From: Terrimicrobiaceae bacterium | Lineage (GTDB): Bacteria; Verrucomicrobiota; Verrucomicrobiia; Chthoniobacterales; Terrimicrobiaceae | NCBI GenBank assembly: GCA_018402345.1 | Contig: JAGYIV010000010.1 | Coordinates: 186,001 to 250,000, forward strand | DNA length: 64,000 nt | Direction of reading: 5' to 3' | In this document: positions 1-64,000 of the stretch, one piece after another | Position numbering within the stretch: the first letter of the stretch is position 1 | Layout: each line of letters starts with the position of its first letter | Made by a program: the position numbers and the translations under genes | Notes under the pieces: model-generated | What the model saw: the letters and a program-made list of their open reading frames with translations, nothing else | Databases searched by the model: none | What the model was told of the DNA's origin: nothing

Positions 1-1
1 C

Positions 2-1381
2 CTCGGCTTCGTCCACTACGAGCGCTTCGATTTCTCGCGCTCGCAAAAGTTCGCCCTCGCCGCACAGACCAAGACCGTCCTCAAGGAGTTCAAGCAACCC
101 CTCCGGATCATCATCGTCAGTTCGCCCACATTCCTCTCGCCCACCAGCTCCCTCCTCCCGGATCTGCGGAATCTCATAACAGAGTTCCTTTTCAACAAAC
201 GCGAGGGACTCCTCGTCGAATACGTCGACCCCACACGCAACCTCACCCGCGCGGAGGATCTCAAAACCAAATACAACCTCTCCCGCATCGACGACCTCGT
301 CATTCTCGAACACGAGGGCCGCCACCGCCTGCTCAATATCATCGACACCGGCGAATTCGATTTTTCCCAGATTCCGCAAGGCGGGCCTCCCGTCCTACTC
401 TCGTTCCGCGGCGAGCAGGCCATCACCGCTGCCATGCTCACCCTCCTCAAGCCCGACACCGAAAATGTCGCCTTCCTCCAGGGCCACGGGGAACCCGACC
501 CCGCTCGCCAGCTCTCCACCCTCTCGGCGGCCATCACCGACCAGAACGCACGAGTCCAGACCCTCTCGCTCGCCTCCTCCGACTCGGTGCCTCAAGAAGT
601 CTCTGCCATCGTCATCGCGGCCCCGAAATCCGACCTCGACGAACGCGAATCCGCCATCCTCGCTGCATGGCTCCGGGCGGGTGGCAGAATGCTCGTCCTC
701 CTCGACCCCAATGCCGACACGCCAAACCTGCGCGCCCTCCTCGCCTCATCGGGCATCATTCCCCGCAACGACCGCGTCCTCCGCCTCATCCAACTCCCCT
801 TCGCCACCGGCATCCTCCGCGATGTCACCGGCCAGGTCCTGCAGGACGCCGAAATCACCCGCCGCCTCGAGGGCATGAACATCCTCTTCCCTGGCGCCAC
901 GCAAAGCCTCGACATCAACCAGGAACTCATCAAAACCGAAAAAATCCGCATCCGACCGCTCGTCGAACCCGCGGAGGAATTCTGGGGAGAGACCGACCAT
1001 GCCCCGAACCAACCGGATGGCGTGAGCTACCAGGATGGCATCGACCACGGCCAACCTCTCGTCATCGCCGCCTCGGCGGACCGCAACGCCGTGGAGGACG
1101 ACCGTGTCAAAGTCCAGTCCTCGCGCCTCATCGTCATGGGCACCTCGCAATTCGCCTTCGACGCCTCGCTCACCCCACAAGGCCTCGACCTCCTCGTCGG
1201 CTCGATCAATTCCCTCATCAACCGCTCGGAAGTCAGCGGCATCACTCCAAAAACATCCACCCGCTTCCTCCTCCACCTCACCGACGATCAACTCTCCCGC
1301 CTCGCACTCGTGGTCATGATCGCCATGCCCTGCGCCTCGGCGCTGCTTGGCCTGCTTGTTTGGATACGTCGCCGCGCATGA
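2..1381 (+). CDS. GldG-family ABC-type export auxiliary protein (5' partial)
   Basis: The reading frame is already open at base 2, so the start lies upstream of the window. The protein resembles the GldG / 'ABC-type uncharacterized transport system' family: a large extracytoplasmic domain with the conserved 'FLQGHGE' motif (bases about 473-493) and a C-terminal membrane helix (about bases 1305-1365) ending in positively charged residues. In this family the protein works with an ABC ATPase and permease, which would lie upstream, outside the window. The stop overlaps the start of the next gene (ATGA at 1378-1381), so the two are translationally coupled. The exported substrate cannot be read from the sequence. 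Confidence 0.75.
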   Translation, partial: LGFVHYERFDFSRSQKFALAAQTKTVLKEFKQPLRIIIVSSPTFLSPTSSLLPDLRNLITEFLFNKREGLLVEYVDPTRNLTRAEDLKTKYNLSRIDDLVILEHEGRHRLLNIIDTGEFDFSQIPQGGPPVLLSFRGEQAITAAMLTLLKPDTENVAFLQGHGEPDPARQLSTLSAAITDQNARVQTLSLASSDSVPQEVSAIVIAAPKSDLDERESAILAAWLRAGGRMLVLLDPNADTPNLRALLASSGIIPRNDRVLRLIQLPFATGILRDVTGQVLQDAEITRRLEGMNILFPGATQSLDINQELIKTEKIRIRPLVEPAEEFWGETDHAPNQPDGVSYQDGIDHGQPLVIAASADRNAVEDDRVKVQSSRLIVMGTSQFAFDASLTPQGLDLLVGSINSLINRSEVSGITPKTSTRFLLHLTDDQLSRLALVVMIAMPCASALLGLLVWIRRRA

Positions 1382-2712
1382 GCCGCCTCGCCACCGTCCT
1401 CATCGTCCTCGCAGCCATCGGACTCGCAGTCTTTGTGGGCACCACCACCCGCTGGCGCTTTTCGCCGGACCGCCTCGCCACCGTGGGCTCCCCGCTCTTC
1501 CGCTTCGACCCGTCGGACATCCACGGCATCAAAATAAAAAACGGCGACACCACCTACACCCTCAAGCAATCCGGCGAAGGGTGGCGGATTTCCAACGGCA
1601 CCACCACCGACGAGGCATCTCCCGCCGTGGTGCGCGCCCTCATCCAAGCCGCCCTCGAATCCCCGATCCTCGACCGGATCGACGCCTCTGAAGTAGGCGA
1701 CGACAAAAAACTCTCCACCTTCGGAGTCAGCAAAAGCAGCCTCCAAATCGATTTCCTCGGCGACAGGCCGGGCACCCTCCTCATCGGCAAATCCAGCCCG
1801 GACAACACACGCACCTACGTCTCGTTTAAAAACTCGAACACCATCCACCTCGTCCCCAAAAGCTTCACAGACCTCGTCTCCATCAACCCCGCCGCCTTCC
1901 GCGAACCTCGCCTGCTAACGATCGATCCCGCAACCGTAGAACACATCACCCTGCGCAACGGACCCTCGCTCATCGAACTCAAGCGAAATGGTTCTGACTG
2001 GCGCATTCTCAAGCCCGTGGTCGATCACGCGGACCCCGCCGCCGTCCATCGCCTTCTCGACACCCTCTCACAAACCGCAATCCAATCCTTCACCGGCAAA
2101 AACGCCCCGATCCGGAACGCGGGCGAGGCACTCGACTTTTCCGGTTCGATCGAACTCCGCTCGCTTGCGGCGGAAGCTCCGATCCTCATCTCCCTCACCC
2201 GACCGGACGAATCAGGCATCCGCTCCGTGGAACTTCAACCCCGCAATGTCTCGGGACTCCTCACCCCAACAGCGCCCGACCTCCCTGCCATCGATCTCAA
2301 CTCGCTCCGCGACCGCGCCCTCGCCCGCCTCAACCCGGACATGGTTGATCTCGTCAAAATCAAAACCCCGCACTCCAACCTGACCATCGAGCGCAACGGC
2401 GAGACTTGGAAACCGGGCCCTGTCAACGTCGACGATCTCGTGAAAACCCTCGCCTCCACCCTCGTCTCGTCCTACCGCGCGGCTACACCCGATGCCATCC
2501 AGGATGCCTCGCTCGCCGATCCACCCTACCGCATCGAGTTCTCGGCCATCCTCTCGGAGAACACCCCGGAGGCCCTCGCGGGTGAGCATCCCGTCCTCGG
2601 TCTTTCCATAGGCACTCCACAACCAGATGCCACCGTGCCGGTCCTCATCACTGGGTCGCCGGAGATTCGCTTCGTCCCCGCCGCCTTCCTCGACTCGCTC
2701 GGCGGACTCTGA
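1378..2712 (+). CDS. DUF4340 domain-containing protein
   Basis: This 444-residue protein has an N-terminal membrane anchor (about residues 5-22) followed by a long extracytoplasmic region with repeated beta-rich modules of the DUF4340 type ('FDPSDIHGIKIKNGD', 'LLIGKSSPDNTRTYV'). The ATG at 1378 was chosen because it overlaps the upstream stop in an ATGA junction and is followed directly by the hydrophobic anchor. The frame stays open farther upstream but reads there as low-complexity proline/arginine sequence. The GldG-DUF4340 pairing is a recurrent arrangement next to ABC transporter genes. The biochemical function is unknown. Confidence 0.75.
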   Translation: MSRLATVLIVLAAIGLAVFVGTTTRWRFSPDRLATVGSPLFRFDPSDIHGIKIKNGDTTYTLKQSGEGWRISNGTTTDEASPAVVRALIQAALESPILDRIDASEVGDDKKLSTFGVSKSSLQIDFLGDRPGTLLIGKSSPDNTRTYVSFKNSNTIHLVPKSFTDLVSINPAAFREPRLLTIDPATVEHITLRNGPSLIELKRNGSDWRILKPVVDHADPAAVHRLLDTLSQTAIQSFTGKNAPIRNAGEALDFSGSIELRSLAAEAPILISLTRPDESGIRSVELQPRNVSGLLTPTAPDLPAIDLNSLRDRALARLNPDMVDLVKIKTPHSNLTIERNGETWKPGPVNVDDLVKTLASTLVSSYRAATPDAIQDASLADPPYRIEFSAILSENTPEALAGEHPVLGLSIGTPQPDATVPVLITGSPEIRFVPAAFLDSLGGL

Positions 2713-2769
2713 TCGCCATTGCCAACTCCCACCCGCTCCGTTTTCCTACCGCCACCTTTTTCAAAAATC

Positions 2770-5477
2770 ATGACCTCAGCCAGCATCCGCCAGTCCTTCC
2801 TCGATTTCTTCCGCGAAAAGCAGCACACCATAGTCCCCTCCTCGAGCCTCATGCCGGACTCGCCGAACCTCCTGTTCACCAATGCGGGCATGAACCAGTT
2901 CGTCCCGTTCTTCCTCGGCCAAAAATCCCCCGATGTCTCGAAATGGGCGGGCGCGCTTCCCTCTTCAGACCAGCGCGCGGCGGACACCCAGAAATGCATC
3001 CGCGCCGGAGGCAAACACAACGACCTCGATGATGTCGGCCTCGATACCTACCACCACACCTTCTTCGAGATGCTCGGAAACTGGTCGTTCGGCGACTATT
3101 TTAAAAAGGAAGCCATCGACTGGGGATGGGAACTCATCGTCGACCGCTGGAAGTTCCCCGCCGCACGCCTCTACGCCACGATCTACAACCCCGAACCCGG
3201 CGACCCCGCCTCGCGCGACGAGGAGGCATGGACTCTATGGGCCGAAAAATTCGGCGCCGCCGGCCTCGACCCCGCCGTCCATATCGTCAACGGCAACAAG
3301 AAGGACAACTTCTGGATGATGGGTGAGACCGGCCCCTGCGGCCCCTGCTCGGAAATCCACATCGACCTCACCCCCGCCGGCGACACCCGCGGCGCGCTCG
3401 TCAACAAAGGCACCGCCGAGTGCATCGAGATCTGGAACCTCGTCTTTATTCAGTTCAACGCGAATCCCGACGGCACCTTCACTCCCCTCCCCGCCCGCCA
3501 TGTAGACACAGGCATGGGCTTCGAGCGCGTCGCCTCGATCATCCAAGGCACAAAAAATCTCACCGATTTCGCCAACGCCCGCATCTCGAACTACGAGACC
3601 GACATCTTCCGCCCGATCTTCGACGAACTCGAAAAACTCAGCGGCAAATCCTACTCCTCCACCCTCCCCGTCAGCGGTTCCACCGGTGACACCGAACAGG
3701 AAAAAAACGACGTCGCCTTCCGCGTCATCGCCGATCACATCCGCACCCTCTCGTTCGCCATCGCCGACGGCATCCAACCGGGCAATACGGACCGCAACTA
3801 CGTCCTCCGCCGCATCCTCCGCCGCGCCGTCCGCTACGGCCGCTCCCTCGGCCTCCACGATCCCTTCTTCCACAAACTCGTCGATGTCCTCGCCCGCACC
3901 ATGGGCGAAGTCTTCCCGGAACTCCGCGCGAAACAAAAACACATCGAACAGGTCCTGAAACTCGAGGAGGAAACCTTCAACCGCACCCTCGACAAAGGCA
4001 TCGCCCTCTTCAACGAGGAAGCGGCCAAGGGAAACATCTCCGCCGCCTTCGCGTTCAAACTCTACGACGAACAAGGCTTTCCACTCGACCTCACCGAACT
4101 CATGGCCCGCGAGCGCGGGATCACGGTGGACACCGAGGGCTTCGAGAAACTCATGGAGGCCCAGCGCGCCCGCGCCCGCGCCGCCCAAAAGAAGGAAGTC
4201 ATCACCCTCTCGGAAATCGAAACCACCACGCCGACCCGCTTCACAGGCTTCGACTCCCTCACCGAAATGGCCCGCGTCCTCGAGGTCGTTTCGATCAAGG
4301 ACAAAACCGCTGTCATTGTGGACACCACCCCCTGCTACGCGGAAATGGGCGGCCAACTCGGCGACACGGCGGAGATCACCGGATCGGGCCAACTCTGGCA
4401 TGTCACCAACACCCGGAAAACTGGTGACACCTTCCTCCACCTTCTTGATTCCTCGGATGCCCCCGCGGTGGGCGACGAAATCGAAATCTCCGTCACTGGA
4501 CCCCGCCGCGCGGCCATCCAACGCCACCACACCGTCACCCACCTCCTCCACTGGGCACTTCACGAAGTCGTTTCCAAAGAGGCGACACAAAAAGGCTCAT
4601 CGGTCGCACCGGACAAACTCACCTTCGACTTCAACAGCGCCCCGCTCACCCCACAGCAAGTTCGCGACATCGAAACCCTCGTCAACGAACGCATCCTCGC
4701 CAACGCTCCCGTGACCTGGACCGAAGTCCCCTACGCAGAGGTCCGGGGCGCAGCGACATCATGCAATTCTTCGGCGATAAATACGGAGACACCGTTCGCG
4801 TTGTCCAAATCGGCGGAGCCCCCGCGACACTCGACGGCTACTCGATGGAACTCTGCGCAGGCACGCACACGCGAGCCACCGGCGAGATCGGCCTCTTCCG
4901 TATCCTCTCCGAAGCCGCCATCGCCGCAGGCGTCCGCCGCATCGAAGCCGTCGCGGGCATCGAGGCGACCACCCTCGCCTCGCAGGAAACCCGGCGCCTC
5001 CACGACATCGCCCGCCTGCTCAACTCGCCAACCGCCGAGATCGAGAAAAAACTCGAAGCCCTCCTCGCGCATCAAAAGGACCTTGAAAAAACCCTCAAGG
5101 CGGCCCGCGAACGCGAAGCCTCAGTATCCGCCAAAGAACTCACCTCGACCGCCGAAGTGCTCAATGGCATCCCCGTCATCACCGCCCTACTCGCGTCTGC
5201 GGATGCCGACCACCTCCAAACCGTTCTTGATGCCTTGAAATCCTCGTTCGAGGGCATCGTCGTTCTCGCTGCCTCATCCGACAACAGCGTCGCCCTCGCC
5301 GCGAGCGTCTCCCCCGCCCATCTTTCCAAATTCCAAGCGGGAAAAATCATCCAAGCCATCGCCCCAATCGTGGGCGGCAAAGGCGGCGGAAAACCCGATG
5401 CCGCCCGCGGAGGCGGCAAGGACGCCTCAAAAATCCCCGACGCCCTCGCTGCCGCAAAAGCACTCGTCTCCGCCTGA
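2770..5477 (+). CDS. alaS: alanine--tRNA ligase, split by a 1-base frameshift
   Basis: Class II alanyl-tRNA synthetase, which charges tRNA-Ala in the cytoplasm. The start 'MTSASIRQSFLDFF' is typical of the family, and the catalytic core carries 'FTNAGMNQFVPFFLG' and 'CGPCSEIH'. The editing domain has the zinc-binding 'HHTVTHLLHWALH' and, after the frameshift, 'ELCAGTH' (most homologues have CGGTH), followed by a C-terminal coiled coil and DHHA1-like Gly-rich domain. The frame changes near base 4749: the upstream frame reads 'EVPYAEVRG', and the downstream frame resumes at 'SDIMQFFGDKYGD'. Restoring one C (ggcgc to ggccgc) gives a continuous protein of about 902 residues, the normal length. 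As alaS is essential, I read this as a sequence error. Confidence 0.9.
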
Positions 5478-5498
5478 TACCAACCCGATCCTACCACC

Positions 5499-6288
5499 GT
5501 GACCCAACCACTCGTCATCGCCGGCCGCTCCTTTTCCTCTCGCCTCCTGCTCGGAACAGGAAAGTTTCCGTCCAATGAATCCATGCGCGACGCCCTCGCG
5601 GCGAGCGGATGCGAGATCGTCACCGTCGCCCTCCGCCGCGCGGACCTCAGCGGCGTGAAGGATCCCTACGCGAACATCCTCGAGTTCATCGATCCGAAAA
5701 AATACCTCCTCCTGCCGAACACCAGCGGAGCCATGAACGCGGAGGAAGCCGTTCGCCTCGCCCGACTCGCCGCCGCGGCGGGCCTTCCCATGTGGGTCAA
5801 ACTCGAAATCCACCCCGACCCGCACTATCTCCTCCCGGACCCCATCGAGACCCTCGCAGCCACTGAAATCCTCGTGAAGGATGGCTTCACTGTCCTCCCC
5901 TACATCAACGCTGACCCGGTCCTCGCCCGCCGACTGCAGGATGCCGGCACGGCGACCGTGATGCCACTCGGCGCTCCCATCGGCAGCAACCGCGGCATCG
6001 AAACCCGCGCCCAGATCGAAATCATCATCAACCAAGCCACCGTTCCTGTCGTGGTGGATGCCGGCATCGGCGCTCCAAGCCATGCCGCCGAAGCCATCGA
6101 AATGGGAGCCGATGCAGTGCTCGTCAACACCGCCATCGCCGCTGCCCAAGACCCCGTCCGCATGGCACGAGCGTTCAAGGCGACCGTCGAGGCGGCGCGC
6201 GATGCTTATGAGGCTCGGCCTGCCGATGCAGCTCGACCACGCCTCGCCCACCAGCCCGCTGGCCACGTTTCTCAAGTCCTCGACGTAG
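5499..6288 (+). CDS. thiG: thiazole synthase ThiG, C-terminus frameshifted
   Basis: ThiG condenses deoxyxylulose phosphate, dehydroglycine and ThiS-thiocarboxylate to make the thiazole moiety of thiamine. It is a TIM barrel, with the Schiff-base lysine in '[11 protein letters not shown]' and the phosphate-binding '[18 protein letters not shown]' and '[12 protein letters not shown]'. The start is GTG at 5499, 21 bases after alaS. Near base 6216 an extra base moves the normal end ('[19 protein letters not shown]', stop at 6286-6288) into another frame. Without correction the protein would read 200 bases into the antisense of the next gene. Removing one base from 'gctcggc' restores a normal protein of about 262 residues. 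No thiS, thiF or TPP riboswitch is seen beside it. Confidence 0.88.
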
Positions 6289-7147
6289 CCGGCGCAAGCA
6301 CGCGCAGCTTTCGGTTCGAGATGCCGAACCCGCACGGCAACACTCCCGCCACCTCGCCGTCCAACTCCACCGGCACATCCCCCTCGCTTGTCACCGTCAG
6401 CGAGGGCGTTTGCAAATACTCGACATCGGGCAACTCCGGATGCGTCCCAAAGGCGATCGCCTGGAAATACCGCACCACATCCCAGTGGCTCTGGTTCTGA
6501 AACACGACGACATCCAGCAATCCGTCATCAAGACGGGCGTGTTTGAACAGCGGAAATGGCCCGCCATAAAGCCTTCCGTTGCCGATCAGCAAAAACGACC
6601 CCTCGCGCTCAATGCCATCGACCGTCACCGCCCGGACCCTCGGCGGCTTCACCGCGGCGACCTGCGCGAGCGTCAGCAAATAACTCAGCGGTCCCAGCGC
6701 GCGCTTTGCATCGCTGGAGGTCTGCCTCACCACCTCGGCATCCAACCCCACCCCGGCGAGTTGAATAAAATACTGCCCTCCGGCCACCGGCAGATCGAGC
6801 GACAAGACATCCCCCCGCTCGACGACCGCCCATGCCTTTTCGACATTCCCCTGTGGAATCCCAAGCTCGCTCGCGAAGACATTCATCGTGCCCACAGGCA
6901 GAATCCCAAGCACGGCATCCGATCCAGCCATGCCATTCACCACCTCGTTCAACGTCCCGTCCCCGCCGGCCGCCACAATCACGGAAAACCCCTCGCCCAC
7001 ACCCTCCTCCGCCAACCGCCGCGCATCACCGGGCGCCGAGGTTTCTCGCACCACGGCATCGGGCGAAAGCGCCCCAATCCTGGCGCGCAGCCTGCCGGCC
7101 TTCTCCCCGCGCGCGGCGGGATTCAAAATCACGAGGTTCCTATTCAC
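6272..7147 (-). CDS. diacylglycerol kinase family lipid kinase (YegS/BmrU type)
   Basis: This 291-residue cytoplasmic lipid kinase has the diacylglycerol-kinase catalytic domain at its N-terminus: '[18 protein letters not shown]', the nucleotide-binding '[14 protein letters not shown]', and '[18 protein letters not shown]'. A beta-sandwich C-terminal domain follows, with 'GNGRLYGG' and 'VPVELDGEV'. Such proteins phosphorylate lipid hydroxyl groups, but the precise lipid cannot be told. The gene converges on thiG and overlaps the corrected thiG stop by 17 bases. Confidence 0.85.
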
Positions 7148-7183
7148 ACTTCACAATCGGATGAAGCTCGGTAGCTTCCCTGC

Positions 7184-8620
7184 GTGCCTCCATTTGCCAA
7201 GCCAATACTCCTGAGCCTTGCCGCCGCACTCGGCCTCTACGGTCTCGGCGTGCTCTTCGCGAACATGTATCTCCAGTCGCGCGGAGTCCAAGGCCGCATC
7301 CGCGAGGCCGTCACGCGGGCCACGGGACTGCCTGTCACCATCGACCGCACCTACTACACCCCGTGGTCGGGCCTCGCCATCTCGGGCGTGGCAGTTCCTC
7401 CCGCCCATCCGGCCATGGAAGCCCCACTCGTCTCGATTGAAAGCGTCCGCGTCTCGCTAAGCTTCCCGGCGCTTTTCCAAGGCCGCGTTCACATCAAAGA
7501 CATCGTCCTCCACAACCCGCGCGTCGTTTCGAGACAACAAAAAAACGGGTCGTGGACCGTGAACCAAACACCGAAAATATTTGGAGAACCCCTCGCAACC
7601 GAATCCCCGGCACCACACCACCACGAACCTTCCGCCCCAGCCCACTCATCGACTCCACCCAGGACCACGCCCAAACCCAACCTCGTGATCGACGCCTTTC
7701 ATATCAGAAATGGAACCGCAGTCTTTTACATGGCGGACGCCTCCACCGGCCTGGAACTTTCCGGCATCTCTCTCGAATCCTTCATCGATGAAAACGGCGT
7801 GGCCCATGGTTCGTTCCTCGCAAAAACTGCAACCATTGGAGGCGTGATCAAGCCGACTGATCTGAACGCCACCTTCACTTGGAACGAAAACCACCTCACC
7901 CTGCCGAACATTAATGCCTCATGGGGTGGAGGCCTCGTTGCCGCTGCGTTCGAGCTTTCATCGTCCGGCACCCCGTCGTTCTCCACCAACGTCTCGGCCG
8001 AGAATGTCTCGCTTGCCAGCCTCGCGACGGATGCCGGGTTCAACCCCGAGGGCACCGACGGCCGCCTCTCGGGCACATTCACCCTCACCGGCACACCGGG
8101 TATCGAATCAACCTACACTGGCGCCGCTCGCATCCACTGCATAGAGGCGCGCATGCTCCCCATCGATCCCATCCGCCAACTCGGCGACATGTTCCAAATC
8201 CAAGAACTCCAGGTCCTCGAACTCGACACCGCAGAGGCGAACGCAACCATTGCCGGAGGCGAAATCCGCGTCGAAAACATCACCCTCGCCACAGATAATG
8301 TCATCCTCGACGCCAAAGGGGATGCCGCATTCGACGGCACCCTCGCACTCGATGCCCGATTCCATGTCAGCGACCGCCTGAGGAAAAAAACCGCGGGCAT
8401 CCTGGGGAAAAAATTCACAGCCTCGGAAACCAAGGGCTTTTCCCACATGCCATTCTCCGTCACCGGCACCATCCACCACCCGAAGACCGACCTGCTTGAC
8501 AAGATCGTCGGCGCGCGCCTCCAGCGCGACCTTGGCGGCCTCTTGAAAGGCATCCTCAAACTTCCCTCGAACAAGAAAAAATCCTCACAACCCCTCGCCT
8601 CGCCCAAGCCGGGCAACTGA
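7184..8620 (+). CDS. AsmA-like inner-membrane-anchored protein
   Basis: The 478-residue protein has one N-terminal transmembrane helix (about residues 7-28), then a long periplasmic region of AsmA/DUF748 type: 'TGLPVTIDRTYYTPWSGLAI' near residues 48-67 and the C-terminal module with 'LDARFHVSDRL' and 'MPFSVTGTIHHPKTDL'. AsmA-like proteins are thought to help move phospholipid between membranes or shape the outer membrane. The likely start is GTG at 7184, followed by 'PPFAKPILLS'. It precedes rsmD and waaA with only a 10-base gap, which suggests cotranscription. The assignment to the wider AsmA superfamily is by overall pattern. Confidence 0.65.
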   Translation: MPPFAKPILLSLAAALGLYGLGVLFANMYLQSRGVQGRIREAVTRATGLPVTIDRTYYTPWSGLAISGVAVPPAHPAMEAPLVSIESVRVSLSFPALFQGRVHIKDIVLHNPRVVSRQQKNGSWTVNQTPKIFGEPLATESPAPHHHEPSAPAHSSTPPRTTPKPNLVIDAFHIRNGTAVFYMADASTGLELSGISLESFIDENGVAHGSFLAKTATIGGVIKPTDLNATFTWNENHLTLPNINASWGGGLVAAAFELSSSGTPSFSTNVSAENVSLASLATDAGFNPEGTDGRLSGTFTLTGTPGIESTYTGAARIHCIEARMLPIDPIRQLGDMFQIQELQVLELDTAEANATIAGGEIRVENITLATDNVILDAKGDAAFDGTLALDARFHVSDRLRKKTAGILGKKFTASETKGFSHMPFSVTGTIHHPKTDLLDKIVGARLQRDLGGLLKGILKLPSNKKKSSQPLASPKPGN

Positions 8621-8630
8621 TTTTCGACCC

Positions 8631-9182
8631 ATGCGCATCGTTGCAGGAACCGCGGGCGGCAGACCGCTCAAAGCCCCGCCGGATGGACTCCGGCCGACCA
8701 TGGATCGCGTGCGCGCAGCGGTCTTCTCAAGCCTCGGCGATCTCGTTCCCGGCGCCCGCGTGCTTGATCTGTTCGCGGGATCCGGAGCCATGGGCATCGA
8801 AGCGCTCAGCCGCGGCGCCACATCCGCTGTCTTTGTCGACCAGAACGACCAGTGCACCCGCTGCACCCGCTCGAATCTCCTCATGGCGGGCGTCAAGGCA
8901 GCCACCCAGACCATGGACGCCTACCGCTTCATCGACCTTTACACTGGGGAATCCGAATTCGACCTCGTCTTTGCCGATCCCCCCTACGCGAAACTCCCTG
9001 GTGACATCGACCACGCCTCCCGACTCATGGTCTCAGAAAAGCTTTTCCAAGCCCTCGCCCCCGGTGGCGTCTTTGTGCTGGAACGCCAGTCGGGGGGCTC
9101 TCCGCTTCCCGACTCGCCATTCGAACTCCTGAAAAACAAACGCTACGGCGGCAGCGAGATTTTTTATTTCACGAGACCATGA
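8631..9182 (+). CDS. rsmD: 16S rRNA (guanine(966)-N(2))-methyltransferase
   Basis: This 183-residue Rossmann-fold methyltransferase starts 'MRIVAGTAGGRPLKAP', the usual RsmD N-terminus. It has the SAM-binding loop 'VLDLFAGSGAMGIEALSRGA' (residues 44-63) and the catalytic 'DPPY' (116-119), which marks N2-guanine methylation. The length is normal for the family. The stop overlaps the start of waaA (ATGA at 9179-9182), so the two are translationally coupled. Confidence 0.93.
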   Translation: MRIVAGTAGGRPLKAPPDGLRPTMDRVRAAVFSSLGDLVPGARVLDLFAGSGAMGIEALSRGATSAVFVDQNDQCTRCTRSNLLMAGVKAATQTMDAYRFIDLYTGESEFDLVFADPPYAKLPGDIDHASRLMVSEKLFQALAPGGVFVLERQSGGSPLPDSPFELLKNKRYGGSEIFYFTRP

Positions 9183-10513
9183 TAGGCCCCATACGCCTCG
9201 CCTACAACCTGCTCTTCCCCTTGGTGCTCGTTCTTTTGCTCCCGGGCCTGCTTGTCCGGATGCTCCGACGTGGAAAATACCGCCACAAATTCGGCCAGCG
9301 GTTCGCGATCTACAGCGATGGCGTTCTGGAAAAAATCCAAAACACAGGCCGCATCTGGATCCACGCGGTGAGCGTGGGCGAGGTGAATATCGCCCTCAAA
9401 CTCATCCAAGCCCTCCGCAACCACGATCCCTCACTCACTTTTGTCCTCTCGACCACCACCTCGACGGGATTCAAACTCGCCGCGACCCGCAAAACAGCCT
9501 GGCTGGAGCCGATCTACAACCCCCTCGACTTCCTTCCCGTCTCCCGCCGAGCGGTGCACATCATCCGCCCCCGCGCCCTCCTTCTCGTCGAAGCAGAGGT
9601 CTGGCCGAACATCGTCTGCGAAGTCCGCCGCTCGGGCGCCAAAGCGGCCCTCGTCAATGCCCGCCTCTCCCCGAAATCCGAGCAACGCTTCCGAGCGATC
9701 CGCTGGCTCGCCGCTCCGGTCTTCAATCAACTCGACCTCCTCTGCCTCCAGGAATCCGCCGACATCCCTCGCTGGACCTCGCTCGGAGTGGATCCCGCGA
9801 AACTCGTTGTCACAGGCAGCGTGAAATTCGACGACTCGGCCGCCGCTCCGCGCCCGCTCCGCGATTTCCGCCCAGTCCTCGACAGCCTAGGCATCCCGAA
9901 GGACGCCCCCGTTCTCCTCGGCGGCAGCACCTTCGAGGGCGAGGAGGAACTTCTCGCCTCCACCCTCCTCTCGCTGCGAAAGTCCAGACCAGACCTCTTT
10001 CTCATCCTCGTCCCGCGACACCAGGAGCGCGCCGACTCCGTGGAACGCAGCCTCGCCTCCATGAGCCTTCGCGTGGCGCGCCGCACCAAGCTGACTGCCC
10101 CCGCTTCGCCCGATGTCCTCCTTGTCGACACCACCGGCGAACTCGCCAGTTGGTATGCATGCGCCACGGTCGTCTTCATCGGCAAAAGCCTCTGCGCCCG
10201 CGGCGGACAAAATCCCGTTGAAGCCGTTAATGCCGGCGTGCCTGTCCTCTTTGGACCTCACATGCGCAACTTCGCCACTCTCGCCCACTCGTTCCTCCGC
10301 GATCGCGCCGCCCTCGAAGTCCACGATGCAGCAAGCCTGCTCGCCGCCGTGGAATCGCTCCTCGCATCCCCCGAAACCCGCCGCGACATGGCCCTCCGCG
10401 CCTCCCGCTGCCTCACCTCCCACAGCGGCGCGACCGCACGCACAGTCGCAGCAATTGCGCCAATCCTTTTGCTTGATGGCGACCATAGGAACCCCGATAA
10501 ATGCGCGCCATGA
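9179..10513 (+). CDS. waaA: 3-deoxy-D-manno-octulosonic acid transferase
   Basis: WaaA (KdtA) transfers Kdo from CMP-Kdo to lipid A precursor at the inner membrane, so it indicates an LPS-bearing outer membrane. The 444-residue GT30 glycosyltransferase has an N-terminal membrane anchor (about residues 7-28) and the signature 'IHAVSVGEVN', with the likely catalytic Glu at residue 68. Its C-terminal GT-B half carries 'VLLGGSTFEGEEELL' and 'GKSLCARGGQNPVEAVNAG'. The gene overlaps rsmD upstream and nuoE downstream. Confidence 0.93.
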   Translation: MIGPIRLAYNLLFPLVLVLLLPGLLVRMLRRGKYRHKFGQRFAIYSDGVLEKIQNTGRIWIHAVSVGEVNIALKLIQALRNHDPSLTFVLSTTTSTGFKLAATRKTAWLEPIYNPLDFLPVSRRAVHIIRPRALLLVEAEVWPNIVCEVRRSGAKAALVNARLSPKSEQRFRAIRWLAAPVFNQLDLLCLQESADIPRWTSLGVDPAKLVVTGSVKFDDSAAAPRPLRDFRPVLDSLGIPKDAPVLLGGSTFEGEEELLASTLLSLRKSRPDLFLILVPRHQERADSVERSLASMSLRVARRTKLTAPASPDVLLVDTTGELASWYACATVVFIGKSLCARGGQNPVEAVNAGVPVLFGPHMRNFATLAHSFLRDRAALEVHDAASLLAAVESLLASPETRRDMALRASRCLTSHSGATARTVAAIAPILLLDGDHRNPDKCAP

Positions 10514-11037
10514 CCGACATGAAGACGCGCCAGGCGGATGCCTTGACTCCAGAGTTTGTCGCCGAGGCGGACGAACTCGTTTCCCACTACCCCGTTTCCA
10601 AGCGGAGCGCCTCGCTTCCTCTCCTCCACCTTTGGCAAAACCATTTCGGCTTCATCGACGACAGCGGCATGGAGTGGATCGCAGCCAAGCTCGACCTCAC
10701 CCCGATCAACATCATCGAGCTTGTCACTTTCTACCCGTGGTTCCGCCGCGAGCAGGCGGGCAAGACCATCATTCGCGTCTGCCGCACCCTCGCCTGTGCC
10801 CTCGCAGGAAGCTACCAGGTGAAAGACAATTTCTGCCAAGCCGTGGGCATCGACCCGGGCTGTGAACACCACGGCTTCGGCCACGCGCCGCCCACAAACA
10901 CCGACGGCTCGTTCAGCGTCGAATTCGTCGAGTGCCTCGCCAGTTGCGGCAGCGCCCCAGTGGCCCTCATCAATGACGACCTCGTCGAAAATATCACGCC
11001 CTCCGACATTCCAGCCATCGTAGAGCAATATAAATAA
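10501..11037 (+). CDS. nuoE: NADH-quinone oxidoreductase subunit E
   Basis: Subunit E of the peripheral NADH-oxidising arm of complex I or a related diaphorase. It has the thioredoxin-like [2Fe-2S] fold with four cysteines in the family pattern, 'CRTLAC' and 'CLASC', plus the N-terminal helical part 'LLHLWQNHFGFIDDSGMEWI'. The length of 178 residues is normal. The start at 10501 is favoured by AGGA at 10487-10490; ATGs at 10510 and 10519 are alternatives. It sits 3 bases ahead of nuoF. The other nuo genes are not in the window, so the partner complex is uncertain. Confidence 0.9.
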   Translation: MRAMTDMKTRQADALTPEFVAEADELVSHYPVSKRSASLPLLHLWQNHFGFIDDSGMEWIAAKLDLTPINIIELVTFYPWFRREQAGKTIIRVCRTLACALAGSYQVKDNFCQAVGIDPGCEHHGFGHAPPTNTDGSFSVEFVECLASCGSAPVALINDDLVENITPSDIPAIVEQYK

Positions 11038-11040
11038 GCC

Positions 11041-12381
11041 ATGGTCTCACTTCTTCCCACTCCGCACCCGAAAGAGCGCCGCATCATCTTCGGCAACATC
11101 TCAAAACCGGGCTACTCGCCTGACATCGAGACCTACCTCGCCCACGGTGGATACGAGTCCCTCAAAAAAGCCCTCGGCATGAAACCCGCCGAGATCATCG
11201 ACATGGTCAAGGCCGCCAACCTCCGCGGTCGTGGCGGCGCGGGCTTCCCGGCCGGTGCGAAGTGGAGCTTCATCAAATACGACGACGGCAAACCGCACTA
11301 CATCGTCGTGAATGGCGACGAATCCGAACCAGGCACCTTCAAGGACCGCTACATCCTCCACCAGGACCCACACCAACTCATCGAGGGCCTGGCCATCGCC
11401 GCATTCGCCACAAACGTCCATCTCTCCTACATCTACATCCGCTGCGAATTCCCGAAAGCCGCGAAGATCGTTTGGGAGGCCATCAAGGAGGCCAAAGCGA
11501 AGGGCTTTCTCGGCAAAAACATCCTCGGCTCGGGCTTCGACCTCGATATCTACGTCCACCAAGGCGCGGGCGCCTACATCTGCGGCGAGGAGACCAGCCT
11601 CCTCGAGTCCCTCGAGGGCAAGCGCCCCTACCCGCGCATCAAGCCTCCATATTTCCCCGCCGTGCTTGGCCTCTACATGAAGCCAACCATCGTGAACAAC
11701 GTGGAAACCATCTGCCACGTGAAACACATCCTGGCCATGGGTCCGGAGGAATACGCCAAAATGGGAACACCCGGCGACGGCGGCACCCGCACCATGTGCG
11801 TCAGCGGCGATGTCCAACGCCCGGGCTTCTACGAGATTCCGTGCGGTGGCGTCACCCTCGGTGAACTCATCAACGACGTCTGCGGCGGTCTCAAACCAGG
11901 CCGTTCTCTCAAAGCGGTCATCCCCGGCGGCAGCTCCGCGAAGGTCCTCCGCGCCGGCGAGGTGTTCAAAATCAAATCCAAGGGCCCCGACGGCACCATG
12001 GTCGATAAGGACGTCCCGCTCCTCGACCTCACCATGGATGCCGCCACGCTCCAAGCCGCCGGCACCATGGTAGGCAGCGGCGGCGTCATGATCATGGACG
12101 ACTCCCGCGACATGGTCTGGGCACTCAACAACCTGAACCAGTTCTACGCCCACGAAAGCTGCGGCCAATGCACCCCCTGCCGCGAAGGCAGCCTCTGGAT
12201 GTCCAAGGTCACCACCCGCATCCTCGACGAGGGCAGCCGCACCGACGACGCCAAGAACCTCAAAAACATCGCTGACAACATCGCCGGCCGCACCATCTGC
12301 GCCTTCGGCGAAGCCTGCTCCTGGCCCACCCAAAGCTTCCTCGCGAAATTCCCCGACGAGTTCGAAAAGCGGGTGAAATAG
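11041..12381 (+). CDS. nuoF: NADH-quinone oxidoreductase subunit F
   Basis: This 446-residue flavoprotein binds NADH, FMN and one [4Fe-4S] cluster. The dinucleotide site 'GRGGAGFPAGAKWSF', the FMN region 'VVNGDESEPGTFKDR' and 'GAGAYICGEETSLLESLEG', the SLBB domain in the middle, and the cluster ligands 'CGQCTPCREG' with a downstream Cys in 'RTICAFGEAC' are all present. It forms a two-gene unit with nuoE. No nuoG or membrane subunit follows, so the pair may serve the main complex I encoded elsewhere or another NAD-linked enzyme. Confidence 0.93.
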   Translation: MVSLLPTPHPKERRIIFGNISKPGYSPDIETYLAHGGYESLKKALGMKPAEIIDMVKAANLRGRGGAGFPAGAKWSFIKYDDGKPHYIVVNGDESEPGTFKDRYILHQDPHQLIEGLAIAAFATNVHLSYIYIRCEFPKAAKIVWEAIKEAKAKGFLGKNILGSGFDLDIYVHQGAGAYICGEETSLLESLEGKRPYPRIKPPYFPAVLGLYMKPTIVNNVETICHVKHILAMGPEEYAKMGTPGDGGTRTMCVSGDVQRPGFYEIPCGGVTLGELINDVCGGLKPGRSLKAVIPGGSSAKVLRAGEVFKIKSKGPDGTMVDKDVPLLDLTMDAATLQAAGTMVGSGGVMIMDDSRDMVWALNNLNQFYAHESCGQCTPCREGSLWMSKVTTRILDEGSRTDDAKNLKNIADNIAGRTICAFGEACSWPTQSFLAKFPDEFEKRVK

Positions 12382-12488
12382 CACTTCCGTCCAGCGCCAC
12401 CACTACGATCCCGCCTTCGGCTACGCCCCTCGGGAGGTCGAATCGTTTATGCTTTGCTCCCTTCCACCCCTCTCGTCTTGCAGGGCGG

Positions 12489-13616
12489 ATGACGATGCGT
12501 AAAAGTCCCCGCCTCTTTATGATTCCGACCGAGCACAACGACCCCGTCAACGCCAGCATCCTTGCCGTTTCCGAAGACAAGATTTCCGGTTTTTCCCGCG
12601 AGCCTTTTCAGGAAATCTCGCGCCTGAGCGGTGTCGAGCTTCCGGTCGTGCTGGAGAGGATTCGTGCCATGCTTGAGGCGGGCACGATCCGCCGCGTCCG
12701 CCAGACCCTCCTCGCCACCAACCTCGCCGAGGGGGCGCTGGTGGCTTGGAAAGTCCCCGCCGACAAACTCGACGCGGCATTCGATTTCATGTTCCAGCAG
12801 GATCCATTCTCCGGCCATGTGGTGATTCGCTCGACGGATGCCAAGATTCCCGGCGAAGCCTACAAACTCTGGACCACGCTCAAGGTGCCCGCAGGACAAT
12901 CCCTCGACGCCCATTGCCGCCTGCTCATGAAACTCACCGGCGCAGAAGCCTACCGTCTCATGCCCGCCCGCGGCATCTTTGCGCTTGGCGTCGGCCATGT
13001 CCGCCGCAAGACGCTCGAACCCGGCGACCGATCGGAAGCCCCCGCGCGCATGCTCAAGACGGGCGTTGTGCACCTCACAGACCATGAGTGGCGCATCCTC
13101 GTCGCGCTCAAAAGGGAATTCACCCCCAGCGAAATCCGCGAGCCTGCCTGGAATACCCGCGCGGAGGAGGCCGGCGTCAGCCTTGAGGAGTTTTTTGCCG
13201 TGGCGGAGTCCCTCCACGAACGCAAGTTGCTGGGACGCTTCTCGACCTTTCTCGAACATGTCAAACCCTCGCAAACAGGGGTGCGCGTGACCCGCTTCAA
13301 TGCTCTCTTCCATTGGGCCGTGCCAATGGGCCGCGAGGAGGAGTCGGGTGCGCTGATCGGTCGCCACGAATGCCTCACCCATTGCTACTGGCGCGAGGGC
13401 GGGCCGGAATTCAACAACGTGAACATCATGGCCGTCTCCCACGGCACCGACAAGGACCGCGTCCTCCAATTCAAAGCGGCCATCGACAAGCATCTCGACG
13501 AGACGGGCATTCCCGTTTCTTACACAAATGTGTTCTGGGGCGGCCGGAGTGAGATCAAGCCGTCGGAAATCTCCCCATTTGTCTACAAGGACTGGCACGC
13601 CCGCCACGGCGTGTGA
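12489..13616 (+). CDS. tandem AsnC/Lrp-fold protein resembling fused siroheme decarboxylase subunits (AhbA-AhbB)
   Basis: The 375-residue protein consists of two copies of the winged-helix plus ferredoxin-like fold. The first half has 'AMLEAGTIRRVRQ', 'ALVAWKVPADKLDAAF' and 'YKLWTTLKVPAGQSLDAH', close to the AhbA pattern. The second half, from about residue 195, has 'HEWRILVALKREFTPSEI' and 'RHECLTHCYWREGGPEFN' followed by 'NIMAVSHGTDKD', close to AhbB. In known systems AhbA and AhbB (or the fused NirDL) decarboxylate siroheme to didecarboxysiroheme for heme or heme d1 synthesis. No other heme gene is nearby. A double-domain AsnC-type regulator is the alternative. It starts 107 bases after nuoF. 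Confidence 0.6.
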   Translation: MTMRKSPRLFMIPTEHNDPVNASILAVSEDKISGFSREPFQEISRLSGVELPVVLERIRAMLEAGTIRRVRQTLLATNLAEGALVAWKVPADKLDAAFDFMFQQDPFSGHVVIRSTDAKIPGEAYKLWTTLKVPAGQSLDAHCRLLMKLTGAEAYRLMPARGIFALGVGHVRRKTLEPGDRSEAPARMLKTGVVHLTDHEWRILVALKREFTPSEIREPAWNTRAEEAGVSLEEFFAVAESLHERKLLGRFSTFLEHVKPSQTGVRVTRFNALFHWAVPMGREEESGALIGRHECLTHCYWREGGPEFNNVNIMAVSHGTDKDRVLQFKAAIDKHLDETGIPVSYTNVFWGGRSEIKPSEISPFVYKDWHARHGV

Positions 13617-13623
13617 TTACTTC

Positions 13624-14076
13624 TTAAAACGATGCCTGACTTGCCGCGCGTTTGAGAAGCGGCCCGAACTCGGCATTCCACAATCCCATGAGTGGACGCT
13701 CCTGGTCGAACCCTGCCTCGCCGGCATCGGTCACCGATGACACGCGCGGCTCGAGACGGTAATTCGTCGTTCCAGGAATCGGCACGATCGAAATGTTCAC
13801 ACGGATCGACTGCGGCGCTCCGTAACTTCCCCACATGGCGTTGCCAAACGTTCCGGCGGGTTTGTCGAACGAGACGGAATCCGGGTAGTTCGAGTCGAAC
13901 AGCGTGTAGCCGTTTTGCGAAAACTCGTTTTGCAACGCCGCAATGATCGAGTTCGGATTGGAATTCCGCACAGTCACCGCGCCAATCCCGCCGGATGTCG
14001 AGACGGGCGACACAAGACACCCCGACACCACAAGCACCGCCGCACAGGCAAGAACCGATCGAATGATATTCCTCAT
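13624..14076 (-). CDS. putative lipoprotein of unknown function
   Basis: The 150-residue protein begins with a lipoprotein signal peptide ending in a lipobox ('AAVLVVSGC', Cys20), so it should be lipidated and exported. The mature part has 'SIIAALQNEFSQNGYTLFD' and a beta-rich region, and lacks an Asp at position +2 after the Cys. I recognise no family. It converges on the upstream AsnC-fold gene with a 7-base gap. Confidence 0.7.
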   Translation of the reverse strand: MRNIIRSVLACAAVLVVSGCLVSPVSTSGGIGAVTVRNSNPNSIIAALQNEFSQNGYTLFDSNYPDSVSFDKPAGTFGNAMWGSYGAPQSIRVNISIVPIPGTTNYRLEPRVSSVTDAGEAGFDQERPLMGLWNAEFGPLLKRAASQASF

Positions 14077-14171
14077 AGCCCAACTCCCCTACCAAAGCCC
14101 CGCCCGATCCGTCAACGCGCCCCCGTTTTTGTTTTGAGCCCGGCACGCCTTCGCCGTAACCCTTGTGGCGA

Positions 14172-15170
14172 ATGGATCCCTACAACGCGCTCCTGCGCCC
14201 GCTCCTCTTCAGCCTTCCCGCCGAAGCCGCCCACAATCTCGCCATCCTTTGCCTGCACCTCACCCCGCGCGCCATCCTCCGCTCGACATTCGGCCCGCAA
14301 CCCCAGGCCCCGGTGCGCCTCTTCGGCCTCGATTTCCCGAACCCCGTGGGCCTCGCCGCAGGCATGGATAAAAATGCCCGGGCGCTCCGCTCCTGGGAAG
14401 CCCTCGGCTTCGGCTTCGTTGAGGCGGGCACCATCACCGCCCTCGCCCAACCGGGAAACCCGAAACCCAGAAGCTTCCGCTTCATCGAACACCGCGCGAT
14501 CGTCAACCGGATGGGCTTCAACAACGCTGGCGCAAGCGCCGTGGAGGCCCGCCTGCGCCGCATGAAGGCTTCCGGCAACTGGCCGCGCATTCCCGTAGGC
14601 ATCAATATCGGAAAATCAAAGCTCACACCGAACGAACAAGCGGCTTCGGACTACGCCACCAGCTTCCGCCTCCTCCTCCCCTACGGCGACTACTTCGTCG
14701 TCAATGTCAGCTCGCCGAACACCCCGGGCCTCCGCGCCCTCCAGGACACCGCCGCCCTGGCAGAGATCATTCGCACCCTGAAAGCCATCGACGCCTCGAA
14801 ACCGCTCCTCGTCAAAATCGCCCCCGATCTCGTGCAGGAGGACATCCGCCAGATCGCCGCCATGGCCGACAGCGAGGGCCTCGCGGGCCTCATCGCAACA
14901 AACACCACACTTGACCACACCTCGCTGACAAAAGAGCAGGACACCGCCGGCGGCCTCAGCGGCGCCCCGCTCCGCGCGCGCTCGACAGAGGTCATCAGCA
15001 CCCTCCGCGAATCCACCTCACTCCCGATCATCGCCTCGGGCGGCATCATGGATGCCGCATCAGCCCGCGAGAAACTCGACGCGGGCGCGAACCTCGTCCA
15101 ACTCTACACGGGCTTCGTCTACCACGGCCCGGCACTCGTCCGCGATATCACCGCGCACCTGCCGCGTTGA
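14172..15170 (+). CDS. pyrD: dihydroorotate dehydrogenase (quinone), class 2
   Basis: PyrD oxidises dihydroorotate to orotate, passing electrons to quinone at the inner membrane. The 332-residue protein has the N-terminal amphipathic helix region typical of class 2 ('PYNALLRPLLFSLPAEAAH'), FMN-barrel motifs 'NPVGLAAGMDKNA' and 'INIGKSK', the catalytic serine region 'VVNVSSPNTPGLR', and C-terminal 'IIASGGIMDAASA' and 'LVQLYTGFVYHGP'. The ATG at 14172 fits the family start better than an upstream TTG. pyrF lies 38 kb away, so the pyrimidine genes are dispersed. Confidence 0.94.
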   Translation: MDPYNALLRPLLFSLPAEAAHNLAILCLHLTPRAILRSTFGPQPQAPVRLFGLDFPNPVGLAAGMDKNARALRSWEALGFGFVEAGTITALAQPGNPKPRSFRFIEHRAIVNRMGFNNAGASAVEARLRRMKASGNWPRIPVGINIGKSKLTPNEQAASDYATSFRLLLPYGDYFVVNVSSPNTPGLRALQDTAALAEIIRTLKAIDASKPLLVKIAPDLVQEDIRQIAAMADSEGLAGLIATNTTLDHTSLTKEQDTAGGLSGAPLRARSTEVISTLRESTSLPIIASGGIMDAASAREKLDAGANLVQLYTGFVYHGPALVRDITAHLPR

Positions 15171-15204
15171 CGCATCCGCCCCGCTCCGCTTTCATGCGCG
15201 CCCT

Positions 15205-16566
15205 ATGTCGAAGGACGCCTCTACCACCCGAATGGAAAAAATTGTCAGCCTCTGCAAAAGGCGCGGGTTCATTTTTCAATCCTCCGAAATCTACGGGGGT
15301 ATCAACGGATTCTGGGACTACGGCCCGCTGGGCGTGGAACTCAAAAAAAACCTCAAGGACTTCTGGTGGCGCCGCAATGTCCGCGAGCGCGATGACATGG
15401 AGGGCATGGACGGCTCGATCATCATGAACCGCGCCGTCTGGAAGGCCTCGGGCCACGAGGAGACCTTCAGCGACCCGATGGTCGACTGCAAGGCCTGCAA
15501 CTCCCGCCACCGCGCCGACCAGCTTCCTGAAAAGAATGGTGAAAAATACTGCCCGAACTGCGGCAGTCGCGCGCTCACCGAACCCCGGGATTTCAACCTC
15601 ATGTTCAAATCGCATGCGGGGCCTCTGGAGAGTGACGACAACCTCGTTTACCTCCGCCCCGAGACCGCGCAGGCGATCTTCGTGAACTTCCGCAACGTCC
15701 TAGACACCTCGCGCCAGAAACTCCCCTTCGGCATCGCCCAAATCGGAAAAGCCTTCCGCAACGAGATCAATCCCCGCAACTACATCTTCCGCTCGCGCGA
15801 GTTCGAGCAGATGGAAATCGAGTATTTCTGCCGCCCGGAGGACGGCATGGCCCTCACCGACTACTGGCTCGAGCAACGCCTCAAATTCTACGAGGACATC
15901 GGCATCCCGCGCTCGAAAATCCACGTGGTCGACATCCCGGACGGCGACCGCGCGTTCTATTCGAAAAAAACCTACGACCTCGAATACGAATTCCCCTTCG
16001 GAGTCAGCGAACTCGAGGGCATCGCCTACCGCACCGACTACGACCTCTCGAAACACATCGAGCACTCGGGCAAGCCTCTCGATTACTTCGACGAGGCGAC
16101 CAAGGAGCGCTTCGTGCCCCACGTCGTGGAACCCAGCGCGGGAGTGGACCGCACCACTCTCGCCCTCATCTGCGAAGCCTTCGACGAAGAGACCGTCACC
16201 GACGACAAGGGCAACTCCGAGACCCGCACCGTCCTCCGGTTCCACCCCCGCATGGCCCCGATCAAGTGCGGCGTCTTCCCACTCCTCAAAAACAAGCCCC
16301 CGCTTGTCGAGAAGGCAAAGGAGATCGCCGCCTCGCTCCGCCCCCTCATGAACGTTTTCTACGACGAGGCTGGCGCCATCGGCCGCCGCTACCGCCGCCA
16401 GGACGAGGCGGGCACGCCGTTCTGCGTCACCATCGACTTCGACACCATCGGCGAAAACGGCCCTGAAAAACAGGACACCGTAACCCTCCGCCACCGCGAC
16501 TCGATGCAACAGGAACGCATCGCCATCGCCGACCTCAAACCCTACCTCCTCGAGAAAATCTCCTGA
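15205..16566 (+). CDS. glyS: glycine--tRNA ligase (homodimeric type)
   Basis: Class II glycyl-tRNA synthetase of the alpha-2 type (often glyQS), 453 residues. It begins with 'KRRGFIFQSSEIYGGINGFW', has a zinc-binding insertion with CxxC pairs ('CKACNSRH', 'CPNCGS'), motif 2 'QIGKAFRNEINPRN', motif 3 'EPSAGVDRTTLALI', and an anticodon-binding domain that includes 'APIKCGVFPLL'. The ATG at 15205 was chosen by alignment with the family start; the frame is open upstream but overlaps pyrD. The next gene follows after 118 bases. Confidence 0.93.
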   Translation: MSKDASTTRMEKIVSLCKRRGFIFQSSEIYGGINGFWDYGPLGVELKKNLKDFWWRRNVRERDDMEGMDGSIIMNRAVWKASGHEETFSDPMVDCKACNSRHRADQLPEKNGEKYCPNCGSRALTEPRDFNLMFKSHAGPLESDDNLVYLRPETAQAIFVNFRNVLDTSRQKLPFGIAQIGKAFRNEINPRNYIFRSREFEQMEIEYFCRPEDGMALTDYWLEQRLKFYEDIGIPRSKIHVVDIPDGDRAFYSKKTYDLEYEFPFGVSELEGIAYRTDYDLSKHIEHSGKPLDYFDEATKERFVPHVVEPSAGVDRTTLALICEAFDEETVTDDKGNSETRTVLRFHPRMAPIKCGVFPLLKNKPPLVEKAKEIAASLRPLMNVFYDEAGAIGRRYRRQDEAGTPFCVTIDFDTIGENGPEKQDTVTLRHRDSMQQERIAIADLKPYLLEKIS

Positions 16567-16684
16567 AGTTTCCGACCAAGTCCACCCACGCCAGCACGAC
16601 GGATTTCAGCATTGCCAACCTATCGCTACTTGAGAGAAACTTCACGCCGGTCGATCCAAGCGGAGCGACCATTCCACCAACTCA

Positions 16685-17797
16685 ATGCCTCAAAAATCAC
16701 GATCCATGACGAGTGCCACCGATGACGATGTCGCCGTTGATCCCGCGGACTTCGCCCAAGCCCGCATCAACGCCTCACTCAACCCTCAGCAAAAAATCCA
16801 TTTCCTCAAGGAAATGTTGAGAATCCGGCGCTTCGAGCAGACGGCATTGAAGTATTACAATCAAGGACTTATGGGAGGGTTTCTGCACCTCTACATCGGG
16901 CAGGAATCCGTTGCCGTGGGCACCGTTTCCCTCATGGGGAAAAACGATCACATCATCACCGCCTACCGCGACCACGGACATGCCCTCGCCGTGGGCATGG
17001 GCATGGACGAATGCATGGCGGAACTCTTCGGTAAGGCGACTGGCTGCTCGCGCGGCAAGGGCGGCTCGATGCACTATTTCGCCCCGGACAAAAACTACTG
17101 GGGCGGCCACGGCATCGTCGGCGGCCAGACTCCCCTTGGCTTGGGCCTCGCCTACGCGCTCAAATATCAAAACAAAAAAGGAGCTGCCCTTTGCTTCATG
17201 GGAGACGGTGCAGTGAACCAGGGTGCCTACCACGAGTCGCTCAACCTCGCTGCCCTCTGGAAACTCCCCGTCGTCTACATCATCGAGAACAATAAATACT
17301 CGATGGGCACCACCCTCGAACGCTCATCGGCAATGCGTAACTGCCTCGCCGAACGCGCCGACGGATACGGCATCGTCTGGGACATCGCCAACGGGGAGGA
17401 CCTCTACGAAGTCCGCGCAAAAACGGACAGCGCCATGCGCCGTGCCCACGAACACTCTCTCCCCACCGTGCTCGAAATCGACACCTACCGCTACTACGGC
17501 CACTCGGTCGCCGACGCGAACGCCAAGAAATACCGCTCTCCCGACGAAATCGAACGCTACAAAAACCACCACGACCCGATCCGCCTCTGGCGCAAACGCC
17601 TCGTGGAGGAGGGCGTCATCACCGAGGAAAAAATCGAGGCGATCGATGACAAGGTCAAAGAGGAAGCCTCCAAGGCAGCCCAATTCGCCATCGACAGCCC
17701 GTTCCCGGCACCCGAATCGATCTTCGAGGACGTCTACTGGGAAGTGGACAAACAAACCGATGCCGGCATGACCGGTCGCCACTTCTTCGGAGATTAG
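16685..17797 (+). CDS. pdhA: pyruvate dehydrogenase E1 component, alpha subunit
   Basis: Thiamine-diphosphate-dependent decarboxylase subunit of the pyruvate dehydrogenase complex, 370 residues. Motifs include 'RRFEQTALKYYNQG', 'GHGIVGGQTPLGLGLAYA', the ThDP/Mg site 'GDGAVNQGAYHESLNLAA' ending in 'ENNKYSMGT', and the regulatory-loop region 'TYRYYGHSVAD'. The first seven residues may not be real, as a second ATG occurs at 16706. It is the first gene of pdhABC; no dihydrolipoamide dehydrogenase gene follows. Confidence 0.92.
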   Translation: MPQKSRSMTSATDDDVAVDPADFAQARINASLNPQQKIHFLKEMLRIRRFEQTALKYYNQGLMGGFLHLYIGQESVAVGTVSLMGKNDHIITAYRDHGHALAVGMGMDECMAELFGKATGCSRGKGGSMHYFAPDKNYWGGHGIVGGQTPLGLGLAYALKYQNKKGAALCFMGDGAVNQGAYHESLNLAALWKLPVVYIIENNKYSMGTTLERSSAMRNCLAERADGYGIVWDIANGEDLYEVRAKTDSAMRRAHEHSLPTVLEIDTYRYYGHSVADANAKKYRSPDEIERYKNHHDPIRLWRKRLVEEGVITEEKIEAIDDKVKEEASKAAQFAIDSPFPAPESIFEDVYWEVDKQTDAGMTGRHFFGD

Positions 17798-17861
17798 GAA
17801 TTTCGCCGGAACCGGAGCACCCGTTTCACGATTTGTTTTCGCAACGACACACCCACACACC

Positions 17862-18836
17862 ATGCCACTGATCACCTACCGCAAAGCCCTCAACGACGCC
17901 CTCGCTGAAGAAATCATCCGCGACGAGAACGTCGTCATCATGGGAGAGGAAGTCGCCCAATACAATGGCGCCTACAAGGTCACCGAGGGACTCTGGGAGC
18001 GCTTCGGAGACAAACGCGTGGTCGATACGCCAATCAGCGAGGCGGGCTTCATCGGCATGGGCGTCGGCGCCTCGATGCTCGGCATCCGCCCGGTCATGGA
18101 ACTCATGTTCTGGAGCTTCGCCTACGTCGCCTGGGACCAGATCATCAACAACGCCGGCCAAGTCCGCTACATGAGCGGCGGCCTCATCAATTGCCCGATC
18201 GTCATCCGCGGCCCCGCAAACGGCGGCACCAACGTCGGAGCCACCCACTCTCACACCCCGGAAAATTTCATCGCAAACACCCCCGGACTCAAGGTCGTCT
18301 GCCCAGCCACCGCCTACGATGCCAAGGGACTCATGAAAACCGCCATTCGTGACAACGACCCCGTCTGCGTCATGGAAAACACCCTCCTCTACGGCGAATC
18401 CTGGGAGGTCCCGGAGGAGGAATACCTCATCCCGCTCGGCGTCGCGGACATCAAACGCGCAGGCACCGACATCTCGCTCATCGCCCACGGCCGCGCGGTC
18501 ATCACCGCCCTCAAAGCCGCCGAAATCCTCGCTGCGGAACACGGCATCAACGCCGAAGTCGTCGATCTCCGCTCGATCCGTCCGCTGGACGAGGAGGCCA
18601 TCCTCCGCAGCGTCTCGAAAACCCACCGCGCAGTGCTCGTGGACGAGAACAAGCCATTCTGCGGCGTCTCGGCCCAAATCGCGGCGACGATCCAAGAGCA
18701 AATCTTCGACGAACTCGACGCCCCCGTGCAGCGCGTTTGCTCGCTCGACGCTCCCGCCATCTACTCGCCGGAACTCGAAAAAATCCAACTCCCCACTCCC
18801 GACCGCGTCATCGAAAAGGCGCTCCTCATTTGCTGA
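17862..18836 (+). CDS. pdhB: pyruvate dehydrogenase E1 component, beta subunit
   Basis: The beta subunit pairs with PdhA to form E1. This 324-residue protein has the transketolase pyrimidine-binding domain ('VVIMGEEVAQYNGAYKVTEG', 'DTPISEAGFIGMGVGAS') and a C-terminal transketolase domain ('DISLIAHGRAV', 'VVDLRSIRPLDEEAI'). It lies 64 bases after pdhA and 26 bases before pdhC, consistent with one transcript. A branched-chain 2-oxoacid substrate cannot be wholly excluded, but the E1/E2 sequences look like PDH. Confidence 0.92.
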   Translation: MPLITYRKALNDALAEEIIRDENVVIMGEEVAQYNGAYKVTEGLWERFGDKRVVDTPISEAGFIGMGVGASMLGIRPVMELMFWSFAYVAWDQIINNAGQVRYMSGGLINCPIVIRGPANGGTNVGATHSHTPENFIANTPGLKVVCPATAYDAKGLMKTAIRDNDPVCVMENTLLYGESWEVPEEEYLIPLGVADIKRAGTDISLIAHGRAVITALKAAEILAAEHGINAEVVDLRSIRPLDEEAILRSVSKTHRAVLVDENKPFCGVSAQIAATIQEQIFDELDAPVQRVCSLDAPAIYSPELEKIQLPTPDRVIEKALLIC

Positions 18837-18862
18837 CCACCAAACCAAGCACCCATTCCAGT

Positions 18863-20098
18863 ATGACTCCAATCACCATGCCCAAGCTGAGCGACACCAT
18901 GCTCGAGGGCACACTCGTTAAATGGCACAAGAAACCCGGTGACAAAATCTCCCTCGGCGACGTCATCGCCGATGTCGAAACAGACAAGGCCACCATGGAA
19001 ATGGAGGCCTTCGACGAGGGGATTCTCGGCGAAATCGTCATTCCCGCCGGCGGTGTGGTGAAGGTCGGCGAACCCATCGCCATGCTGGACAACGGTGGCA
19101 AGCCCCCCTCGGCGGTGGTATCTTCCGCACCGGCAACCCCCTCGGAGGCCCCCGCACCACGCAAATCCTCTCTCGCCCCCGCATCCCCTCGCCCGAAAAC
19201 CCGCCCGATGGCGGACGGGTCGCGCGTCAAAGCCTCCCCGCTCGCCAAAAAAATCGCCGCCGAACGCGGCATCGACCTCTCACGCCTCCAAGGCTCCGGC
19301 CCCGGCGCTCGCATTCTCGCCGCCGACCTTGAAAACGCGCCGACCGCGGGCCGTTCGGCTCCATCAGCCCCTGCCGCCGTGAAAATCGACGTGCCGATGT
19401 CGGACTCCGACAAGAAAATCCCGCTCTCGGGCATGCGCCGCACCATCGCCGAGCGCCTCCTCGCCAGCAAAACGCAGATTCCGCATTTCTATCTCACCAT
19501 GGAGATGGATGCCGCACCGCTCGCCAAACTCCGAAAGGACATCAATGCCGCGGCCGAATCCACTGGCGCACCGAAGATCACCGTTAACGATTTCGTTCTT
19601 CTTGCCGCTGCACGTGCCGCCGCCGCCCATCCCAAAGTCAATGCCGCCTTCGCGGGCGACGCGATTGTCGAATACTCGGGCGTCCACCTCTCAGTGGCCA
19701 TCGCCGTCGAGGACGGACTCGTAACTCCGGTGGTGCGCGCCGCCGACAAACTCTCGATTCGCGCCCTCAGCGCCGCCGTCAAGGACCTCGCCACCCGCGC
19801 CCGCGGAAAAAAACTCAAGCCCGAGGAATACGCCGGCGGCACCCTCACCGTCTCGAACCTCGGTGCCTACGGCGTGGACAACTTCTACGCCATCATCAAC
19901 CCTCCCCAATCGCTCATCCTCGCCGTCGGAGCCATCGTCAAGAAACCTGTCGTCGGACCGAACGACCAGATCGTCGCCGGCCAGCGCATGGCGATCTCCC
20001 TCAGCGGCGACCACCGCGTGGTGGATGGTGCCCTCGGCGCCGAATACCTCGCCACCGTCCGCAAAATGCTCGAGAACCCAACCACCCTCCTTGTTTAA
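18863..20098 (+). CDS. pdhC: dihydrolipoamide acetyltransferase (E2) of pyruvate dehydrogenase
   Basis: E2 core of the complex, 411 residues. Domains in order: one lipoyl domain with the lipoylated lysine in 'VETDKATMEMEAF' (Lys42), a Pro/Ala-rich linker, a peripheral subunit-binding domain with 'VKASPLAKKIAAERGIDLS', a second linker, and the catalytic acetyltransferase domain ending with the active-site motif 'SGDHRVVDGA'. The ATG at 18863 gives the standard 'MTPITMPKLSDTM' start; the frame is open upstream but overlaps pdhB. It is the last pdh gene. Confidence 0.93.
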   Translation: MTPITMPKLSDTMLEGTLVKWHKKPGDKISLGDVIADVETDKATMEMEAFDEGILGEIVIPAGGVVKVGEPIAMLDNGGKPPSAVVSSAPATPSEAPAPRKSSLAPASPRPKTRPMADGSRVKASPLAKKIAAERGIDLSRLQGSGPGARILAADLENAPTAGRSAPSAPAAVKIDVPMSDSDKKIPLSGMRRTIAERLLASKTQIPHFYLTMEMDAAPLAKLRKDINAAAESTGAPKITVNDFVLLAAARAAAAHPKVNAAFAGDAIVEYSGVHLSVAIAVEDGLVTPVVRAADKLSIRALSAAVKDLATRARGKKLKPEEYAGGTLTVSNLGAYGVDNFYAIINPPQSLILAVGAIVKKPVVGPNDQIVAGQRMAISLSGDHRVVDGALGAEYLATVRKMLENPTTLLV

Positions 20099-20147
20099 AA
20101 AAGCGACCAAATTGCAGTTGCCATCTGCAGCCCGACCCACTAATTAA

Positions 20148-21596
<1,449 letters not shown>

Positions 21597-21632
21597 CCCC
21601 GCGCTTGAACGCCGCCGCGTAGCACACACGCC

Positions 21633-22037
21633 ATGTTCCAACTCGAAATTGTCACTCCCGAGGCCAAGACGTATTCGGACACCGTCGACTCCGTTGTCGT
21701 TCCTGGTATCGATGGAGAACTCGGCATCCTCTCCCAACACGTCCCACTCCTCACCCAAATCCAACCGGGTGAGTTGCGGGTCGCCAAGGACGGCAAGGAA
21801 ACAAACCTTGCCGTCGGTGAGGGCTTCGTCGAAGTCACCGGCGAACGCGTCATTGTCCTCACAGACATGGCTGTCGAAGAAAGCGACATCGATGCCGAGG
21901 CAGCCGAAGAGGCCGTCCGCCGCGCGGAAAAAGCCATGTCGGACCAAAAACTCAGCGGCGAGGAATTTGCCACCACTTCCGCCGCCCTCCAACGCTCGCT
22001 CGCCCTCGTCCGCGTCAAGCGCCGCAGACAAGTCTGA
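21633..22037 (+). CDS. atpC: F1F0 ATP synthase subunit epsilon
   Basis: Epsilon is the central-stalk subunit that couples and restrains rotation. This 134-residue protein has the N-terminal beta-sandwich ('FQLEIVTPEAKTYSD', 'GIDGELGILSQHVPLLTQIQ') and the C-terminal helical hairpin ('AEEAVRRAEKAM', 'ALQRSLALVRVKRR'). It lies 36 bases after atpD, as usual. Confidence 0.93.
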   Translation: MFQLEIVTPEAKTYSDTVDSVVVPGIDGELGILSQHVPLLTQIQPGELRVAKDGKETNLAVGEGFVEVTGERVIVLTDMAVEESDIDAEAAEEAVRRAEKAMSDQKLSGEEFATTSAALQRSLALVRVKRRRQV

Positions 22038-22056
22038 TCGAACGTTCCTCCCTCCC

Positions 22057-23214
22057 TCACAACGCACCCACCACAGGCATCGGGCAAACGAGTTCCAAGG
22101 ACTTCAAAACATGCTTGGGCGTGTTCGGATTCCCCCTCAAGTGCCCCACAACCGCCAGATTCGGCATCTTGGAGATTGCCTCCAATAGTTCAGGCAGGGT
22201 GATTGGGTTCTTTACCAAGCCCAGAATGATGCCGGAGTCCCTGTTGGCATAAAGAGCGCGCTGGATCTCGGGCGTCAGATGCGGCGACGAAGCCAATCCT
22301 GCGCGCACCAAGGGATTCGGATCCCTCGCCAGCCGCTCGATCAACTCCTCCACGGGCGTCACCGAGGCCACTCTGGCCCGGACTTGTTCGTAGGGATGCG
22401 ACGCCATGCGCGCCTGGAACGAGGGAGACGCCTTCGGATGCCCAGCCAGAATCACAAGCAGGCCCTCACTGGCTTGCATCGCAAGACGCTCGATAAGCGT
22501 TGCATTCAAGACCGGCCACCGGGCGATACTCGCCGCGATCTCCAGATTGCCCATGCTCTTCGAGATCAACTCACGCGCCATCCGGATCAGAAATTCCGAA
22601 TCCATCGGCTCCGGAGTCAACCAACCCTCCGCGATCGCGGCAGAAAGCGCCTCCCGCACCTCGCTCCGCGAGTCCGCCGCCAGCACCTCGATCGCATCTT
22701 GCGGGAACCTCGCCGCCAACGCTGTCGCCTTCTTGACATTCCTCACACACAACTTCAGCAAGGCCATACGAATCTTCAACGTGTCGTCGCGCACCACCAC
22801 ATGCAGCGGGTAGCGGAACTTCAATTTCCTGACATCGTTGGCCAGATGCCAAGCCACCCACTCGCAATCGATAAGATCGGGCCTCGGCACAAACTCATCC
22901 TGCACGAGCAAGTGCTGATAGAGCATGAACTGGCAGTCCTTCGGAATCATCTCCCTCGCCAAACCGGGCCTCGTGAACTCCCACAAAAACACAAGCGGGT
23001 TTTCCAAAATCGCACCGGGGTCCCTTCGCCAGAGAGCCTGAAGATCGGATATAGGCGTCGAAGGATTCCGCGCAAGCGCCGCGCGAACCGCTCGATTCCC
23101 ACACCTCGCTGCCATCTCCCTGAGCATTTCCGTATCCGTCTCGGGATTCCCCGCGACACCCAGCAACTCCTCCTCCCCACCACCAACCATTGATTGTGAT
23201 TCGATTGAAGACAT
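22057..23214 (-). CDS. leucine-rich-repeat-variant / HEAT-like repeat protein, function unknown
   Basis: A 385-residue protein without signal peptide, made of short helical repeats with the recurring pattern 'LA-x-NP-x-TP/P-x-L': 'VRAALARNPSTPISDLQAL', 'ARDPNPLVRAGLASSPHLT', 'GLVKNPITLPELLEAI', 'HLRGNPNTPKHVLKSLE'. This resembles leucine-rich repeat variant (LRV) or HEAT-like solenoids, which usually mediate protein-protein contacts. LRV proteins sometimes carry an N-terminal Fe-S cluster motif, but no Cys cluster is visible here. It converges on atpC with a 19-base gap and has no obvious functional partner. Confidence 0.65.
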   Translation of the reverse strand: MSSIESQSMVGGGEEELLGVAGNPETDTEMLREMAARCGNRAVRAALARNPSTPISDLQALWRRDPGAILENPLVFLWEFTRPGLAREMIPKDCQFMLYQHLLVQDEFVPRPDLIDCEWVAWHLANDVRKLKFRYPLHVVVRDDTLKIRMALLKLCVRNVKKATALAARFPQDAIEVLAADSRSEVREALSAAIAEGWLTPEPMDSEFLIRMARELISKSMGNLEIAASIARWPVLNATLIERLAMQASEGLLVILAGHPKASPSFQARMASHPYEQVRARVASVTPVEELIERLARDPNPLVRAGLASSPHLTPEIQRALYANRDSGIILGLVKNPITLPELLEAISKMPNLAVVGHLRGNPNTPKHVLKSLELVCPMPVVGAL

Positions 23215-23323
23215 GCCTCAACCCTCAGTTCAACGGTGTCGCAAAATCAGCAACACTCCTGCCCGTCACCTCCCGATCAAAACACCGGAAACGACACGAA
23301 TCCCACCCCGGTCAATCAGCGAC

Positions 23324-23971
23324 TCAAGCCCGCTGGACCGCCACTCGATCCCTTGAGCGCTCTTCCTGGGCATAGGCGCGCACCGCCAACAGCAGCGCCC
23401 CGAAAAGGACATCCGACACCAGCGCATTGCGGAAAAACACCCAGGACGGCGGGAAACCGGGCAATCCAGTGGTCAACGACATCCACAATCCTTCAAACCC
23501 GCGCGGGTAGGCTGGGTTCATCAGCCATGCTCCGGTGTTCGTCACCACGTAAAACGCCACGCCGCTGCCGACAAGCACCCCAAAAAATCCAAAAATCGAC
23601 ACCCCTCCACGCGCGGACACCAATCGCCCGATCCCGACAATCCCGGCAACTGAGATCCACACCACGACCTGACCCGCACTGAAGGGCGCGTAACCGAGAA
23701 GCATCGAAAGCGCCAAATCCGACAACACCAACGCGCCCAGCGGCAATGCCCACGCGATCCAACCGGAAAGAAACAATCCGCCGCAAAAGGCCACTGCCGC
23801 AATCGGTGAAAAATTCGGCAACTCGGGCAACCAAACCGCCCGCAACACCCGAAAGAAAGCCAACAACAGGATCAACACGCCGGCAACCAAGGCGACTCGA
23901 GGCGATGAAGCTTTAGGGCTTTTCAAAAACGTTGGTGAATCCATCCCCATCGAATTACTCCCCACAGCCAT
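23324..23971 (-). CDS. DUF6580-type multi-spanning membrane protein
   Basis: This 215-residue hydrophobic protein has about five or six predicted transmembrane helices (for example 'VALVAGVLILLLAFF', 'GGLFLSGWIAWALPLGALVL', 'FFGVLVGSGVAFYVV'). The early 'LPNFSPIAAVAFCGGLFLSG' and later 'NTGAWLMNPAYPRGFEG' match the DUF6580 family, which resembles S-components of energy-coupling transporters. The start could be the ATG at 23971 or in-frame ATGs at 23950 or 23944. The transported substrate, if any, is unknown. Confidence 0.7.
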   Translation of the reverse strand: MAVGSNSMGMDSPTFLKSPKASSPRVALVAGVLILLLAFFRVLRAVWLPELPNFSPIAAVAFCGGLFLSGWIAWALPLGALVLSDLALSMLLGYAPFSAGQVVVWISVAGIVGIGRLVSARGGVSIFGFFGVLVGSGVAFYVVTNTGAWLMNPAYPRGFEGLWMSLTTGLPGFPPSWVFFRNALVSDVLFGALLLAVRAYAQEERSRDRVAVQRA

Positions 23972-24060
23972 GTCACTGCAAGCAACGATCGAGAAATTAC
24001 CACCGCTCCATTTCTCGCTTTCAAGTGGCGCGGCACCCGTGAACCGATATCATTCACCCC

Positions 24061-24294
24061 ATGTCGAACGATCCCCACCTCGCGGAGCGCGTGGCCAAGG
24101 CCAAAAAAATCATCGCTGCCCCTGCGAACTTCAAGGTCTGCGAAGGCTGCGACTCGATTGTCGCCGCGCGGGTGGTCACCTGCCCGAATTGCCACGGCTA
24201 CCGCTTCGACGAATCCCCCACCCGCGTCGTGGACCAGGCGACCCACCTCGCCTCCCGCCCCCAGCAAAGCGTCACCGCCGAGGACTTGTCCTGA
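24061..24294 (+). CDS. small zinc-ribbon protein
   Basis: The 77-residue protein has a four-cysteine zinc-ribbon, 'CEGCDSIVAARVVTCPNCHG' (about residues 27-46), after a short basic helix. The CxxC...CxxC spacing predicts one structural zinc. There is no signal peptide. The ribbon could bind nucleic acid or protein; no specific function can be given. It precedes rnc by about 220 bases. Confidence 0.7.
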   Translation: MSNDPHLAERVAKAKKIIAAPANFKVCEGCDSIVAARVVTCPNCHGYRFDESPTRVVDQATHLASRPQQSVTAEDLS

Positions 24295-24513
24295 CACTCA
24301 ACCGCTGGCAACCATCTCAAACTGCCGCTCCCCGGGGTTTCCAAATCTTTCCTCACCGGACACTCCAGCGCCTTCCCCGGAAAGCAAAAGGTGTTCTTGC
24401 CCACCGCCCGCCGAACGCTAAATTTGCGACGCAACCTGCGATCGGTCCGGCCACAGACGGAGCATCGCCACATTGATACCGTGGAGAAAAGCAAACCATC
24501 AGAAAATCCGTTC

Positions 24514-25239
24514 ATGAATCCACTGGAGGAGCGACTCCTCTATAAATTCAGGAACAGCCTCCTCTTGGCTGAGGCACTCACCCATCCCAGCATCTCGCTG
24601 GAGAGAAAAAACTACCCCTTCGACAACCAACGCCTGGAGTTTCTCGGCGATGCCGTCATCCAGGTCACCGTCACCGAGCACCTCTTCCGCATGTTTCCCG
24701 ACTTCGGAGAGGGGCAACTCACCAAACTTCGCACCCGCATCGTCTCACGCCCGGCGTTGAAAGAACGCGCCAAGGAGCTCGATCTCGGAAATTGCATGAT
24801 GATGGGTCGCGGCGAGGAGTCGAACGGAGGCCGCGAACGCGCCTCCACCCTCGCCGATGCATTCGAATCCCTCGTGGGCGCAATCTACCTCGATGGCGGA
24901 TACGACGCCGCCCGGATTTTCCTCCTGCGCCAGATGGAGTGCGTCTTCACCGAAATCGCCAACCAACCCGAGGAGATCAACCCGAAGGGCTACCTCCAGG
25001 AGATTCTCCAAGCCATCCAACCCTCGGCCCCCGACTACCGCATCCTCTCCCAGAGCGGCCCCGAGCACTCGAAGCAATTCATCTGCTGCGTCGTTTGGAA
25101 CGATATCGAACTCGGGCGAGGCGAGGGATCGAGCAAAAAGGAGGCCCAAGTCGCAGCCGCCCAAACCGCACTCGAGGACAAACTCTGGGAGCAATTTGCC
25201 AAGATCCCCGCACCAAAAAAGAAGAAGGCGCGCAAATGA
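24514..25239 (+). CDS. rnc: ribonuclease III
   Basis: RNase III cleaves double-stranded RNA in rRNA and mRNA processing. This 241-residue protein has the catalytic signature 'NQRLEFLGDAVIQV', the second acidic cluster 'TLADAFESLVGAIYLDGG', and a C-terminal double-stranded-RNA-binding domain ('NPKGYLQEILQAI', 'GEGSSKKEAQVAAAQTALE'), ending in a lysine-rich tail. The ATG at 24514 is the most family-like start; GTG at 24481 would add 11 residues. In the 220 bases upstream (24295-24513) I see no gene or clear regulatory site. The stop overlaps the next gene (ATGA, 25236-25239). Confidence 0.93.
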   Translation: MNPLEERLLYKFRNSLLLAEALTHPSISLERKNYPFDNQRLEFLGDAVIQVTVTEHLFRMFPDFGEGQLTKLRTRIVSRPALKERAKELDLGNCMMMGRGEESNGGRERASTLADAFESLVGAIYLDGGYDAARIFLLRQMECVFTEIANQPEEINPKGYLQEILQAIQPSAPDYRILSQSGPEHSKQFICCVVWNDIELGRGEGSSKKEAQVAAAQTALEDKLWEQFAKIPAPKKKKARK

Positions 25240-25787
25240 TCTACCATCTATCGATGCAAACAACCGGCCTCGCCGCCGGGCTCCTTCTCATCATTTCCCA
25301 TGCGGCCGCACTGATTCAACCCGCCGCTCTCCAGCGCGCGGCCGTCTCTTTTCCCCGCTCGCGAGCAGCCGCCACAGCCCTCATCGCCGTCGCCGCCTTG
25401 TGGAGCTTCCTCCTTGTCAGCCGCATCGACCTTGGCGAGTTCTCCCCTCTCCGGAACATCATGCTGTTCGGTATCGTCGCGGGTGCCATCCTCTCCTGGC
25501 TTTATCTTGAGGAGTTCCTAGCCGTGCGCGCGCTCGGCATGATTCTCCTGCTCGCTGCCGAGCCCGTTCTCGAATCCGCCTTTCTCCGCACCGAACCCGA
25601 CCGCATCCTCCTCACACTGCTCGGCGTCGCCTGGGCCATCGCCGGATTGTTCCTCGTTGGCATGCCCTACCTCCTCCGCGACGCGCTGTCATGGGCAACC
25701 TCCACCCAACTCCGGTGGTCAACCGCCGCGGCGGGGGGACTGCTCTACGGGATCGCCCTCGCCGCCACAGCAGCGCTCCGCTGGTGA
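25236..25787 (+). CDS. small multi-spanning membrane protein, function unknown
   Basis: This 183-residue protein is translationally coupled to rnc (ATGA overlap) and has about five hydrophobic helices ('GLAAGLLLIISHAAALI', 'ATALIAVAALWSFLLV', 'NIMLFGIVAGAILSWLY', 'LLTLLGVAWAIAGLFLVG', 'AGGLLYGIALAATAAL'). I recognise no family. Its position between rnc and deoA gives no firm functional clue. Confidence 0.65.
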   Translation: MIYHLSMQTTGLAAGLLLIISHAAALIQPAALQRAAVSFPRSRAAATALIAVAALWSFLLVSRIDLGEFSPLRNIMLFGIVAGAILSWLYLEEFLAVRALGMILLLAAEPVLESAFLRTEPDRILLTLLGVAWAIAGLFLVGMPYLLRDALSWATSTQLRWSTAAAGGLLYGIALAATAALRW

Positions 25788-25796
25788 TCCCCCGCC

Positions 25797-27110
25797 ATGA
25801 TTCTTCCCCAGGAAACCATCCGCAAGAAGCGTGACGGATCCCCGCTCTCCCAGGATGACATTTCGACATTCATCGCCGGTGTTGCCAACGGATCCGTGAG
25901 CGAGGCCCAAATCGCCGCATTCGCCATGGCCACACTCCTCAAGGGCATGAACATCCAAGAGTGCGCCTCGCTCACCCTGGCCATGCGTGACTCGGGGGAA
26001 ACACTCGACTGGTCCACACTGCCGGGCCCCGTGGTGGACAAACACTCCACCGGCGGCGTCGGTGATCTCGTTTCTCTCGTCCTCGGCCCCCTCGTCGCCG
26101 CCTGCGGCGCCTTCGTTCCCATGATCTCAGGACGCGGCCTCGGCCACACCGGCGGCACCCTCGACAAACTCGAATCGATCCCGGGATACAACACCACCCC
26201 GGGAAACGACCTGTTCGCCCGAACCGTCCGCGATTGCGGGGTCGCCATCATCGGCCAAACCGCCTCGCTCGCCCCGGCGGACCGCCGCATCTACGCGGTG
26301 CGCGATGTCACAGCCACCGTCGAGTCGTTGGACCTCATCACCGCGTCGATCCTCTCGAAAAAACTCGCCGCCGGTCTCCAATACCTGGTGATGGATGTGA
26401 AATTCGGCAACGGCGCGTTCATGGAATCCACCGACCAGGCCCGATCCGTCGCCCGCAGGATCATCGAGGTCGCCAACAGCGCAGGACTTCCCACCCGGGC
26501 GCTCCTCACCGCCATGGATCAACCGCTCGCCCGCTCGGCGGGAAACGCCCTCGAGGTGCTTGAGGCTGCCACATTCCTACGAAACGAATCAACCACCCCG
26601 CGCCTGCGCGATGTCACTCTCGCCCTCGCCTCGGAAATGCTGGTCGCCTGCGGATTGACCGCGTCGGCTGCGGACGCGGAGTCTGCTCTCGAATCCGCCC
26701 TTTCAAGCGGACGCGCCGCCGAGGTCTTCTCAAAAATGGTTCACTCGCTTGGCGGGCCGGCGGATTTCATGGACTCCCCCCGAAAACATCTGCCCAGCGC
26801 CCGCTATTCGCTGGATGTCCCCTCCCCGACCACAGGCCTTGTATCGGAGATGCTCACCCGCGATCTCGGAATGACTGTCGTCGCCCTCGGAGGGGGAAGA
26901 GTCAGCACCACCGACCGGATCGACCACTCGGTGGGCATCGTGTTCCATGCCTCCCTCGGTGATCGGGTGCACACCGCCCAACCACTCGCCACCATCCACG
27001 CCCGCAACGAACACGAGGCACTCGCCGCCTCGCGGCGCATTCTGGCCGCGATTCAAATCTCAGATTCCACTCCCACCCCCTCCCCGGCGGTGCTGGAGTC
27101 GTTAAGTTGA
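25797..27110 (+). CDS. deoA: thymidine/pyrimidine-nucleoside phosphorylase
   Basis: The enzyme splits thymidine or other pyrimidine nucleosides with phosphate to base plus (deoxy)ribose 1-phosphate. The 437-residue protein has the phosphate-binding 'KHSTGGVGD', the family signature 'SGRGLGHTGGTLDKLE', and 'VMDVKFGNGAFM'. It is followed after 4 bases by deoB, whose product acts on the sugar phosphate made here. The two genes therefore form a nucleoside salvage operon. Specificity for thymidine versus uridine is not settled by the motifs. Confidence 0.9.
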   Translation: MILPQETIRKKRDGSPLSQDDISTFIAGVANGSVSEAQIAAFAMATLLKGMNIQECASLTLAMRDSGETLDWSTLPGPVVDKHSTGGVGDLVSLVLGPLVAACGAFVPMISGRGLGHTGGTLDKLESIPGYNTTPGNDLFARTVRDCGVAIIGQTASLAPADRRIYAVRDVTATVESLDLITASILSKKLAAGLQYLVMDVKFGNGAFMESTDQARSVARRIIEVANSAGLPTRALLTAMDQPLARSAGNALEVLEAATFLRNESTTPRLRDVTLALASEMLVACGLTASAADAESALESALSSGRAAEVFSKMVHSLGGPADFMDSPRKHLPSARYSLDVPSPTTGLVSEMLTRDLGMTVVALGGGRVSTTDRIDHSVGIVFHASLGDRVHTAQPLATIHARNEHEALAASRRILAAIQISDSTPTPSPAVLESLS

Positions 27111-27114
27111 TCCC

Positions 27115-28356
27115 ATGGGGTCCAAGCGCGCCATCCTTCTGGTCATGGACTCCTTCGGCATCGGCGCCGCTCCAGATGCCAGACATTTCAGACAGGGCGC
27201 CGGGACGGATGTCGGCGCGGACACGCTTGGCCACATTGCGGAGGCGTTTATGAACGGCTCGGCAACCTCTCCCGCCCGCCCGCTCCATCTCCCCCACCTT
27301 TGCTCGCTCGGCCTGGGACAAGCGGCCCGCCTTGCCCGCGGGCGCGACATCGACGGCTGGGACACCCCCGTGCCCCTTCTTGGCTCCCACGCCTGCGCCG
27401 CACCTGTTGGCACCGGCAAAGACACGCCGAGTGGCCATTGGGAACTCGCCGGCGTGCCGGTTGATTTCAATTGGAGCTATTTCCCCGAGCAACCGGATTG
27501 TTTTCCGGGAGCGTTGCTGGATGACATTTTCCATCGCTGGGGCACCTCAGGATCCCTCGGAAATTGCCATGCCTCGGGCACAACCATCATCGAATCCCTC
27601 GGAGCCGAACACCTCCTCACCGGGTTGCCGATTTTTTACACCTCGGCCGACAGCGTGTTCCAAGTCGCCTGCCACGAGGAGGCCTTCGGCTTGGATCGCT
27701 TGATCGCCCTCTGCAAAACCGTTCGCGAGTCTCTCGATAACAGCCCATGGCGTGTCGGCAGGGTCATCGCCCGTCCGTTTTCCGGCGGACCAGCGGGTCC
27801 CTTTCGACGCACATCGAACCGCAAAGATTTTGCCGTTCCACCACCCGCCCCTACCTTGCTGGACAATGTCTCCTCCGCGGGCCGGGACGTGGTCGCGATC
27901 GGGAAAACAGGTGACATTTTCGCGCATCGCGGCACCACCGTGGAAATCCGCGCCTCCGGACACCACGCCATCATGGAACAAACACTCCTCGCCCTCGAGA
28001 CATGCGGAGATGGTGGACTTATTGTCACAAATTTCGTGGATTTCGATGCCGTCTTCGGTCACCGCCGCGACATCGCGGGCTACGGCCTCGCTCTGGAGGA
28101 ATTTGACGCAATGCTTCCATCACTGTTCCAGTCACTCCGTCAGGGCGATCTCCTTTGCATCACCGCGGACCACGGGAACGACCCCTCCATGCATGGAAGT
28201 GACCACACTCGTGAGTTCGTGCCTGTTCTTTTTTACGGCCCCGATTTTGCCAAAGGCATCGACTTCGGCGTTCGCCACACGTTTGCAGATGTCGGTCAGT
28301 CGCTGGCCCGTTGGTTGGATATCCCGCCAGTGCCAACTGGTGTGGCGATGTTTTGA
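27115..28356 (+). CDS. deoB: phosphopentomutase
   Basis: DeoB converts (deoxy)ribose 1-phosphate to the 5-phosphate. This 413-residue alkaline-phosphatase-superfamily protein has 'LLVMDSFGIGAAPDA' at its start, 'VGTGKDTPSGHWELAG' (catalytic Thr region), 'GKTGDIFAHRG', and the metal-binding 'ITADHGNDPSMHGSDHTRE'. All conserved metal ligands appear present. It forms an operon with deoA. The 3' end overlaps the convergent nuclease gene by 61 bases. Confidence 0.93.
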   Translation: MGSKRAILLVMDSFGIGAAPDARHFRQGAGTDVGADTLGHIAEAFMNGSATSPARPLHLPHLCSLGLGQAARLARGRDIDGWDTPVPLLGSHACAAPVGTGKDTPSGHWELAGVPVDFNWSYFPEQPDCFPGALLDDIFHRWGTSGSLGNCHASGTTIIESLGAEHLLTGLPIFYTSADSVFQVACHEEAFGLDRLIALCKTVRESLDNSPWRVGRVIARPFSGGPAGPFRRTSNRKDFAVPPPAPTLLDNVSSAGRDVVAIGKTGDIFAHRGTTVEIRASGHHAIMEQTLLALETCGDGGLIVTNFVDFDAVFGHRRDIAGYGLALEEFDAMLPSLFQSLRQGDLLCITADHGNDPSMHGSDHTREFVPVLFYGPDFAKGIDFGVRHTFADVGQSLARWLDIPPVPTGVAMF

Positions 28357-29237
28357 CGCTCGGCCTCGTCGAACCGGAGGTGCGTCGAGATCCGCTCCAA
28401 CACCCCATCACTGATTCCCTTGACCTTCCGAAGATCGTCGGCCGTGAGGAACGCCCCCACGTCGCGCTCCTCGATGATGCGCCCCGCGAGAACAGGCCCG
28501 ATCCCCGGAAGGGTTTCGAGAATCGACGCCGAGGCGGTGTTCGGATCGACACCTGCGGCGGGAGGGCTTTTTCCCATAAGGGCGGCGAGTTCGTGCGCCT
28601 CGTCCCGCTCCAATGCCCTGTCGGCGGCGAGCTTGGACCAGTCGGTCTTCGCCCAAGCCCCGCGACGCGAACCGGCCGCCACCAACTCAAAGTCGGCAAG
28701 GCGTTGACGGTATTCCTCGCCTGGTGTCCCGTCGGCACGGCTGCGAACGACCCCGAAGGCCCTCGCCAACCCCTCTCCGACCAGCACCGAACCCAAATCC
28801 CTCCCGTCCTGCAATGTCACATACCCATAGACCCTCTGTGACATCCCAGAGCCGCGAGCATCCGTGAAGGATGTCTCCACAGAGAACGGTTCTGCCAGCA
28901 ATGAAGCGGTCCGGATCGCCGCCTCGACACCGAGCATTCGCGCGGTCTCCCCCGAATCGATTCCATCCCCCGCTTCGATCCCGAAATACCTTCGCTGGGC
29001 GCGCAACCGCCTGGCGAGTGTTTCGTTGGCCGCAGCCGTCTCGATGCAATCCACCCCATACAAACGCACTGTCACCTCGCGTCCGTCGGGCAACCTCACA
29101 GGAAAACTGTCGCCATCAGCCCACTCGCTGGAAACAAACCGGCAACCCTGAAAAACCTCAACGCCCGATTCCGCGAAAACAAACCGTGGCATTGCGATCA
29201 ATACCACGCCGAGGAGGGAATAGATGAATGCGTTCAC
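28296..29237 (-). CDS. secreted staphylococcal-nuclease-like protein with C-terminal helix-hairpin-helix domain
   Basis: The 313-residue protein has a signal peptide (about residues 1-22), then a thermonuclease (SNase) domain with 'DGDSF', 'VRLYGVDCIET' and 'LVGEGLARAF', matching the Asp, Arg and Glu catalytic region of SNases. The C-terminus is a ComEA-like helix-hairpin-helix: 'DPNTASASILETLPGIGPVL' and 'LRKVKGISDGVLERI'. It probably binds and cuts DNA outside the cytoplasm. The GTG start at 29237 overlaps the stop of the upstream gene (GTGA), so it is the third gene of a coupled operon with two Deg-type proteins. The 3' end overlaps convergent deoB. Confidence 0.8.
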   Translation of the reverse strand: MNAFIYSLLGVVLIAMPRFVFAESGVEVFQGCRFVSSEWADGDSFPVRLPDGREVTVRLYGVDCIETAAANETLARRLRAQRRYFGIEAGDGIDSGETARMLGVEAAIRTASLLAEPFSVETSFTDARGSGMSQRVYGYVTLQDGRDLGSVLVGEGLARAFGVVRSRADGTPGEEYRQRLADFELVAAGSRRGAWAKTDWSKLAADRALERDEAHELAALMGKSPPAAGVDPNTASASILETLPGIGPVLAGRIIEERDVGAFLTADDLRKVKGISDGVLERISTHLRFDEAERQNIATPVGTGGISNQRASD

Positions 29238-30727
29238 AACCGTTGCAAGGCTGGCAACCCGTATTGCTCCATCAACTCCGCGTTGGAGTCCTGGACAGCC
29301 TGGGAATCGAGGAAAATCGTCTTCGGATCCTCCTCGAAGTCGATCCTCTGAAATCCATTTCCGGGCTGCCCGGCGGCGGCGGCGAGATCCTCGAGGCTCT
29401 TGATCTCCCGCCCATTCACCCGGGACACCACGAGGTTTTCCAAATGCTCGTAGCCGATGGTCCGCGGGGACGGCAGGACCTGCGATAAAATCACGATCCT
29501 CCCGCGATCCGCGGGCATCTCGTCCTGAAAGGCATCCAAATACACCAACCGCTGGGGAGCCTTCTCTCGCCAGTTCCCTCCCCACTCGCGAAGGTAATCG
29601 CGCGAAAGTTCCAGAAACACGAGACCGCCAAGCACCACATATTTGGGCGGCTTCCCGCCGCTGTAAGTCGCGCTGGGCCTTTTCCCATCATCCGGCACCT
29701 CGGTGCGCACACTCAGCGTCATCGCCTTGCGGTCCCGAAAAATCCGCACATCGCACTCATCGCCGGGGTGCTTGCGCGTATTTGTAAGATGGCTGAAGAG
29801 AATTTTCCCAAAGTCAGGGTCGTTGTAGTTTCCATCCTCGTCCAACTCCATTCCGTCCACCGCCAGAATCACATCCCCCTTGCGCACTCCGCCTTTGCTC
29901 GCAGAACTGTCCGGTGCGACCTGCGTGACATAGATGCCGCCTGCGTTCTCCAGTCCCAGATAACGACGAAATTGGGGATCTCGCAGCGACGAAAAAGAAA
30001 CACCGAGTCGCGCAAACCCGCGATAGGTCCCGCCATCGGCCTCCTTCAGGAAATGTGCGATCACCGGCGGCGGGATCACCTCGGAGGTCTGGTTGCGGCT
30101 GTCATAGCGCATCAGAACTCCGCAAAGGGCACCGTTCCGAACCACCGGAAGCGTGAAGCTCCAGTCGCGCTGCTGCAGGGGCGCGGAGAATTTGAAGACA
30201 AGCAACCCGAGGTTCATGAAGGGATATCCTCCGATCGTCACGGAGGTGATGCGACCAGTTGTTTTGGCTAACTCACCGTTCGGTTCGACCTGCACGACTG
30301 TGGCCTCGTCGCCGTTGGCCGCCGTGGCATCGAGCCGAAGCGGTATCATGCCCTCGAGGAACGCGGGATCGAGCGGACGCAACAACGCCAAGTTGCAATC
30401 AAAGTCGACCAACTCGATCGCAGCAGTCACCTTCCCGGGAGCATCGGCTTTTTCGAGTTCGATCAAATTCGCGTTTTCGATCAAATCGGCCGTCACAAGA
30501 ATCCGCCCGCCCTCGATCAACGCTCCGACACCTCGCCGGTTCTCAGGTTCCTTTTTCACCCACGGCTGAAAAAAATCATAGGCCTGGTTGGTCGAGCTGA
30601 TGCGAAGGATCGAGTGTCGCAGACCGTTGGCTGCGGAATCCCCAGACACCGCAGGCTCGATGGCGACGGCGGGAACCGCAGCGATCATCATGGCGATGAG
30701 AGTCGGGAAAAGTCGTGGAATGTTCAT
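29234..30727 (-). CDS. catalytically dead Deg/HtrA-like paralogue with PDZ domain
   Basis: This 497-residue exported protein (signal peptide about residues 1-23) has the overall trypsin-fold plus PDZ layout of its upstream neighbour but lacks the triad. The His position is Asp81 ('ILVTADLIENANL' against 'IMTNAHVVGNARF'), the Asp position is Asn112 ('DCNLALL' against 'DCDLALL'), and the Ser position is Phe191 (no GNSGG). A PDZ region follows with 'GGIYVTQVAPDSSASKGGV' and 'GDVILAVDGMELDEDG', then a C-terminal region also shared with the neighbour. It is coupled to that neighbour by an ATGA overlap (30724-30727) and to the nuclease by GTGA. A regulatory, scaffold or substrate-binding role is inferred. 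Confidence 0.78.
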   Translation of the reverse strand: MNIPRLFPTLIAMMIAAVPAVAIEPAVSGDSAANGLRHSILRISSTNQAYDFFQPWVKKEPENRRGVGALIEGGRILVTADLIENANLIELEKADAPGKVTAAIELVDFDCNLALLRPLDPAFLEGMIPLRLDATAANGDEATVVQVEPNGELAKTTGRITSVTIGGYPFMNLGLLVFKFSAPLQQRDWSFTLPVVRNGALCGVLMRYDSRNQTSEVIPPPVIAHFLKEADGGTYRGFARLGVSFSSLRDPQFRRYLGLENAGGIYVTQVAPDSSASKGGVRKGDVILAVDGMELDEDGNYNDPDFGKILFSHLTNTRKHPGDECDVRIFRDRKAMTLSVRTEVPDDGKRPSATYSGGKPPKYVVLGGLVFLELSRDYLREWGGNWREKAPQRLVYLDAFQDEMPADRGRIVILSQVLPSPRTIGYEHLENLVVSRVNGREIKSLEDLAAAAGQPGNGFQRIDFEEDPKTIFLDSQAVQDSNAELMEQYGLPALQRL

Positions 30728-32166
30728 TTTTCGAGATTTTGCTCCGAGGTGACTCCATAGCGCTCAAGGATGCGGGGACGGGCCTCTTCAACAAGATTGC
30801 TCTCGAGCACGATCGGCCGCTGGTCCCCGAGAAGCGAAATCACATGATAGTCGACTGGTTTAGCAAACGCCGCCGCGACATCCTCAATCGAGCGGATGCG
30901 CTCCCCGTTGATCGACTCGACCGGTGAGTGAAGGAACTCGCCGGCATAGCTGTTCACCGGATCAGGCAGGATGCTTCCGATCACAACAGGTTCCTTCATG
31001 GCCTCGTGAATGCCGTCCTCGACAAAATAGTCGAAGAGGTAGTTCAGTCGCTGGTTGTCGGGATCGTGCGCCTCCATGAAATTCCAGTCGACCGGCTGAA
31101 ACACCAGCCCGCCAAACACCACAAAGCGCGGTTTTTCATCGTAGGCGCTGGCCTGCAGCGTGAACGGCCAGGGCGAGTGGAGCGGCACGACCAGGGTCTT
31201 TCTCTTCCCCCCGCGAAGAACCTCCAACACAACCGAGTCGCCCTTGAATTTCCGCTCCACCACCTCGGTCAGCGGCACGGGCCCGTTTGCATCGATCGGA
31301 ATCGTGCCGTCACTCGAAATATCGAGCCCGTCGATCTTCAACAGCACATCTCCCGGCTCGACCACACCGTCAGAGGATCCCGTGGCGTAAACGCTCGAGA
31401 CCACCACGCCACGATTGTCGTCCGCCAAGCCCAGAGCCTTGCGCGCGGCGGGGTTGAATAACGACTCGTAGGTCAAAGCCAAGTCCACATACCTGTCATA
31501 CCTCCCGTCCTCGACATCCTTCAAAAACCTGTCGACCACCGGTGTCGGAATCATGTAGCCGACATTCTGCGCGACATCGCCGCGGAACCCCTGAAATGCA
31601 ACCCCCACCACCTTGCCGGCCTGCATCACCGGCCCGCCGCTGTTCCCGGGATTGATCGCCGCATCGATCTGCACGGCCAGGTGCGAGTCCAACCCGGAGT
31701 GCGTATACGTCTGGAAATCGATCCGCGACACAATCCCCCGGGTTACCGATAGGCGGGTTCCGCCGATCGGGTATCCGTAGACCGAAACCATCGACTCGAT
31801 CGCGGGAATCCCGCCGAACTCGAGCGGGGACGTTCCTGAAAAAAACTCCTCGCGCTCGACCTCGAGCAGCGCCAAGTCGCAATCATGCGCGACATGCGCC
31901 ACCCGTGCGATCCATGGCTGGGGATCGCCTTCCTTCGATACGGTCAAAAACCTCGCATTTCCCACCACATGGGCATTTGTCATGATCCGCTTCCCCGGGA
32001 TCACGAATCCCGTCCCCGCGCCGGAAATGACATCCCCCGGATTCCATGGCGTGTTGTAATTCGGCTCCATCGAGGTTGCCTCGATTCTCACCAAGCTTTC
32101 TCCAATGCGGGAGGCCTGAACCCCCGTGACGAAGAAGAGAATCCCAAAAAACAGGATGCGGAACAT
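30724..32166 (-). CDS. Deg/HtrA-type periplasmic serine protease with PDZ domain
   Basis: The 480-residue trypsin-like protease has a signal peptide (about residues 1-18) and an intact triad: His66 in 'IMTNAHVVGNA', Asp97 in 'HDCDLALLEVE', Ser176 in 'INPGNSGGPV'. A PDZ domain follows ('VYATGSSDGVVEPGDVLLKI') and then a C-terminal module with a second PDZ-like motif ('VESINGERIRSIEDVAAAF'). The architecture resembles Deg proteases with a long C-terminal extension. It is the first gene of a three-gene minus-strand operon, ahead of its inactive paralogue and a secreted nuclease. The promoter should lie in the 102 bases shared with divergent pheA. Confidence 0.85.
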   Translation of the reverse strand: MFRILFFGILFFVTGVQASRIGESLVRIEATSMEPNYNTPWNPGDVISGAGTGFVIPGKRIMTNAHVVGNARFLTVSKEGDPQPWIARVAHVAHDCDLALLEVEREEFFSGTSPLEFGGIPAIESMVSVYGYPIGGTRLSVTRGIVSRIDFQTYTHSGLDSHLAVQIDAAINPGNSGGPVMQAGKVVGVAFQGFRGDVAQNVGYMIPTPVVDRFLKDVEDGRYDRYVDLALTYESLFNPAARKALGLADDNRGVVVSSVYATGSSDGVVEPGDVLLKIDGLDISSDGTIPIDANGPVPLTEVVERKFKGDSVVLEVLRGGKRKTLVVPLHSPWPFTLQASAYDEKPRFVVFGGLVFQPVDWNFMEAHDPDNQRLNYLFDYFVEDGIHEAMKEPVVIGSILPDPVNSYAGEFLHSPVESINGERIRSIEDVAAAFAKPVDYHVISLLGDQRPIVLESNLVEEARPRILERYGVTSEQNLEK

Positions 32167-32268
32167 CCAAGAACCCTACCAGACACGTTGCGAACTTCAA
32201 CAGGCCACTCGTTCCATTTTCCTTGGGTTTGCGCCGGAGGGCCGATGTGTGCTTGGATGCCTCCATAA

Positions 32269-33093
32269 ATGAACGCCGTTGCATATCTGGGCCCGGAGGG
32301 AACGTTTTCGTGGATTCTTGCCCGCGCGAGATTCGGCGAAAAAAAGGAACTGTTCCCCTGCCCTGCGATCGATGCGGTGTTCGAGGCGGTGGCCTCGGGC
32401 AAATGCTCCACCGGACTCGTGCCGGTCGAGAATTCCTCGGGCGGCACAGTCCACGACACCATCGATCTCCTCATCCGACACAAGGGCGCGGTCTTCATCA
32501 CAGAGGAACCCTCTCTGGACATCCGCATCGCCCTCCTCGGCCACAAGGGCACCGCCCCGCGCACCATCCACTCCCACTTCACCCAGATCACCCACCACAG
32601 GGAGTGGCTGAAAACCCGCTATCCCAAGTCAAGACTTGTTCCCGCCGCTAGCACGACCCAAGCGGCGGCGAAGGCGGCGGAATCCCGCGGCGCGGCTGCC
32701 CTCGCCTCGCCTGGCGCGGCCGGGATCTACGGGTTGGATGTCATGGAAATTCCCGAACCGGCCTCGGCAGTGAATGTCACCAACTTCTTTACGATCTCCC
32801 TCGCCCCGGCCCGTTCCACAAAATCCAACCGCACAGCCCTTGTCGCCGAACTCAAAAACCAATGCGGCAGCCTCCACAAGTTTCTCGGCCCCTTTGCGCG
32901 TCAGGGCGTGAGCCTCACCCGCATCATCTCCAGACCTGTTCCTGGCCAACCACAGACTTACGTTTTTTACATCGAACTCGAGGGGGCAGCCTCGGAGGAA
33001 CCCGTTGCCCGTGCCCTCGACGCCGCCCGCAGGCAAGCCCGCTCCCTCACCCCGCTGGGCAGCTTCCCTGTCGGTCGCCGCTTCAGTTCCTGA
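32269..33093 (+). CDS. pheA: prephenate dehydratase-like protein with ACT domain
   Basis: Prephenate dehydratase makes phenylpyruvate in phenylalanine synthesis. The 274-residue protein begins 'MNAVAYLGPEGTFSWILARA', has 'GLVPVENSSGGTVHDTIDLL' and 'AALASPGAAGIYGLDVM', and ends with an ACT domain ('CGSLHKFLGPFARQGVSLT', 'ISRPVPGQ') for allosteric feedback by phenylalanine. No chorismate mutase domain is present. The usual catalytic TRF motif reads 'NVTNFFTI' (Arg to Asn), so the Thr is kept but the Arg is not. This is an odd substitution that could alter activity or specificity. Confidence 0.78.
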   Translation: MNAVAYLGPEGTFSWILARARFGEKKELFPCPAIDAVFEAVASGKCSTGLVPVENSSGGTVHDTIDLLIRHKGAVFITEEPSLDIRIALLGHKGTAPRTIHSHFTQITHHREWLKTRYPKSRLVPAASTTQAAAKAAESRGAAALASPGAAGIYGLDVMEIPEPASAVNVTNFFTISLAPARSTKSNRTALVAELKNQCGSLHKFLGPFARQGVSLTRIISRPVPGQPQTYVFYIELEGAASEEPVARALDAARRQARSLTPLGSFPVGRRFSS

Positions 33094-33134
33094 CTTGTCA
33101 AAAGCCGCCAACTTTGCGAACCCATCCCCATCCT

Positions 33135-34280
33135 ATGAAACTCCGCTGCCTGCTTCCTTTGATCACCCTGCTGCTCGCCACCGTGGCCGCCACCGCGCAG
33201 GACACCACCATCACCGTCAAGAAAAGCGACTCGATCAACATCACGATCCAGCCGTTCGGGGGATCGGAGGGCGCCTCGTCCTCAAAGATCGTCCAAAACG
33301 ACCTCGACCTCTCTGGCCTGTTCTCGATCGGCATCGCACAACGCGCGAACTTCGTTGTCTCGGCCACCGCCACCTCGGGCCTCCTCCAAGGCATCGTCAC
33401 TGACAACCGCGGCGGCACCATGCTCCAAAAAAGCTACTCGGGAAACATCCGCTCGGCGTCCCACAACTTCGCCAAGGACATCGTGGAAACCCTCACAGGA
33501 GTCCCTTCCATCGCCACCTCGAAGATCGCCTTCGTGGCCAACCGGACAGGGTCCAAGGAAATCTACGTCGCCGATTACGATGGTGCCAACCAGACCCAGA
33601 TGACCCGCGACGGCACGATCAGCGTTGCCCCGGCTATTTCGCCGGATGCCTCGTGGATCGCCTACACGGGCTACCAGAGCGGCTACGCGGACATCTATCT
33701 CCTCGACCTCGCCAGCGGTTCCCGCCGCCCGATCCTTAAATTCCCTGGCACAAACTCAGGCGCGTCGTTCTCGCCGGATGGCTCCCGCATCGCCTGCACG
33801 CTCAGCCGCGACGGCAATCCAGAACTCTACATCGCCTCCGCAAACGGCAGTGGCGCCCGGCGCCTCACCCGCACTCGCGCCGTGGAGTCGTCGCCCAGTT
33901 GGTCTCCCGACGGTTCGGAAATCATCTACTCCTCCGACGAGCGCGGCGGCCCCCAGATCTACCGCATCAGTGCCGCCGGCGGCTCGGGACGCCTCGTTCC
34001 CACGGGGTTCGGCTATTGCACCGAACCAAGCTGGTCTCCCGATGGCAAAAAACTCGCCTTTACCGTGAGGCAGGGCGGCTTCTCCATCGCCGTCATGGAC
34101 CTCGCCACCGGCGCAACCCGCGTTCTCGCCCCGGGACAAGACCCCTGCTGGGGAGCGGACTCCCGCCACATCATCTACAGCGACGGATCATCCATTATCC
34201 TGCTGGACACTGTGAAGGGCCGCCGCACTCCGGTTGTCAGCGGCCTCGGCAAACTCTCGGAACCCACCTGGTCCCGTTGA
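33135..34280 (+). CDS. tolB: TolB-like periplasmic beta-propeller protein
   Basis: The 381-residue protein has a signal peptide (about residues 1-21, 'LLLATVAATAQ'), an N-terminal alpha/beta domain ('NDLDLSGLFSI', 'DIVETLTGVPSIATSKIAFV') and a WD40-like (PD40) six-bladed propeller with repeats such as 'FSPDGSRIACTLSRDGNPEL', 'WSPDGSEIIYSSDERGGPQI' and 'WSPDGKKLAFTVRQGG'. These match TolB, which helps keep the outer membrane attached through Pal. tolA, tolQ, tolR and pal are not in the window. The ATG at 33135 starts the signal peptide. Confidence 0.85.
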   Translation: MKLRCLLPLITLLLATVAATAQDTTITVKKSDSINITIQPFGGSEGASSSKIVQNDLDLSGLFSIGIAQRANFVVSATATSGLLQGIVTDNRGGTMLQKSYSGNIRSASHNFAKDIVETLTGVPSIATSKIAFVANRTGSKEIYVADYDGANQTQMTRDGTISVAPAISPDASWIAYTGYQSGYADIYLLDLASGSRRPILKFPGTNSGASFSPDGSRIACTLSRDGNPELYIASANGSGARRLTRTRAVESSPSWSPDGSEIIYSSDERGGPQIYRISAAGGSGRLVPTGFGYCTEPSWSPDGKKLAFTVRQGGFSIAVMDLATGATRVLAPGQDPCWGADSRHIIYSDGSSIILLDTVKGRRTPVVSGLGKLSEPTWSR

Positions 34281-34281
34281 C

Positions 34282-34299
34282 CCGGGCCTGCCTGCCCGG
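34282..34299 (+). terminator. possible hairpin between convergent tolB and rhomboid genes
   Basis: A 6-bp GC-only stem (ccgggc / gcccgg) with a 6-base loop starts one base after the tolB stop. No T-tract follows, so it may only be an mRNA 3' hairpin rather than a true intrinsic terminator. Confidence 0.3.
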
Positions 34300-34307
34300 C
34301 CAAATTC

Positions 34308-34907
34308 TTAGTAAATCCTCCGCCGGTATCGCGCGATTCGCACCCAGGCGAATCCCGCAACCGCACCGCCGATGTGGGCCACGTTCCCGATATTTCCGAA
34401 CAATCCGCTGACCAGCAAGATCGCCGAAATCACCACCACCCCGATCCCGAGCCACATCGCCTGCATCCGAACCGGAATCACAAAGAAGATCAACGCCGTG
34501 ATCGGCATCCTCGGATACAACGTGGAAAATGCCGCAATCAACCCGCAGACCGAACCGGAAGCCCCGACCAGCACCGTGTTGGAATCGTAAAGCATCTGCA
34601 ACAACCCGCCCGCCACTCCAGTGAGCAGATACAACAGCACAAAGCGTGGCACGCCAAGCAAACGCTCGAGGATGTTCCCCGCGAACCACAACCCGAGCAT
34701 GTTCACCAGCAAATGGAAAAAGCCCGCATGCACGAACTGGTAAGTCACCGGTTGCCAGACCATCCCTGAAATCAACCCATCCCCGCTCAATCCGAACAGG
34801 TCGTCCATGATGATCCGCCCCCGCCGGTCGAGCATCTCCGCGAAGACAAACACCAACACATTGACGCCAATCAACGCCTTCGTGGCGGTGATCCGGAAGT
34901 TGTTCAT
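34308..34907 (-). CDS. rhomboid-family intramembrane serine protease
   Basis: This 199-residue membrane protein has six hydrophobic segments and the rhomboid catalytic dyad: Ser117 in 'VLVGASGSVCGL' (GxSG) and His178 in 'GNVAHIGGAVAGF', with 'FVHAGFFHLLVNMLGLWFAG' providing the conserved His and Asn on helix 2. Rhomboids cut transmembrane substrates within the membrane. The ATG at 34907 was preferred to a GTG four codons upstream. It is convergent with tolB; its physiological substrate cannot be told. Confidence 0.85.
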   Translation of the reverse strand: MNNFRITATKALIGVNVLVFVFAEMLDRRGRIIMDDLFGLSGDGLISGMVWQPVTYQFVHAGFFHLLVNMLGLWFAGNILERLLGVPRFVLLYLLTGVAGGLLQMLYDSNTVLVGASGSVCGLIAAFSTLYPRMPITALIFFVIPVRMQAMWLGIGVVVISAILLVSGLFGNIGNVAHIGGAVAGFAWVRIARYRRRIY

Positions 34908-34967
34908 GCGAGATAACACTCGGCCACCCTACCGGTGCGCCACAGGGTTGTCGACCCGCATCCCGCC

Positions 34968-35930
34968 CTAACGCAATCCCACCGCCCGCCGCACGCGGTC
35001 GATCACCTTCTCGGCGGCCTCCAGCGCCCTCCCAGCCCCCTCCGCCAACACCTTGTCGACATATCCAGGATCGGCCGCCAACTCCTCCCGCCTCCGCCTC
35101 ATGGGCTCGAAATGACTCCACACGGCGTCGAACAACCGCTTCTTGAAATCCCCGTAACCGGTCCCGCCGGCCTGGAACCCCTCGATCATCGCCCCCACCT
35201 CACTTGGCGATGCCACAAGCTTGTAGAGGTCCAATATCACAGACCCCTCAACCGGCTTGGGCTCTTCGACAGGAGTGGAATCCGTTTTGATTCCCATGAC
35301 TTTTTTTCGCAGCGCCTTCTCGGGCGCGAACATCTCGATCGTGTTCTCGTAACTCTTGCTCATCTTCGCCCCATCCACCCCAGGCACCACCGCCCCGTCC
35401 TCCCGAATGCACGGCTCGGGCAATTTGAACACCTCGCCGTATATCTCGTTCACCTTGGCCGCGATGTCCCGCGTGACCTCGAGGTGTTGCTTTTGGTCCT
35501 TCCCAACAGGCACAAGGTCGGAATCGTAAAGCAAAATGTCGGCGGCCATCAGCACCGGATACGAAAACAAGCCGTGCGAAGCGGGCAACCCGCGGGCCAT
35601 CTTATCCTTGAAGGAATGGCACCGCTCGAGCAACCCCATGGGCGTCACCGTGCTCAAAATCCAAGCCAACTCGGCCACCTGCGGCACGTCGGACTGACGG
35701 AAAAACACCGCCTTTGCCGGATCCAACCCGCAGGCAAGAAAATCCAAGGCGAGATTCCTCACATTGTCCCGCAACACCCCAGCGTCACGCACCGTGGTCA
35801 ATGCATGCAGGTCGGCAATGAAATAAAACGCCTCGCCCCGCTCCTGCAGCTCGATCGCGGGTTTCATCATGCCGAAATAGTTGCCCAAATGCGGTGTTCC
35901 AGACGGCTGGATTCCGGACAGAATTCTCAT
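34968..35930 (-). CDS. trpS: tryptophan--tRNA ligase
   Basis: Class I tryptophanyl-tRNA synthetase, 320 residues. It starts 'MRILSGIQPSGTPHLGNYFG' with the HIGH-like 'PHLGN', has 'YPVLMAADILLYDSDLVPVG' and the KMSKS motif in 'GAKMSKSYENTI'. The ATG at 35930 was chosen because the family begins at this motif, although the frame is open 17 codons farther upstream. It is divergent from the carboxypeptidase gene, sharing a 141-base intergenic region. Confidence 0.94.
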   Translation of the reverse strand: MRILSGIQPSGTPHLGNYFGMMKPAIELQERGEAFYFIADLHALTTVRDAGVLRDNVRNLALDFLACGLDPAKAVFFRQSDVPQVAELAWILSTVTPMGLLERCHSFKDKMARGLPASHGLFSYPVLMAADILLYDSDLVPVGKDQKQHLEVTRDIAAKVNEIYGEVFKLPEPCIREDGAVVPGVDGAKMSKSYENTIEMFAPEKALRKKVMGIKTDSTPVEEPKPVEGSVILDLYKLVASPSEVGAMIEGFQAGGTGYGDFKKRLFDAVWSHFEPMRRRREELAADPGYVDKVLAEGAGRALEAAEKVIDRVRRAVGLR

Positions 35931-36071
35931 CCGGCCTGCATACCATTTCCCCCACCGGGGTGAACCATCTTTTTCGCGCATCCTCTCCCCGGACCCGCTC
36001 CTTTCGATCGACCGTCGGCGGATTTGAAAATGGTTGGAACTCCCACTTGCACACCGTTATCGTCCGCGCCC

Positions 36072-37013
36072 ATGCAGGCAAGATTTACAATTCCTTTCCA
36101 AAAACCGCTCGTCCTTCTGGCGATTCTCGTCGGCGCCACACTCTGCGCCGCACAGGAAAGCCATGTCATCTTCGACAACCAGACCGGCAGAATCCTGGCA
36201 TCCAAAAATCCCGACAAAAAACTCCCCGTCGCCAGCCTCACCAAAATCGCCACCGCCATTGTCGCCCTCGATTGGGCCGACCTCCACAACGTCAACCTCG
36301 CAGATCAAGTGGTCGTGCCGTTGGACGCCACAGCCGACGGCCTGGCAAATCCCATCGGCCTCCAACCCGGCGACTCCTTGAGCATCCGCGACCTGATCTA
36401 CTGCGCCCTGCTGGCCTCCGACAATGTCTCGGCAAACACCCTCGCGGCCCACATCGGCGCAAAGATTCCAAACCCGAACAACCTTGCTCCCCGTGAAAAT
36501 TTCGTCGCCCAGATGAACGCCCTCGCCAGAAATCTCCTCATGAAACGCACCCTCTTCCTCAACCCCACGGGCGCCGACCACCGCACCGATACCACCACCC
36601 CGCACTCCACCGCCGCAGACATGGCCAGGCTCACCCGCCATGCGATGCAAAAGGCCTCATTCGCTTTTTACGTAGAGCAAAAATCCCGCCAGATTCATAT
36701 CTTCCGCAACGGCGTCGACCACACCCACGAGATTCGCAATACCAACGAACTCCTTGGCCAGGCGGGCATCGACGGCGTGAAAACCGGCCGCACCCGCAAA
36801 GCGGGCGATTGCCTGGTCCTTTCCTCCCAGCAGGCTCCCGAATCCCGTCGCGAGGGAGAACAGGTGTTCATCACCCCACGCCGCATCAGCGTCGTCCTCC
36901 TGCGCTCCCCCGACCGCTTCCGCGACGGATTGAACCTAGTGCGCCAAGGTTGGGGACTCTACGACGCGTGGGTGGCCGAGGGCCGTCCCGTGAAACCCTC
37001 GAATGCCCTCTAA
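36072..37013 (+). CDS. D-alanyl-D-alanine carboxypeptidase (PBP5/DacA family)
   Basis: This 313-residue exported penicillin-binding protein (signal peptide about residues 1-28) trims peptidoglycan stem peptides in the periplasm. It has all three serine-penicilloyl motifs: SxxK in 'VASLTKIAT' (Ser55, Lys58), SxN in 'LLASDNVSA' (Ser116, Asn118) and KTG in 'GVKTGRTRKAG'. The C-terminal beta domain and amphipathic anchor of classical DacA are short or absent, and the length is below the usual 380-400. The start at 36072 precedes the hydrophobic signal; the frame is open 16 codons upstream. pfkA follows immediately. Confidence 0.85.
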   Translation: MQARFTIPFQKPLVLLAILVGATLCAAQESHVIFDNQTGRILASKNPDKKLPVASLTKIATAIVALDWADLHNVNLADQVVVPLDATADGLANPIGLQPGDSLSIRDLIYCALLASDNVSANTLAAHIGAKIPNPNNLAPRENFVAQMNALARNLLMKRTLFLNPTGADHRTDTTTPHSTAADMARLTRHAMQKASFAFYVEQKSRQIHIFRNGVDHTHEIRNTNELLGQAGIDGVKTGRTRKAGDCLVLSSQQAPESRREGEQVFITPRRISVVLLRSPDRFRDGLNLVRQGWGLYDAWVAEGRPVKPSNAL

Positions 37014-37017
37014 GCGG

Positions 37018-38097
37018 ATGCAACCCACCCGCGTCGGCATTCTCACAAGCGGAGGCGACTGTCCGGGCCTCAATGCGGTCATCACCGCGGCCAGCCGCTG
37101 CGCGGAAAAGCGCGGATGGGACCTTCTGGGATTCTGCGACGGATTCGAGGGCCTCATCTCGGGCACCCCTCCTCGCCTCCTGAGCCGCAAGGAAACCTCG
37201 GGCATCATGCACACCGGAGGCACCATTCTGGGCACTGTGAATCGCGGACACTTCATCTCCCGCGGCGGCCCAAGGAATGCCGGCTTCATCCCACCCGAAA
37301 TCATCGGCAGAACACGCCGCACCTTCGAGGAACTCAACCTGCGTGGCTTGATCGTGGTTGGCGGCGACGGGTCGCTCAACACCGCCCTGCAACTCCACCA
37401 GGCGGGCATGCCGATTGTCGGTGTCCCGAAAACGATCGACAACGATCTCGAGGCGACAGCCATGACCTTCGGCTTCGACTCGGCCGTGGAATGCGTGGGC
37501 TCGGCCCTCGACCGCCTCCACACCACCGCCACGAGCCACAAGCGCGTCATGGTCCTCGAGGCCATGGGGCGCCATGCCGGCTGGATCGCCCTCCACGGAG
37601 GCGTCGCTGGAGGGGCGGACATCATTCTGATTCCCGAAATCCCGTTCGACTTTGACAAGATCGTTGCCGAGGTCGTCCGCCGTGACAAGGAGGGCGCGGC
37701 CTGCACCATGATCGTCGCAGCCGAAGGAGCCGCACCCCTCTCGGGCCGACAATTCCGCCACCGCTCGGCTTCGGGCGACAAACGCCTCGGTGGCATCTCG
37801 GATGTGCTCGCCAGGGAAATCACCGCCCGCACCAGCCGCGATGTCCGCACCTGCGTCCTCGGCCACCTTCAGCGCGGCGGCGCCCCGACCATGACCGACC
37901 GCATCCTCGCCACATGCTTCGGCGTGCGCGCGGTGGAACTCGTGGCCGAGGGCAAATTCGGCACCATGGTCAGCCACAAGGACCACCGCACCGTCGACGC
38001 TCCCCTGGCGGATGCCGTCCAACGCATGCGGAAGGTCGATCCCTCATCTCACCTCGTTCTGGCGGCCCGCGCCGTCGGGATCAGCTTTGGGGATTGA
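37018..38097 (+). CDS. pfkA: 6-phosphofructokinase
   Basis: This 359-residue phosphofructokinase-A family enzyme phosphorylates fructose 6-phosphate in glycolysis. Motifs: 'VGILTSGGDCPGLNAVI', 'VVGGDGSLNTAL', 'GVPKTIDNDLEA', 'EAMGRHAGWIAL', 'LGHLQRGGAPTMTDRIL'. The donor-site residues are mixed: Gly in GGDGS as in ATP enzymes, but Lys in PKTIDND as in PPi-type enzymes. The phosphoryl donor is therefore not certain. An ATG at 37003 (five residues earlier, overlapping the previous gene) is an alternative start. The 3' end overlaps convergent ubiE by 54 bases. Confidence 0.9.
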   Translation: MQPTRVGILTSGGDCPGLNAVITAASRCAEKRGWDLLGFCDGFEGLISGTPPRLLSRKETSGIMHTGGTILGTVNRGHFISRGGPRNAGFIPPEIIGRTRRTFEELNLRGLIVVGGDGSLNTALQLHQAGMPIVGVPKTIDNDLEATAMTFGFDSAVECVGSALDRLHTTATSHKRVMVLEAMGRHAGWIALHGGVAGGADIILIPEIPFDFDKIVAEVVRRDKEGAACTMIVAAEGAAPLSGRQFRHRSASGDKRLGGISDVLAREITARTSRDVRTCVLGHLQRGGAPTMTDRILATCFGVRAVELVAEGKFGTMVSHKDHRTVDAPLADAVQRMRKVDPSSHLVLAARAVGISFGD

Positions 38098-38799
38098 CCC
38101 CCTGCCAGTGGCCATCCCGCAGTAAACGCTCACGATACCGAATGTCATGGCCCTGGGCGGCTCGCACTGGAATCCGCAGGACCTGATCAGCGCATTCATG
38201 TTCAGCCCGCTGGGAAACGACTCGATCGATTCCCCAAGATATCGGTAGGCCTCCCTGCTCCGCGTCAGCGCGCCGGCGATTCCCGGAAGAACATGGTGCA
38301 AATAATAGCGGTAAATCGGCAGAAAAACCGGATTCTCGGGCAGCGAGAAATCCAACACAATCAACTGCCCGCCGTCCGCCAACACCCGCCTCATTTCCAA
38401 AACGGCAGCCTGCCAATCAGCCATGTTCCGCAACCCGAAGGCCACCGTCACGAGATCGAACGAGCCATCGGCGAAGGGTAACGCCAACGCATCCGCCTGC
38501 ACAAGGGCCGGAACCCCCTTCCGGCGCGCCTGCGCGAGCATCGGCAGGCAAAAATCAGCCGCCGTCACCGAGGCGTCCGGACACGCTTTTTTCAACGCAA
38601 TGGCCAAATCCCCGCTGCCCGTGGCCAAATCCAAAATCCGCTTGGGCCCATGCCTCGCCCCGAGCCGCGCCACGCGGAACCGCCATAGAAAATCAAGCCC
38701 CCCGCTCAACAGGTGGTTGGCGAGATCATACCGGGATGCAATCGCCGAAAACGTCGATTTCACAAAGCGCGGGTCTTGTTGTTGGAGTGGGGCGTTCAT
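38044..38799 (-). CDS. ubiE: demethylmenaquinone/ubiquinone C-methyltransferase UbiE/MenG
   Basis: UbiE/MenG performs the final ring C-methylation in menaquinone synthesis and the C5 step in ubiquinone synthesis. The 251-residue SAM-dependent methyltransferase has 'FSAIASRYDLANHLLSGGLD' at its start, the SAM loop 'RILDLATGSGDLAIAL', and 'DLVTVAFGLRNMADWQ' and 'LDFSLPENPVFLPIYRYY'. The last 25 or so residues overlap antisense pfkA and extend past the usual end. The ATG lies only 19 bases after the 3' end of tRNA-Leu on the same strand. Confidence 0.92.
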   Translation of the reverse strand: MNAPLQQQDPRFVKSTFSAIASRYDLANHLLSGGLDFLWRFRVARLGARHGPKRILDLATGSGDLAIALKKACPDASVTAADFCLPMLAQARRKGVPALVQADALALPFADGSFDLVTVAFGLRNMADWQAAVLEMRRVLADGGQLIVLDFSLPENPVFLPIYRYYLHHVLPGIAGALTRSREAYRYLGESIESFPSGLNMNALIRSCGFQCEPPRAMTFGIVSVYCGMATGRGSIPKADPDGAGRQNEVR

Positions 38800-38818
38800 G
38801 AGAAATTCCCAAAAAACG

Positions 38819-38900
38819 TGCTCACGAGAGGACTCGAACCTCCACGGGTTGCCCCATACGATCCTGAGTCGTATGCGTCTGCCAGTTCCGCCACGTGAGC
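38819..38900 (-). tRNA. tRNA-Leu (anticodon CAG)
   Basis: The minus strand folds as a class II tRNA of 82 bases: acceptor stem gctcacg/cgtgagc with discriminator A, D-arm region 'ggcggaactggcagacgc', anticodon stem tacga/tcgta with loop ctcagga (anticodon CAG, reading CUG), a long variable arm 'tggggcaaccc', and T-arm 'ggttcgagtcc'. The CCA end is not encoded. It is followed after 19 bases by the ubiE start on the same strand. Confidence 0.95.
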
Positions 38901-39008
38901 AATCAAAGACATGTAGAATTGCCCGATCAGCCCCGACTGTAAACCAGAAAATAACGGAATTTTTTGCCCTTCTTGCCTACGCAACACGGAAGTTTCCAAA
39001 TCTAAAGC

Positions 39009-39037
39009 TGGACACAAATCCGTGCGCATGCTATGAG
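39009..39037 (+). promoter_or_regulatory. possible sigma-70-type promoter
   Basis: A tggaca -35 candidate (39009-39014) and a tatgag -10 candidate (39032-39037) are separated by 17 bases. They lie only 9-15 bases before the two candidate ATGs of the next small gene, so the transcript would be almost leaderless. This is by pattern only. Confidence 0.3.
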
Positions 39038-39046
39038 TTCCGCTTC

Positions 39047-39349
39047 ATGATTATGCAACGTAAAAGCGCCTTCTCCCGTCGCGGCCCTGATTTGGTCACT
39101 GAGGAACTGGTTGCGGTGCTGAAAAAAAAGAGCTCTTTCGAGTTCAAGCAGTTGTTCGACATGGTGCATGAGCAGCTCCGTGCCAGAAATGCCGCCAGCG
39201 GTGGCGAGGAAATGCTCCGCCTCCGAGCCTACGAGAAACTCCAAAACCTTGTTTCCCGTGGCATGGTGAAGAAAACCGGCAAGAAATACAAAGGCCTTGC
39301 CTCCATCTCCAAAGCCCTCACCCCCGACCCCATCCCGGTTTCAAAATAA
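39047..39349 (+). CDS. small basic protein of unknown function
   Basis: The 100-residue protein (98 if the ATG at 39053 is used) is rich in Lys/Arg and mainly helical: 'LVTEELVAVLKKKSSFEFK', 'EEMLRLRAYEKLQNLVSRG', ending with a basic 'VKKTGKKYKGL'. The pattern is compatible with a winged-helix or other nucleic-acid-binding fold, but I recognise no family. It is monocistronic, divergent from tRNA-Leu/ubiE, and 92 bases upstream of the CysJ-like gene. Confidence 0.65.
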   Translation: MIMQRKSAFSRRGPDLVTEELVAVLKKKSSFEFKQLFDMVHEQLRARNAASGGEEMLRLRAYEKLQNLVSRGMVKKTGKKYKGLASISKALTPDPIPVSK

Positions 39350-39441
39350 CGACCCTTCGCATTATTCCCCCCCGAAAATTTCGGCGCTGAATTCACATCG
39401 CGCTTGCAGTGCGGGCGGTAGTCTTTTTAACTCCCCCGCCT

Positions 39442-40588
39442 ATGTCATCACCGGATTCCGCCTACTCGCGAAAGAATCCTTTTCCGGCTGCAATGTCCGT
39501 CACCAAAAAGCTGACGGGCGAAGGGTCTAACAAGGATACACGCCATTTCGAAATCACCCTGCAAGGATCGGGCCTCCAATACGAGGTCGGCGATTCTCTC
39601 GGGGTCTTCCCGACAAACAACCCGGAACTCGTCGAACTCCTCCTCAAGGAACTCGGCTTCTCGGGAGAGGAACCCGTGACCACCGCGGATGGCGCACCGG
39701 CCTCCATTCGCCAAGCGCTGCTTGCAAGCTACATCATCAGCGAACCCTCGAAGCAACTCCTCCAAGCAGTCTCCGAGAAAGACGCCTCGGGCCAGTTCCT
39801 CGCCAATCTCCTTCTGCCGGAGGAAAAGGCTTCCCTCGAAAACTTCCTCTGGGGGCGCGATGTGCCTCGATGTCCTTCAGGAGTTCACCGCCGCGAAGTT
39901 CTCTCCAGAGGAGTTCGTAAAAGTCCTGCGCAAACTCCAACCGCGCCTCTATTCGATTGCCTCGTCGCAGAAAACCGTGGGCGAATCCGTCCACCTCACT
40001 GTCGCAGTCGTCCGCTACTCCGTGGAACACAGCACACGCCACCGCGAGGGTGTCTGCTCATCCTTCCTCGCGGAGCGCTCCAGCAGCGGCATTCCCGTCT
40101 TTGTCCACTCGGCAAAACATTTCCGCGTCCCCGAAAACACCGACGCTCCGGTCATCATGGTCGGCCCGGGCACAGGCATCGCCCCCTTCCGCGCCTTCCT
40201 TCAAGAACGCGCCTCCACCGGTTCAAAGGGCCCGAACTGGCTTTTCTTCGGTGAGCAAAAATCCGCCTCGGACTTCTTCTACAAAGAGGAATTCGAAGCT
40301 GCCCAAGCCAGCGGCGTATTGACGAAATTCACCACTGCCTTCTCCCGAGACCAGCAGGAGAAAATCTACGTCCAACACCGCATGTTGGAGCACGGCGCCG
40401 AAATCCACGACTGGCTCGAGAAAGGCGCGTATTTCTACGTATGCGGCGATGCCAAAAATATGGCGAAGGATGTCGATGCCGCTCTCCACACAATCGTTGA
40501 AACCCACGGCAGCAAGACCCCAGAGCAAGCGAAGGAATACATCGACGCCATCAAAAAGGAAAAACGATACCGGAAGGACGTCTACTAA
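39442..40588 (+). CDS. CysJ-like sulfite reductase flavoprotein lacking the flavodoxin domain, frameshifted
   Basis: Corrected length is about 381 residues. The protein has the FAD-binding and NADPH-binding halves of the CysJ/cytochrome P450 reductase family: 'KKLTGEGSNKDTRHFEITLQ', 'YEVGDSLGVFPTNNPELV', 'LQPRLYSIASS' (FAD), 'REGVCSSFLA', 'IMVGPGTGIAPFRAFLQER' (NADPH), and the C-terminal 'KRYRKDVY' with the terminal aromatic. The N-terminal FMN (flavodoxin) domain of CysJ is absent. Near base 39865 one extra C ('gtgcctc' for 'gtgctc') breaks the frame between 'NFLWGRDV' and 'LDVLQEFTAAKFS'. The start ATG 39442 was chosen over an upstream GTG. Likely electron donor to a sulfite reductase not seen here. 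Confidence 0.85.
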
Positions 40589-40720
40589 ATGTCCGGGCGA
40601 CCCGGCTTGAAATGGACTCTCGTGGGCGCGGGCATTCTTGTCATGCTGCTCAAAGTCGTGCTCTTGCTGCGCTTCGACCAATCGCGCAAAGGCCCGGACT
40701 CTTTGGGCGAAAATTCATGA
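40589..40720 (+). CDS. 43-residue single-span membrane protein (candidate)
   Basis: A short frame starts with the ATG directly after the CysJ-like stop (taa at 40586-40588) and ends in an ATGA overlap with mpl (40717-40720). The product has a basic N-terminus ('MSGRPGLKWT'), one hydrophobic helix ('LVGAGILVMLLKVVLLL') and a short polar tail. The exact fit between two genes, with coupling at both ends, argues that it is translated. No family is recognised. Confidence 0.55.
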   Translation: MSGRPGLKWTLVGAGILVMLLKVVLLLRFDQSRKGPDSLGENS

Positions 40721-42099
40721 TTGGATCACCGAGACACGTCCACTTTCTGGGCATCTGCGGCACAGCCATGGGTGCCGTCGCAGCTGCCATGCGCGACAGC
40801 GGTTACACCGTCACAGGGCAGGATGACAACGTCTACCCGCCCATGTCGACCTTCCTCGAGGCCAAAGGCATCGCCGTGACAAAAGGGTTCCGCCCGGAGG
40901 ACATCCCGGCGGCTGACCTCATTGTCATCGGCAATGCCATGTCCCGAGGCAACCCTGCCGTGGAGTCCGTTCTCAACAGCAAACTGCTCTACCTCTCGCT
41001 CCCCGAGACCCTCAAACACTTCGTCCTGCGAGGCAGAAGCAACCTCGTCGTCACAGGCACCCACGGCAAAACGACCACAACATCGATGCTGGCCTGGATT
41101 TTTGAATCCGCGGGCCTCGCCCCGGGATACCTCATCGGCGGCATCCCGGCGAACCTCGGCCAGGGAGCCTGCCTCCGCGACTCGACCCATTTCATCATCG
41201 AGGGCGACGAATACGACACCGCGTTCTTCGACAAGCGCTCGAAGTTCGTCCACTACCTCCCCGAACTCGTCATCGTCAACAATATCGAGTTCGACCACGC
41301 GGACATCTACAACTCCCTCGAGGAAATCAAAACAAGCTTCCGCCGCCTACTGAACATCGTCCCCTCCGAGGGCCTCGTCCTCATCAACGGGGATGACGAA
41401 CATTCCCGCGACGTCGCCAGCAATTGCCCGTCTCCGGTCCTCGAGGTCGGCTTCTCGGAGTCCTGCAAAAACCGCATCGAACATGTCACCCACTCCCCGG
41501 AGTGCTGCTCGTTCGATCTCCTCGGAACCCGCTTCACCATCCCCATGTCGGGCGACTTCAACATCCGGAATGCCGCCATGGCCGCCTCGGCCGCCATCCA
41601 CTACGGCGTCCCGCGCGAAAAAATCGCCGCTGCCCTCGCTTCCTTCGCAGGCATCCGACGCCGTCAGGAAATCCGCGGCACCGTCCGCGGCATCACCATC
41701 ATCGACGATTTCGGCCACCACCCGACCGCCATCCGCGAAACCCTCGCCGGCCTGCGCAAAAAATTCGGCCCCGCCAAACTCTGGGCTCTCTTCGAACCCC
41801 GCTCGAACACCACCCGCCGCGCCGTGTTCCAACACGATCTCCCAGCCGCCTTTTCCATGGCAGATGGCGTCATGATCTCCCGCGTCGCCCGACTCGAGCA
41901 ACTCGCTCCAGAAGATCGCCTAGACCCAGAGCGCGTGGTGACCGACATCGCCGCTTCGGGGAAACCCGCATTCTACGAGAACACGGCGGACGACATCATT
42001 CAGCGCCTCAAACCTCTTGTCCATGAAGGCGACGTGGTCATCGTTTTCAGCAATGGCGGATTCGACGGCATCCACCAAAAACTCCTCGACCACCTCTAA
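40717..42099 (+). CDS. mpl: UDP-N-acetylmuramate:L-alanyl-gamma-D-glutamyl-meso-diaminopimelate ligase
   Basis: Mpl recycles peptidoglycan tripeptide by joining it to UDP-MurNAc. The 460-residue Mur ligase begins 'MIGSPRHVHFLGICGTAMGA', has the ATP-binding 'VVTGTHGKTTTTSMLAW', 'FIIEGDEYDTAFFDKRSKF' (Mpl-type rather than MurC), 'ELVIVNNIEFDHADIY', and 'IDDFGHHPTAIRETL' in the C-terminal domain. The start at 40717 overlaps the upstream small ORF (ATGA). It points to meso-diaminopimelate in the cell wall. Confidence 0.92.
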   Translation: MIGSPRHVHFLGICGTAMGAVAAAMRDSGYTVTGQDDNVYPPMSTFLEAKGIAVTKGFRPEDIPAADLIVIGNAMSRGNPAVESVLNSKLLYLSLPETLKHFVLRGRSNLVVTGTHGKTTTTSMLAWIFESAGLAPGYLIGGIPANLGQGACLRDSTHFIIEGDEYDTAFFDKRSKFVHYLPELVIVNNIEFDHADIYNSLEEIKTSFRRLLNIVPSEGLVLINGDDEHSRDVASNCPSPVLEVGFSESCKNRIEHVTHSPECCSFDLLGTRFTIPMSGDFNIRNAAMAASAAIHYGVPREKIAAALASFAGIRRRQEIRGTVRGITIIDDFGHHPTAIRETLAGLRKKFGPAKLWALFEPRSNTTRRAVFQHDLPAAFSMADGVMISRVARLEQLAPEDRLDPERVVTDIAASGKPAFYENTADDIIQRLKPLVHEGDVVIVFSNGGFDGIHQKLLDHL

Positions 42100-42112
42100 A
42101 AACCTGCCCGCC

Positions 42113-43487
42113 CTACCCCAGCGGATACTTCCTACCGGGCTCCGGGAGAAGCACCTCGGAACCGGGCAGGTCTTTGAAGATCGACAACTGGAACCACTCG
42201 AGCGCCGGCTTGTCCCCGTGCACGAGAACTATCCGTCGGGGGTTCAGGAGCTTGGCATAGTTCCTCAGCGTCTCCCGCGTGGCGTGCGCGCTGAATTGAA
42301 ACTCCTCCACCCGGCAGCGCAACGGAATCGGTGGATGCGTCTTGTCGAGCATGACCTCGTCCCCCGGCGCGGCGCGGCGCACCCGCGCGGATGGCGAGTC
42401 TGGATCCGAGTAGCCCACAAAAAACATGCTCTGCTCCGGATCTCCCAGCACCCGCCGGGCGAAAATATTGGATAGCGTATGCTCGGTCATCATCCCGCTC
42501 GAGATCGCATAAATGCTCCGCTTCTTGGGCACCGCCGTCGACGATTTCACGCCCAGATAGAATATACGGCGCCATCTCCTGAAGCAGTTGCAACTCGGGA
42601 TGGCTCCTCCGCGAGTATCCCGCGAGCTTGTCGTAGACAGTCGTGATCTTCACACTGAGCCCGCCGATATAGATCGGCACATGGCCGATCTCGCCGCGCA
42701 GTCGCATCTTCCACAGGATCGCCAGCACCTCTTGAGTCTTTCCAAGCGCGAACACCGGGATCGTCAACGACCCGCCGGCCTCCATGACGCCGCGCACCGC
42801 CCGACAGAACCGCTCCTCCTCGCCTTCCCTCGTGAACGCCAGCGGGGTGGACGAGTCGCCACGCGTCGTTTCCATGATCAACACATCCACTCCCTCCCTC
42901 GGAAAATCCGCCCCGGTCATGATCGCCTGATCCTCGAAATTCACATCCCCGGTGTAAAAAACCGAACGCCCGCCATGCCGGATCAACACCCCCGCCGAGC
43001 CCAAAATATGGCCGGCATGGTAAAACTCGAACGTCACTTCGTTGTCGTCCTCGCTGGGCTCGCCAAGCAAATTCAACCGCCGCCGCAGCGCACACCCGAC
43101 CCACGACTGCCTCGACAAATCCACCCCGCGGTGCGTGAAGAGCGGATACTCCATCAACCCGAGTTCCTCTCGCTGGCGCGTCATCACGTTCACCGAATTG
43201 TGCAGCATGATCTCGGAGATATGCTTTGTCTCCTCGGTCATGAACACCGGACACCGCTGCTCGCGCCGGGTCAGCGCGGGCAATGAGCCGATATGGTCCT
43301 GGTGCGCGTGAGTGATGATGATCGCATCGACCTCGCCGACCGGCACCGTGGAAAAATCCGGCGTGGTGCCGAGGCCGTCGATTTTCGGGTCCGCCCCGGC
43401 GTCGAGAATGATGTTCTTGCCCCCGATCCTCAGCAAATACGAGTTCGCCCCGATGCCGAGATGGCGTGTGAGATTGGTAAATTCCAT
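42113..43487 (-). CDS. MBL-fold / beta-CASP metallohydrolase (RNA exonuclease-like), frameshifted
   Basis: Corrected length is about 457 residues. The N-terminal metallo-beta-lactamase domain has the zinc motif 'IITHAHQDHIGSLPAL' (HxHxDH) and 'FYHAGHILGSAGVLI' and 'VFYTGDVNFED'. A beta-CASP domain follows ('METTRGD', 'TIPVFALGKTQEVLAIL', 'AISSGMMTEHTLS'), and the C-terminus has 'FSAHATRETLRNY' and 'RIVLVHGDKPALEWF'. Such proteins usually process RNA. Near 42560-42566 one extra base separates 'LQEMAPY' from 'FYLGVKSSTAVPKKRS'; removing it restores the frame. Proteins with this layout include CPSF73-like and RNase J-like nucleases; the precise substrate is unknown. Confidence 0.8.
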
Positions 43488-43531
43488 GCGTGTGGTCGTC
43501 CGAGGTCGAACCCCGGTGCGTCACCTTGAGA

Positions 43532-43945
43532 TTACAGACGCCCCTCGTCGGCGTCGATGTATTCGAACATTGTCTGAATGTCGTCGCGATCGGTGAAACC
43601 GCTCTCCTTCTTTCGGCGCACGAGGGTCTCTGAGAGAACATCCCTCCAGCCCCGCTTGACCATGAATCCATTCCAAACCTCGATCTGCTCCTCCGTGGGC
43701 CTCACCCCCTGCTGGAAGCACCATTCAAGAATCTCGTCGTCCACCCCACCCTCGCGCACCCGCGAAGCCACCGCCTCATAGCCGACACCAAGAAAATCCG
43801 TGATCCGCTCGTCGAATCCCTTCCCGAGGTTCGCGTGCAACTCGGGATGCAACTCTCCGGAGGCCATCAACCGGATTTTGTCGATCATCCTTCCGAAATA
43901 AACAATGCCACCAACTGTGTCCTTGGGCGATCGCGGGTATGTCAT
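43532..43945 (-). CDS. DUF5069 domain-containing protein
   Basis: The 137-residue cytoplasmic protein matches the DUF5069 pattern: 'YPRSPKDTVGGIVYFGRMID' at the start (SPR-type motif followed by Gly-Gly and RM-D-K), 'FLGVGYEAVASRVREGGVDD' in the middle, and a C-terminal helical part with 'WNGFMVKRGWRD'. The function of the family is unknown. It is upstream of the MBL gene on the same strand, with a 44-base gap. Confidence 0.8.
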   Translation of the reverse strand: MTYPRSPKDTVGGIVYFGRMIDKIRLMASGELHPELHANLGKGFDERITDFLGVGYEAVASRVREGGVDDEILEWCFQQGVRPTEEQIEVWNGFMVKRGWRDVLSETLVRRKKESGFTDRDDIQTMFEYIDADEGRL

Positions 43946-44055
43946 ATGGGCGCAGACTCTGCAGGATCATCCATCGCGGCGCAACAAGTATGCAGGCCGG
44001 GCTTTTGCATTTGAAAAGCCCTCCCGATCCGCTCTCATGCCCTGTCGCCAACCGC

Positions 44056-45393
44056 ATGAACCCGCCAACCCTCTCGCAAAAGCCTCATCCCCCGTTCTGG
44101 GCGGCGTTCGGCCCCGGCCTCCTCTTCGCGGGTGCGGCGGTCGGCGTGTCACATCTCGTCCAATCCACCCGTGCGGGCGCCTCCTACGGCCTCGCGATGC
44201 TGGCGATCGTTCTGCTGGCAAACATTGTTAAATTCCCGGCATTCCGCTTCGGCCCGCACTACGCCGCCGCGACCGGTCACTCGCTGCTGGACGGCTACCG
44301 ACGCCAAGGACGCTGGACGCTTGTTGTCTTCTCCATGCTCACCCTCGGCACCATGTTCACCATCACCTCGGTCGTCACCCTCGTCACTGCCGGGGTTGCC
44401 ATCGCCGTGTTCGGACTGGAAGGCGCGTTATCCGCGATCGTGGCACCTCAAAACGCCCCGCTCGCCGTGTCGGCGGTCTTGATCGGGGCCTCGGCCATCT
44501 TGCTCTCGATCGGAGGATACAAATGGCTCGACCGCTTCGTGAAGCTGGTCATGCCACTTCTGACCCTGTCCACCCTGGCCGCCACGGCGCTCGCCTTGGG
44601 CCGCATCGACTGGTCGTTCCCAGCCCTCCTCCCAACCGGTCTTTTCGACGATCCGAAGGCAATTCTTTTCATGGTCGCCCTGATCGGCTGGATGCCCTCG
44701 GCCATCGACATCTCGGTCTGGAGTTCGCTTTGGACCGTCGCCCGGGCAAAACAACAGCACGCTTCAGGCAACCTCCGCGCCGCCCTCGCCGATTTCGATG
44801 CCGGTTATATCACGACCCTTCTCCTCGCCCTAGCCTTCGTGCTCATGGGCACCGGACTCATGTTCGGCAGCGGGATTCCTTTCGATAACAACGCGGCGAA
44901 ATTCGCCACTCAGGTCGTCGATCTCTACGCCACCTCCCTTGGCGACTGGTGCCGCCCGCTGGTGGGTGGCACAGCGTTTCTCGTCATGCTCTCGACCACA
45001 GTCACAGTCATCGACGCCTTCCCGCGCGTCCTTGCCGCGCTGCTGGACCAACTCCGCACCGCCTTCTCAAGAACCAACCCCACCGTTGCCATGTCAGGCG
45101 AGAGCGACCGCCTCGCCTACCGCGTCTCCTTTGCTATCCTCGCCTCTGGCTCTCTGGGCATCCTGGCCTGGGGCATGTCGAGCTTCACCGCACTGGTCGA
45201 TCTCGCAACTACCCTGTCCTTCGTGACCGCCCCGGTCCTCTCGTTCTTCAATCACCGCGCGGTCTTTGGTGGCGAAGTCCCCGCACCCATGCGCCCGAGC
45301 CAGACGATGCGCCTCTGGAGCCTCGCGGGCATTCTGCTCCAGTCCGCCTTTGCCCTCTACTTTTTCTGGATCAAATTCGCTCACCCACTCTGA
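44056..45393 (+). CDS. Nramp-related transporter without canonical metal motifs
   Basis: A 445-residue integral membrane protein with about 11 hydrophobic helices in the Nramp/LeuT-like layout. Helix 1 reads 'FGPGLLFAGAAVGVSHLVQS' where Nramp transporters have DPGN, and helix 6 reads 'ALIGWMPSAIDISVWSSLW' where they have MPH. The residues that bind Mn/Fe in classical Nramp are therefore missing, as in Nramp-related magnesium transporters and other divergent members. Substrate unknown. The ATG at 44056 was chosen because helix 1 follows it; the frame is open upstream through a region without family resemblance. Confidence 0.75.
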   Translation: MNPPTLSQKPHPPFWAAFGPGLLFAGAAVGVSHLVQSTRAGASYGLAMLAIVLLANIVKFPAFRFGPHYAAATGHSLLDGYRRQGRWTLVVFSMLTLGTMFTITSVVTLVTAGVAIAVFGLEGALSAIVAPQNAPLAVSAVLIGASAILLSIGGYKWLDRFVKLVMPLLTLSTLAATALALGRIDWSFPALLPTGLFDDPKAILFMVALIGWMPSAIDISVWSSLWTVARAKQQHASGNLRAALADFDAGYITTLLLALAFVLMGTGLMFGSGIPFDNNAAKFATQVVDLYATSLGDWCRPLVGGTAFLVMLSTTVTVIDAFPRVLAALLDQLRTAFSRTNPTVAMSGESDRLAYRVSFAILASGSLGILAWGMSSFTALVDLATTLSFVTAPVLSFFNHRAVFGGEVPAPMRPSQTMRLWSLAGILLQSAFALYFFWIKFAHPL

Positions 45394-45439
45394 TGACGTG
45401 GAATTGCCGAGGCGTTTTTCAAATGCCATCTTTCGTCCC

Positions 45440-45781
45440 ATGACCTCGATTCGCATTCCTGCCGTTCTCGGATTTCTTGCAGTGGCCCTTGGAGCATTCG
45501 GCGCTCACACTCTTAAGGCCATCCTCTCGGCAAACGATACCACTGCCATCTGGCAAACCGCCGTGCTCTACCATCTCACCCACGCGATCGCCTGCCTCTG
45601 GACTGCAGGGAAAACCAAGCTCGTCACTTGGCTGTGGATCGCGGGCATCATCGTCTTTTCAGGAACCCTCTATCTCCTCGCCGTCACGAATATCCGCTGG
45701 CTCGGCGCCATCACTCCCCTTGGCGGTCTTCTCCTCATCGCAGGCTGGGCGGTGCTTGTCGCGAAACCGCCCCGCCCCTGA
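45440..45781 (+). CDS. DUF423 family membrane protein
   Basis: The 113-residue protein has four hydrophobic helices and the DUF423 (YgdD/TMEM256) pattern 'LGFLAVALGAFGAHTLKA', 'WQTAVLYHLTHAIACL', 'GTLYLLAVTNIRWLGAITPL' and 'GGLLLIAGWAVLV'. The function of the family is not established. It is 46 bases after the Nramp-like gene and 5 bases from the convergent thiD. Confidence 0.85.
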   Translation: MTSIRIPAVLGFLAVALGAFGAHTLKAILSANDTTAIWQTAVLYHLTHAIACLWTAGKTKLVTWLWIAGIIVFSGTLYLLAVTNIRWLGAITPLGGLLLIAGWAVLVAKPPRP

Positions 45782-45786
45782 GCGCC

Positions 45787-46597
45787 TCATGGCCGCACCC
45801 TGTGGTCCAACGCGGTTGTGCCTCCCCACCGCAAACTCCCGTTGATCGCCGCGCTGATATACCGCTTGGCCCGCCGGACTGCTTCCGAAAGGTTCATCCC
45901 CTGCGCCAGCCCTGTGGCGATCGCCGCGGCATACGTGCACCCGGTCCCATGCGCGTCGATCCCTTGGCGGTAAGGCGCGCTGAACTCTTCCACCCCGTCC
46001 CGCGACACCAGCAGATCGGTGGCTGTGGCGCTTTTCAAATGCCCTCCCTTCAGCAAAAACGCACACCCATGCCGCTCGACCAGCATCGTTCCGGCCTCGA
46101 GCATTTCCTTGAGATCTTGGCACGGCATGCCTGAAAGAATTCTCAACTCGTCCAAATTCGGCGTCACCAGCGTGGCAAGCGGAATCAACCGCTTCCGATA
46201 GGCCGTGATTGCGCCCGGCTTCAACAAAGGATCTCCACTCGACGCAACCATTACCGGGTCAAGCCACCAACGGCACCCCCCGCCCGGCGCCTGAAAGCAC
46301 CTCCGCCACCGCCGAAATGATCGCAGTGGAATACAACATCCCAGTTTTCACCGCCCCGACGGGAAACGCCTCGAAACTCAACCTCGCCTGCGCAGCCACC
46401 ACCCCAGACCGCACCGCCTGGATCGCCTCGACCCTCCCGGGCACCTCCGCAACCACACACGTCATCGCCGTTTGCCCATATCCGCCCAGCGCCGTGATCG
46501 TCTTCAAATCCGCCTGCGCCCCGGCCCCACACGAATTGTCGGACCCCGCGATCGTCAGCACCACCGGCAACACTCCGCCATTGATCGAGTCATCCAT
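45787..46597 (-). CDS. thiD: hydroxymethylpyrimidine/phosphomethylpyrimidine kinase, frameshifted
   Basis: ThiD phosphorylates HMP twice to supply HMP-PP for thiamine. The N-terminal part has 'VVLTIAGSDNSCGAGAQADL' and 'VGAVKTGMLYS'; the C-terminal part has 'VASSGDPLL', 'LVTPNLDELRILSG', 'FLLKGGHLKSATATD' and the anion hole 'GIDAHGTGCTYAAAIATGLA'. The two parts are in different frames: one extra base at about 46263 turns 'PLVVDPVMVASSGD' into a premature stop. Corrected length is about 269 residues, normal for ThiD. With thiG at 5.5 kb it indicates thiamine synthesis. Confidence 0.87.
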
Positions 46598-46701
46598 CGC
46601 AGGACACGACGGTTGACTCCAAAACACCGGGCACACTTGCAATCATGGGCGGCACTCTGTAGACCTTCCGGCCTCCCCGGGCAACCCTTTCATCTCATCA
46701 T

Positions 46702-48213
46702 ATGATCCAATTTCTCCGAAAAAACCAACGCGGCTTCATGATCGTTGTGGCCTTCCTGACCATCATCGCCTTTGCCTTCCTCTACAACACAACCCAACTC
46801 GACGAACTCGCCAACACACGCAACCCGACCATCTACGGCAAGGCCCTCACGCCGCTCGTGATCGACCGGCAGGTTAAAAACTACCAACTCACCATGGCCC
46901 TGGGCCAATACGACCTGCTCCAAAAACTCGGAGGCACCAGTTCCGACCCCGACCAGGCCCTGAACGATTTCGTGTGGAACCTCCTCGTCCTCAGGCACGA
47001 GTCGGAAACCCTCGGCATCGCTCCCACAGACAGCCAGATCGCCGACAGTATCAAGGCACTCCCAGTCTTCCAAACAAACGGCCAGTTCGATCCAGTCAAA
47101 TACAGCCAGTTCGTCTCGGAACAACTCGCCCCACGTGGCTTCAACGAACGCCAACTCGAAGAAGTCATGCGCGACAGCCTCCGCCTCGCAAAACTCTCGG
47201 CCATCGTCGAAGCCCCCGCAGCCGTGGGCGAGGCCGAGGCCGCTTCCGTCGCCCGCATCTTCCAGCCGGTCACGGCAAATTACGTGAAGTTCGAACGCGA
47301 CCTCACCGCCAAGGGCATCGAGGTCTCAGAGGAGGAAATCGCGGCCTTCCACAAGGAAAACCAAGCATCCCTCCAGTCGGATGAAACACGCGACATCCTT
47401 GTGGCCACGTTCTCCCTGCCCTCTGGCGAACCTCTCGAAGGCAAGGCGCGCATCGACGCCCTCCAGCAACTCGCCACATCCGCCACCTCCGTTGTCAACG
47501 CCCTCGAGTCGGGTGCCAATTCCCTGGAAGCCGTCACAAAACCGATCCCGTCCGCAAACATCCGCCCGCTCACCGGACTCACCCGCTCGGGCGACATCGA
47601 GTTCAACGACGCTTTCGCCACCGCCACCCCCGAACAACTCCGCGCCCTCGCCTCGGCCGCCTATGCACTCAAAAAAACCGGCGCGTTTTCCGATATCATC
47701 CAAACCGACGACTCGTTCCAAATCGTCCAACTCACCACCATCCACCCGGCCCGCCCGCTCACTCTCGAAGAGGCCACTCCACCCATCCAGTCCGCCCTCC
47801 GCATGCGCAAGGCGGCCCAACAGTTCGCCGCATCCTCGGGCACCGCCTACAACGCGATCAAATCCGCCTTGGCCGAAGGCAAGTCGCTGCAGGAAGCCGC
47901 CGCGGCCCAAAACCTCACCGCCTCCCAACTCACCTCGATCGTCCCCGCGGGCGAATCGACCTCGCCGGAACAACGCACCATCTCGGCACCAACCCTGCTT
48001 CTAAAAGACGGGGAACTCTCCCCGCTCGAACAGGCCCCATGGGGCGCGTTCGCGGTCCAACTCGTCTCGCGCGGCCCTGCCTCGGGGGACGAAAACGCCG
48101 ACACCATCCGCGAAAACATCCTCGCTGGAAAAAAAGAACTCTTCTTCATCGAGTGGCTCCGCACCAGCCGCGAGGCGGCACGCATCACCCTGCCGTCCGC
48201 CCCGCAGGGATGA
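46702..48213 (+). CDS. PpiD/SurA-like membrane-anchored foldase
   Basis: The 503-residue protein has an N-terminal cytoplasmic tail 'MIQFLRKNQRG', one transmembrane helix ('FMIVVAFLTIIAFAFLY', about residues 13-29) and a large periplasmic region with a SurA-N-like chaperone domain ('FDPVKYSQFVSEQLAPRGFN', residues about 129-148) and later helical and parvulin-like segments. The topology matches PpiD, an inner-membrane chaperone for outer-membrane proteins leaving the translocon. A clear parvulin active site is not obvious. It is first in a chain of coupled genes (ATGA to the TPR gene). Confidence 0.7.
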   Translation: MIQFLRKNQRGFMIVVAFLTIIAFAFLYNTTQLDELANTRNPTIYGKALTPLVIDRQVKNYQLTMALGQYDLLQKLGGTSSDPDQALNDFVWNLLVLRHESETLGIAPTDSQIADSIKALPVFQTNGQFDPVKYSQFVSEQLAPRGFNERQLEEVMRDSLRLAKLSAIVEAPAAVGEAEAASVARIFQPVTANYVKFERDLTAKGIEVSEEEIAAFHKENQASLQSDETRDILVATFSLPSGEPLEGKARIDALQQLATSATSVVNALESGANSLEAVTKPIPSANIRPLTGLTRSGDIEFNDAFATATPEQLRALASAAYALKKTGAFSDIIQTDDSFQIVQLTTIHPARPLTLEEATPPIQSALRMRKAAQQFAASSGTAYNAIKSALAEGKSLQEAAAAQNLTASQLTSIVPAGESTSPEQRTISAPTLLLKDGELSPLEQAPWGAFAVQLVSRGPASGDENADTIRENILAGKKELFFIEWLRTSREAARITLPSAPQG

Positions 48214-48575
48214 ACGACCGGGTTGCCGAGATTTTCGACAATGCCACGGGCGACATAGCCCTCGGGGACCTCGACGCGGCGGTCGAGAAATACCGGGAGT
48301 GCGTGGCGCTGGATCCGGAGTTCTTCGACGGATGGCATGCCCTCGGCATGGCGCTCATGAAAAGCGGCCACCACGTCGAGGCTGTGGAGGCGGGCCTCCG
48401 CGCCGTGCGCCTCCGCCCGCAGGATCAACTTGCCTGGTCGAGCCTCTCGCTCTTCCATGTGCGCAACAACCAGATTCCCGAGGCGGAGGCGGCGGGAGCC
48501 AAGGCACGCATCCTCTCCTGGGGCGGAAAAATCAAAACCGATTTCGACTCCCCGGCGGACACCACTTCACCATGA
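48210..48575 (+). CDS. small tetratricopeptide-repeat protein
   Basis: The 121-residue soluble protein contains about two to three TPR motifs ('ALGDLDAAVEKYRECVALDP', 'GWHALGMALMKSGHHVEAVE', 'LSLFHVRNNQIPEAEAAG'). It starts in an ATGA overlap with the PpiD-like gene and ends in an ATGA overlap with metG, so it is translationally coupled at both ends. The partner is unknown. Confidence 0.75.
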   Translation: MNDRVAEIFDNATGDIALGDLDAAVEKYRECVALDPEFFDGWHALGMALMKSGHHVEAVEAGLRAVRLRPQDQLAWSSLSLFHVRNNQIPEAEAAGAKARILSWGGKIKTDFDSPADTTSP

Positions 48576-50122
48576 GCAAGACGTTTTTCATCACCACCGC
48601 GATCGACTACACAAACGGCGCACCCCACATCGGCCACGCCTATGAAAAGGTTCTCGCGGACGCCATCGCCCGCCACCAGCGGCTCCTCGGCCGCGATGTC
48701 TTCTTCCTCACTGGCGTCGATCAGCACGGACAAAAAGTCCAGCAATCCGCCCAAAAACTCGGCATCGAACCTGCCGCCTTCGTGGAGGACATCACCTCCC
48801 GCTTCATCGCCCTCTGGGAAAAACTCGACATCTCCTACGATGCTTGGGCGGCAACCACTGGCGACATCCACAAACACTGCGTCCAAGGCATCCTCCAACG
48901 CCTCTGGAACGAGGGAAAAATCTACAAGGCTGCCCAAAGCGGCCACTACAGCGTGCGCCAAGAGCAATTCCTCACCGAGAAGGAACGCGGCCCGGACGGC
49001 ACGTTCGGCGAGGAATGGGGCGAAGTCGTGGAAATCCAAGAGGAGAACTATTTTTTCAAACTCGCCGAGAACCGCGACTGGCTCCTCGCCCTCATCGACA
49101 AACGCTCCCAAGAAGGCCGCTCGATGGTCCTCCCGGAATTCCGCACCGCGGAACTCCGCAACGCCGTGGAGAAAATCTCGGGCGACCTCTGCATCTCCCG
49201 CCCGAAATCCCGCCTCACCTGGGGCATCGAACTCCCGTTCGACCCGGACTTTGTCACCTACGTCTGGTTCGACGCCCTCTCGAACTACATCAGCTTCGCT
49301 GGCTACGACGCGACTCCGGGCGCGGACCTCTCGATCTTCCACACCCGCTGGCCGGCCCTCCACGTCATCGGCAAGGACATCCTCGCCCCTCCCCACGGCA
49401 TCTACTGGACCATCATGCTCCACGCCCTGGGGTTTGCGGATGACGACATCCCGAACTTTCTCGTGCACGGATGGTGGAACATCGCGGGGGCGAAGATGAG
49501 CAAAAGCCTTGGAAATAGTGTCGACCCCTCGGCACTCGCGGATCATTACGGCACCGCCGCGCTCCGCTACTACCTCCTCACAGATATCAACACCGGGCGC
49601 GATGCCGATTTCAGCACCGACCGGTTGGAACAACGCTACAACGCGGAACTCGCCAACAGCCTCGGCAACCTCCTCAACCGCTCCCTCAGCATGGCGAAAC
49701 GCTACCGCGAAAGCCGCCTGCGCCGCATGGATTCCCCCCTCGCCGCCCTCGCGGGGGAAAAAACAGCCGCCTACGACACCGCGATGAACACCTATCAAGT
49801 TCAGACCGCCTTGGAGCATGTCATGGACTTTGTCACCCGCTGCAATGCCTACGTGGAGGAGACCGCCCCATGGAAACTCGCGAAGGACCCCAGCCAATCT
49901 GACAAGCTCGACGAAGTCCTATACACTCTTGCCGAGTCCCTCCGCATTGTCTCGATCCTCATGTCTCCGATCCTCCCGAAGGAATCCGCCGCAATCCGCT
50001 CCCAACTCCAATGGACCGGACCCGCCACCATGGGAAACACCGCCTGGGGCCTGCTGCCGGATGGACACGAACTCGGCAACCCAGTGCCACTGTTCCCACG
50101 CATCGAAGCACCCGCCGAGTGA
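48572..50122 (+). CDS. metG: methionine--tRNA ligase
   Basis: Class I methionyl-tRNA synthetase, 516 residues. It has the HIGH motif in 'NGAPHIGHAYEKVLADAIAR', 'FLTGVDQHGQK', 'YVWFDALSNYISF', 'HVIGKDILAPPHGIYW' and 'GAKMSKSLGNSVDP', then an anticodon-binding helical domain. It lacks the C-terminal tRNA-binding EMAP domain, and the four-Cys zinc knuckle of MetRS1 is absent, so it belongs to the shorter MetRS2-type group. It is coupled to the upstream TPR gene (ATGA) and to the downstream acyltransferase (GTGA). Confidence 0.93.
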   Translation: MSKTFFITTAIDYTNGAPHIGHAYEKVLADAIARHQRLLGRDVFFLTGVDQHGQKVQQSAQKLGIEPAAFVEDITSRFIALWEKLDISYDAWAATTGDIHKHCVQGILQRLWNEGKIYKAAQSGHYSVRQEQFLTEKERGPDGTFGEEWGEVVEIQEENYFFKLAENRDWLLALIDKRSQEGRSMVLPEFRTAELRNAVEKISGDLCISRPKSRLTWGIELPFDPDFVTYVWFDALSNYISFAGYDATPGADLSIFHTRWPALHVIGKDILAPPHGIYWTIMLHALGFADDDIPNFLVHGWWNIAGAKMSKSLGNSVDPSALADHYGTAALRYYLLTDINTGRDADFSTDRLEQRYNAELANSLGNLLNRSLSMAKRYRESRLRRMDSPLAALAGEKTAAYDTAMNTYQVQTALEHVMDFVTRCNAYVEETAPWKLAKDPSQSDKLDEVLYTLAESLRIVSILMSPILPKESAAIRSQLQWTGPATMGNTAWGLLPDGHELGNPVPLFPRIEAPAE

Positions 50123-51078
50123 ACCGACCGCTTCAGGACTGGCTTGAATACACGGGGCTTTCCACCGCCGCGTGGATCGTTGCCAAGCTTGAGTTCCACA
50201 CCCTCCGCCCCCTCGCCGATGCCGTCGGCTCGCTCGTCTACCTCCTGGATCCACGCGGACGCCGCACCGCCCTTCAGAATCTCGAATCCGCCTTCCCTGA
50301 AAAATTCTCGCCCTCCGAGAAACGCCGCATCGCCCGCAGGTCCTACTGCTCGTTCGCCCGCACCATGCTGGAACTTCTCTGGGCGCCGAACATGTCGGAG
50401 GACTTCGTGGCACAGCAGGTCGTGTTTTCAGGCTGGGACACCGACACCTGCCGCAAGGATCCCAATAAAGCAGCCATCTACTGCTGCATGCACTACGGCA
50501 ACTTCGAGTGGCTCTCCCTCGTCGGCGCCTATTCGATTATCCGCGGCCCAGTCATCGCCCAGAAATTCCGTAACCCCCACCTCGGCCCAGTCTTCAACCG
50601 TCTCCGCGCGAGCACTGGCAACCAAGTCATCCCCCAGGAGCGCGCGATGCTGAAAATGCTGAAACACCTCAAATCCGGCGGCAAATTCGGCATGCTCATC
50701 GACCTCAACATCGATCCCCGCGAGGGGGCTGTGCCGATCACCACCTTCGGCGGCCTCGTCGCAAGCGTCACCCCGGCCCATGTCGCCCTCGCCCAGCGCA
50801 CAGGCGCCGCGATCGTCCCGGTGGAATGCCGTCCGCTCCCGGACGGTCGCTACAACATCATTCACCACCCGCCCATCGAGTGCCCGCCGGACGCCCCTGT
50901 CGTCCCGCTCGTCCAACAATGCTGGGACGCCCTGGAACCGGGCATCCACACCCATCCCGAGTGCTGGCTCTGGCCCTACAAACACTGGCGCTACAAACCA
51001 CGCACCGGCGACACCCGTCGCTACCCTGCCTACGCGAACCTCGCCACACGCTTCGACACCCTCCTCGCGGCCAGCTGA
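50119..51078 (+). CDS. lipid A acyltransferase-like protein (LpxL/HtrB family)
   Basis: The 319-residue protein resembles lysophospholipid acyltransferases that add secondary acyl chains to lipid A: 'AVGSLVYLLDPRGRRTALQN' at the N-terminus, the HxxxxE/D active-site motif in 'CCMHYGNFEW', and 'MLIDLNIDPREGAVPITTFG' plus 'TPAHVALAQRTGAAIVPV'. With waaA in the same window it supports an LPS outer membrane. The GTG start at 50119 overlaps the metG stop and ends the chain of coupled genes. Confidence 0.82.
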   Translation: MNRPLQDWLEYTGLSTAAWIVAKLEFHTLRPLADAVGSLVYLLDPRGRRTALQNLESAFPEKFSPSEKRRIARRSYCSFARTMLELLWAPNMSEDFVAQQVVFSGWDTDTCRKDPNKAAIYCCMHYGNFEWLSLVGAYSIIRGPVIAQKFRNPHLGPVFNRLRASTGNQVIPQERAMLKMLKHLKSGGKFGMLIDLNIDPREGAVPITTFGGLVASVTPAHVALAQRTGAAIVPVECRPLPDGRYNIIHHPPIECPPDAPVVPLVQQCWDALEPGIHTHPECWLWPYKHWRYKPRTGDTRRYPAYANLATRFDTLLAAS

Positions 51079-51080
51079 TC

Positions 51081-51660
51081 CTACTCTCCCAGATACGGCC
51101 GCAGCTCCTTTTTCAACTCTTCCCGCGCCCGGAAAATCAGACTCTTCACTGCCGACAGGCTCGTGCCCAGCACCTCCGCGATTTCCTCATACGGCATCTC
51201 CTCATACCGCCGCAGGACCAAGGCCATCCGCTGCATCTCGGGCAACCTCGCGATCGCCTTGCTGATCGCCTCCCCCACTTCCTGCTCGGCAAGCGAATCC
51301 AACCCGTCGCGTGTTCCCGGATCGGCGATCTCGCGCGTTATTCCCTCTTCGCTCTCCATCGCAGCCCACACGACCCTCCCCCGCCGCTTGATCTCGTTGA
51401 ACACCAAATTCCGCGCGATCGTCAGCAGCCACGTCGTGAACTTCGCCTCGGGCCTGTAGCGCGCCGCGCTCCTCCACGCCCTCACGAACACCTGCTGCGC
51501 GATGTCCTCGGCACCCTCGAATCCGCCAAGCATTCGCCCGACCGTGCCGACCACCAGCATCTGGTGCCGCTCGACCAAGCATGCCGAAGGCCCGCTCGTC
51601 CCCCTGACCCGCAAGCCGCATCAACTCGACATCATCAAGGTCACTGGGGGGCGTATCCAT
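51081..51660 (-). CDS. ECF-type RNA polymerase sigma factor, frameshifted
   Basis: Corrected length is about 192 residues. Region 2 spans 'DDVELMRLAGQGDERAFGML' and 'VERHQMLVVGTVGRMLGG', then 'AEDIAQQVFVRAWRSAARY' and 'KFTTWLLTIARNLVFNEIKR'; region 4 has 'RLPEMQRMALVLRRYEEMPY' and 'EIAEVLGTSLSAVKSLIFRA'. One extra base near 51575 ('ctcgaccaag' for 'ctcgacaag' on the plus strand) breaks the frame inside region 2. The gene starts two bases after the ispE stop, so it should be cotranscribed with ispE. No anti-sigma gene follows in the window; the downstream neighbour is convergent. Confidence 0.88.
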
Positions 51661-51662
51661 CG

Positions 51663-52496
51663 TTAGACTCCCCCCACCGCTCCCAACCGACAGCGGAACA
51701 TGCCGAACGTCGCGCCGAATTCCTCCCCCACCCGTTCCTCCAACCCCACAGCCCCGTCGTTCAAAAATGCGATCATCGTGGACCCCGAACCGGACATCAT
51801 TGCCGCTGCCACTCCCTCCTGCGCGAGCAACCACGCCTTCAGCACGGGCAGCACCAGATATTTTGAAAAGACCGGCCCCTCCAGATCATTCATCAACTCG
51901 ATGGAACCAAGCCGAGCGCCGGAAGTTGCGGGAAATCCTCCCCGCGCCCACGCGCCATAGGCCCAAGCCGTTGGCACAGGGAATGGCGGCTTGACCAACA
52001 GCAATTCGCCGCCGGGCAACTCCTCCCCAAGAGGTTCGACGATCTCCCCCCGCCCCCGGCACCACGCCGCAACACCGCGCACGAAAAATGGCACGTCCGA
52101 CCCCAACCCCGCCGCCAATTCCTCGAGATCGGCAACCTCCAACCCCGCCCCAACCAACCCATTCAACCCTCTCAACACCGCAGCAGCATCACTGCTCCCC
52201 CCGCCCAGCCCGGCCCCATGCGGAATTCGCTTCTCCAAATGCACCCTCACCCCGCCGGAGAACCCGGTGCGCTCCCGGAACGCCTCGACAGCACGGCACA
52301 CCAGATTCGTTCCGTCGAGCGGCAATGTTGCATCGCTACAGGTGAATTCCAGCCCACCGCCCTTGCACAACTCGATCTCAAGTCTGTCGGCGAGGGTCAC
52401 AGGCGCCATCAGCGTCTCGATGGAGTGAAACCCGTCGGCCCGCTTCCCAAGCACCCGGAGCACAAGGTTGACTTTGGCGGGAGCGTCTATTGACAT
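51663..52496 (-). CDS. ispE: 4-diphosphocytidyl-2-C-methyl-D-erythritol kinase
   Basis: IspE phosphorylates CDP-methylerythritol in the MEP isoprenoid pathway. The 277-residue GHMP kinase starts 'MSIDAPAKVNLVLRVLGKRA', has the ATP loop 'RIPHGAGLGGGSSDAAAVLR' and the C-terminal GHMP motif 'AAMMSGSGSTMIAF', with 'GSDVPFFV' in the substrate site. The ATG at 52496 fits the family start; an upstream in-frame ATG would add ten residues. It precedes the ECF sigma gene on the same strand and is divergent from pyrF with a 21-base gap. Confidence 0.93.
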   Translation of the reverse strand: MSIDAPAKVNLVLRVLGKRADGFHSIETLMAPVTLADRLEIELCKGGGLEFTCSDATLPLDGTNLVCRAVEAFRERTGFSGGVRVHLEKRIPHGAGLGGGSSDAAAVLRGLNGLVGAGLEVADLEELAAGLGSDVPFFVRGVAAWCRGRGEIVEPLGEELPGGELLLVKPPFPVPTAWAYGAWARGGFPATSGARLGSIELMNDLEGPVFSKYLVLPVLKAWLLAQEGVAAAMMSGSGSTMIAFLNDGAVGLEERVGEEFGATFGMFRCRLGAVGGV

Positions 52497-52517
52497 GCGC
52501 CTCCGATCTATCCGCGA

Positions 52518-53222
52518 ATGAACCACTCCGCCAAAGAAAAAATCATCATCGCCATCGACACGCCGGATGCCTCATCGGCGAAACGCCTTGTCGCCCCGCT
52601 CGCTGAAGAGGGCTGCCTCTTCAAAATCGGGCTCCAGCTCTTCACTGCGGAAGGGCCCTCTATCGTGCGCGATCTCCAAGCCCTCGGGGCGCGCATCTTT
52701 CTCGACCTCAAATTCCACGATATCCCGAACACCGCCCGCGAAGCCGTTCACTCGGCCGTCCGCCTGGGCGTGGACATGACCACCATCCACCTCTGCGGCG
52801 CCCCAGCCATGGTGTCAGAATCCGTCCAAGCGGCAGCGGCCTCGAAGACCCTTGTCCTCGGTGTCACCGTGCTGACCAGCATGGATGCCCCATCGCTGGA
52901 AGCCATCGGCATCCAGGCCACCCCGGAGGCGCAAGTGCTGCGTCTGGCGGAGATGGGTGTCGCCAACGGACTGCGCGGCGTCGTCGCCAGCCCACTGGAA
53001 ATCGCCCCCCTGCGCCAAAGATTCGGATCCTCACTCACCATCGTCACGCCGGGCGTGCGCCCCGCGGGCAGCGACCACGGAGATCAAAAACGCGTCCTCA
53101 CCCCCGCCGAGGCGATTCGCGCGGGAGCCGATTACCTCGTCATCGGCCGCCCGGTCACCAAAGCTTCCGATCCCCTCGCCGCCCTCAACGCCATCGCGGC
53201 AGAGATCGATTCCGCACAGTGA
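52518..53222 (+). CDS. pyrF: orotidine 5'-phosphate decarboxylase
   Basis: Last step of UMP synthesis, 234 residues (PyrF type I). The active-site motif 'FLDLKFHDIPNTAREAV' carries the catalytic Lys65 and Asp pair; 'IIIAIDTPDASSAKRLV' starts the barrel, and 'TIVTPGVRP' and 'GADYLVIGRPVTKASDP' bind the phosphate. The stop overlaps the GTG start of the CLC gene (53219-53222). Confidence 0.94.
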   Translation: MNHSAKEKIIIAIDTPDASSAKRLVAPLAEEGCLFKIGLQLFTAEGPSIVRDLQALGARIFLDLKFHDIPNTAREAVHSAVRLGVDMTTIHLCGAPAMVSESVQAAAASKTLVLGVTVLTSMDAPSLEAIGIQATPEAQVLRLAEMGVANGLRGVVASPLEIAPLRQRFGSSLTIVTPGVRPAGSDHGDQKRVLTPAEAIRAGADYLVIGRPVTKASDPLAALNAIAAEIDSAQ

Positions 53223-54532
53223 CGCAGGAACAAGACCCCAACCTCCTGCCTGAGGAGTTGCCCTCGAACCTCCTCAAGAGCCTCGCCCTCATGGCGGGCG
53301 CAGCGGTAGTTGGCGCGCTCACCGGTCTCGTTGGCGTGGCGTTTCTCTCGCTTCTCTCGAGCGCGAACACCCTCCGCGAATCCCTCGTCACCTCGATGCG
53401 CGATTGGCCCCAGGGCACGGGCATCGCCACCCTCATGCTGGGCACCGCCGCCTGCGCGCTCTTCGGCGCCTATCTGGTGAAACGCTTCGCCCCGAATGCC
53501 GCAGGCAGCGGTGTGCCTTACGTGGAGCGCATCCTTCGCGGCACCGGAATCCCGAACCACTCCTTCGTCCTCCCGGTGAAATTCCTCGGCGGCCTTGTCG
53601 CCCTCTCCTCGGGCCTCGTCCTCGGCCGCGAAGGCCCGCTGGTCCAAATGGGATCTGTCATCGGCGAACGCGTCGGCCGCCTGTTCAAGTTCCTGCCGAA
53701 CGCCTGGAAATCCCTCATGGCCGCTGGCGCGGGCGCGGGGCTTGGCACCGCATTCAACGCCCCCGTGGGCGGCACCCTTTTCATTCTCGAAGAGGTCCTC
53801 CGCAAAGTCACCCCCATCGGATTCGTCCTCGCCGCCACCGCCGCCTCCTCGGCAGCCTTCGTCCAGCGTGGCATCTTCGGCATGGGCCAGGACTACAACG
53901 TTTCCGGCATGGTCACCGCCGGGCCGGCGATAAACCTTCCGGTCTTCTTCGCATTCGGCCTGCTCGTGGGCTTTCTCGGCGTGGCCTACAACAAATACCT
54001 CATCTCCCTCGTCTCGCGCTCCGGACCGGCCCAGCGCATCCCAGTCCTCACGAGGGCCGTGCTGATCGGCCTGGCCGTTGGAGCCGTGGGCTGGTTCCTC
54101 CCGCTCGATATCGGCGGAGGCGACGATGTCACCCAGCGCGTCCTCGCAGGCCAAGGCGGTGTCGCTCTTCTTCTCACCATCGCCGTCGCCAGGTTTTTCC
54201 TCGGCCCGTTGAGCTACATCGCTGGCACCCCGGGCGGCCTCTTCGCCCCGGTCGTCACTCTCGGCGTCCTTGTGGGAGCCGCCTCGGGCGTTGTCCTCAA
54301 CTACCTCTCACCCTCCTTCTTCCCGGCTCCGCTGGCCTTTGCCGTGGCGGGCATGGCGGCCTTCTTCACCGCGAGCATCCGCGCCCCGCTCACAGGCATC
54401 GTCATCTGCCTCGAGATGACCTCCTGCTTCGACCTCTTCCTTCCCATGCTCGCGGCCTGCCTCGGCGCCTATTTCATTCCCACCCTCCTCCGCAACGAAC
54501 CGATCTACGACGCCCTCGCCAACCCGCGTTGA
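53219..54532 (+). CDS. CLC-family chloride channel/transporter
   Basis: This 437-residue integral membrane protein has the CLC selectivity signatures: 'AAGSGVPYVERILRG' (GSGIP-type), 'GLVLGREGPLVQMGSVIGE' with the gating glutamate, 'PLSYIAGTPGGLFAPVVTLG', and 'FFTASIRAPLTGIVICLEMT'. It moves chloride across the inner membrane; the glutamate at the gating position is kept, but whether it is a channel or a Cl/H exchanger depends on the second, internal glutamate, which I did not place. The GTG start overlaps the pyrF stop, so the two are coupled. Confidence 0.88.
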   Translation: MTQEQDPNLLPEELPSNLLKSLALMAGAAVVGALTGLVGVAFLSLLSSANTLRESLVTSMRDWPQGTGIATLMLGTAACALFGAYLVKRFAPNAAGSGVPYVERILRGTGIPNHSFVLPVKFLGGLVALSSGLVLGREGPLVQMGSVIGERVGRLFKFLPNAWKSLMAAGAGAGLGTAFNAPVGGTLFILEEVLRKVTPIGFVLAATAASSAAFVQRGIFGMGQDYNVSGMVTAGPAINLPVFFAFGLLVGFLGVAYNKYLISLVSRSGPAQRIPVLTRAVLIGLAVGAVGWFLPLDIGGGDDVTQRVLAGQGGVALLLTIAVARFFLGPLSYIAGTPGGLFAPVVTLGVLVGAASGVVLNYLSPSFFPAPLAFAVAGMAAFFTASIRAPLTGIVICLEMTSCFDLFLPMLAACLGAYFIPTLLRNEPIYDALANPR

Positions 54533-54578
54533 AGAGCGCCTTGACGCCTCCCGAATCGAACGCTTAATTCCGCCTCCC

Positions 54579-55193
54579 ATGATGTTTTCACGCCAGTCGA
54601 TCCTCTCCGCGGCCCTCGCCCTTGTCGTTGCCGGATGCGCCAACTACGACACTCGGCTCAACGATCGCAAGACAGCCTACCTCGGCACGGACGGTTCCAT
54701 CATTTCCCGCTCCAGCGCTTCCACACTCGCCGATGCCAATTCCTACTGGGACGGCGACGGCGTCACCGGCGCGCCGAGCATCGTCATCGACCTCTCCGAT
54801 CAACAGGCCTCGTTCTACAAAGGCCCGAAACTCGTCGGCGTCTCGGCCATCTCCAGCGGCCGCGAGGGATTCGGCACCCCCACTGGCCGCTACAAGATCA
54901 CCCAGAAAAACAAAGACCACGTCTCCAACCTCTACGGCGACTACGTGAGCCCCCAAGGCGACGTCCTCGTCCGCAACGTGGGGCTCAAAAAAGACCCCAT
55001 GCCACCCGGCGCGCGCTTCGCCGGCTCTCCCATGCCTTACTTCATGCGCCTCGGCCACACCGCCGTCGGACTCCACCAAGGCTTCCTCCCCGGAGTCCCC
55101 GACAGCCACGGCTGCATCCGCATGCCGGAACGCATGGTAAAAATTTTCTTCGCCCACGCCCCCCCCGGCACCCCCGTCACCATCGTCGACTGA
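54579..55193 (+). CDS. L,D-transpeptidase (YkuD domain) lipoprotein
   Basis: The 204-residue protein has a lipoprotein signal ending 'ALVVAGC' (Cys20) and a YkuD catalytic domain: 'IVIDLSDQQASFYKGPKLVG', 'SSGREGFGTPTGRYKITQKN', and the active-site 'HQGFLPGVPDSHGCIRMP' with His and Cys. These enzymes make 3-3 cross-links or attach proteins to peptidoglycan. It is the last core gene before the accessory island; the native TPR gene probably began directly downstream. Confidence 0.9.
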   Translation: MMFSRQSILSAALALVVAGCANYDTRLNDRKTAYLGTDGSIISRSSASTLADANSYWDGDGVTGAPSIVIDLSDQQASFYKGPKLVGVSAISSGREGFGTPTGRYKITQKNKDHVSNLYGDYVSPQGDVLVRNVGLKKDPMPPGARFAGSPMPYFMRLGHTAVGLHQGFLPGVPDSHGCIRMPERMVKIFFAHAPPGTPVTIVD

Positions 55194-55246
55194 GACACAG
55201 CCTCAGGGAGTTTTCAGGTTGCAGTTGTGCAGCGGTCGTTGCGCGC

Positions 55247-55595
55247 GCGGACTTGGACCCCGCTGACTGTCCCCGCTTGCTTGCGCAAAAAACTCCGCGC
55301 CTTACGGTCCCTGTTCCATGTCTGTCCTTTACCCACTGCGCGGTGGACGCCGTAAAGCGTTTGTTCAAAAAATCCTTCGCAGCCGCGTTTTTTGGATTTC
55401 CCTCTTCGTCCTTCTCCTCCTCGGCGGCGTCGCCGCGAGCGGCCAGTGGGTTTACGGCAAATGGACCACCCGCCAGAGTTGGAAACTCATAGGCCATGCC
55501 GAAGCCAGGGCACGCGAAGGGCGGGTGGACGAAGCACTGATGAGCTTGGAGACCGCCTTGCGCCTCCGTCCCGATCATCCCACCGCCCTCCGCCA
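55247..55595 (+). repeat. direct repeat DR1, left copy (truncated TPR gene)
   Basis: This 349-bp segment matches 61301-61649 with five mismatches by eye. It holds about 70 bases of leader and the first ~92 codons of the TPR membrane protein gene. Sequence identity stops abruptly at 'ctccgcca' (55595), after which the DNA reads as a nitric oxide synthase fragment. The left flank joins the L,D-transpeptidase gene. The repeat-to-repeat distance is 6054 bp. Confidence 0.95.
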
Positions 55596-55611
55596 GTGGA
55601 GGCCCCACTGA
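55318..55611 (+). pseudogene. 5' fragment of TPR membrane protein gene
   Basis: The frame encodes 97 residues. The first ~92 match the N-terminus of the full-length gene at 61372: a cationic start, a membrane helix ('ISLFVLLLLGGVAASGQWVY') and the first TPR-like helix pair ('IGHAEARAREGRVDEALMSL'). It ends five codons after the repeat boundary, where the frame runs into unrelated DNA. A truncated duplicate, not a functional TPR protein. Confidence 0.85.
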
Positions 55612-55837
55612 AAGCGCCCCTGTCCCATCCCAACCTGCCTTGGTTTTCAAATCTTGGATTGAAGTGGTATGCCTTTCCCGTTCTTTCCGGCATACGCCTT
55701 CGCATAGGCGGCATCGAATTTTGCGCAGCCCCCTTCAACAATTGGTATATGGGCACCGAGATCGGCTCCCGCGATTCCACCACCTCTGGCAAGACCGCTC
55801 CCTCCTCCCCGACTACCTCCCCCGCAGGGATTCGTAA
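55596..55837 (+). pseudogene. decayed fragment of a nitric oxide synthase oxygenase domain
   Basis: Directly after the DR1 boundary, the third forward frame encodes a NOS oxygenase signature: 'HPNLPWFSNLGLKWYAFPVL', 'LRIGGIEFCAAPFNNWYMG' and 'TEIGSRD', about 60 residues covering the substrate-binding region, including the arginine-binding Glu of 'WYMGTEIG'. The frame then changes. About 25-30 expected codons seem lost and another frame continues with 'LWQDRSLLPDYL', which resembles the following NOS segment, before a stop. The heme-thiolate Cys region and the C-terminal part are missing. NOS is uncommon in Gram-negative bacteria. The rest of the interval to 55980 shows no gene. Confidence 0.75.
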
Positions 55838-55980
55838 AAAAACCGACGCGTATTTTCTCAAAAAGCGCAGACTTCAATTATTTATAAATGCATCTATTCT
55901 GATTACCCGAACGTATGATACCGGAGCAGGCATTCCGCCTGTGCTCACCAGTAAACATAACAACTAAGAATACATCCGTC

Positions 55981-56457
55981 ATGAAAACACTCCTGTCACT
56001 CACAGCCGCCATTGCCCTTATCGCTCACCCCGGTCAAGCCCTCGCAGATGAATCAAAAAACATTGTGGAAAACGCCGTCGCCGCCGGTAACTTCTCGACT
56101 CTCGCCACTGCGCTCACCGCAGCAGGTCTCATCGAGACCCTCTCCGGTCCGGGCCCCTTCACTGTTTTTGCGCCCACCGATGACGCCTTCGCCAAACTCC
56201 CCGAGGGCACCGTGGCAAGCCTCCTGAAACCAGAAAATAAAGACAAACTTATCGCCGTGCTCACCTACCATGTCGTGCCAGCTAAAGTGATGGCTGCCGA
56301 TGTGAAAACTGGACCGGCACCAACAGTCAACGGCAAGGAACTTCAAATCACCAAATCCGATGCCGGCGTCAAAGTGAACGATGCCAATGTGACCGCCACC
56401 GACATCGTTTCCAGCAACGGTGTCATCCACGTGGTTGATGCAGTCATTTTGCCCTGA
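55981..56457 (+). CDS. secreted fasciclin (FAS1) domain protein
   Basis: The 158-residue protein has a signal peptide (about residues 1-22, '[11 protein letters not shown]') and one complete FAS1 domain: '[20 protein letters not shown]', '[15 protein letters not shown]', '[15 protein letters not shown]' and '[13 protein letters not shown]'. Secreted bacterial FAS1 proteins are often adhesins or matrix proteins; no partner is clear here. It is a single-gene transcript ending in a strong terminator (56482-56517). It belongs to the DR1-flanked island. Confidence 0.9.
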
Positions 56458-56481
56458 TCCAAAATCAAGCAATCAAACTAA

Positions 56482-56517
56482 AAAAACTCCCGCTGGATAT
56501 ACCCAGCGGGAGTTTTT
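56482..56517 (+). terminator. strong rho-independent terminator after the FAS1 gene
   Basis: A perfect 10-bp stem (ctcccgctgg / ccagcgggag) with the loop atatac lies between an A-tract and ttttt. With the A/T extension the stem reaches 15 bp. It could act for both strands, which fits the convergent flavoprotein gene whose end is at 56627. Confidence 0.9.
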
Positions 56518-56626
56518 CATTTTATGGATCAGTGCCTCTCCCACGGTTGAACGCGATCTCCTATCGCGCAGCCAAGGACCTCTCACCATTCCATAGGGTG
56601 GTCCATCAGTTGCCGCGCAGGGTTGG

Positions 56627-57637
56627 CTAAGCTTGAGCAGGCAGAGCGAGTAGGGCATCCGCTGCTGCCATGCCGGAAAGCCATGCCCCTTCAATCCGCC
56701 CTCCAGCACACCAGTCACCGGCCACAACCAAAGGAGCCGGCACCTGATACACAGCGGGCCCATGCGAAGCCCCAACAGGGTCCGGCAAAGCATAGCGCCA
56801 CCGCTGAACAAAATATTCAGAAGGCGCTGTCCAATCTTGTGAAGTCATATCGGAGGCGCGCTGCAGCATGGCAGTAGCAATATCCTCATCCGCTGTGTGG
56901 GAGTGGGTTTCGCTGAATCTCGGTGCCCCGTGCAGCATGAGAATGGTGACCCCCTCGTGCAAGTCGGGACGTTTACTTGTGTCATGACCGATCCACGACA
57001 GCACGGGATCTTCGGGAGCTTGGATGCCTTGCCACGAGAGATCTGAGCGCGGGTAACAAGCGGCAAGAGCGATACAAGGCAGCGAATTCAAAAGCCTGAG
57101 TTCCTTCGCCGCATCCGGGGCCGCATCAGCAAGCAACACACTGCATTGGGCAGGTGGCGGCGTGAGCAGCAGGCGCTTGGCCTGGAGGCGGCTGCCGTCC
57201 TCAAGCGTTGCTTCCCACTGACCACCGGCTGCAGCCACACGGGTTACCTTGCTCTCTCGGCGCACCAAGTCGCCAAGCGGTTCGCCCAATGCACGCCCAA
57301 GCGAAGACATGCCCGCGCGGCAGGCATAACGCGGGTAAGCATCCCTCACAGGGGACTGCAATCTGCCATCCGCAAACCGGTGGAAGCCGCGGGCCCACTC
57401 GTGACAAACACCACTTTTTTCCCAATCCTCAACCTGCGCGGCAAACTCTGGCGTTTTTGCAGTAAAAAATTGCGCTCCGTGGTCGACCGGGCGCTGGCTC
57501 CAACGCCGGGTAGCAGCCCGCCCACCCAAACCACGACTTTTCTCCACAACCAGCACCGACTTCCCTAAGTCCCGCAAACGCGCAGCGGCTCTCAATCCAC
57601 ACAGCCCAGCCCCAACAATCAAAACCTCGTAAGACAT
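56627..57637 (-). CDS. renalase-like FAD-dependent amine oxidase family protein
   Basis: The 336-residue protein starts with a Rossmann FAD-binding fold ('VLIVGAGLCGLRAAARLRDL', 'SVLVVEKSRGLGGRAATRR') followed by 'VDHGAQFFTAKTPEFAAQV', typical of renalase-like NAD(P)/FAD oxidoreductases, and ends with 'PLVVAGDWCAGGRIEGAWLS' for FAD closure. There is no signal peptide. The substrate is unknown; homologues include proteins that oxidise dihydro-NAD isomers. It lies within the DR1-flanked island and converges on the FAS1 gene. Confidence 0.85.
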   Translation of the reverse strand: MSYEVLIVGAGLCGLRAAARLRDLGKSVLVVEKSRGLGGRAATRRWSQRPVDHGAQFFTAKTPEFAAQVEDWEKSGVCHEWARGFHRFADGRLQSPVRDAYPRYACRAGMSSLGRALGEPLGDLVRRESKVTRVAAAGGQWEATLEDGSRLQAKRLLLTPPPAQCSVLLADAAPDAAKELRLLNSLPCIALAACYPRSDLSWQGIQAPEDPVLSWIGHDTSKRPDLHEGVTILMLHGAPRFSETHSHTADEDIATAMLQRASDMTSQDWTAPSEYFVQRWRYALPDPVGASHGPAVYQVPAPLVVAGDWCAGGRIEGAWLSGMAAADALLALPAQA

Positions 57638-57804
57638 CAGCTCACTTTACAGATACGCCCCCAGTAGCACACCAGACTATTCCAAGGCAGGGCAGAGATT
57701 TGCCCGCCGAGCGATCTCGCCTCAGTCCAACAATAAAGCACGATGCCGCAGAGAAAGGGCCTTCCTTTCGGCATGGCCGCAGATAATGCCCTGCGGCGAC
57801 TCGA

Positions 57805-57888
57805 TTATAAAATCACCATCCCTACGACCGCCATCGCGCAAGCGAGCAGCACGATCGCTGCGATGGTTGTGTGGAAACGCGCGGCCAT
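57805..57888 (-). pseudogene. 27-codon remnant of a porin-type signal sequence
   Basis: On the minus strand 'MAARFHTTIAAIVLLACAMA' followed by seven more residues and a stop matches the first ~20 residues of the porin gene at 60565 ('MAVRFHTIIAMIVLLACAMA'). It lies inside repeat R2. It may be a leftover signal sequence of a deleted second porin gene or a tiny membrane peptide. Confidence 0.5.
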
Positions 57889-57972
57889 CGGGGGGACCGA
57901 TACCAGATCGGCTGCGTGTGGCGAGCAGCGAAGGGAAGGAGCAAAAAAGAGAGCCGCCACGGCTCGGCGGGA
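57830..57972 (-). repeat. dispersed repeat R2, copy a
   Basis: About 143 bp closely resembling 60507-60648, with scattered differences. It contains the upstream region and signal-peptide codons of the porin. On the minus strand it holds a 27-codon frame. The rest of the interval 57638-58080 shows no other gene; transcription of the hydrolase gene at 58081 must start within it. Confidence 0.85.
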
Positions 57973-58080
57973 CGCCCGCGCCATATTCCAGAAGGCCAAA
58001 AGCACTCGGATTTTTGATAGTATTTGCACCGACATTTGCCCCTTTACATGCGAAGGCGAGGAACTCAGGATTGGCTTCTT

Positions 58081-59214
58081 ATGAAGAAGCTCCTGACAGC
58101 CCTCCTCGTTATCGCCGCGCTGCTGCTCCAAGTCCCCACGGCCCAAGCCTGCACCACCATTCTTGTCACCGATACGAGCGGGCGCGCTTATCACGGACGA
58201 ACTCTGGAATTCAGTGTGCTTCTTCCGATGGACATGACCTATTTCCCGGCAGGCACGAAAGTTGTTTCCTCCACACCGGCCGGGAACCAAGGGCTGACCT
58301 TTGACACCAAGTATCCCATTCTGGGCATGAGTTATCCGGCCGTGCCTTCCGCCAAGCAGGTGACCTTTGTCGAAGGGATCAATGATCAAGGCGTCAGTTT
58401 TTCCGCGAATTGGTTGAACGGCACCGAATCACCTGCCGTGGGTCAGGACGATGCCCGGATTTTGGCGGCGAGTGATTTCGGCGCCTGGGTGCTGGGAAAC
58501 TTCAAGTCTGTCGAGGAAGTCAAAGAGGCCATGGGCAACGGCCAACCGGAGATTTGGGTGCCGGTCAGTCCGATTGATCCCGAGGCTCCTCTGCCGCTCC
58601 ATTACGCAATTAATGACAAAACGGGCAACTCCATCGTGGTGGAATTCACGGATGGAAAAACCAATGTCTACGACAACCCCGTCGGGGTGATGACCAACGG
58701 TCCGGATTTTCCGTGGCATTTGAAGAACCTGCAAAACTACACCTTCACCAATGTCGACAAAAACACCGGGCAGTTGGGCAAGCTCAAGCTCCAGACCCAG
58801 GATGCGGGCATCGCCTTAACGGCCCTGCCGTCCGCGGAGACATCGCAGGGACGATTCGTCAAAGCGGCTTTTTATGCCAACTATGTGCGCAAAGCCAAAA
58901 CGCCCGACGAGGCCATTGTCACCCTGGCGCACCTCATGAACAATTTCGACCGTCCCTATGATCTGACGGTGGATGAGGCGGGCGGCAAGGGGGATGGGGT
59001 CCGGAGCAGCGGTGATTCAAGCGAAGTCACGGTGTGGACGACCCTCCAAGACCTGTCCCGCAACCTGCTCTACTTCCGCAGCATCAATGCGATGAACTGG
59101 GCCGTCATCGACATGGACAAGCTGAAAGACGTCAAGGAGGTGAAGTCCGTCCTCACCTTTGATGTGGACCAAGCCGGGGCGGATTCCTTCAAGCTGTTTT
59201 ATCCGCAAGGGTGA
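58081..59214 (+). CDS. choloylglycine hydrolase / penicillin V acylase family protein, exported
   Basis: A 377-residue Ntn-hydrolase of the Cys-nucleophile type. A signal peptide (residues 1-23, 'LLLQVPTAQA') precedes Cys24 in 'CTTILVTD', so signal removal would expose the N-terminal nucleophile. Conserved features: 'GRAYHGRTLEF' (the active-site Arg), 'EGINDQGVSFSANWLNG', 'VVEFTDGKTNVYDN', 'VMTNGPDFPWHLKNLQNY', and 'WTTLQDLSRNLLYFRS'. Gram-negative homologues hydrolyse bile salts, penicillin V or acyl-homoserine lactones; which applies here cannot be told. Codon use is less C-ended than in core genes, suggesting transfer. Confidence 0.88.
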   Translation: MKKLLTALLVIAALLLQVPTAQACTTILVTDTSGRAYHGRTLEFSVLLPMDMTYFPAGTKVVSSTPAGNQGLTFDTKYPILGMSYPAVPSAKQVTFVEGINDQGVSFSANWLNGTESPAVGQDDARILAASDFGAWVLGNFKSVEEVKEAMGNGQPEIWVPVSPIDPEAPLPLHYAINDKTGNSIVVEFTDGKTNVYDNPVGVMTNGPDFPWHLKNLQNYTFTNVDKNTGQLGKLKLQTQDAGIALTALPSAETSQGRFVKAAFYANYVRKAKTPDEAIVTLAHLMNNFDRPYDLTVDEAGGKGDGVRSSGDSSEVTVWTTLQDLSRNLLYFRSINAMNWAVIDMDKLKDVKEVKSVLTFDVDQAGADSFKLFYPQG

Positions 59215-59256
59215 TTTGCCTGCGGGCGATTCATAAGCCCGAGGCGAGCGCCGGAA

Positions 59257-60565
59257 TCACAGTTCAATCGCGATTTGCATCCCGAGCACGAGCGCGTTGC
59301 CGTATTGGCCGAAGCCGCCGGGGCGGATGATGTATTGGATATCGGGCTGCACCGAAAATTCCTTCGTGACTTGGAAAATGTAGCCCGCGTTGAGCACCGA
59401 CTCGAACGCTCCGGAGGCTGATGTTTCCTGGCTGCGCGCGTAGGGCTCGCTGAAATTTCCGATCTGCCACGATGTGTAAAGATGATCGTCCGGACGCGCG
59501 CTCCACGGTCCGCGCCAGACGGCACCGGCGAATGCGTCCACCGGCATTTCGGTGACACCACTCGGTGGCGACCAGACCAAGCCGCCGAAGAGGGAGAATT
59601 GCGAGGTGTTGCTTTGTCCCGGATTTTCCTCCCAGAGCGTTTGCTGTCCCATCGCATAGAAGCCGAAAGGGCTGCCGCCCCATCCGCCGGGGTAGGACGC
59701 CTGCGGTTGGCTCGAGACATAGGCCCCGAGTTTGTAAACGCCGGGCAAACCGATTCCGTTGCCGCTGAGCTCCCGCCGGCCGCGGGTGAAGTGCCGGTCC
59801 TCCTGCACGGTGGCGAATTCTTTCGAGTGCGGAGTCCAAGCGATTTCCACCACGCCGAAGGTGCCATCACTCGGATCCAGTCCGAAATCCAAGCCGGTGT
59901 AGGGGCCGGTTTGTCCGAGGTCGGCGCGGGCCTGGAAAACTCCTGCGGTGAGAATGGTCTCCTTCATCGGCAGCCAACGCGCCCCCGCGAACCACGAAGC
60001 CGAGGCGCTGCCAGTGAAGGGCGAATTGAGTTCGAGGGCCATCGGCACAGAGTTGAGTCCTCCGCTCAAGAGCAAGTCGAACGCGGGAAGCGTGGCAAAA
60101 AACTGTTCCGCCGCCACGCGTCCGACGCCGATTTCCAATCGGTCATCGAAGGCTGTTTGCACGAGATATGCTTGGTAGAGAAAGAGCGTATTCCCATCCC
60201 ATGCCTGCGAGACGGTGAACGCGTTGCCAATCGTCTCGGAAAGATTGTTCCCCGCGCCGGAAACCGCCGAAACCTGCAGCCCGCCCCCACGCCAGCCGAA
60301 GGGCTCCCTCCAGAGTCAATCCGAACGGCAGGTATTGCGAATAGGCCACACCCTGCGATTTGCCGCCGACCGGATTGCCTTGAAAGACGCCGAAGTAATC
60401 GACGAAAAACTCGATGCCGACGGGTTCGGCGCCGTTTTGTAAAAGCGAAGAAATGCGCGAGAGGACCGTGTCGGTCGCCTCGGGATTTTCCGCATGCGCC
60501 GGCCGCGCCATCGCGCAAGCGAGCAGCACGATCATTGCGATGATTGTGTGGAAACGCACCGCCAT
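59257..60565 (-). CDS. OprB-like carbohydrate-selective porin, frameshifted
   Basis: Corrected length is about 435 residues: signal peptide ('IIAMIVLLACAMARPAHAEN'), then an outer-membrane beta-barrel of OprB type with 'VDYFGVFQGNPVGG', 'NTLFLYQAYLVQTAFDDR', 'LEIGVGRVAAEQFFATL' and C-terminal 'YIIRPGGFGQYGNALVLGMQ'. The last residues include a terminal-type 'IEL', near the usual aromatic end. One extra base at 60301-60303 ('gagcccttc' for 'gagccttc' on the minus strand) breaks the frame between 'LTLEGA' and 'FGWRGGGLQVSAVSGAGNNL'. The gene converges on the hydrolase gene and its leader is duplicated at R2a. Confidence 0.8.
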
Positions 60566-60648
60566 CGGGGGCTTATACCAGATTGGCCGTGGGTGGCGAG
60601 CAGCGAAGGGAAAGAGCAAAAAAGAGGGCCGCCACGGATCGGCAGGGA
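60507..60648 (-). repeat. dispersed repeat R2, copy b
   Basis: Second copy of the ~143-bp repeat at 57830-57972. Here it holds the porin leader and signal-peptide codons and is part of an otherwise intact gene. Confidence 0.85.
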
Positions 60649-61300
60649 TTCATTTTATACCAATGTCTCACTAAGATTGCAGATTCGCGAAAGCGCTCAT
60701 GGACGCCAGCGTCTCGCCTGACACCGAACAACTTCGCGTCCGAAGACATCACCTCGCAAGCCAAACCCCTCGCCACTGCTGGGAATTGATGGAGGAGCAG
60801 TTGGTGGCCGCAACCAGTCACGCCCTGCCGCAGGCGCAGTGCTCAGACAAACCAAACCTCATCGACGACGCATCCTCGGAAGGTATGTCTGGCTCAAGCG
60901 CCGGAAAGCGGTGAAGGCCGCCGCTGCTTCAGTCACCTGATTCTGGAACGGTCTTAAAAACCAGAGCCGGCCTCGCCGCGAAAGTGGGCGCTGACGCGCC
61001 TTTCGTGCGACAAGAGCCACCCCTTCGTTCCCAAGGGTCAGATCGCCGATATGCCCCAAGATTCAGGCGCGAACGCGCCGTCCTTTCCTTTTCAAACTTC
61101 AGGTTTCAGGTCTCAACCCTCCTCTTTCTTCATCTTCCCCTCCGTGCCTTGGTGCCTCCGTGAGAGCATTATCGCCCCCCCGCAGAGACGCCGAGGCGCA
61201 GAGAGAAACTCGCCCGCGAATGAACCGACTGGATTCGAATCAAAATCGTCTGGGGGACAGCCGAAAAAATTCCTGACAGCCAGACTCCTCCTCGCGTGGA
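60649..61300. other. non-coding or decayed stretch before the right DR1 copy
   Basis: About 650 bp with no gene I can support. Short open frames occur on both strands but have no family resemblance. It includes an imperfect GC-rich palindrome at about 60978-61009 (gcgaaagtgggcgc tga cgcgcctttcg), which could form a hairpin. It also includes the motif 'gccttggtgcctccgtgaga' with 'gcagagacgccgaggcgcag' at 61146-61205, which recalls a repetitive sequence found in many environmental bacterial genomes. It may be what remains of a mobile or repetitive element. Confidence 0.45.
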
Positions 61301-61649
61301 GCGGACTTGGACCCCGCTGACTGTCCCCGCTGGCTTGCGCAAAAAACTCCGCGCTTTACGGTCCCTGTTCCATGTCTGTCCTTTACCCACTGCGCGGTGG
61401 ACGCCGTAAAGCGTTTGTTCAAAAAATCCTTCGCAGCCGCGTTTTTTGGATTTCCCTCTCCGTCCTTCTCCTCCTCGGGGGCGTCGCCGCGAGCGGCCAG
61501 TGGGTTTACGGCAAATGGACCACCCGCCAGAGCTGGAAACTCATAGGCCATGCCGAAGCCAGGGCACGCGAAGGGCGGGTGGACGAAGCACTGATGAGCT
61601 TGGAGACCGCCTTGCGCCTCCGTCCCGATCATCCCACCGCCCTCCGCCA
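61301..61649 (+). repeat. direct repeat DR1, right copy
   Basis: 349 bp matching 55247-55595. Here the sequence continues into the full TPR gene; upstream the identity ends at 'gcggacttgg' (61301). Confidence 0.95.
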
Positions 61650-64000
61650 TCTCGCCCAGATTCGCACCTCCCTCGGCCAGCGGAAAGAAGCCCTCGCGGC
61701 GTGGCAGAGACTCGCCGCCGCCAACGCACTCACCGCATCCGATGCCGAAGCCTACGGCCTCCTCGCCGGCGTCGAGGGAGAGTGGGCCCTTGCCAACCTC
61801 ATCATCGATGGGTTCAGCGCCGGTCACCAAGGCCCCGAACCCGACCTCCTCCGCGCAAACATCCTCGCCATGCGCGGCGACCAGGCCGGCGCCGAGCAAT
61901 CCCTCCGCGCCGCCATGGCCAAAGACCACACGGAACGCAGTCGCGCCATCCTCGCCCGATTCCTCATCACCCACCGCCTGAACTCCTCCACCACGCCAGA
62001 AATTCTCGACCTCCACCGCGACCTCATCACCCTGCAGGACGACACCGGCGCCCAAGCCCTTGCTGCAGCCCTCCTCGCTGGAATCGTCCCTCCCGAGGAA
62101 CGAGCCTCGTGGCGCGACTCCCTCCGCAAGCATCCCAAATCCACACCCGCGTTGCTCCTCGCCGCCGATTCCGCCGAAGCCGCCTCAGACCCCGCCGCGA
62201 TTCCGCTTCTGGCCGCCCAAGTCTCCTCCCGTCTCGAAAAATCCCCCGACGACCAACGCCGCGCCGGCTTCCTCTGGCTCACCCGCCATGGCCAACCCGA
62301 ACGCGCTCTCCGCCTCCTCACCCTCGACGAGGCCCTCGCCGACCCCGATTCCTTCACCGCCTGGATCGAAGCCCTCGCCTCCACCAGCCAGACGGAAAAA
62401 ATCCCCGAAACCCTCGACCTCCCCGCAAACCCTCTTCCCGCCTACCGCTCCGCGCTCTACCGCGCCCGCGCCCTGCAACTTCTCGGCCGCGCCGACGACT
62501 CCGCCCAAGCCTACCAAGCCGCCCTCTCCGCCAGCTCCAGCAACTCCACCGAGACCCTCCGCGTCCTCACCTTCCTCCACGATGCCGGTGAAACCGCCCT
62601 CTTCGAAACTGAACTCCAAAACTCCTCGCCACCCCCGACACCGCACGTCCAGTCCTCGACACCCTTCTACCCATCGTCGCCAAGCGCCGCGACATCGAGA
62701 CCCTGCGCCACTTTCACACCCTCGCCCTCGCCGCGCCGGGCGTGCTTAACAAAACCCAAATCCAAAACCAAATTGACTACTGCGATCTCGTCCTCGGCCG
62801 CCCCGTCGACACCCAAGCCATCGCCCAACTCGCACGCCGCAATCCCGACAACCTCCCCTTCCGCACCACCCACGCCCTCGCCCTCTTCCGCGCCGGGGAA
62901 AACGCCCAAGCCCTTTCCGAACTCTCCACCCCACGCGATCCCGCCGAAAACCCCACCCTCCTCGCCCGCCTCGCCACCATTCAAGCCCTCGCCCACACAG
63001 CCCTCGCCGATCCCGTCGAAGCCGCCAAAACCCTCGCCCTCCTCGACCCCGCCCTTCTCACGCAGCAAGAAGCCGCTCTAATCCGCTCCACCCGCGCCAC
63101 ACCAGAAGCCACCGCCAGCCTCGTCCGCCGCACAAAAACCACCGCCGCCGAAAACCGCCTCCTCACCGCCGCCCTGCTTGCTCGCGAGAAAAATTTCGAC
63201 GCCGCCCTCGCCCTCGTGTCACTCGACGAGGTCATCGCCAAGCCTGAGACATTCATCCCCTGGCTCGACGCCTGCGCCGCCACCGGCCGCTGGAACGACA
63301 CCCTCGCCGCCCTCTCCAGACCCGACAATCCGCTCCCCTCCCACACCAGCGCCCTCCTCACCGGTATTGCCAAAAAAAACCTCGGCCAGCCCTTGGAAGC
63401 CCGCGCCGCCTTCGACTCCGCCCTCGCCGCCTCCGCCGACGACCCTGCGAAATTCACCTCCACCCTCGCCGCCCTCTTCCAAGCCCGCGAAACCGAACTT
63501 TTCGAAAAAAACCTCGCCACCCTCGAAGGGCGCCCCGACCTCGCCCGCGCCGCCATTAAGACCCTCCTCCCAGCCATCCAAGCCCAGCGCGACTCCGCGC
63601 TCACCCTGCGCTTCTACAAACTCACCGCCGTCGCTCTGCCCGACCTCTTCCAGCAGGCCGCCACCCAAAACGACCTCGCCTACCTCCGCCTCCTCCTCAA
63701 CCAGCCCCCCCCGCTCGAACCCCTCAAACAACGCGCCGCCGCCGAACCCTCGAACCTCTCCGCCCTCGCCACTCTCGCCCTCGCCCATCTCCAGAAAAGC
63801 GACCCCCGCCGCCCTCGCCGTCTTCCGGGAATTCCGCCCCGAGTCTGATTTCCAAGCCCTCCCGCCACGCATCAAAGCCATTTACGCCGCCACCCTCGCC
63901 GCCAACGGCCAAAAAGCCCCCGCCACACGCATCGCCGCCTCCATCCCCGCCGACAGCCTTTCGCTCCAAGAAGAAGCCTTCCTCCAGACCCACTTGGAGG
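61372..64000 (+). CDS. large membrane-anchored TPR protein (3' partial, two frameshifts)
   Basis: The protein starts with a short basic segment, one membrane helix ('ISLSVLLLLGGVAASGQWVY', residues about 25-44) and then a long extracytoplasmic series of helical TPR-like repeats rich in Ala and Leu ('ALMSLETALRLRPDHPTALR', 'DLLRANILAMRGDQAGAEQS', 'ALFRAGENAQALSELSTPRD'). The window ends inside it, after about 876 codons. The frame is broken twice: one A appears lost in the run at 62618-62621, and one C gained in CCCCC at 63803-63807. With both corrected, the frame is open to base 64000. Function unknown; such anchored TPR proteins often organise envelope assemblies. Confidence 0.8.

Follow-up and report, generated by a model that had tools for sequence, protein, structure and literature searches.

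Proteases of the HtrA/Deg family are textbook homo-oligomers. The plant representatives Deg2 and Deg9 are active, intracellular enzymes, and we know of no dedicated dead twin gene adjoining theirs. The closest studied case of a live and a dead member side by side comes from magnetotactic bacteria, where the active HtrA protease MamE is accompanied by an inactive HtrA paralogue, MamO, that is needed non-catalytically and for which physical contact with MamE was not detected (PMC4794232). A 2016 review presents Arabidopsis Deg5/Deg8, a hetero-oligomer of two Deg proteins, as the only known Deg case (PMC4877387), and another paper assigns triad residues to both subunits (PMC3640471). In plant Deg7-type proteins, a Deg unit that may be active occurs together with a degenerate one and four PDZ domains (PMC3473262); the ClpP/ClpR core contains both catalytic and non-catalytic paralogues of a single protease (PMC7966870). 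MamE/MamO, Deg5/Deg8 and ClpP/ClpR are precedents for the gene pair described here, and they qualify the original prediction, whose author knew of no described system of this make-up. We found no publication on the Verrucomicrobiota pair itself, in a literature search whose scope lay outside most subscription journals and which leaves absence unproven. No passage on hetero-oligomers was found in the accessible portion of an HtrA review (PMC11642142), and the accessible portion of PMC6411480 mentions Verrucomicrobia in a single table row only.

The window (the whole stretch of 64,000 nucleotides of Terrimicrobiaceae DNA that was analysed) carries 3 consecutive genes on the minus strand: an active Deg2/Deg9-type protease of 480 aa (30724..32166; trypsin domain, PDZ and PDZ_3), its pseudoprotease paralogue of 497 aa (29234..30727; degenerate trypsin domain, PDZ and PDZ_3) and a nuclease of 313 aa with SNase and helix-hairpin-helix domains (28296..29237; GTG start), which is a genus-specific third gene. 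A signal-peptide-like stretch, as judged by eye, stands at the start of all 3 proteins. Re-reading the open reading frames in the window reproduced their predicted strand and lengths as well as the four-base overlaps proposed to couple the genes, which read ATGA between protease and pseudoprotease (30724..30727; a coupling conserved in relatives) and GTGA between pseudoprotease and nuclease (29234..29237).

The 2 Deg proteins share 28% identity over 473 aligned columns (E 1e-46, pairwise alignment), and both have the Deg/HtrA layout of a trypsin-like domain followed by PDZ. Pfam recognizes Trypsin_2, PDZ and PDZ_3 in the protease and PDZ and PDZ_3 in the pseudoprotease. The protease domain of the latter has diverged beyond Pfam recognition but is clearly present as a trypsin-type domain in the predicted structure (full-length, single chain, pLDDT 92.7). 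PDZ_3 (PF17815) scores 76.4 and 106.8 bits in the two proteins at a cut-off of 22.8. The trypsin, PDZ, PDZ_3 order is that of plant Deg2 and Deg9 (PDB 4fln, 5il9 and 5ilb), and both proteins match these over their whole length: the protease aligns with Deg2 4fln at a phmmer E of 2.5e-79 and a VIA-align Z of 41.0 (rmsd 1.9, 453 aligned), and the pseudoprotease model with Deg2/Deg9 at Z 39.2–40.2 (452–455 aligned). The common layout proposed for the two proteins is confirmed, with PDZ retained in the second protein and its fold preserved in the predicted structure. As in MamE/MamO, an active and an inactive HtrA paralogue are encoded together; however, MamO has a TauE-like transporter domain, a metal-binding role and a separate origin, whereas the inactive member in the window keeps the full PDZ/PDZ_3 layout, shows no TauE-like C-terminal domain in Pfam and has a predicted structure that ends in PDZ_3. 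Unlike this pair, Deg5 and Deg8 both have triad residues and at most one PDZ; Deg7-type units are fused in one chain and eukaryotic; and ClpP/ClpR has an unrelated fold, works with AAA+ chaperones and is not an envelope protein.

The first protein has the His-Asp-Ser triad of Deg/HtrA enzymes and the second does not, which makes the latter a homologue of the family but not one of its enzymes. His66 (31969..31971), Asp97 (31876..31878) and Ser176 within GNSGG (31639..31641) of the protease stand opposite Asp81 (30485..30487), Asn112 (30392..30394) and the Trp189-Ser190-Phe191 stretch (30155..30163) of the pseudoprotease, a remodelled former nucleophile loop. In an alignment of 187 sequences (reduced from 207 hits by removing envelopes shorter than 250 residues and near-duplicates; family loci L066–L081, which duplicate genomes in the set, were excluded by number), each of the 3 residues is found in 95/95 active copies, confirming the triad predicted for the first protein, and the full triad in 0/91 readable partners, the remaining one of the 92 partner rows being a fragment without the catalytic columns. 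Position 81 of the pseudoprotease is mostly E, D or Q among relatives (E or D in 45/65, His in 1/65), and Asn replaces Asp at position 112 in 58/65. The residue opposite the catalytic Ser varies with the alignment—Phe191 in the original prediction and the large alignment, Trp189 when aligned to Deg9 with HMMER—and Ser190 between these candidates is kept in 41/65 relatives, so the proposed loss of all 3 residues is clean where His, Asp and the GNSGG loop are concerned but less so for Ser. One could imagine that the second protein still cleaves peptides in another way, e.g., through this Ser190 beside the old nucleophile position together with the common acidic residue at position 81. We consider this highly improbable given the near-absence of His at position 81, the replacement of Asp by Asn and the missing GNSGG loop, and given that deeper lineages retain the pair without retaining these candidate residues; the second protein has no competent triad. 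Within the order, the former active-site region of the partners is conserved as ADLVAN/AELVAN, DxNLA and QxRxxSFTxP.

The pair is present in 25/26 family genomes and recurs throughout the order and in other Verrucomicrobiota lineages, usually with adjacent members; by our own tally from the search tables, 168/197 order genomes and 57/240 phylum genomes encode at least 2 PDZ_3 proteins. Conservation so far beyond the genus argues that the arrangement is not due to chance. Among the 85 pairs examined, the protease gene comes first in all 85, and the genes overlap or lie within 30 nt of each other in 80. These spacings use the start nearest the upstream stop, which favours short gaps, but measuring to a conserved codon instead (median 193 nt) gives a concordant result. 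Outside the 85 pairs remain duplicates and the one-member loci L095, L107, L124–L127, L139, L144–L147 and L150, among which L124/L125 (genome G406) and L150 (G028) belong to genomes in which the genes are apart. Both genes are retained there on different contigs, as they are in G071 at a distance of about 2.6 kb, while G060 and G371 have the members on different contigs near contig ends and are uninformative on separation. The only neighbour common to all 85 loci is the pair itself, and clustering of neighbours shows that flanking genes vary. Several of the larger neighbour clusters are overlapping frames within the pair, and a few true neighbours, identified by eye (a sugar transferase, an aconitase-family enzyme and a HAD-type enzyme), give no functional lead.

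In a tree of 130 sequences, a single branch with SH-aLRT 100 parts the active from the partner type. For the most diverged clade, the one far clade tested, an independent duplication was rejected (p-AU 7.8e-6). The long partner branches, flagged by tree warnings, mean that the tree does not date the duplication against the partner-less proteases. Several lineages have a PDZ_3 protease for which no partner was found (e.g., G206, G315, G274 and G314), indicating that the protease is able to work alone. The faster divergence of the protease domain in the partner and a split frame in one metagenome-assembled genome (G017) could be taken to mean that the second gene is a relic, i.e., a decaying duplicate held through linkage to a needed neighbour. 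With a dN/dS of 0.04–0.14 in the 30 closest comparisons, the partner is instead under purifying selection, on which ground a pseudogene was rejected; its predicted fold is confident and full-length, and it is kept across many genera and also where the genes are apart, making a relic extremely improbable.

The structure alignments comprised the window together with 64 of the 85 pairs. Mean identity is 0.36 in the pseudoprotease domain versus 0.61 in the active protease domain, while PDZ and PDZ_3 are similarly constrained in both proteins (0.36/0.42 and 0.38/0.39). Both proteins resemble plant Deg2 in a motif at the start of PDZ_3 that sequence alignment suggests to be an internal PDZ ligand: FVVFGGLVF of the protease (residues 348–356; 31099..31125), which aligns with the Deg2 ligand YIIVAG (table in PMC3913781), and YVVLGGLVF of the pseudoprotease (residues 363–371; 29615..29641), which ranks 9th among 489 nine-residue windows for conservation. 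The aromatic first residue and the last Gly of the motif are present in 65/65 of each protein type. Deg2 is a hexamer of two paired trimers locked by this ligand, according to PMC4877387, PMC4350169 and PMC3913781, though the Verrucomicrobiota motif could also serve a homo-oligomer of each protein. That the dead copy is preserved except at its cutting site suggests that it partners or regulates the live protease, and a hetero-oligomer of protease and pseudoprotease is plausible and our preferred reading. The lineages in which the protease has no partner found, and the MamO precedent, count against it. Alternatively, the second protein might act on its own as a holdase, a scaffold or a ligand binder, co-expressed with the protease, e.g., to feed it substrates, but staying outside its oligomer. 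MamO, which works by two non-catalytic routes and has no detected contact with MamE, Deg/HtrA pseudoproteases without known partners in plants and cyanobacteria, and the former active site, itself conserved in the order as if binding something, are all compatible with such a protein. Near-fixed adjacency and co-retention at the loci examined, and an assembly motif among the best-kept segments, count against it, and we regard it as rather unlikely, if still a serious contender.

The third gene has an SNase domain (25.6 bits, cut-off 21) and a helix-hairpin-helix match. The catalytic Arg, Asp and Glu known from S. aureus nuclease are present: all 15/15 loci keep RLYG[VA]DCIE and, in R[VAFI]Y, the Arg. 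The original prediction had proposed that this protein could join protease and pseudoprotease in one machine for breaking down macromolecules of the envelope or outside the cell. The signal-peptide-like starts of all 3 proteins fit this idea, as does the presence of the nuclease after the pair in 15/15 genus loci with readable downstream sequence (2 of them without a start codon near the upstream stop), while deoB, deoA and pheA of the window occur in 0/22 other loci checked. Yet the nuclease follows the pair in 0/9 loci of other family genera; orthologues lie elsewhere in G004 and G005, G001 has one on the same contig at a distance of about 6 kb, and none was found at the search threshold in G006 and G008–G010. 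The predicted gene order thus held for the pair and its coupling but not for the nuclease, and this family-level adjacency ruled out the machine as a general feature; we judge such a machine very unlikely.

Taken up again, our preferred reading is a translationally coupled two-gene module that probably consists of an exported, active Deg2/Deg9-type protease and a long-dead, dedicated partner or regulator of its cage. The second protein, equal in architecture, would have been retained in a non-catalytic role and would form an assembly with the protease by way of the conserved locking surface of PDZ and PDZ_3, perhaps with one trimer facing another in the manner of the two Deg2 trimers. It may set the resting state of the cage, substrate capture or activation. 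Homology, triad loss, the single split of the two types, conserved order and coupling, purifying selection and a preserved predicted fold are observed; export, physical assembly, regulation and substrates are inferred from them. The nuclease gene would have joined in the genus of the window as an optional third member. More tentatively, and with somewhat less than even chances, many Verrucomicrobiota lineages may have vertically inherited a translation-coupled, mixed envelope cage of active and dead subunits, e.g., an active trimer facing a dead one, comparable to ClpP/ClpR but reached independently in the HtrA family. If true, this ancient pairing of live and dead subunits across a phylum in which envelope quality control has received little attention would offer a natural system for the control of a self-compartmentalising protease by a dead subunit, and the two coupled genes of the same direction would make co-expression and knock-out tests direct.

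On the minus strand of the window, the active Deg protease gene (30724-32166; 480 aa; Trypsin_2, PDZ and PDZ_3 by Pfam) is followed by the pseudoprotease gene (29234-30727; 497 aa; PDZ and PDZ_3 by Pfam) and a nuclease gene with a GTG start (28296-29237; 313 aa; SNase and helix-hairpin-helix), with successive overlaps of ATGA and GTGA. All three proteins have N-termini that by eye resemble signal peptides, and none scored above a curated cut-off in an NCBIfam search. The two Deg proteins share 28% identity across 473 columns. As originally noted, only the first has a catalytic triad: when 187 sequences were aligned after deduplication (95 first-type and 92 second-type, 91 of these readable), His66/Asp97/Ser176 proved intact in 95/95 first-type and 0/91 readable second-type proteins, which retain at most one of the three residues. 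Among 65 aligned second-type rows, the His column holds mostly E (28), D (17) or Q (8), with His in one, and 58 have Asn in the Asp column. The loop that once held the nucleophile has been reshaped: position 191 is aromatic in 51/65 and position 190 is serine in 41/65, though the column opposite the catalytic Ser varies with the alignment and is Trp189 in one of them. In the window, this loop (30146-30169; pseudoprotease residues 187-194) carries a QxRxxSFTxP-like motif conserved across the order, which may plug the former pocket or provide a new site for binding. At one locus (L028, G017:C178), a MAG has its pseudoprotease frame broken into pieces of 376 and 143 aa, perhaps by a sequencing error, between intact neighbours.

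Among solved structures, both Deg proteins come closest to plant Deg2 and Deg9 over their whole length; by phmmer, the active protein matches with E 2.5e-79 and the pseudoprotease with E 1.5e-47. Their confident AlphaFold2 models (pLDDT 92.3 and 92.7, respectively) were compared using VIA-align, which placed the active protein on Deg2 with Z 41.0 (rmsd 1.9, 453 aligned) and the pseudoprotease on a Deg2/Deg9 chimera, Deg9 and Deg2 with Z 40.2, 39.9 and 39.2 (rmsd 2.3-2.6, 452-455 aligned). Together with the agreeing Foldseek result, these whole-length matches argue that the modelled pseudoprotease retains the complete fold, including a trypsin barrel beyond Pfam recognition. Across the 30 closest comparisons, dN/dS is 0.04-0.14 for the dead gene, which is under purifying selection, and 0.02-0.10 for the active gene. 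Mean identity over 65 sequences is lower in the dead than the active copy for the trypsin domain (0.36 versus 0.61) and similar for PDZ (0.36 and 0.42) and PDZ_3 (0.38 and 0.39): the dead copy has shed catalytic constraint and kept that on its PDZ domains.

The expected order of Deg and pseudo-Deg held throughout, with the protease first in 85/85 non-redundant pairs. The pair is present in 25/26 genomes of the family, and the one genome without it is 71% complete. If the start codon closest to the upstream stop is used, the 85 junctions comprise overlaps of 4 nt (33), 1 nt (13) or other lengths (4) and gaps of 0-30 nt (30) or wider (5). No neighbour other than the pair itself is common to all 85 loci, and the adjacency has therefore outlasted reshuffling around it. 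Both genes are also kept where they are separated, on different contigs in G028 and G406 and about 2.6 kb apart in G071; G060 and G371, with the genes on different contigs but close to contig ends, were left out of this count. PF17815 (PDZ_3) matches 178/197 genomes of the order and 89/240 genomes sampled across the phylum; by our table count, at least 2 copies occur in all but 10 of the former matching genomes and in 57 of the latter. It was absent from 14 control genomes. The records of 43 named loci read Spartobacteria, Chthoniobacterales, Terrimicrobiaceae or other Verrucomicrobia, plus one assigned to Proteobacteria, probably through mislabelling of a MAG. In a 130-row tree, one branch divides all active from all dead copies (SH-aLRT 100), and many sub-clades are by eye mirrored between the halves. 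A separate duplication in the most diverged clade, modelled by holding its active and dead copies together, was rejected (p-AU 7.8e-6). Because no root was set for these trees and the branches of the dead copies are long, we claim no exact time for the duplication.

The originally noted three-gene order held within the genus and failed beyond it: the nuclease follows the pair at all 15 genus loci whose downstream sequence could be read, but at 0/9 loci of other genera. The window's deoB, deoA and pheA (named by our reading) were found at none of 22 related loci, and the nuclease link within the genus is therefore real. Orthologues lie about 6 kb from the pair in G001, away from it in G005 and G004, and in G003, a genome where no pair was found (loci L043, L044 and L053 between these three genomes); none was found at threshold in G006 and G008-G010. 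The nuclease is thus a lineage-specific addition. Its gene shares a 61-base 3'-end overlap (28296-28356) with a convergent frame (27115-28356) that reads as a putative phosphopentomutase.

In Deg2, an internal ligand fills the second PDZ domain, which docks the opposing trimer into a resting hexamer (PMC4877387), and the ligand is given as YIIVAG (PMC3913781). Aligned with it are FVVFGG in the active protein and YVVLGG in the pseudoprotease; across the 65-row alignments of both types, the first residue is aromatic in 65/65 and the last Gly invariant. The nine residues from the motif start rank 9/489 in conservation in the dead copy and 132/472 in the active copy. From these sequences, we infer that the dead copy is retained for assembly, and assembly with its active twin would be the simplest such role. 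However, the ligand motif would also suit homo-oligomers, and MamO activates MamE with contact undetected, according to PMC4794232. MamE/MamO resembles the pair as an active plus an inactive HtrA, but MamO differs in architecture and has a TauE domain that the pseudoprotease lacks, so we rejected an identification as MamO. In its working, the pair would by analogy be most like MamE/MamO and ClpP/ClpR.

Our literature search found no description of a Deg/pseudo-Deg pair, which is apparently undescribed. Partner-less PDZ_3 proteases with intact triads occur in other lineages of the phylum (L126, L127, L146 and L147), and these are useful as controls for the partner's effect; G331 (L145, G331:C23, and L134, G331:C11) carries the pair plus a separate partner-less PDZ_3 protease of another branch, also with an intact triad. 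The pair is real and ancient, and its two Deg proteins may form a hetero-oligomer as Deg5 and Deg8 do.

Follow-up and report, generated by a model that had tools for sequence, protein, structure and literature searches.

Remnant of a probable second nitric oxide synthase gene at a synteny break in a verrucomicrobial genome

Does a fragment of a nitric oxide synthase (NOS) oxygenase gene at the edge of a variable genomic region point to a distant donor, or does it belong to the history of the lineage that carries it? The window analyzed here is a stretch of 64,000 nucleotides, positions 186001-250000 of the 659-kb contig C4 in the host genome (G000). A first-pass annotation of this DNA had described such a fragment in a probable member of the Verrucomicrobiota, as the remnant of a gene probably cut when a genomic island formed, and had considered a donor with an intact gene worth finding. 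The host does belong to this phylum (‘Spartobacteria’). The features that matter for the argument are the following:

54579 to 55193, plus strand: L,D-transpeptidase (YkuD) gene (PF03734, E 2.3e-19), the last syntenic gene before the break
55247 to 55595, plus strand: left copy of the direct repeat DR1, 349 bp, a truncated duplicate that covers the first 93 codons of a TPR-protein gene together with its upstream region
55599 to 55775, plus strand: NOS oxygenase remnant (PF02898), equivalent to residues ~193-251 of an intact NOS
55776 to 55837, plus strand: carboxy-terminal NOS remnant, FHHLWQDRSLLPDYLPRRDS followed by a stop, equivalent to residues ~345-360 and in another frame
55915 to 56457, plus strand: fasciclin-domain protein gene (PF02469, E 1.1e-38), immediately downstream of the relic
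61301 to 61649, plus strand: right copy of DR1, at its native site where the TPR gene begins (open reading frame from 61372)

A profile search of the whole genome with PF02898 returned two matching places, namely C4:241599-241868, which is the relic in the window (E 2.5e-22, with 79.6 bits where the cut-off is 22.7), and C8:85319-86389. The open frame at 55392-55964 matched NO_synthase (PF02898, E 1.5e-22) and no other Pfam family in hmmscan, in agreement with the family originally proposed. The first part of the relic consists of 59 stop-free codons that include the substrate-site region WYMGTEIGSRD, and it shares 78% amino acid identity with the intact NOS of the host on contig C8 (the resident gene) and likewise with that of the host's nearest relative (G005). 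At the DNA level, window positions 55606-55775 align to the resident gene with 79% identity and positions 55775-55820 align to its 3′ end with 83% identity over 46 bp. This alignment places ‘LGLKWYAFPVL’, ‘FNNWYMGTEIGSRD’ and the frame-shifted ‘LWQDRSLLPDYLPRRDS’ with its stop in one and the same NOS gene. The internal deletion and frame change that had been read from the letters are thus real: 280 bp are missing where the two parts meet, a length not divisible by three, so that the frame changes, no continuous reading frame extends to the C-terminus, and a stop codon at 55837 ends the relic. The relic begins at about residue 193 of an intact NOS, without the heme Cys69 and the N-terminal half, and the pterin-site Trp330/332 (resident numbering) also fall outside it, while substrate Glu246 lies inside. 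Since both the heme-ligand and the pterin-site regions are lacking, an active NOS is impossible, and the segment 55599-55837 is a degenerate piece of a NOS oxygenase gene, a pseudogene.

An intact gene did not have to be sought in a foreign donor, as it occurs in the same genome and in nearly all members of the genus. The resident gene at C8:85319-86389 encodes 368 amino acids with no internal stops (PF02898, E 2.5e-149, profile positions 5-361), and its full-length frame contains heme Cys69, substrate Glu246 and pterin-site Trp330/332. Almost the whole protein can be aligned to the solved bacterial NOS 2flq (E 3.6e-120) and also to the NOS of Bacillus subtilis, and the regions around the heme Cys, the substrate Glu and the pterin-site Trp are kept; the relic belongs to the same family as the B. 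subtilis enzyme but is frameshifted and has lost the heme-ligand half and the pterin-site segment. Most bacterial NOS proteins consist of the oxygenase only (PMC9500659). By analogy, the resident enzyme should make NO from arginine with electrons supplied by cellular reductases.

The distribution of NOS was surveyed in a sample of 97 relatives. Besides the host, the genus is represented by 15 species, of which 12 have the gene, and the three without a match are 64%, 82% and 82% complete; none of the 10 genomes from other genera of the family has it. In every genus member whose NOS neighborhood was examined the order plsX-fabH-nos is found, and in about half of these neighborhoods NOS is flanked on its other side by an HDOD-like gene and cheD (the names plsX, fabH, HDOD and cheD come from reading the translations). 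Given this conserved locus, the gene on C8 is the ancestral ortholog and the piece in the window an extra copy. The window locus was rejected as the ancestral NOS site, as no relative has NOS beside the L,D-transpeptidase gene. NOS thus appears to be core in the genus. Replacement of the resident gene by recombination was suspected from its 77% identity to the G005 protein, against 92% for plsX and fabH. This idea was dropped because synonymous divergence between the two genomes is alike in the three genes (plsX 0.99, fabH 1.47, NOS 1.19), so that NOS evolves faster at the protein level only. Within the same order, a 1123-amino-acid open reading frame (L116:1249-4617, minus strand, genome G090) places a full NOS oxygenase domain after a BFD-like [2Fe-2S] domain and an FAD/NAD reductase. 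The NOS of Sorangium likewise has its reductase on the N-terminal side.

The rarity of NOS that had been assumed for Gram-negative bacteria therefore depends on the level considered: it holds for the phylum, where 12 of 288 sampled genomes have the gene in a patchy pattern, but not for this genus. NOS is also already known from freshwater Verrucomicrobia. The relevant part of a 2017 study reports NOS in metagenome-assembled genomes (MAGs) such as Opitutae-Tous-C4FEB and calls it ‘common to other reconstructed MAGs’ (PMC5673642). Those organisms share phylum, freshwater habitat and the presence of NOS with our host, but that part of the study describes neither a broken second copy, as in the host, nor the plsX-fabH-nos linkage of the genus. 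A further difference from known enzymes concerns a position near the heme pocket, at which Ile is stated to occur in all bacterial NOS (PMC6104048). An alignment with the B. subtilis protein, from which the equivalent of its Ile218 was mapped, places Leu there in the resident NOS. Among the sequences gathered, Leu occupies this position in the proteins of the verrucomicrobial clade (the resident gene, L001, and the congeners' loci L004, L005, L007-L010, L014-L016, L019, L024 and L025; also L028-L032). Most of the others have Ile, and a sizeable minority, which includes the order-level NOS and some from Bacillota, have Val. On the basis of this alignment, the statement looks too general.

To which NOS the relic is related is clear from the protein tree, in which it forms a clade with the NOS of the host and of G005 (support 100/99), and a Cys in the motif FCAAPFN occurs in these three only among the aligned sequences. 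Within the trio its position is weakly supported, with the relic joined to G005 at 87/57. A recent duplication of the resident gene followed by decay in place would fit the observations that the resident gene is the closest match at the DNA level (79%) and that the synonymous divergence (dS) of 0.86 between the two is among the lowest from the relic to any intact NOS of the genus. The kind of change between them makes this origin unlikely. The 39 changes in 59 codons comprise 22 synonymous and 17 nonsynonymous ones, whereas about 9:30 would be expected without selection, as under neutral decay alone (P 1.8e-5), and much of the divergence therefore arose while the sequences were functional. The two sequences are also about as far apart as different species of the genus are, in contrast to the 1.4% that separates the two copies of DR1. 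Part of the difference reflects change on the branch of the resident gene itself, but the relic branch alone shows an excess of synonymous changes as well (12 of 24, P 0.006). The substitution pattern of the relic thus shows what is probably past purifying selection, on a once-working paralog or on the gene of a sister lineage. The ratio of 12:12 on the relic branch does not differ clearly from 16:6 on the two intact branches together in this small sample; together with the change of FNG to FNN in the relic, at a position where every intact sequence aligned has Gly, it may hint at later relaxed constraint.

Our preferred explanation is thus that the relic is very probably a dead second NOS gene, distinct from the resident gene but of the same sublineage, a once-functional extra copy that was broken in a variable region. 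Two origins are compatible with it, duplication and transfer from a sister lineage, and these are indistinguishable because the signal comes from no more than 59 codons, in which synonymous sites are almost saturated (dS of about 0.9 to 2.3 between the NOS sequences of the relic, G000 and G005). Acquisition with foreign DNA, perhaps in an already truncated state, from a G005-like donor, a related species within the sublineage whose G+C content is lower, is a serious but tentative candidate for which the odds are somewhat below even. The third-position G+C of the relic (0.63) lies between that of the resident gene (0.78) and that of G005 (0.56), but AT-ward change is also expected of a decaying pseudogene, and the grouping with G005 that would agree with such a donor is weak. 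The region beyond the L,D-transpeptidase gene, which varies between relatives and contains a type I restriction system and HicA/BrnT toxin genes, would suit an acquisition too, but an unsystematic look for integrases yielded none, and no attachment repeat was found either. An intact copy of this second NOS type was found in none of the genomes examined. A viral carrier was considered and rejected, as the single NOS on a viral-labelled contig is distant. That gene (L206, IMGVR_UViG_3300027857_000012) is seemingly full-length, is 51% identical to the resident NOS and lies on a 134-kb contig; it could be phage-borne or belong to a mislabelled bacterial contig.

The genomic setting agrees with a gene broken in a variable region. 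On the left side, the order of genes from metG to ClC and the L,D-transpeptidase is common to G005 and, in part, to other congeners, but past the L,D-transpeptidase gene this agreement ends, and the relic sits exactly at this synteny break. A fasciclin gene at the corresponding place is absent in the relatives examined. The first 20 kb to the right of the break hold this gene, a choloylglycine-hydrolase-family gene, and the restriction and toxin genes mentioned above, as is usual in variable regions. About 790 bp after the L,D-transpeptidase gene, G005 has a tRNA-Asn, and an identical tRNA lies 62 kb downstream in the host. A simple tRNA-Asn island was considered, but no copy of the tRNA-Asn end (att) is present within the window and the interval contains housekeeping-type genes. 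Because the open reading frames farther right resemble such genes (guaA-, recF- and priA-like, as read from their translations), the whole 62-kb interval is not called one island. The same variable region also contains a 143-bp direct repeat with 88% identity (57829-57971 and 60506-60646). Parts of a short interspersed repeat at about 60986-61082 (within 60876-61174) match more than 20 other places in the genome at 71-93% identity, and a 300-bp version recurs at C4:250833-251130 (94%).

The junction itself joins the relic to DR1. The two copies of this repeat are 98.6% identical with 5 mismatches, and the match at the protein level spans residues 1-93; the left copy is the truncated duplicate since the right one runs on as a longer gene. 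It occupies the place expected for the 5′ half of NOS and directly abuts the 5′ end of the relic, with NOS homology detectable from within ~13 bp of the end of DR1 (55595). The earlier reading that homology starts at the DR1 boundary is accordingly correct within the resolution of the alignment. An assembly misjoin might be suspected with a near-identical 349-bp repeat only 6 kb away, but it is highly improbable: the two repeats show 5 differences and are each flanked by unique sequence, and the NOS piece has no exact match elsewhere in the host genome and lies well within a long contig. With a divergence of ~21% from the resident gene, compared with 1.4% for DR1, the NOS copy long predates the duplication of DR1. 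The TPR gene at 61372-63848 is seemingly split by a frame change at about 62600-62740 (open reading frames 61372-63081 and 62742-63848), possibly as a second pseudogene or through a sequence error.

Under the preferred explanation, an extra NOS copy, whether it was a paralog or had come in from a lineage close to the host, would have been functional for some time. The joining of DR1 to it, in the variable region beyond the L,D-transpeptidase gene, would then have broken it and cost it its first half, and a separate 280-bp deletion would have removed the pterin-site segment and shifted the frame. We infer that it was the TPR junction that severed the gene and removed its 5′ half; alternatively, the DR1 join may have landed on a gene that was broken before. 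The proposal that NOS was cut when the island formed is plausible in this respect, with the relic at a synteny break beside a truncated DR1, as one possible order of events. As an intact NOS remained, the loss of the second was probably of little consequence.

As such, the relic is an ordinary pseudogene, left by a second copy of NOS. A more far-reaching idea, to which we give little credence, is that the NOS of the genus, with its plsX-fabH linkage and Leu in the heme pocket, represents a distinct verrucomicrobial clade with kinetics of its own and a role linked to membrane-lipid synthesis, and that the relic records a former two-NOS state. What the relic does indicate is that the lineage once held two NOS genes, for which no distant donor is needed. 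A by-product of the analysis is that NOS, though patchy in the phylum, is apparently core in a freshwater genus of the Verrucomicrobiota, at a conserved fatty-acid/phospholipid locus, and a defined Gram-negative group is now at hand for asking what bacterial NOS does.
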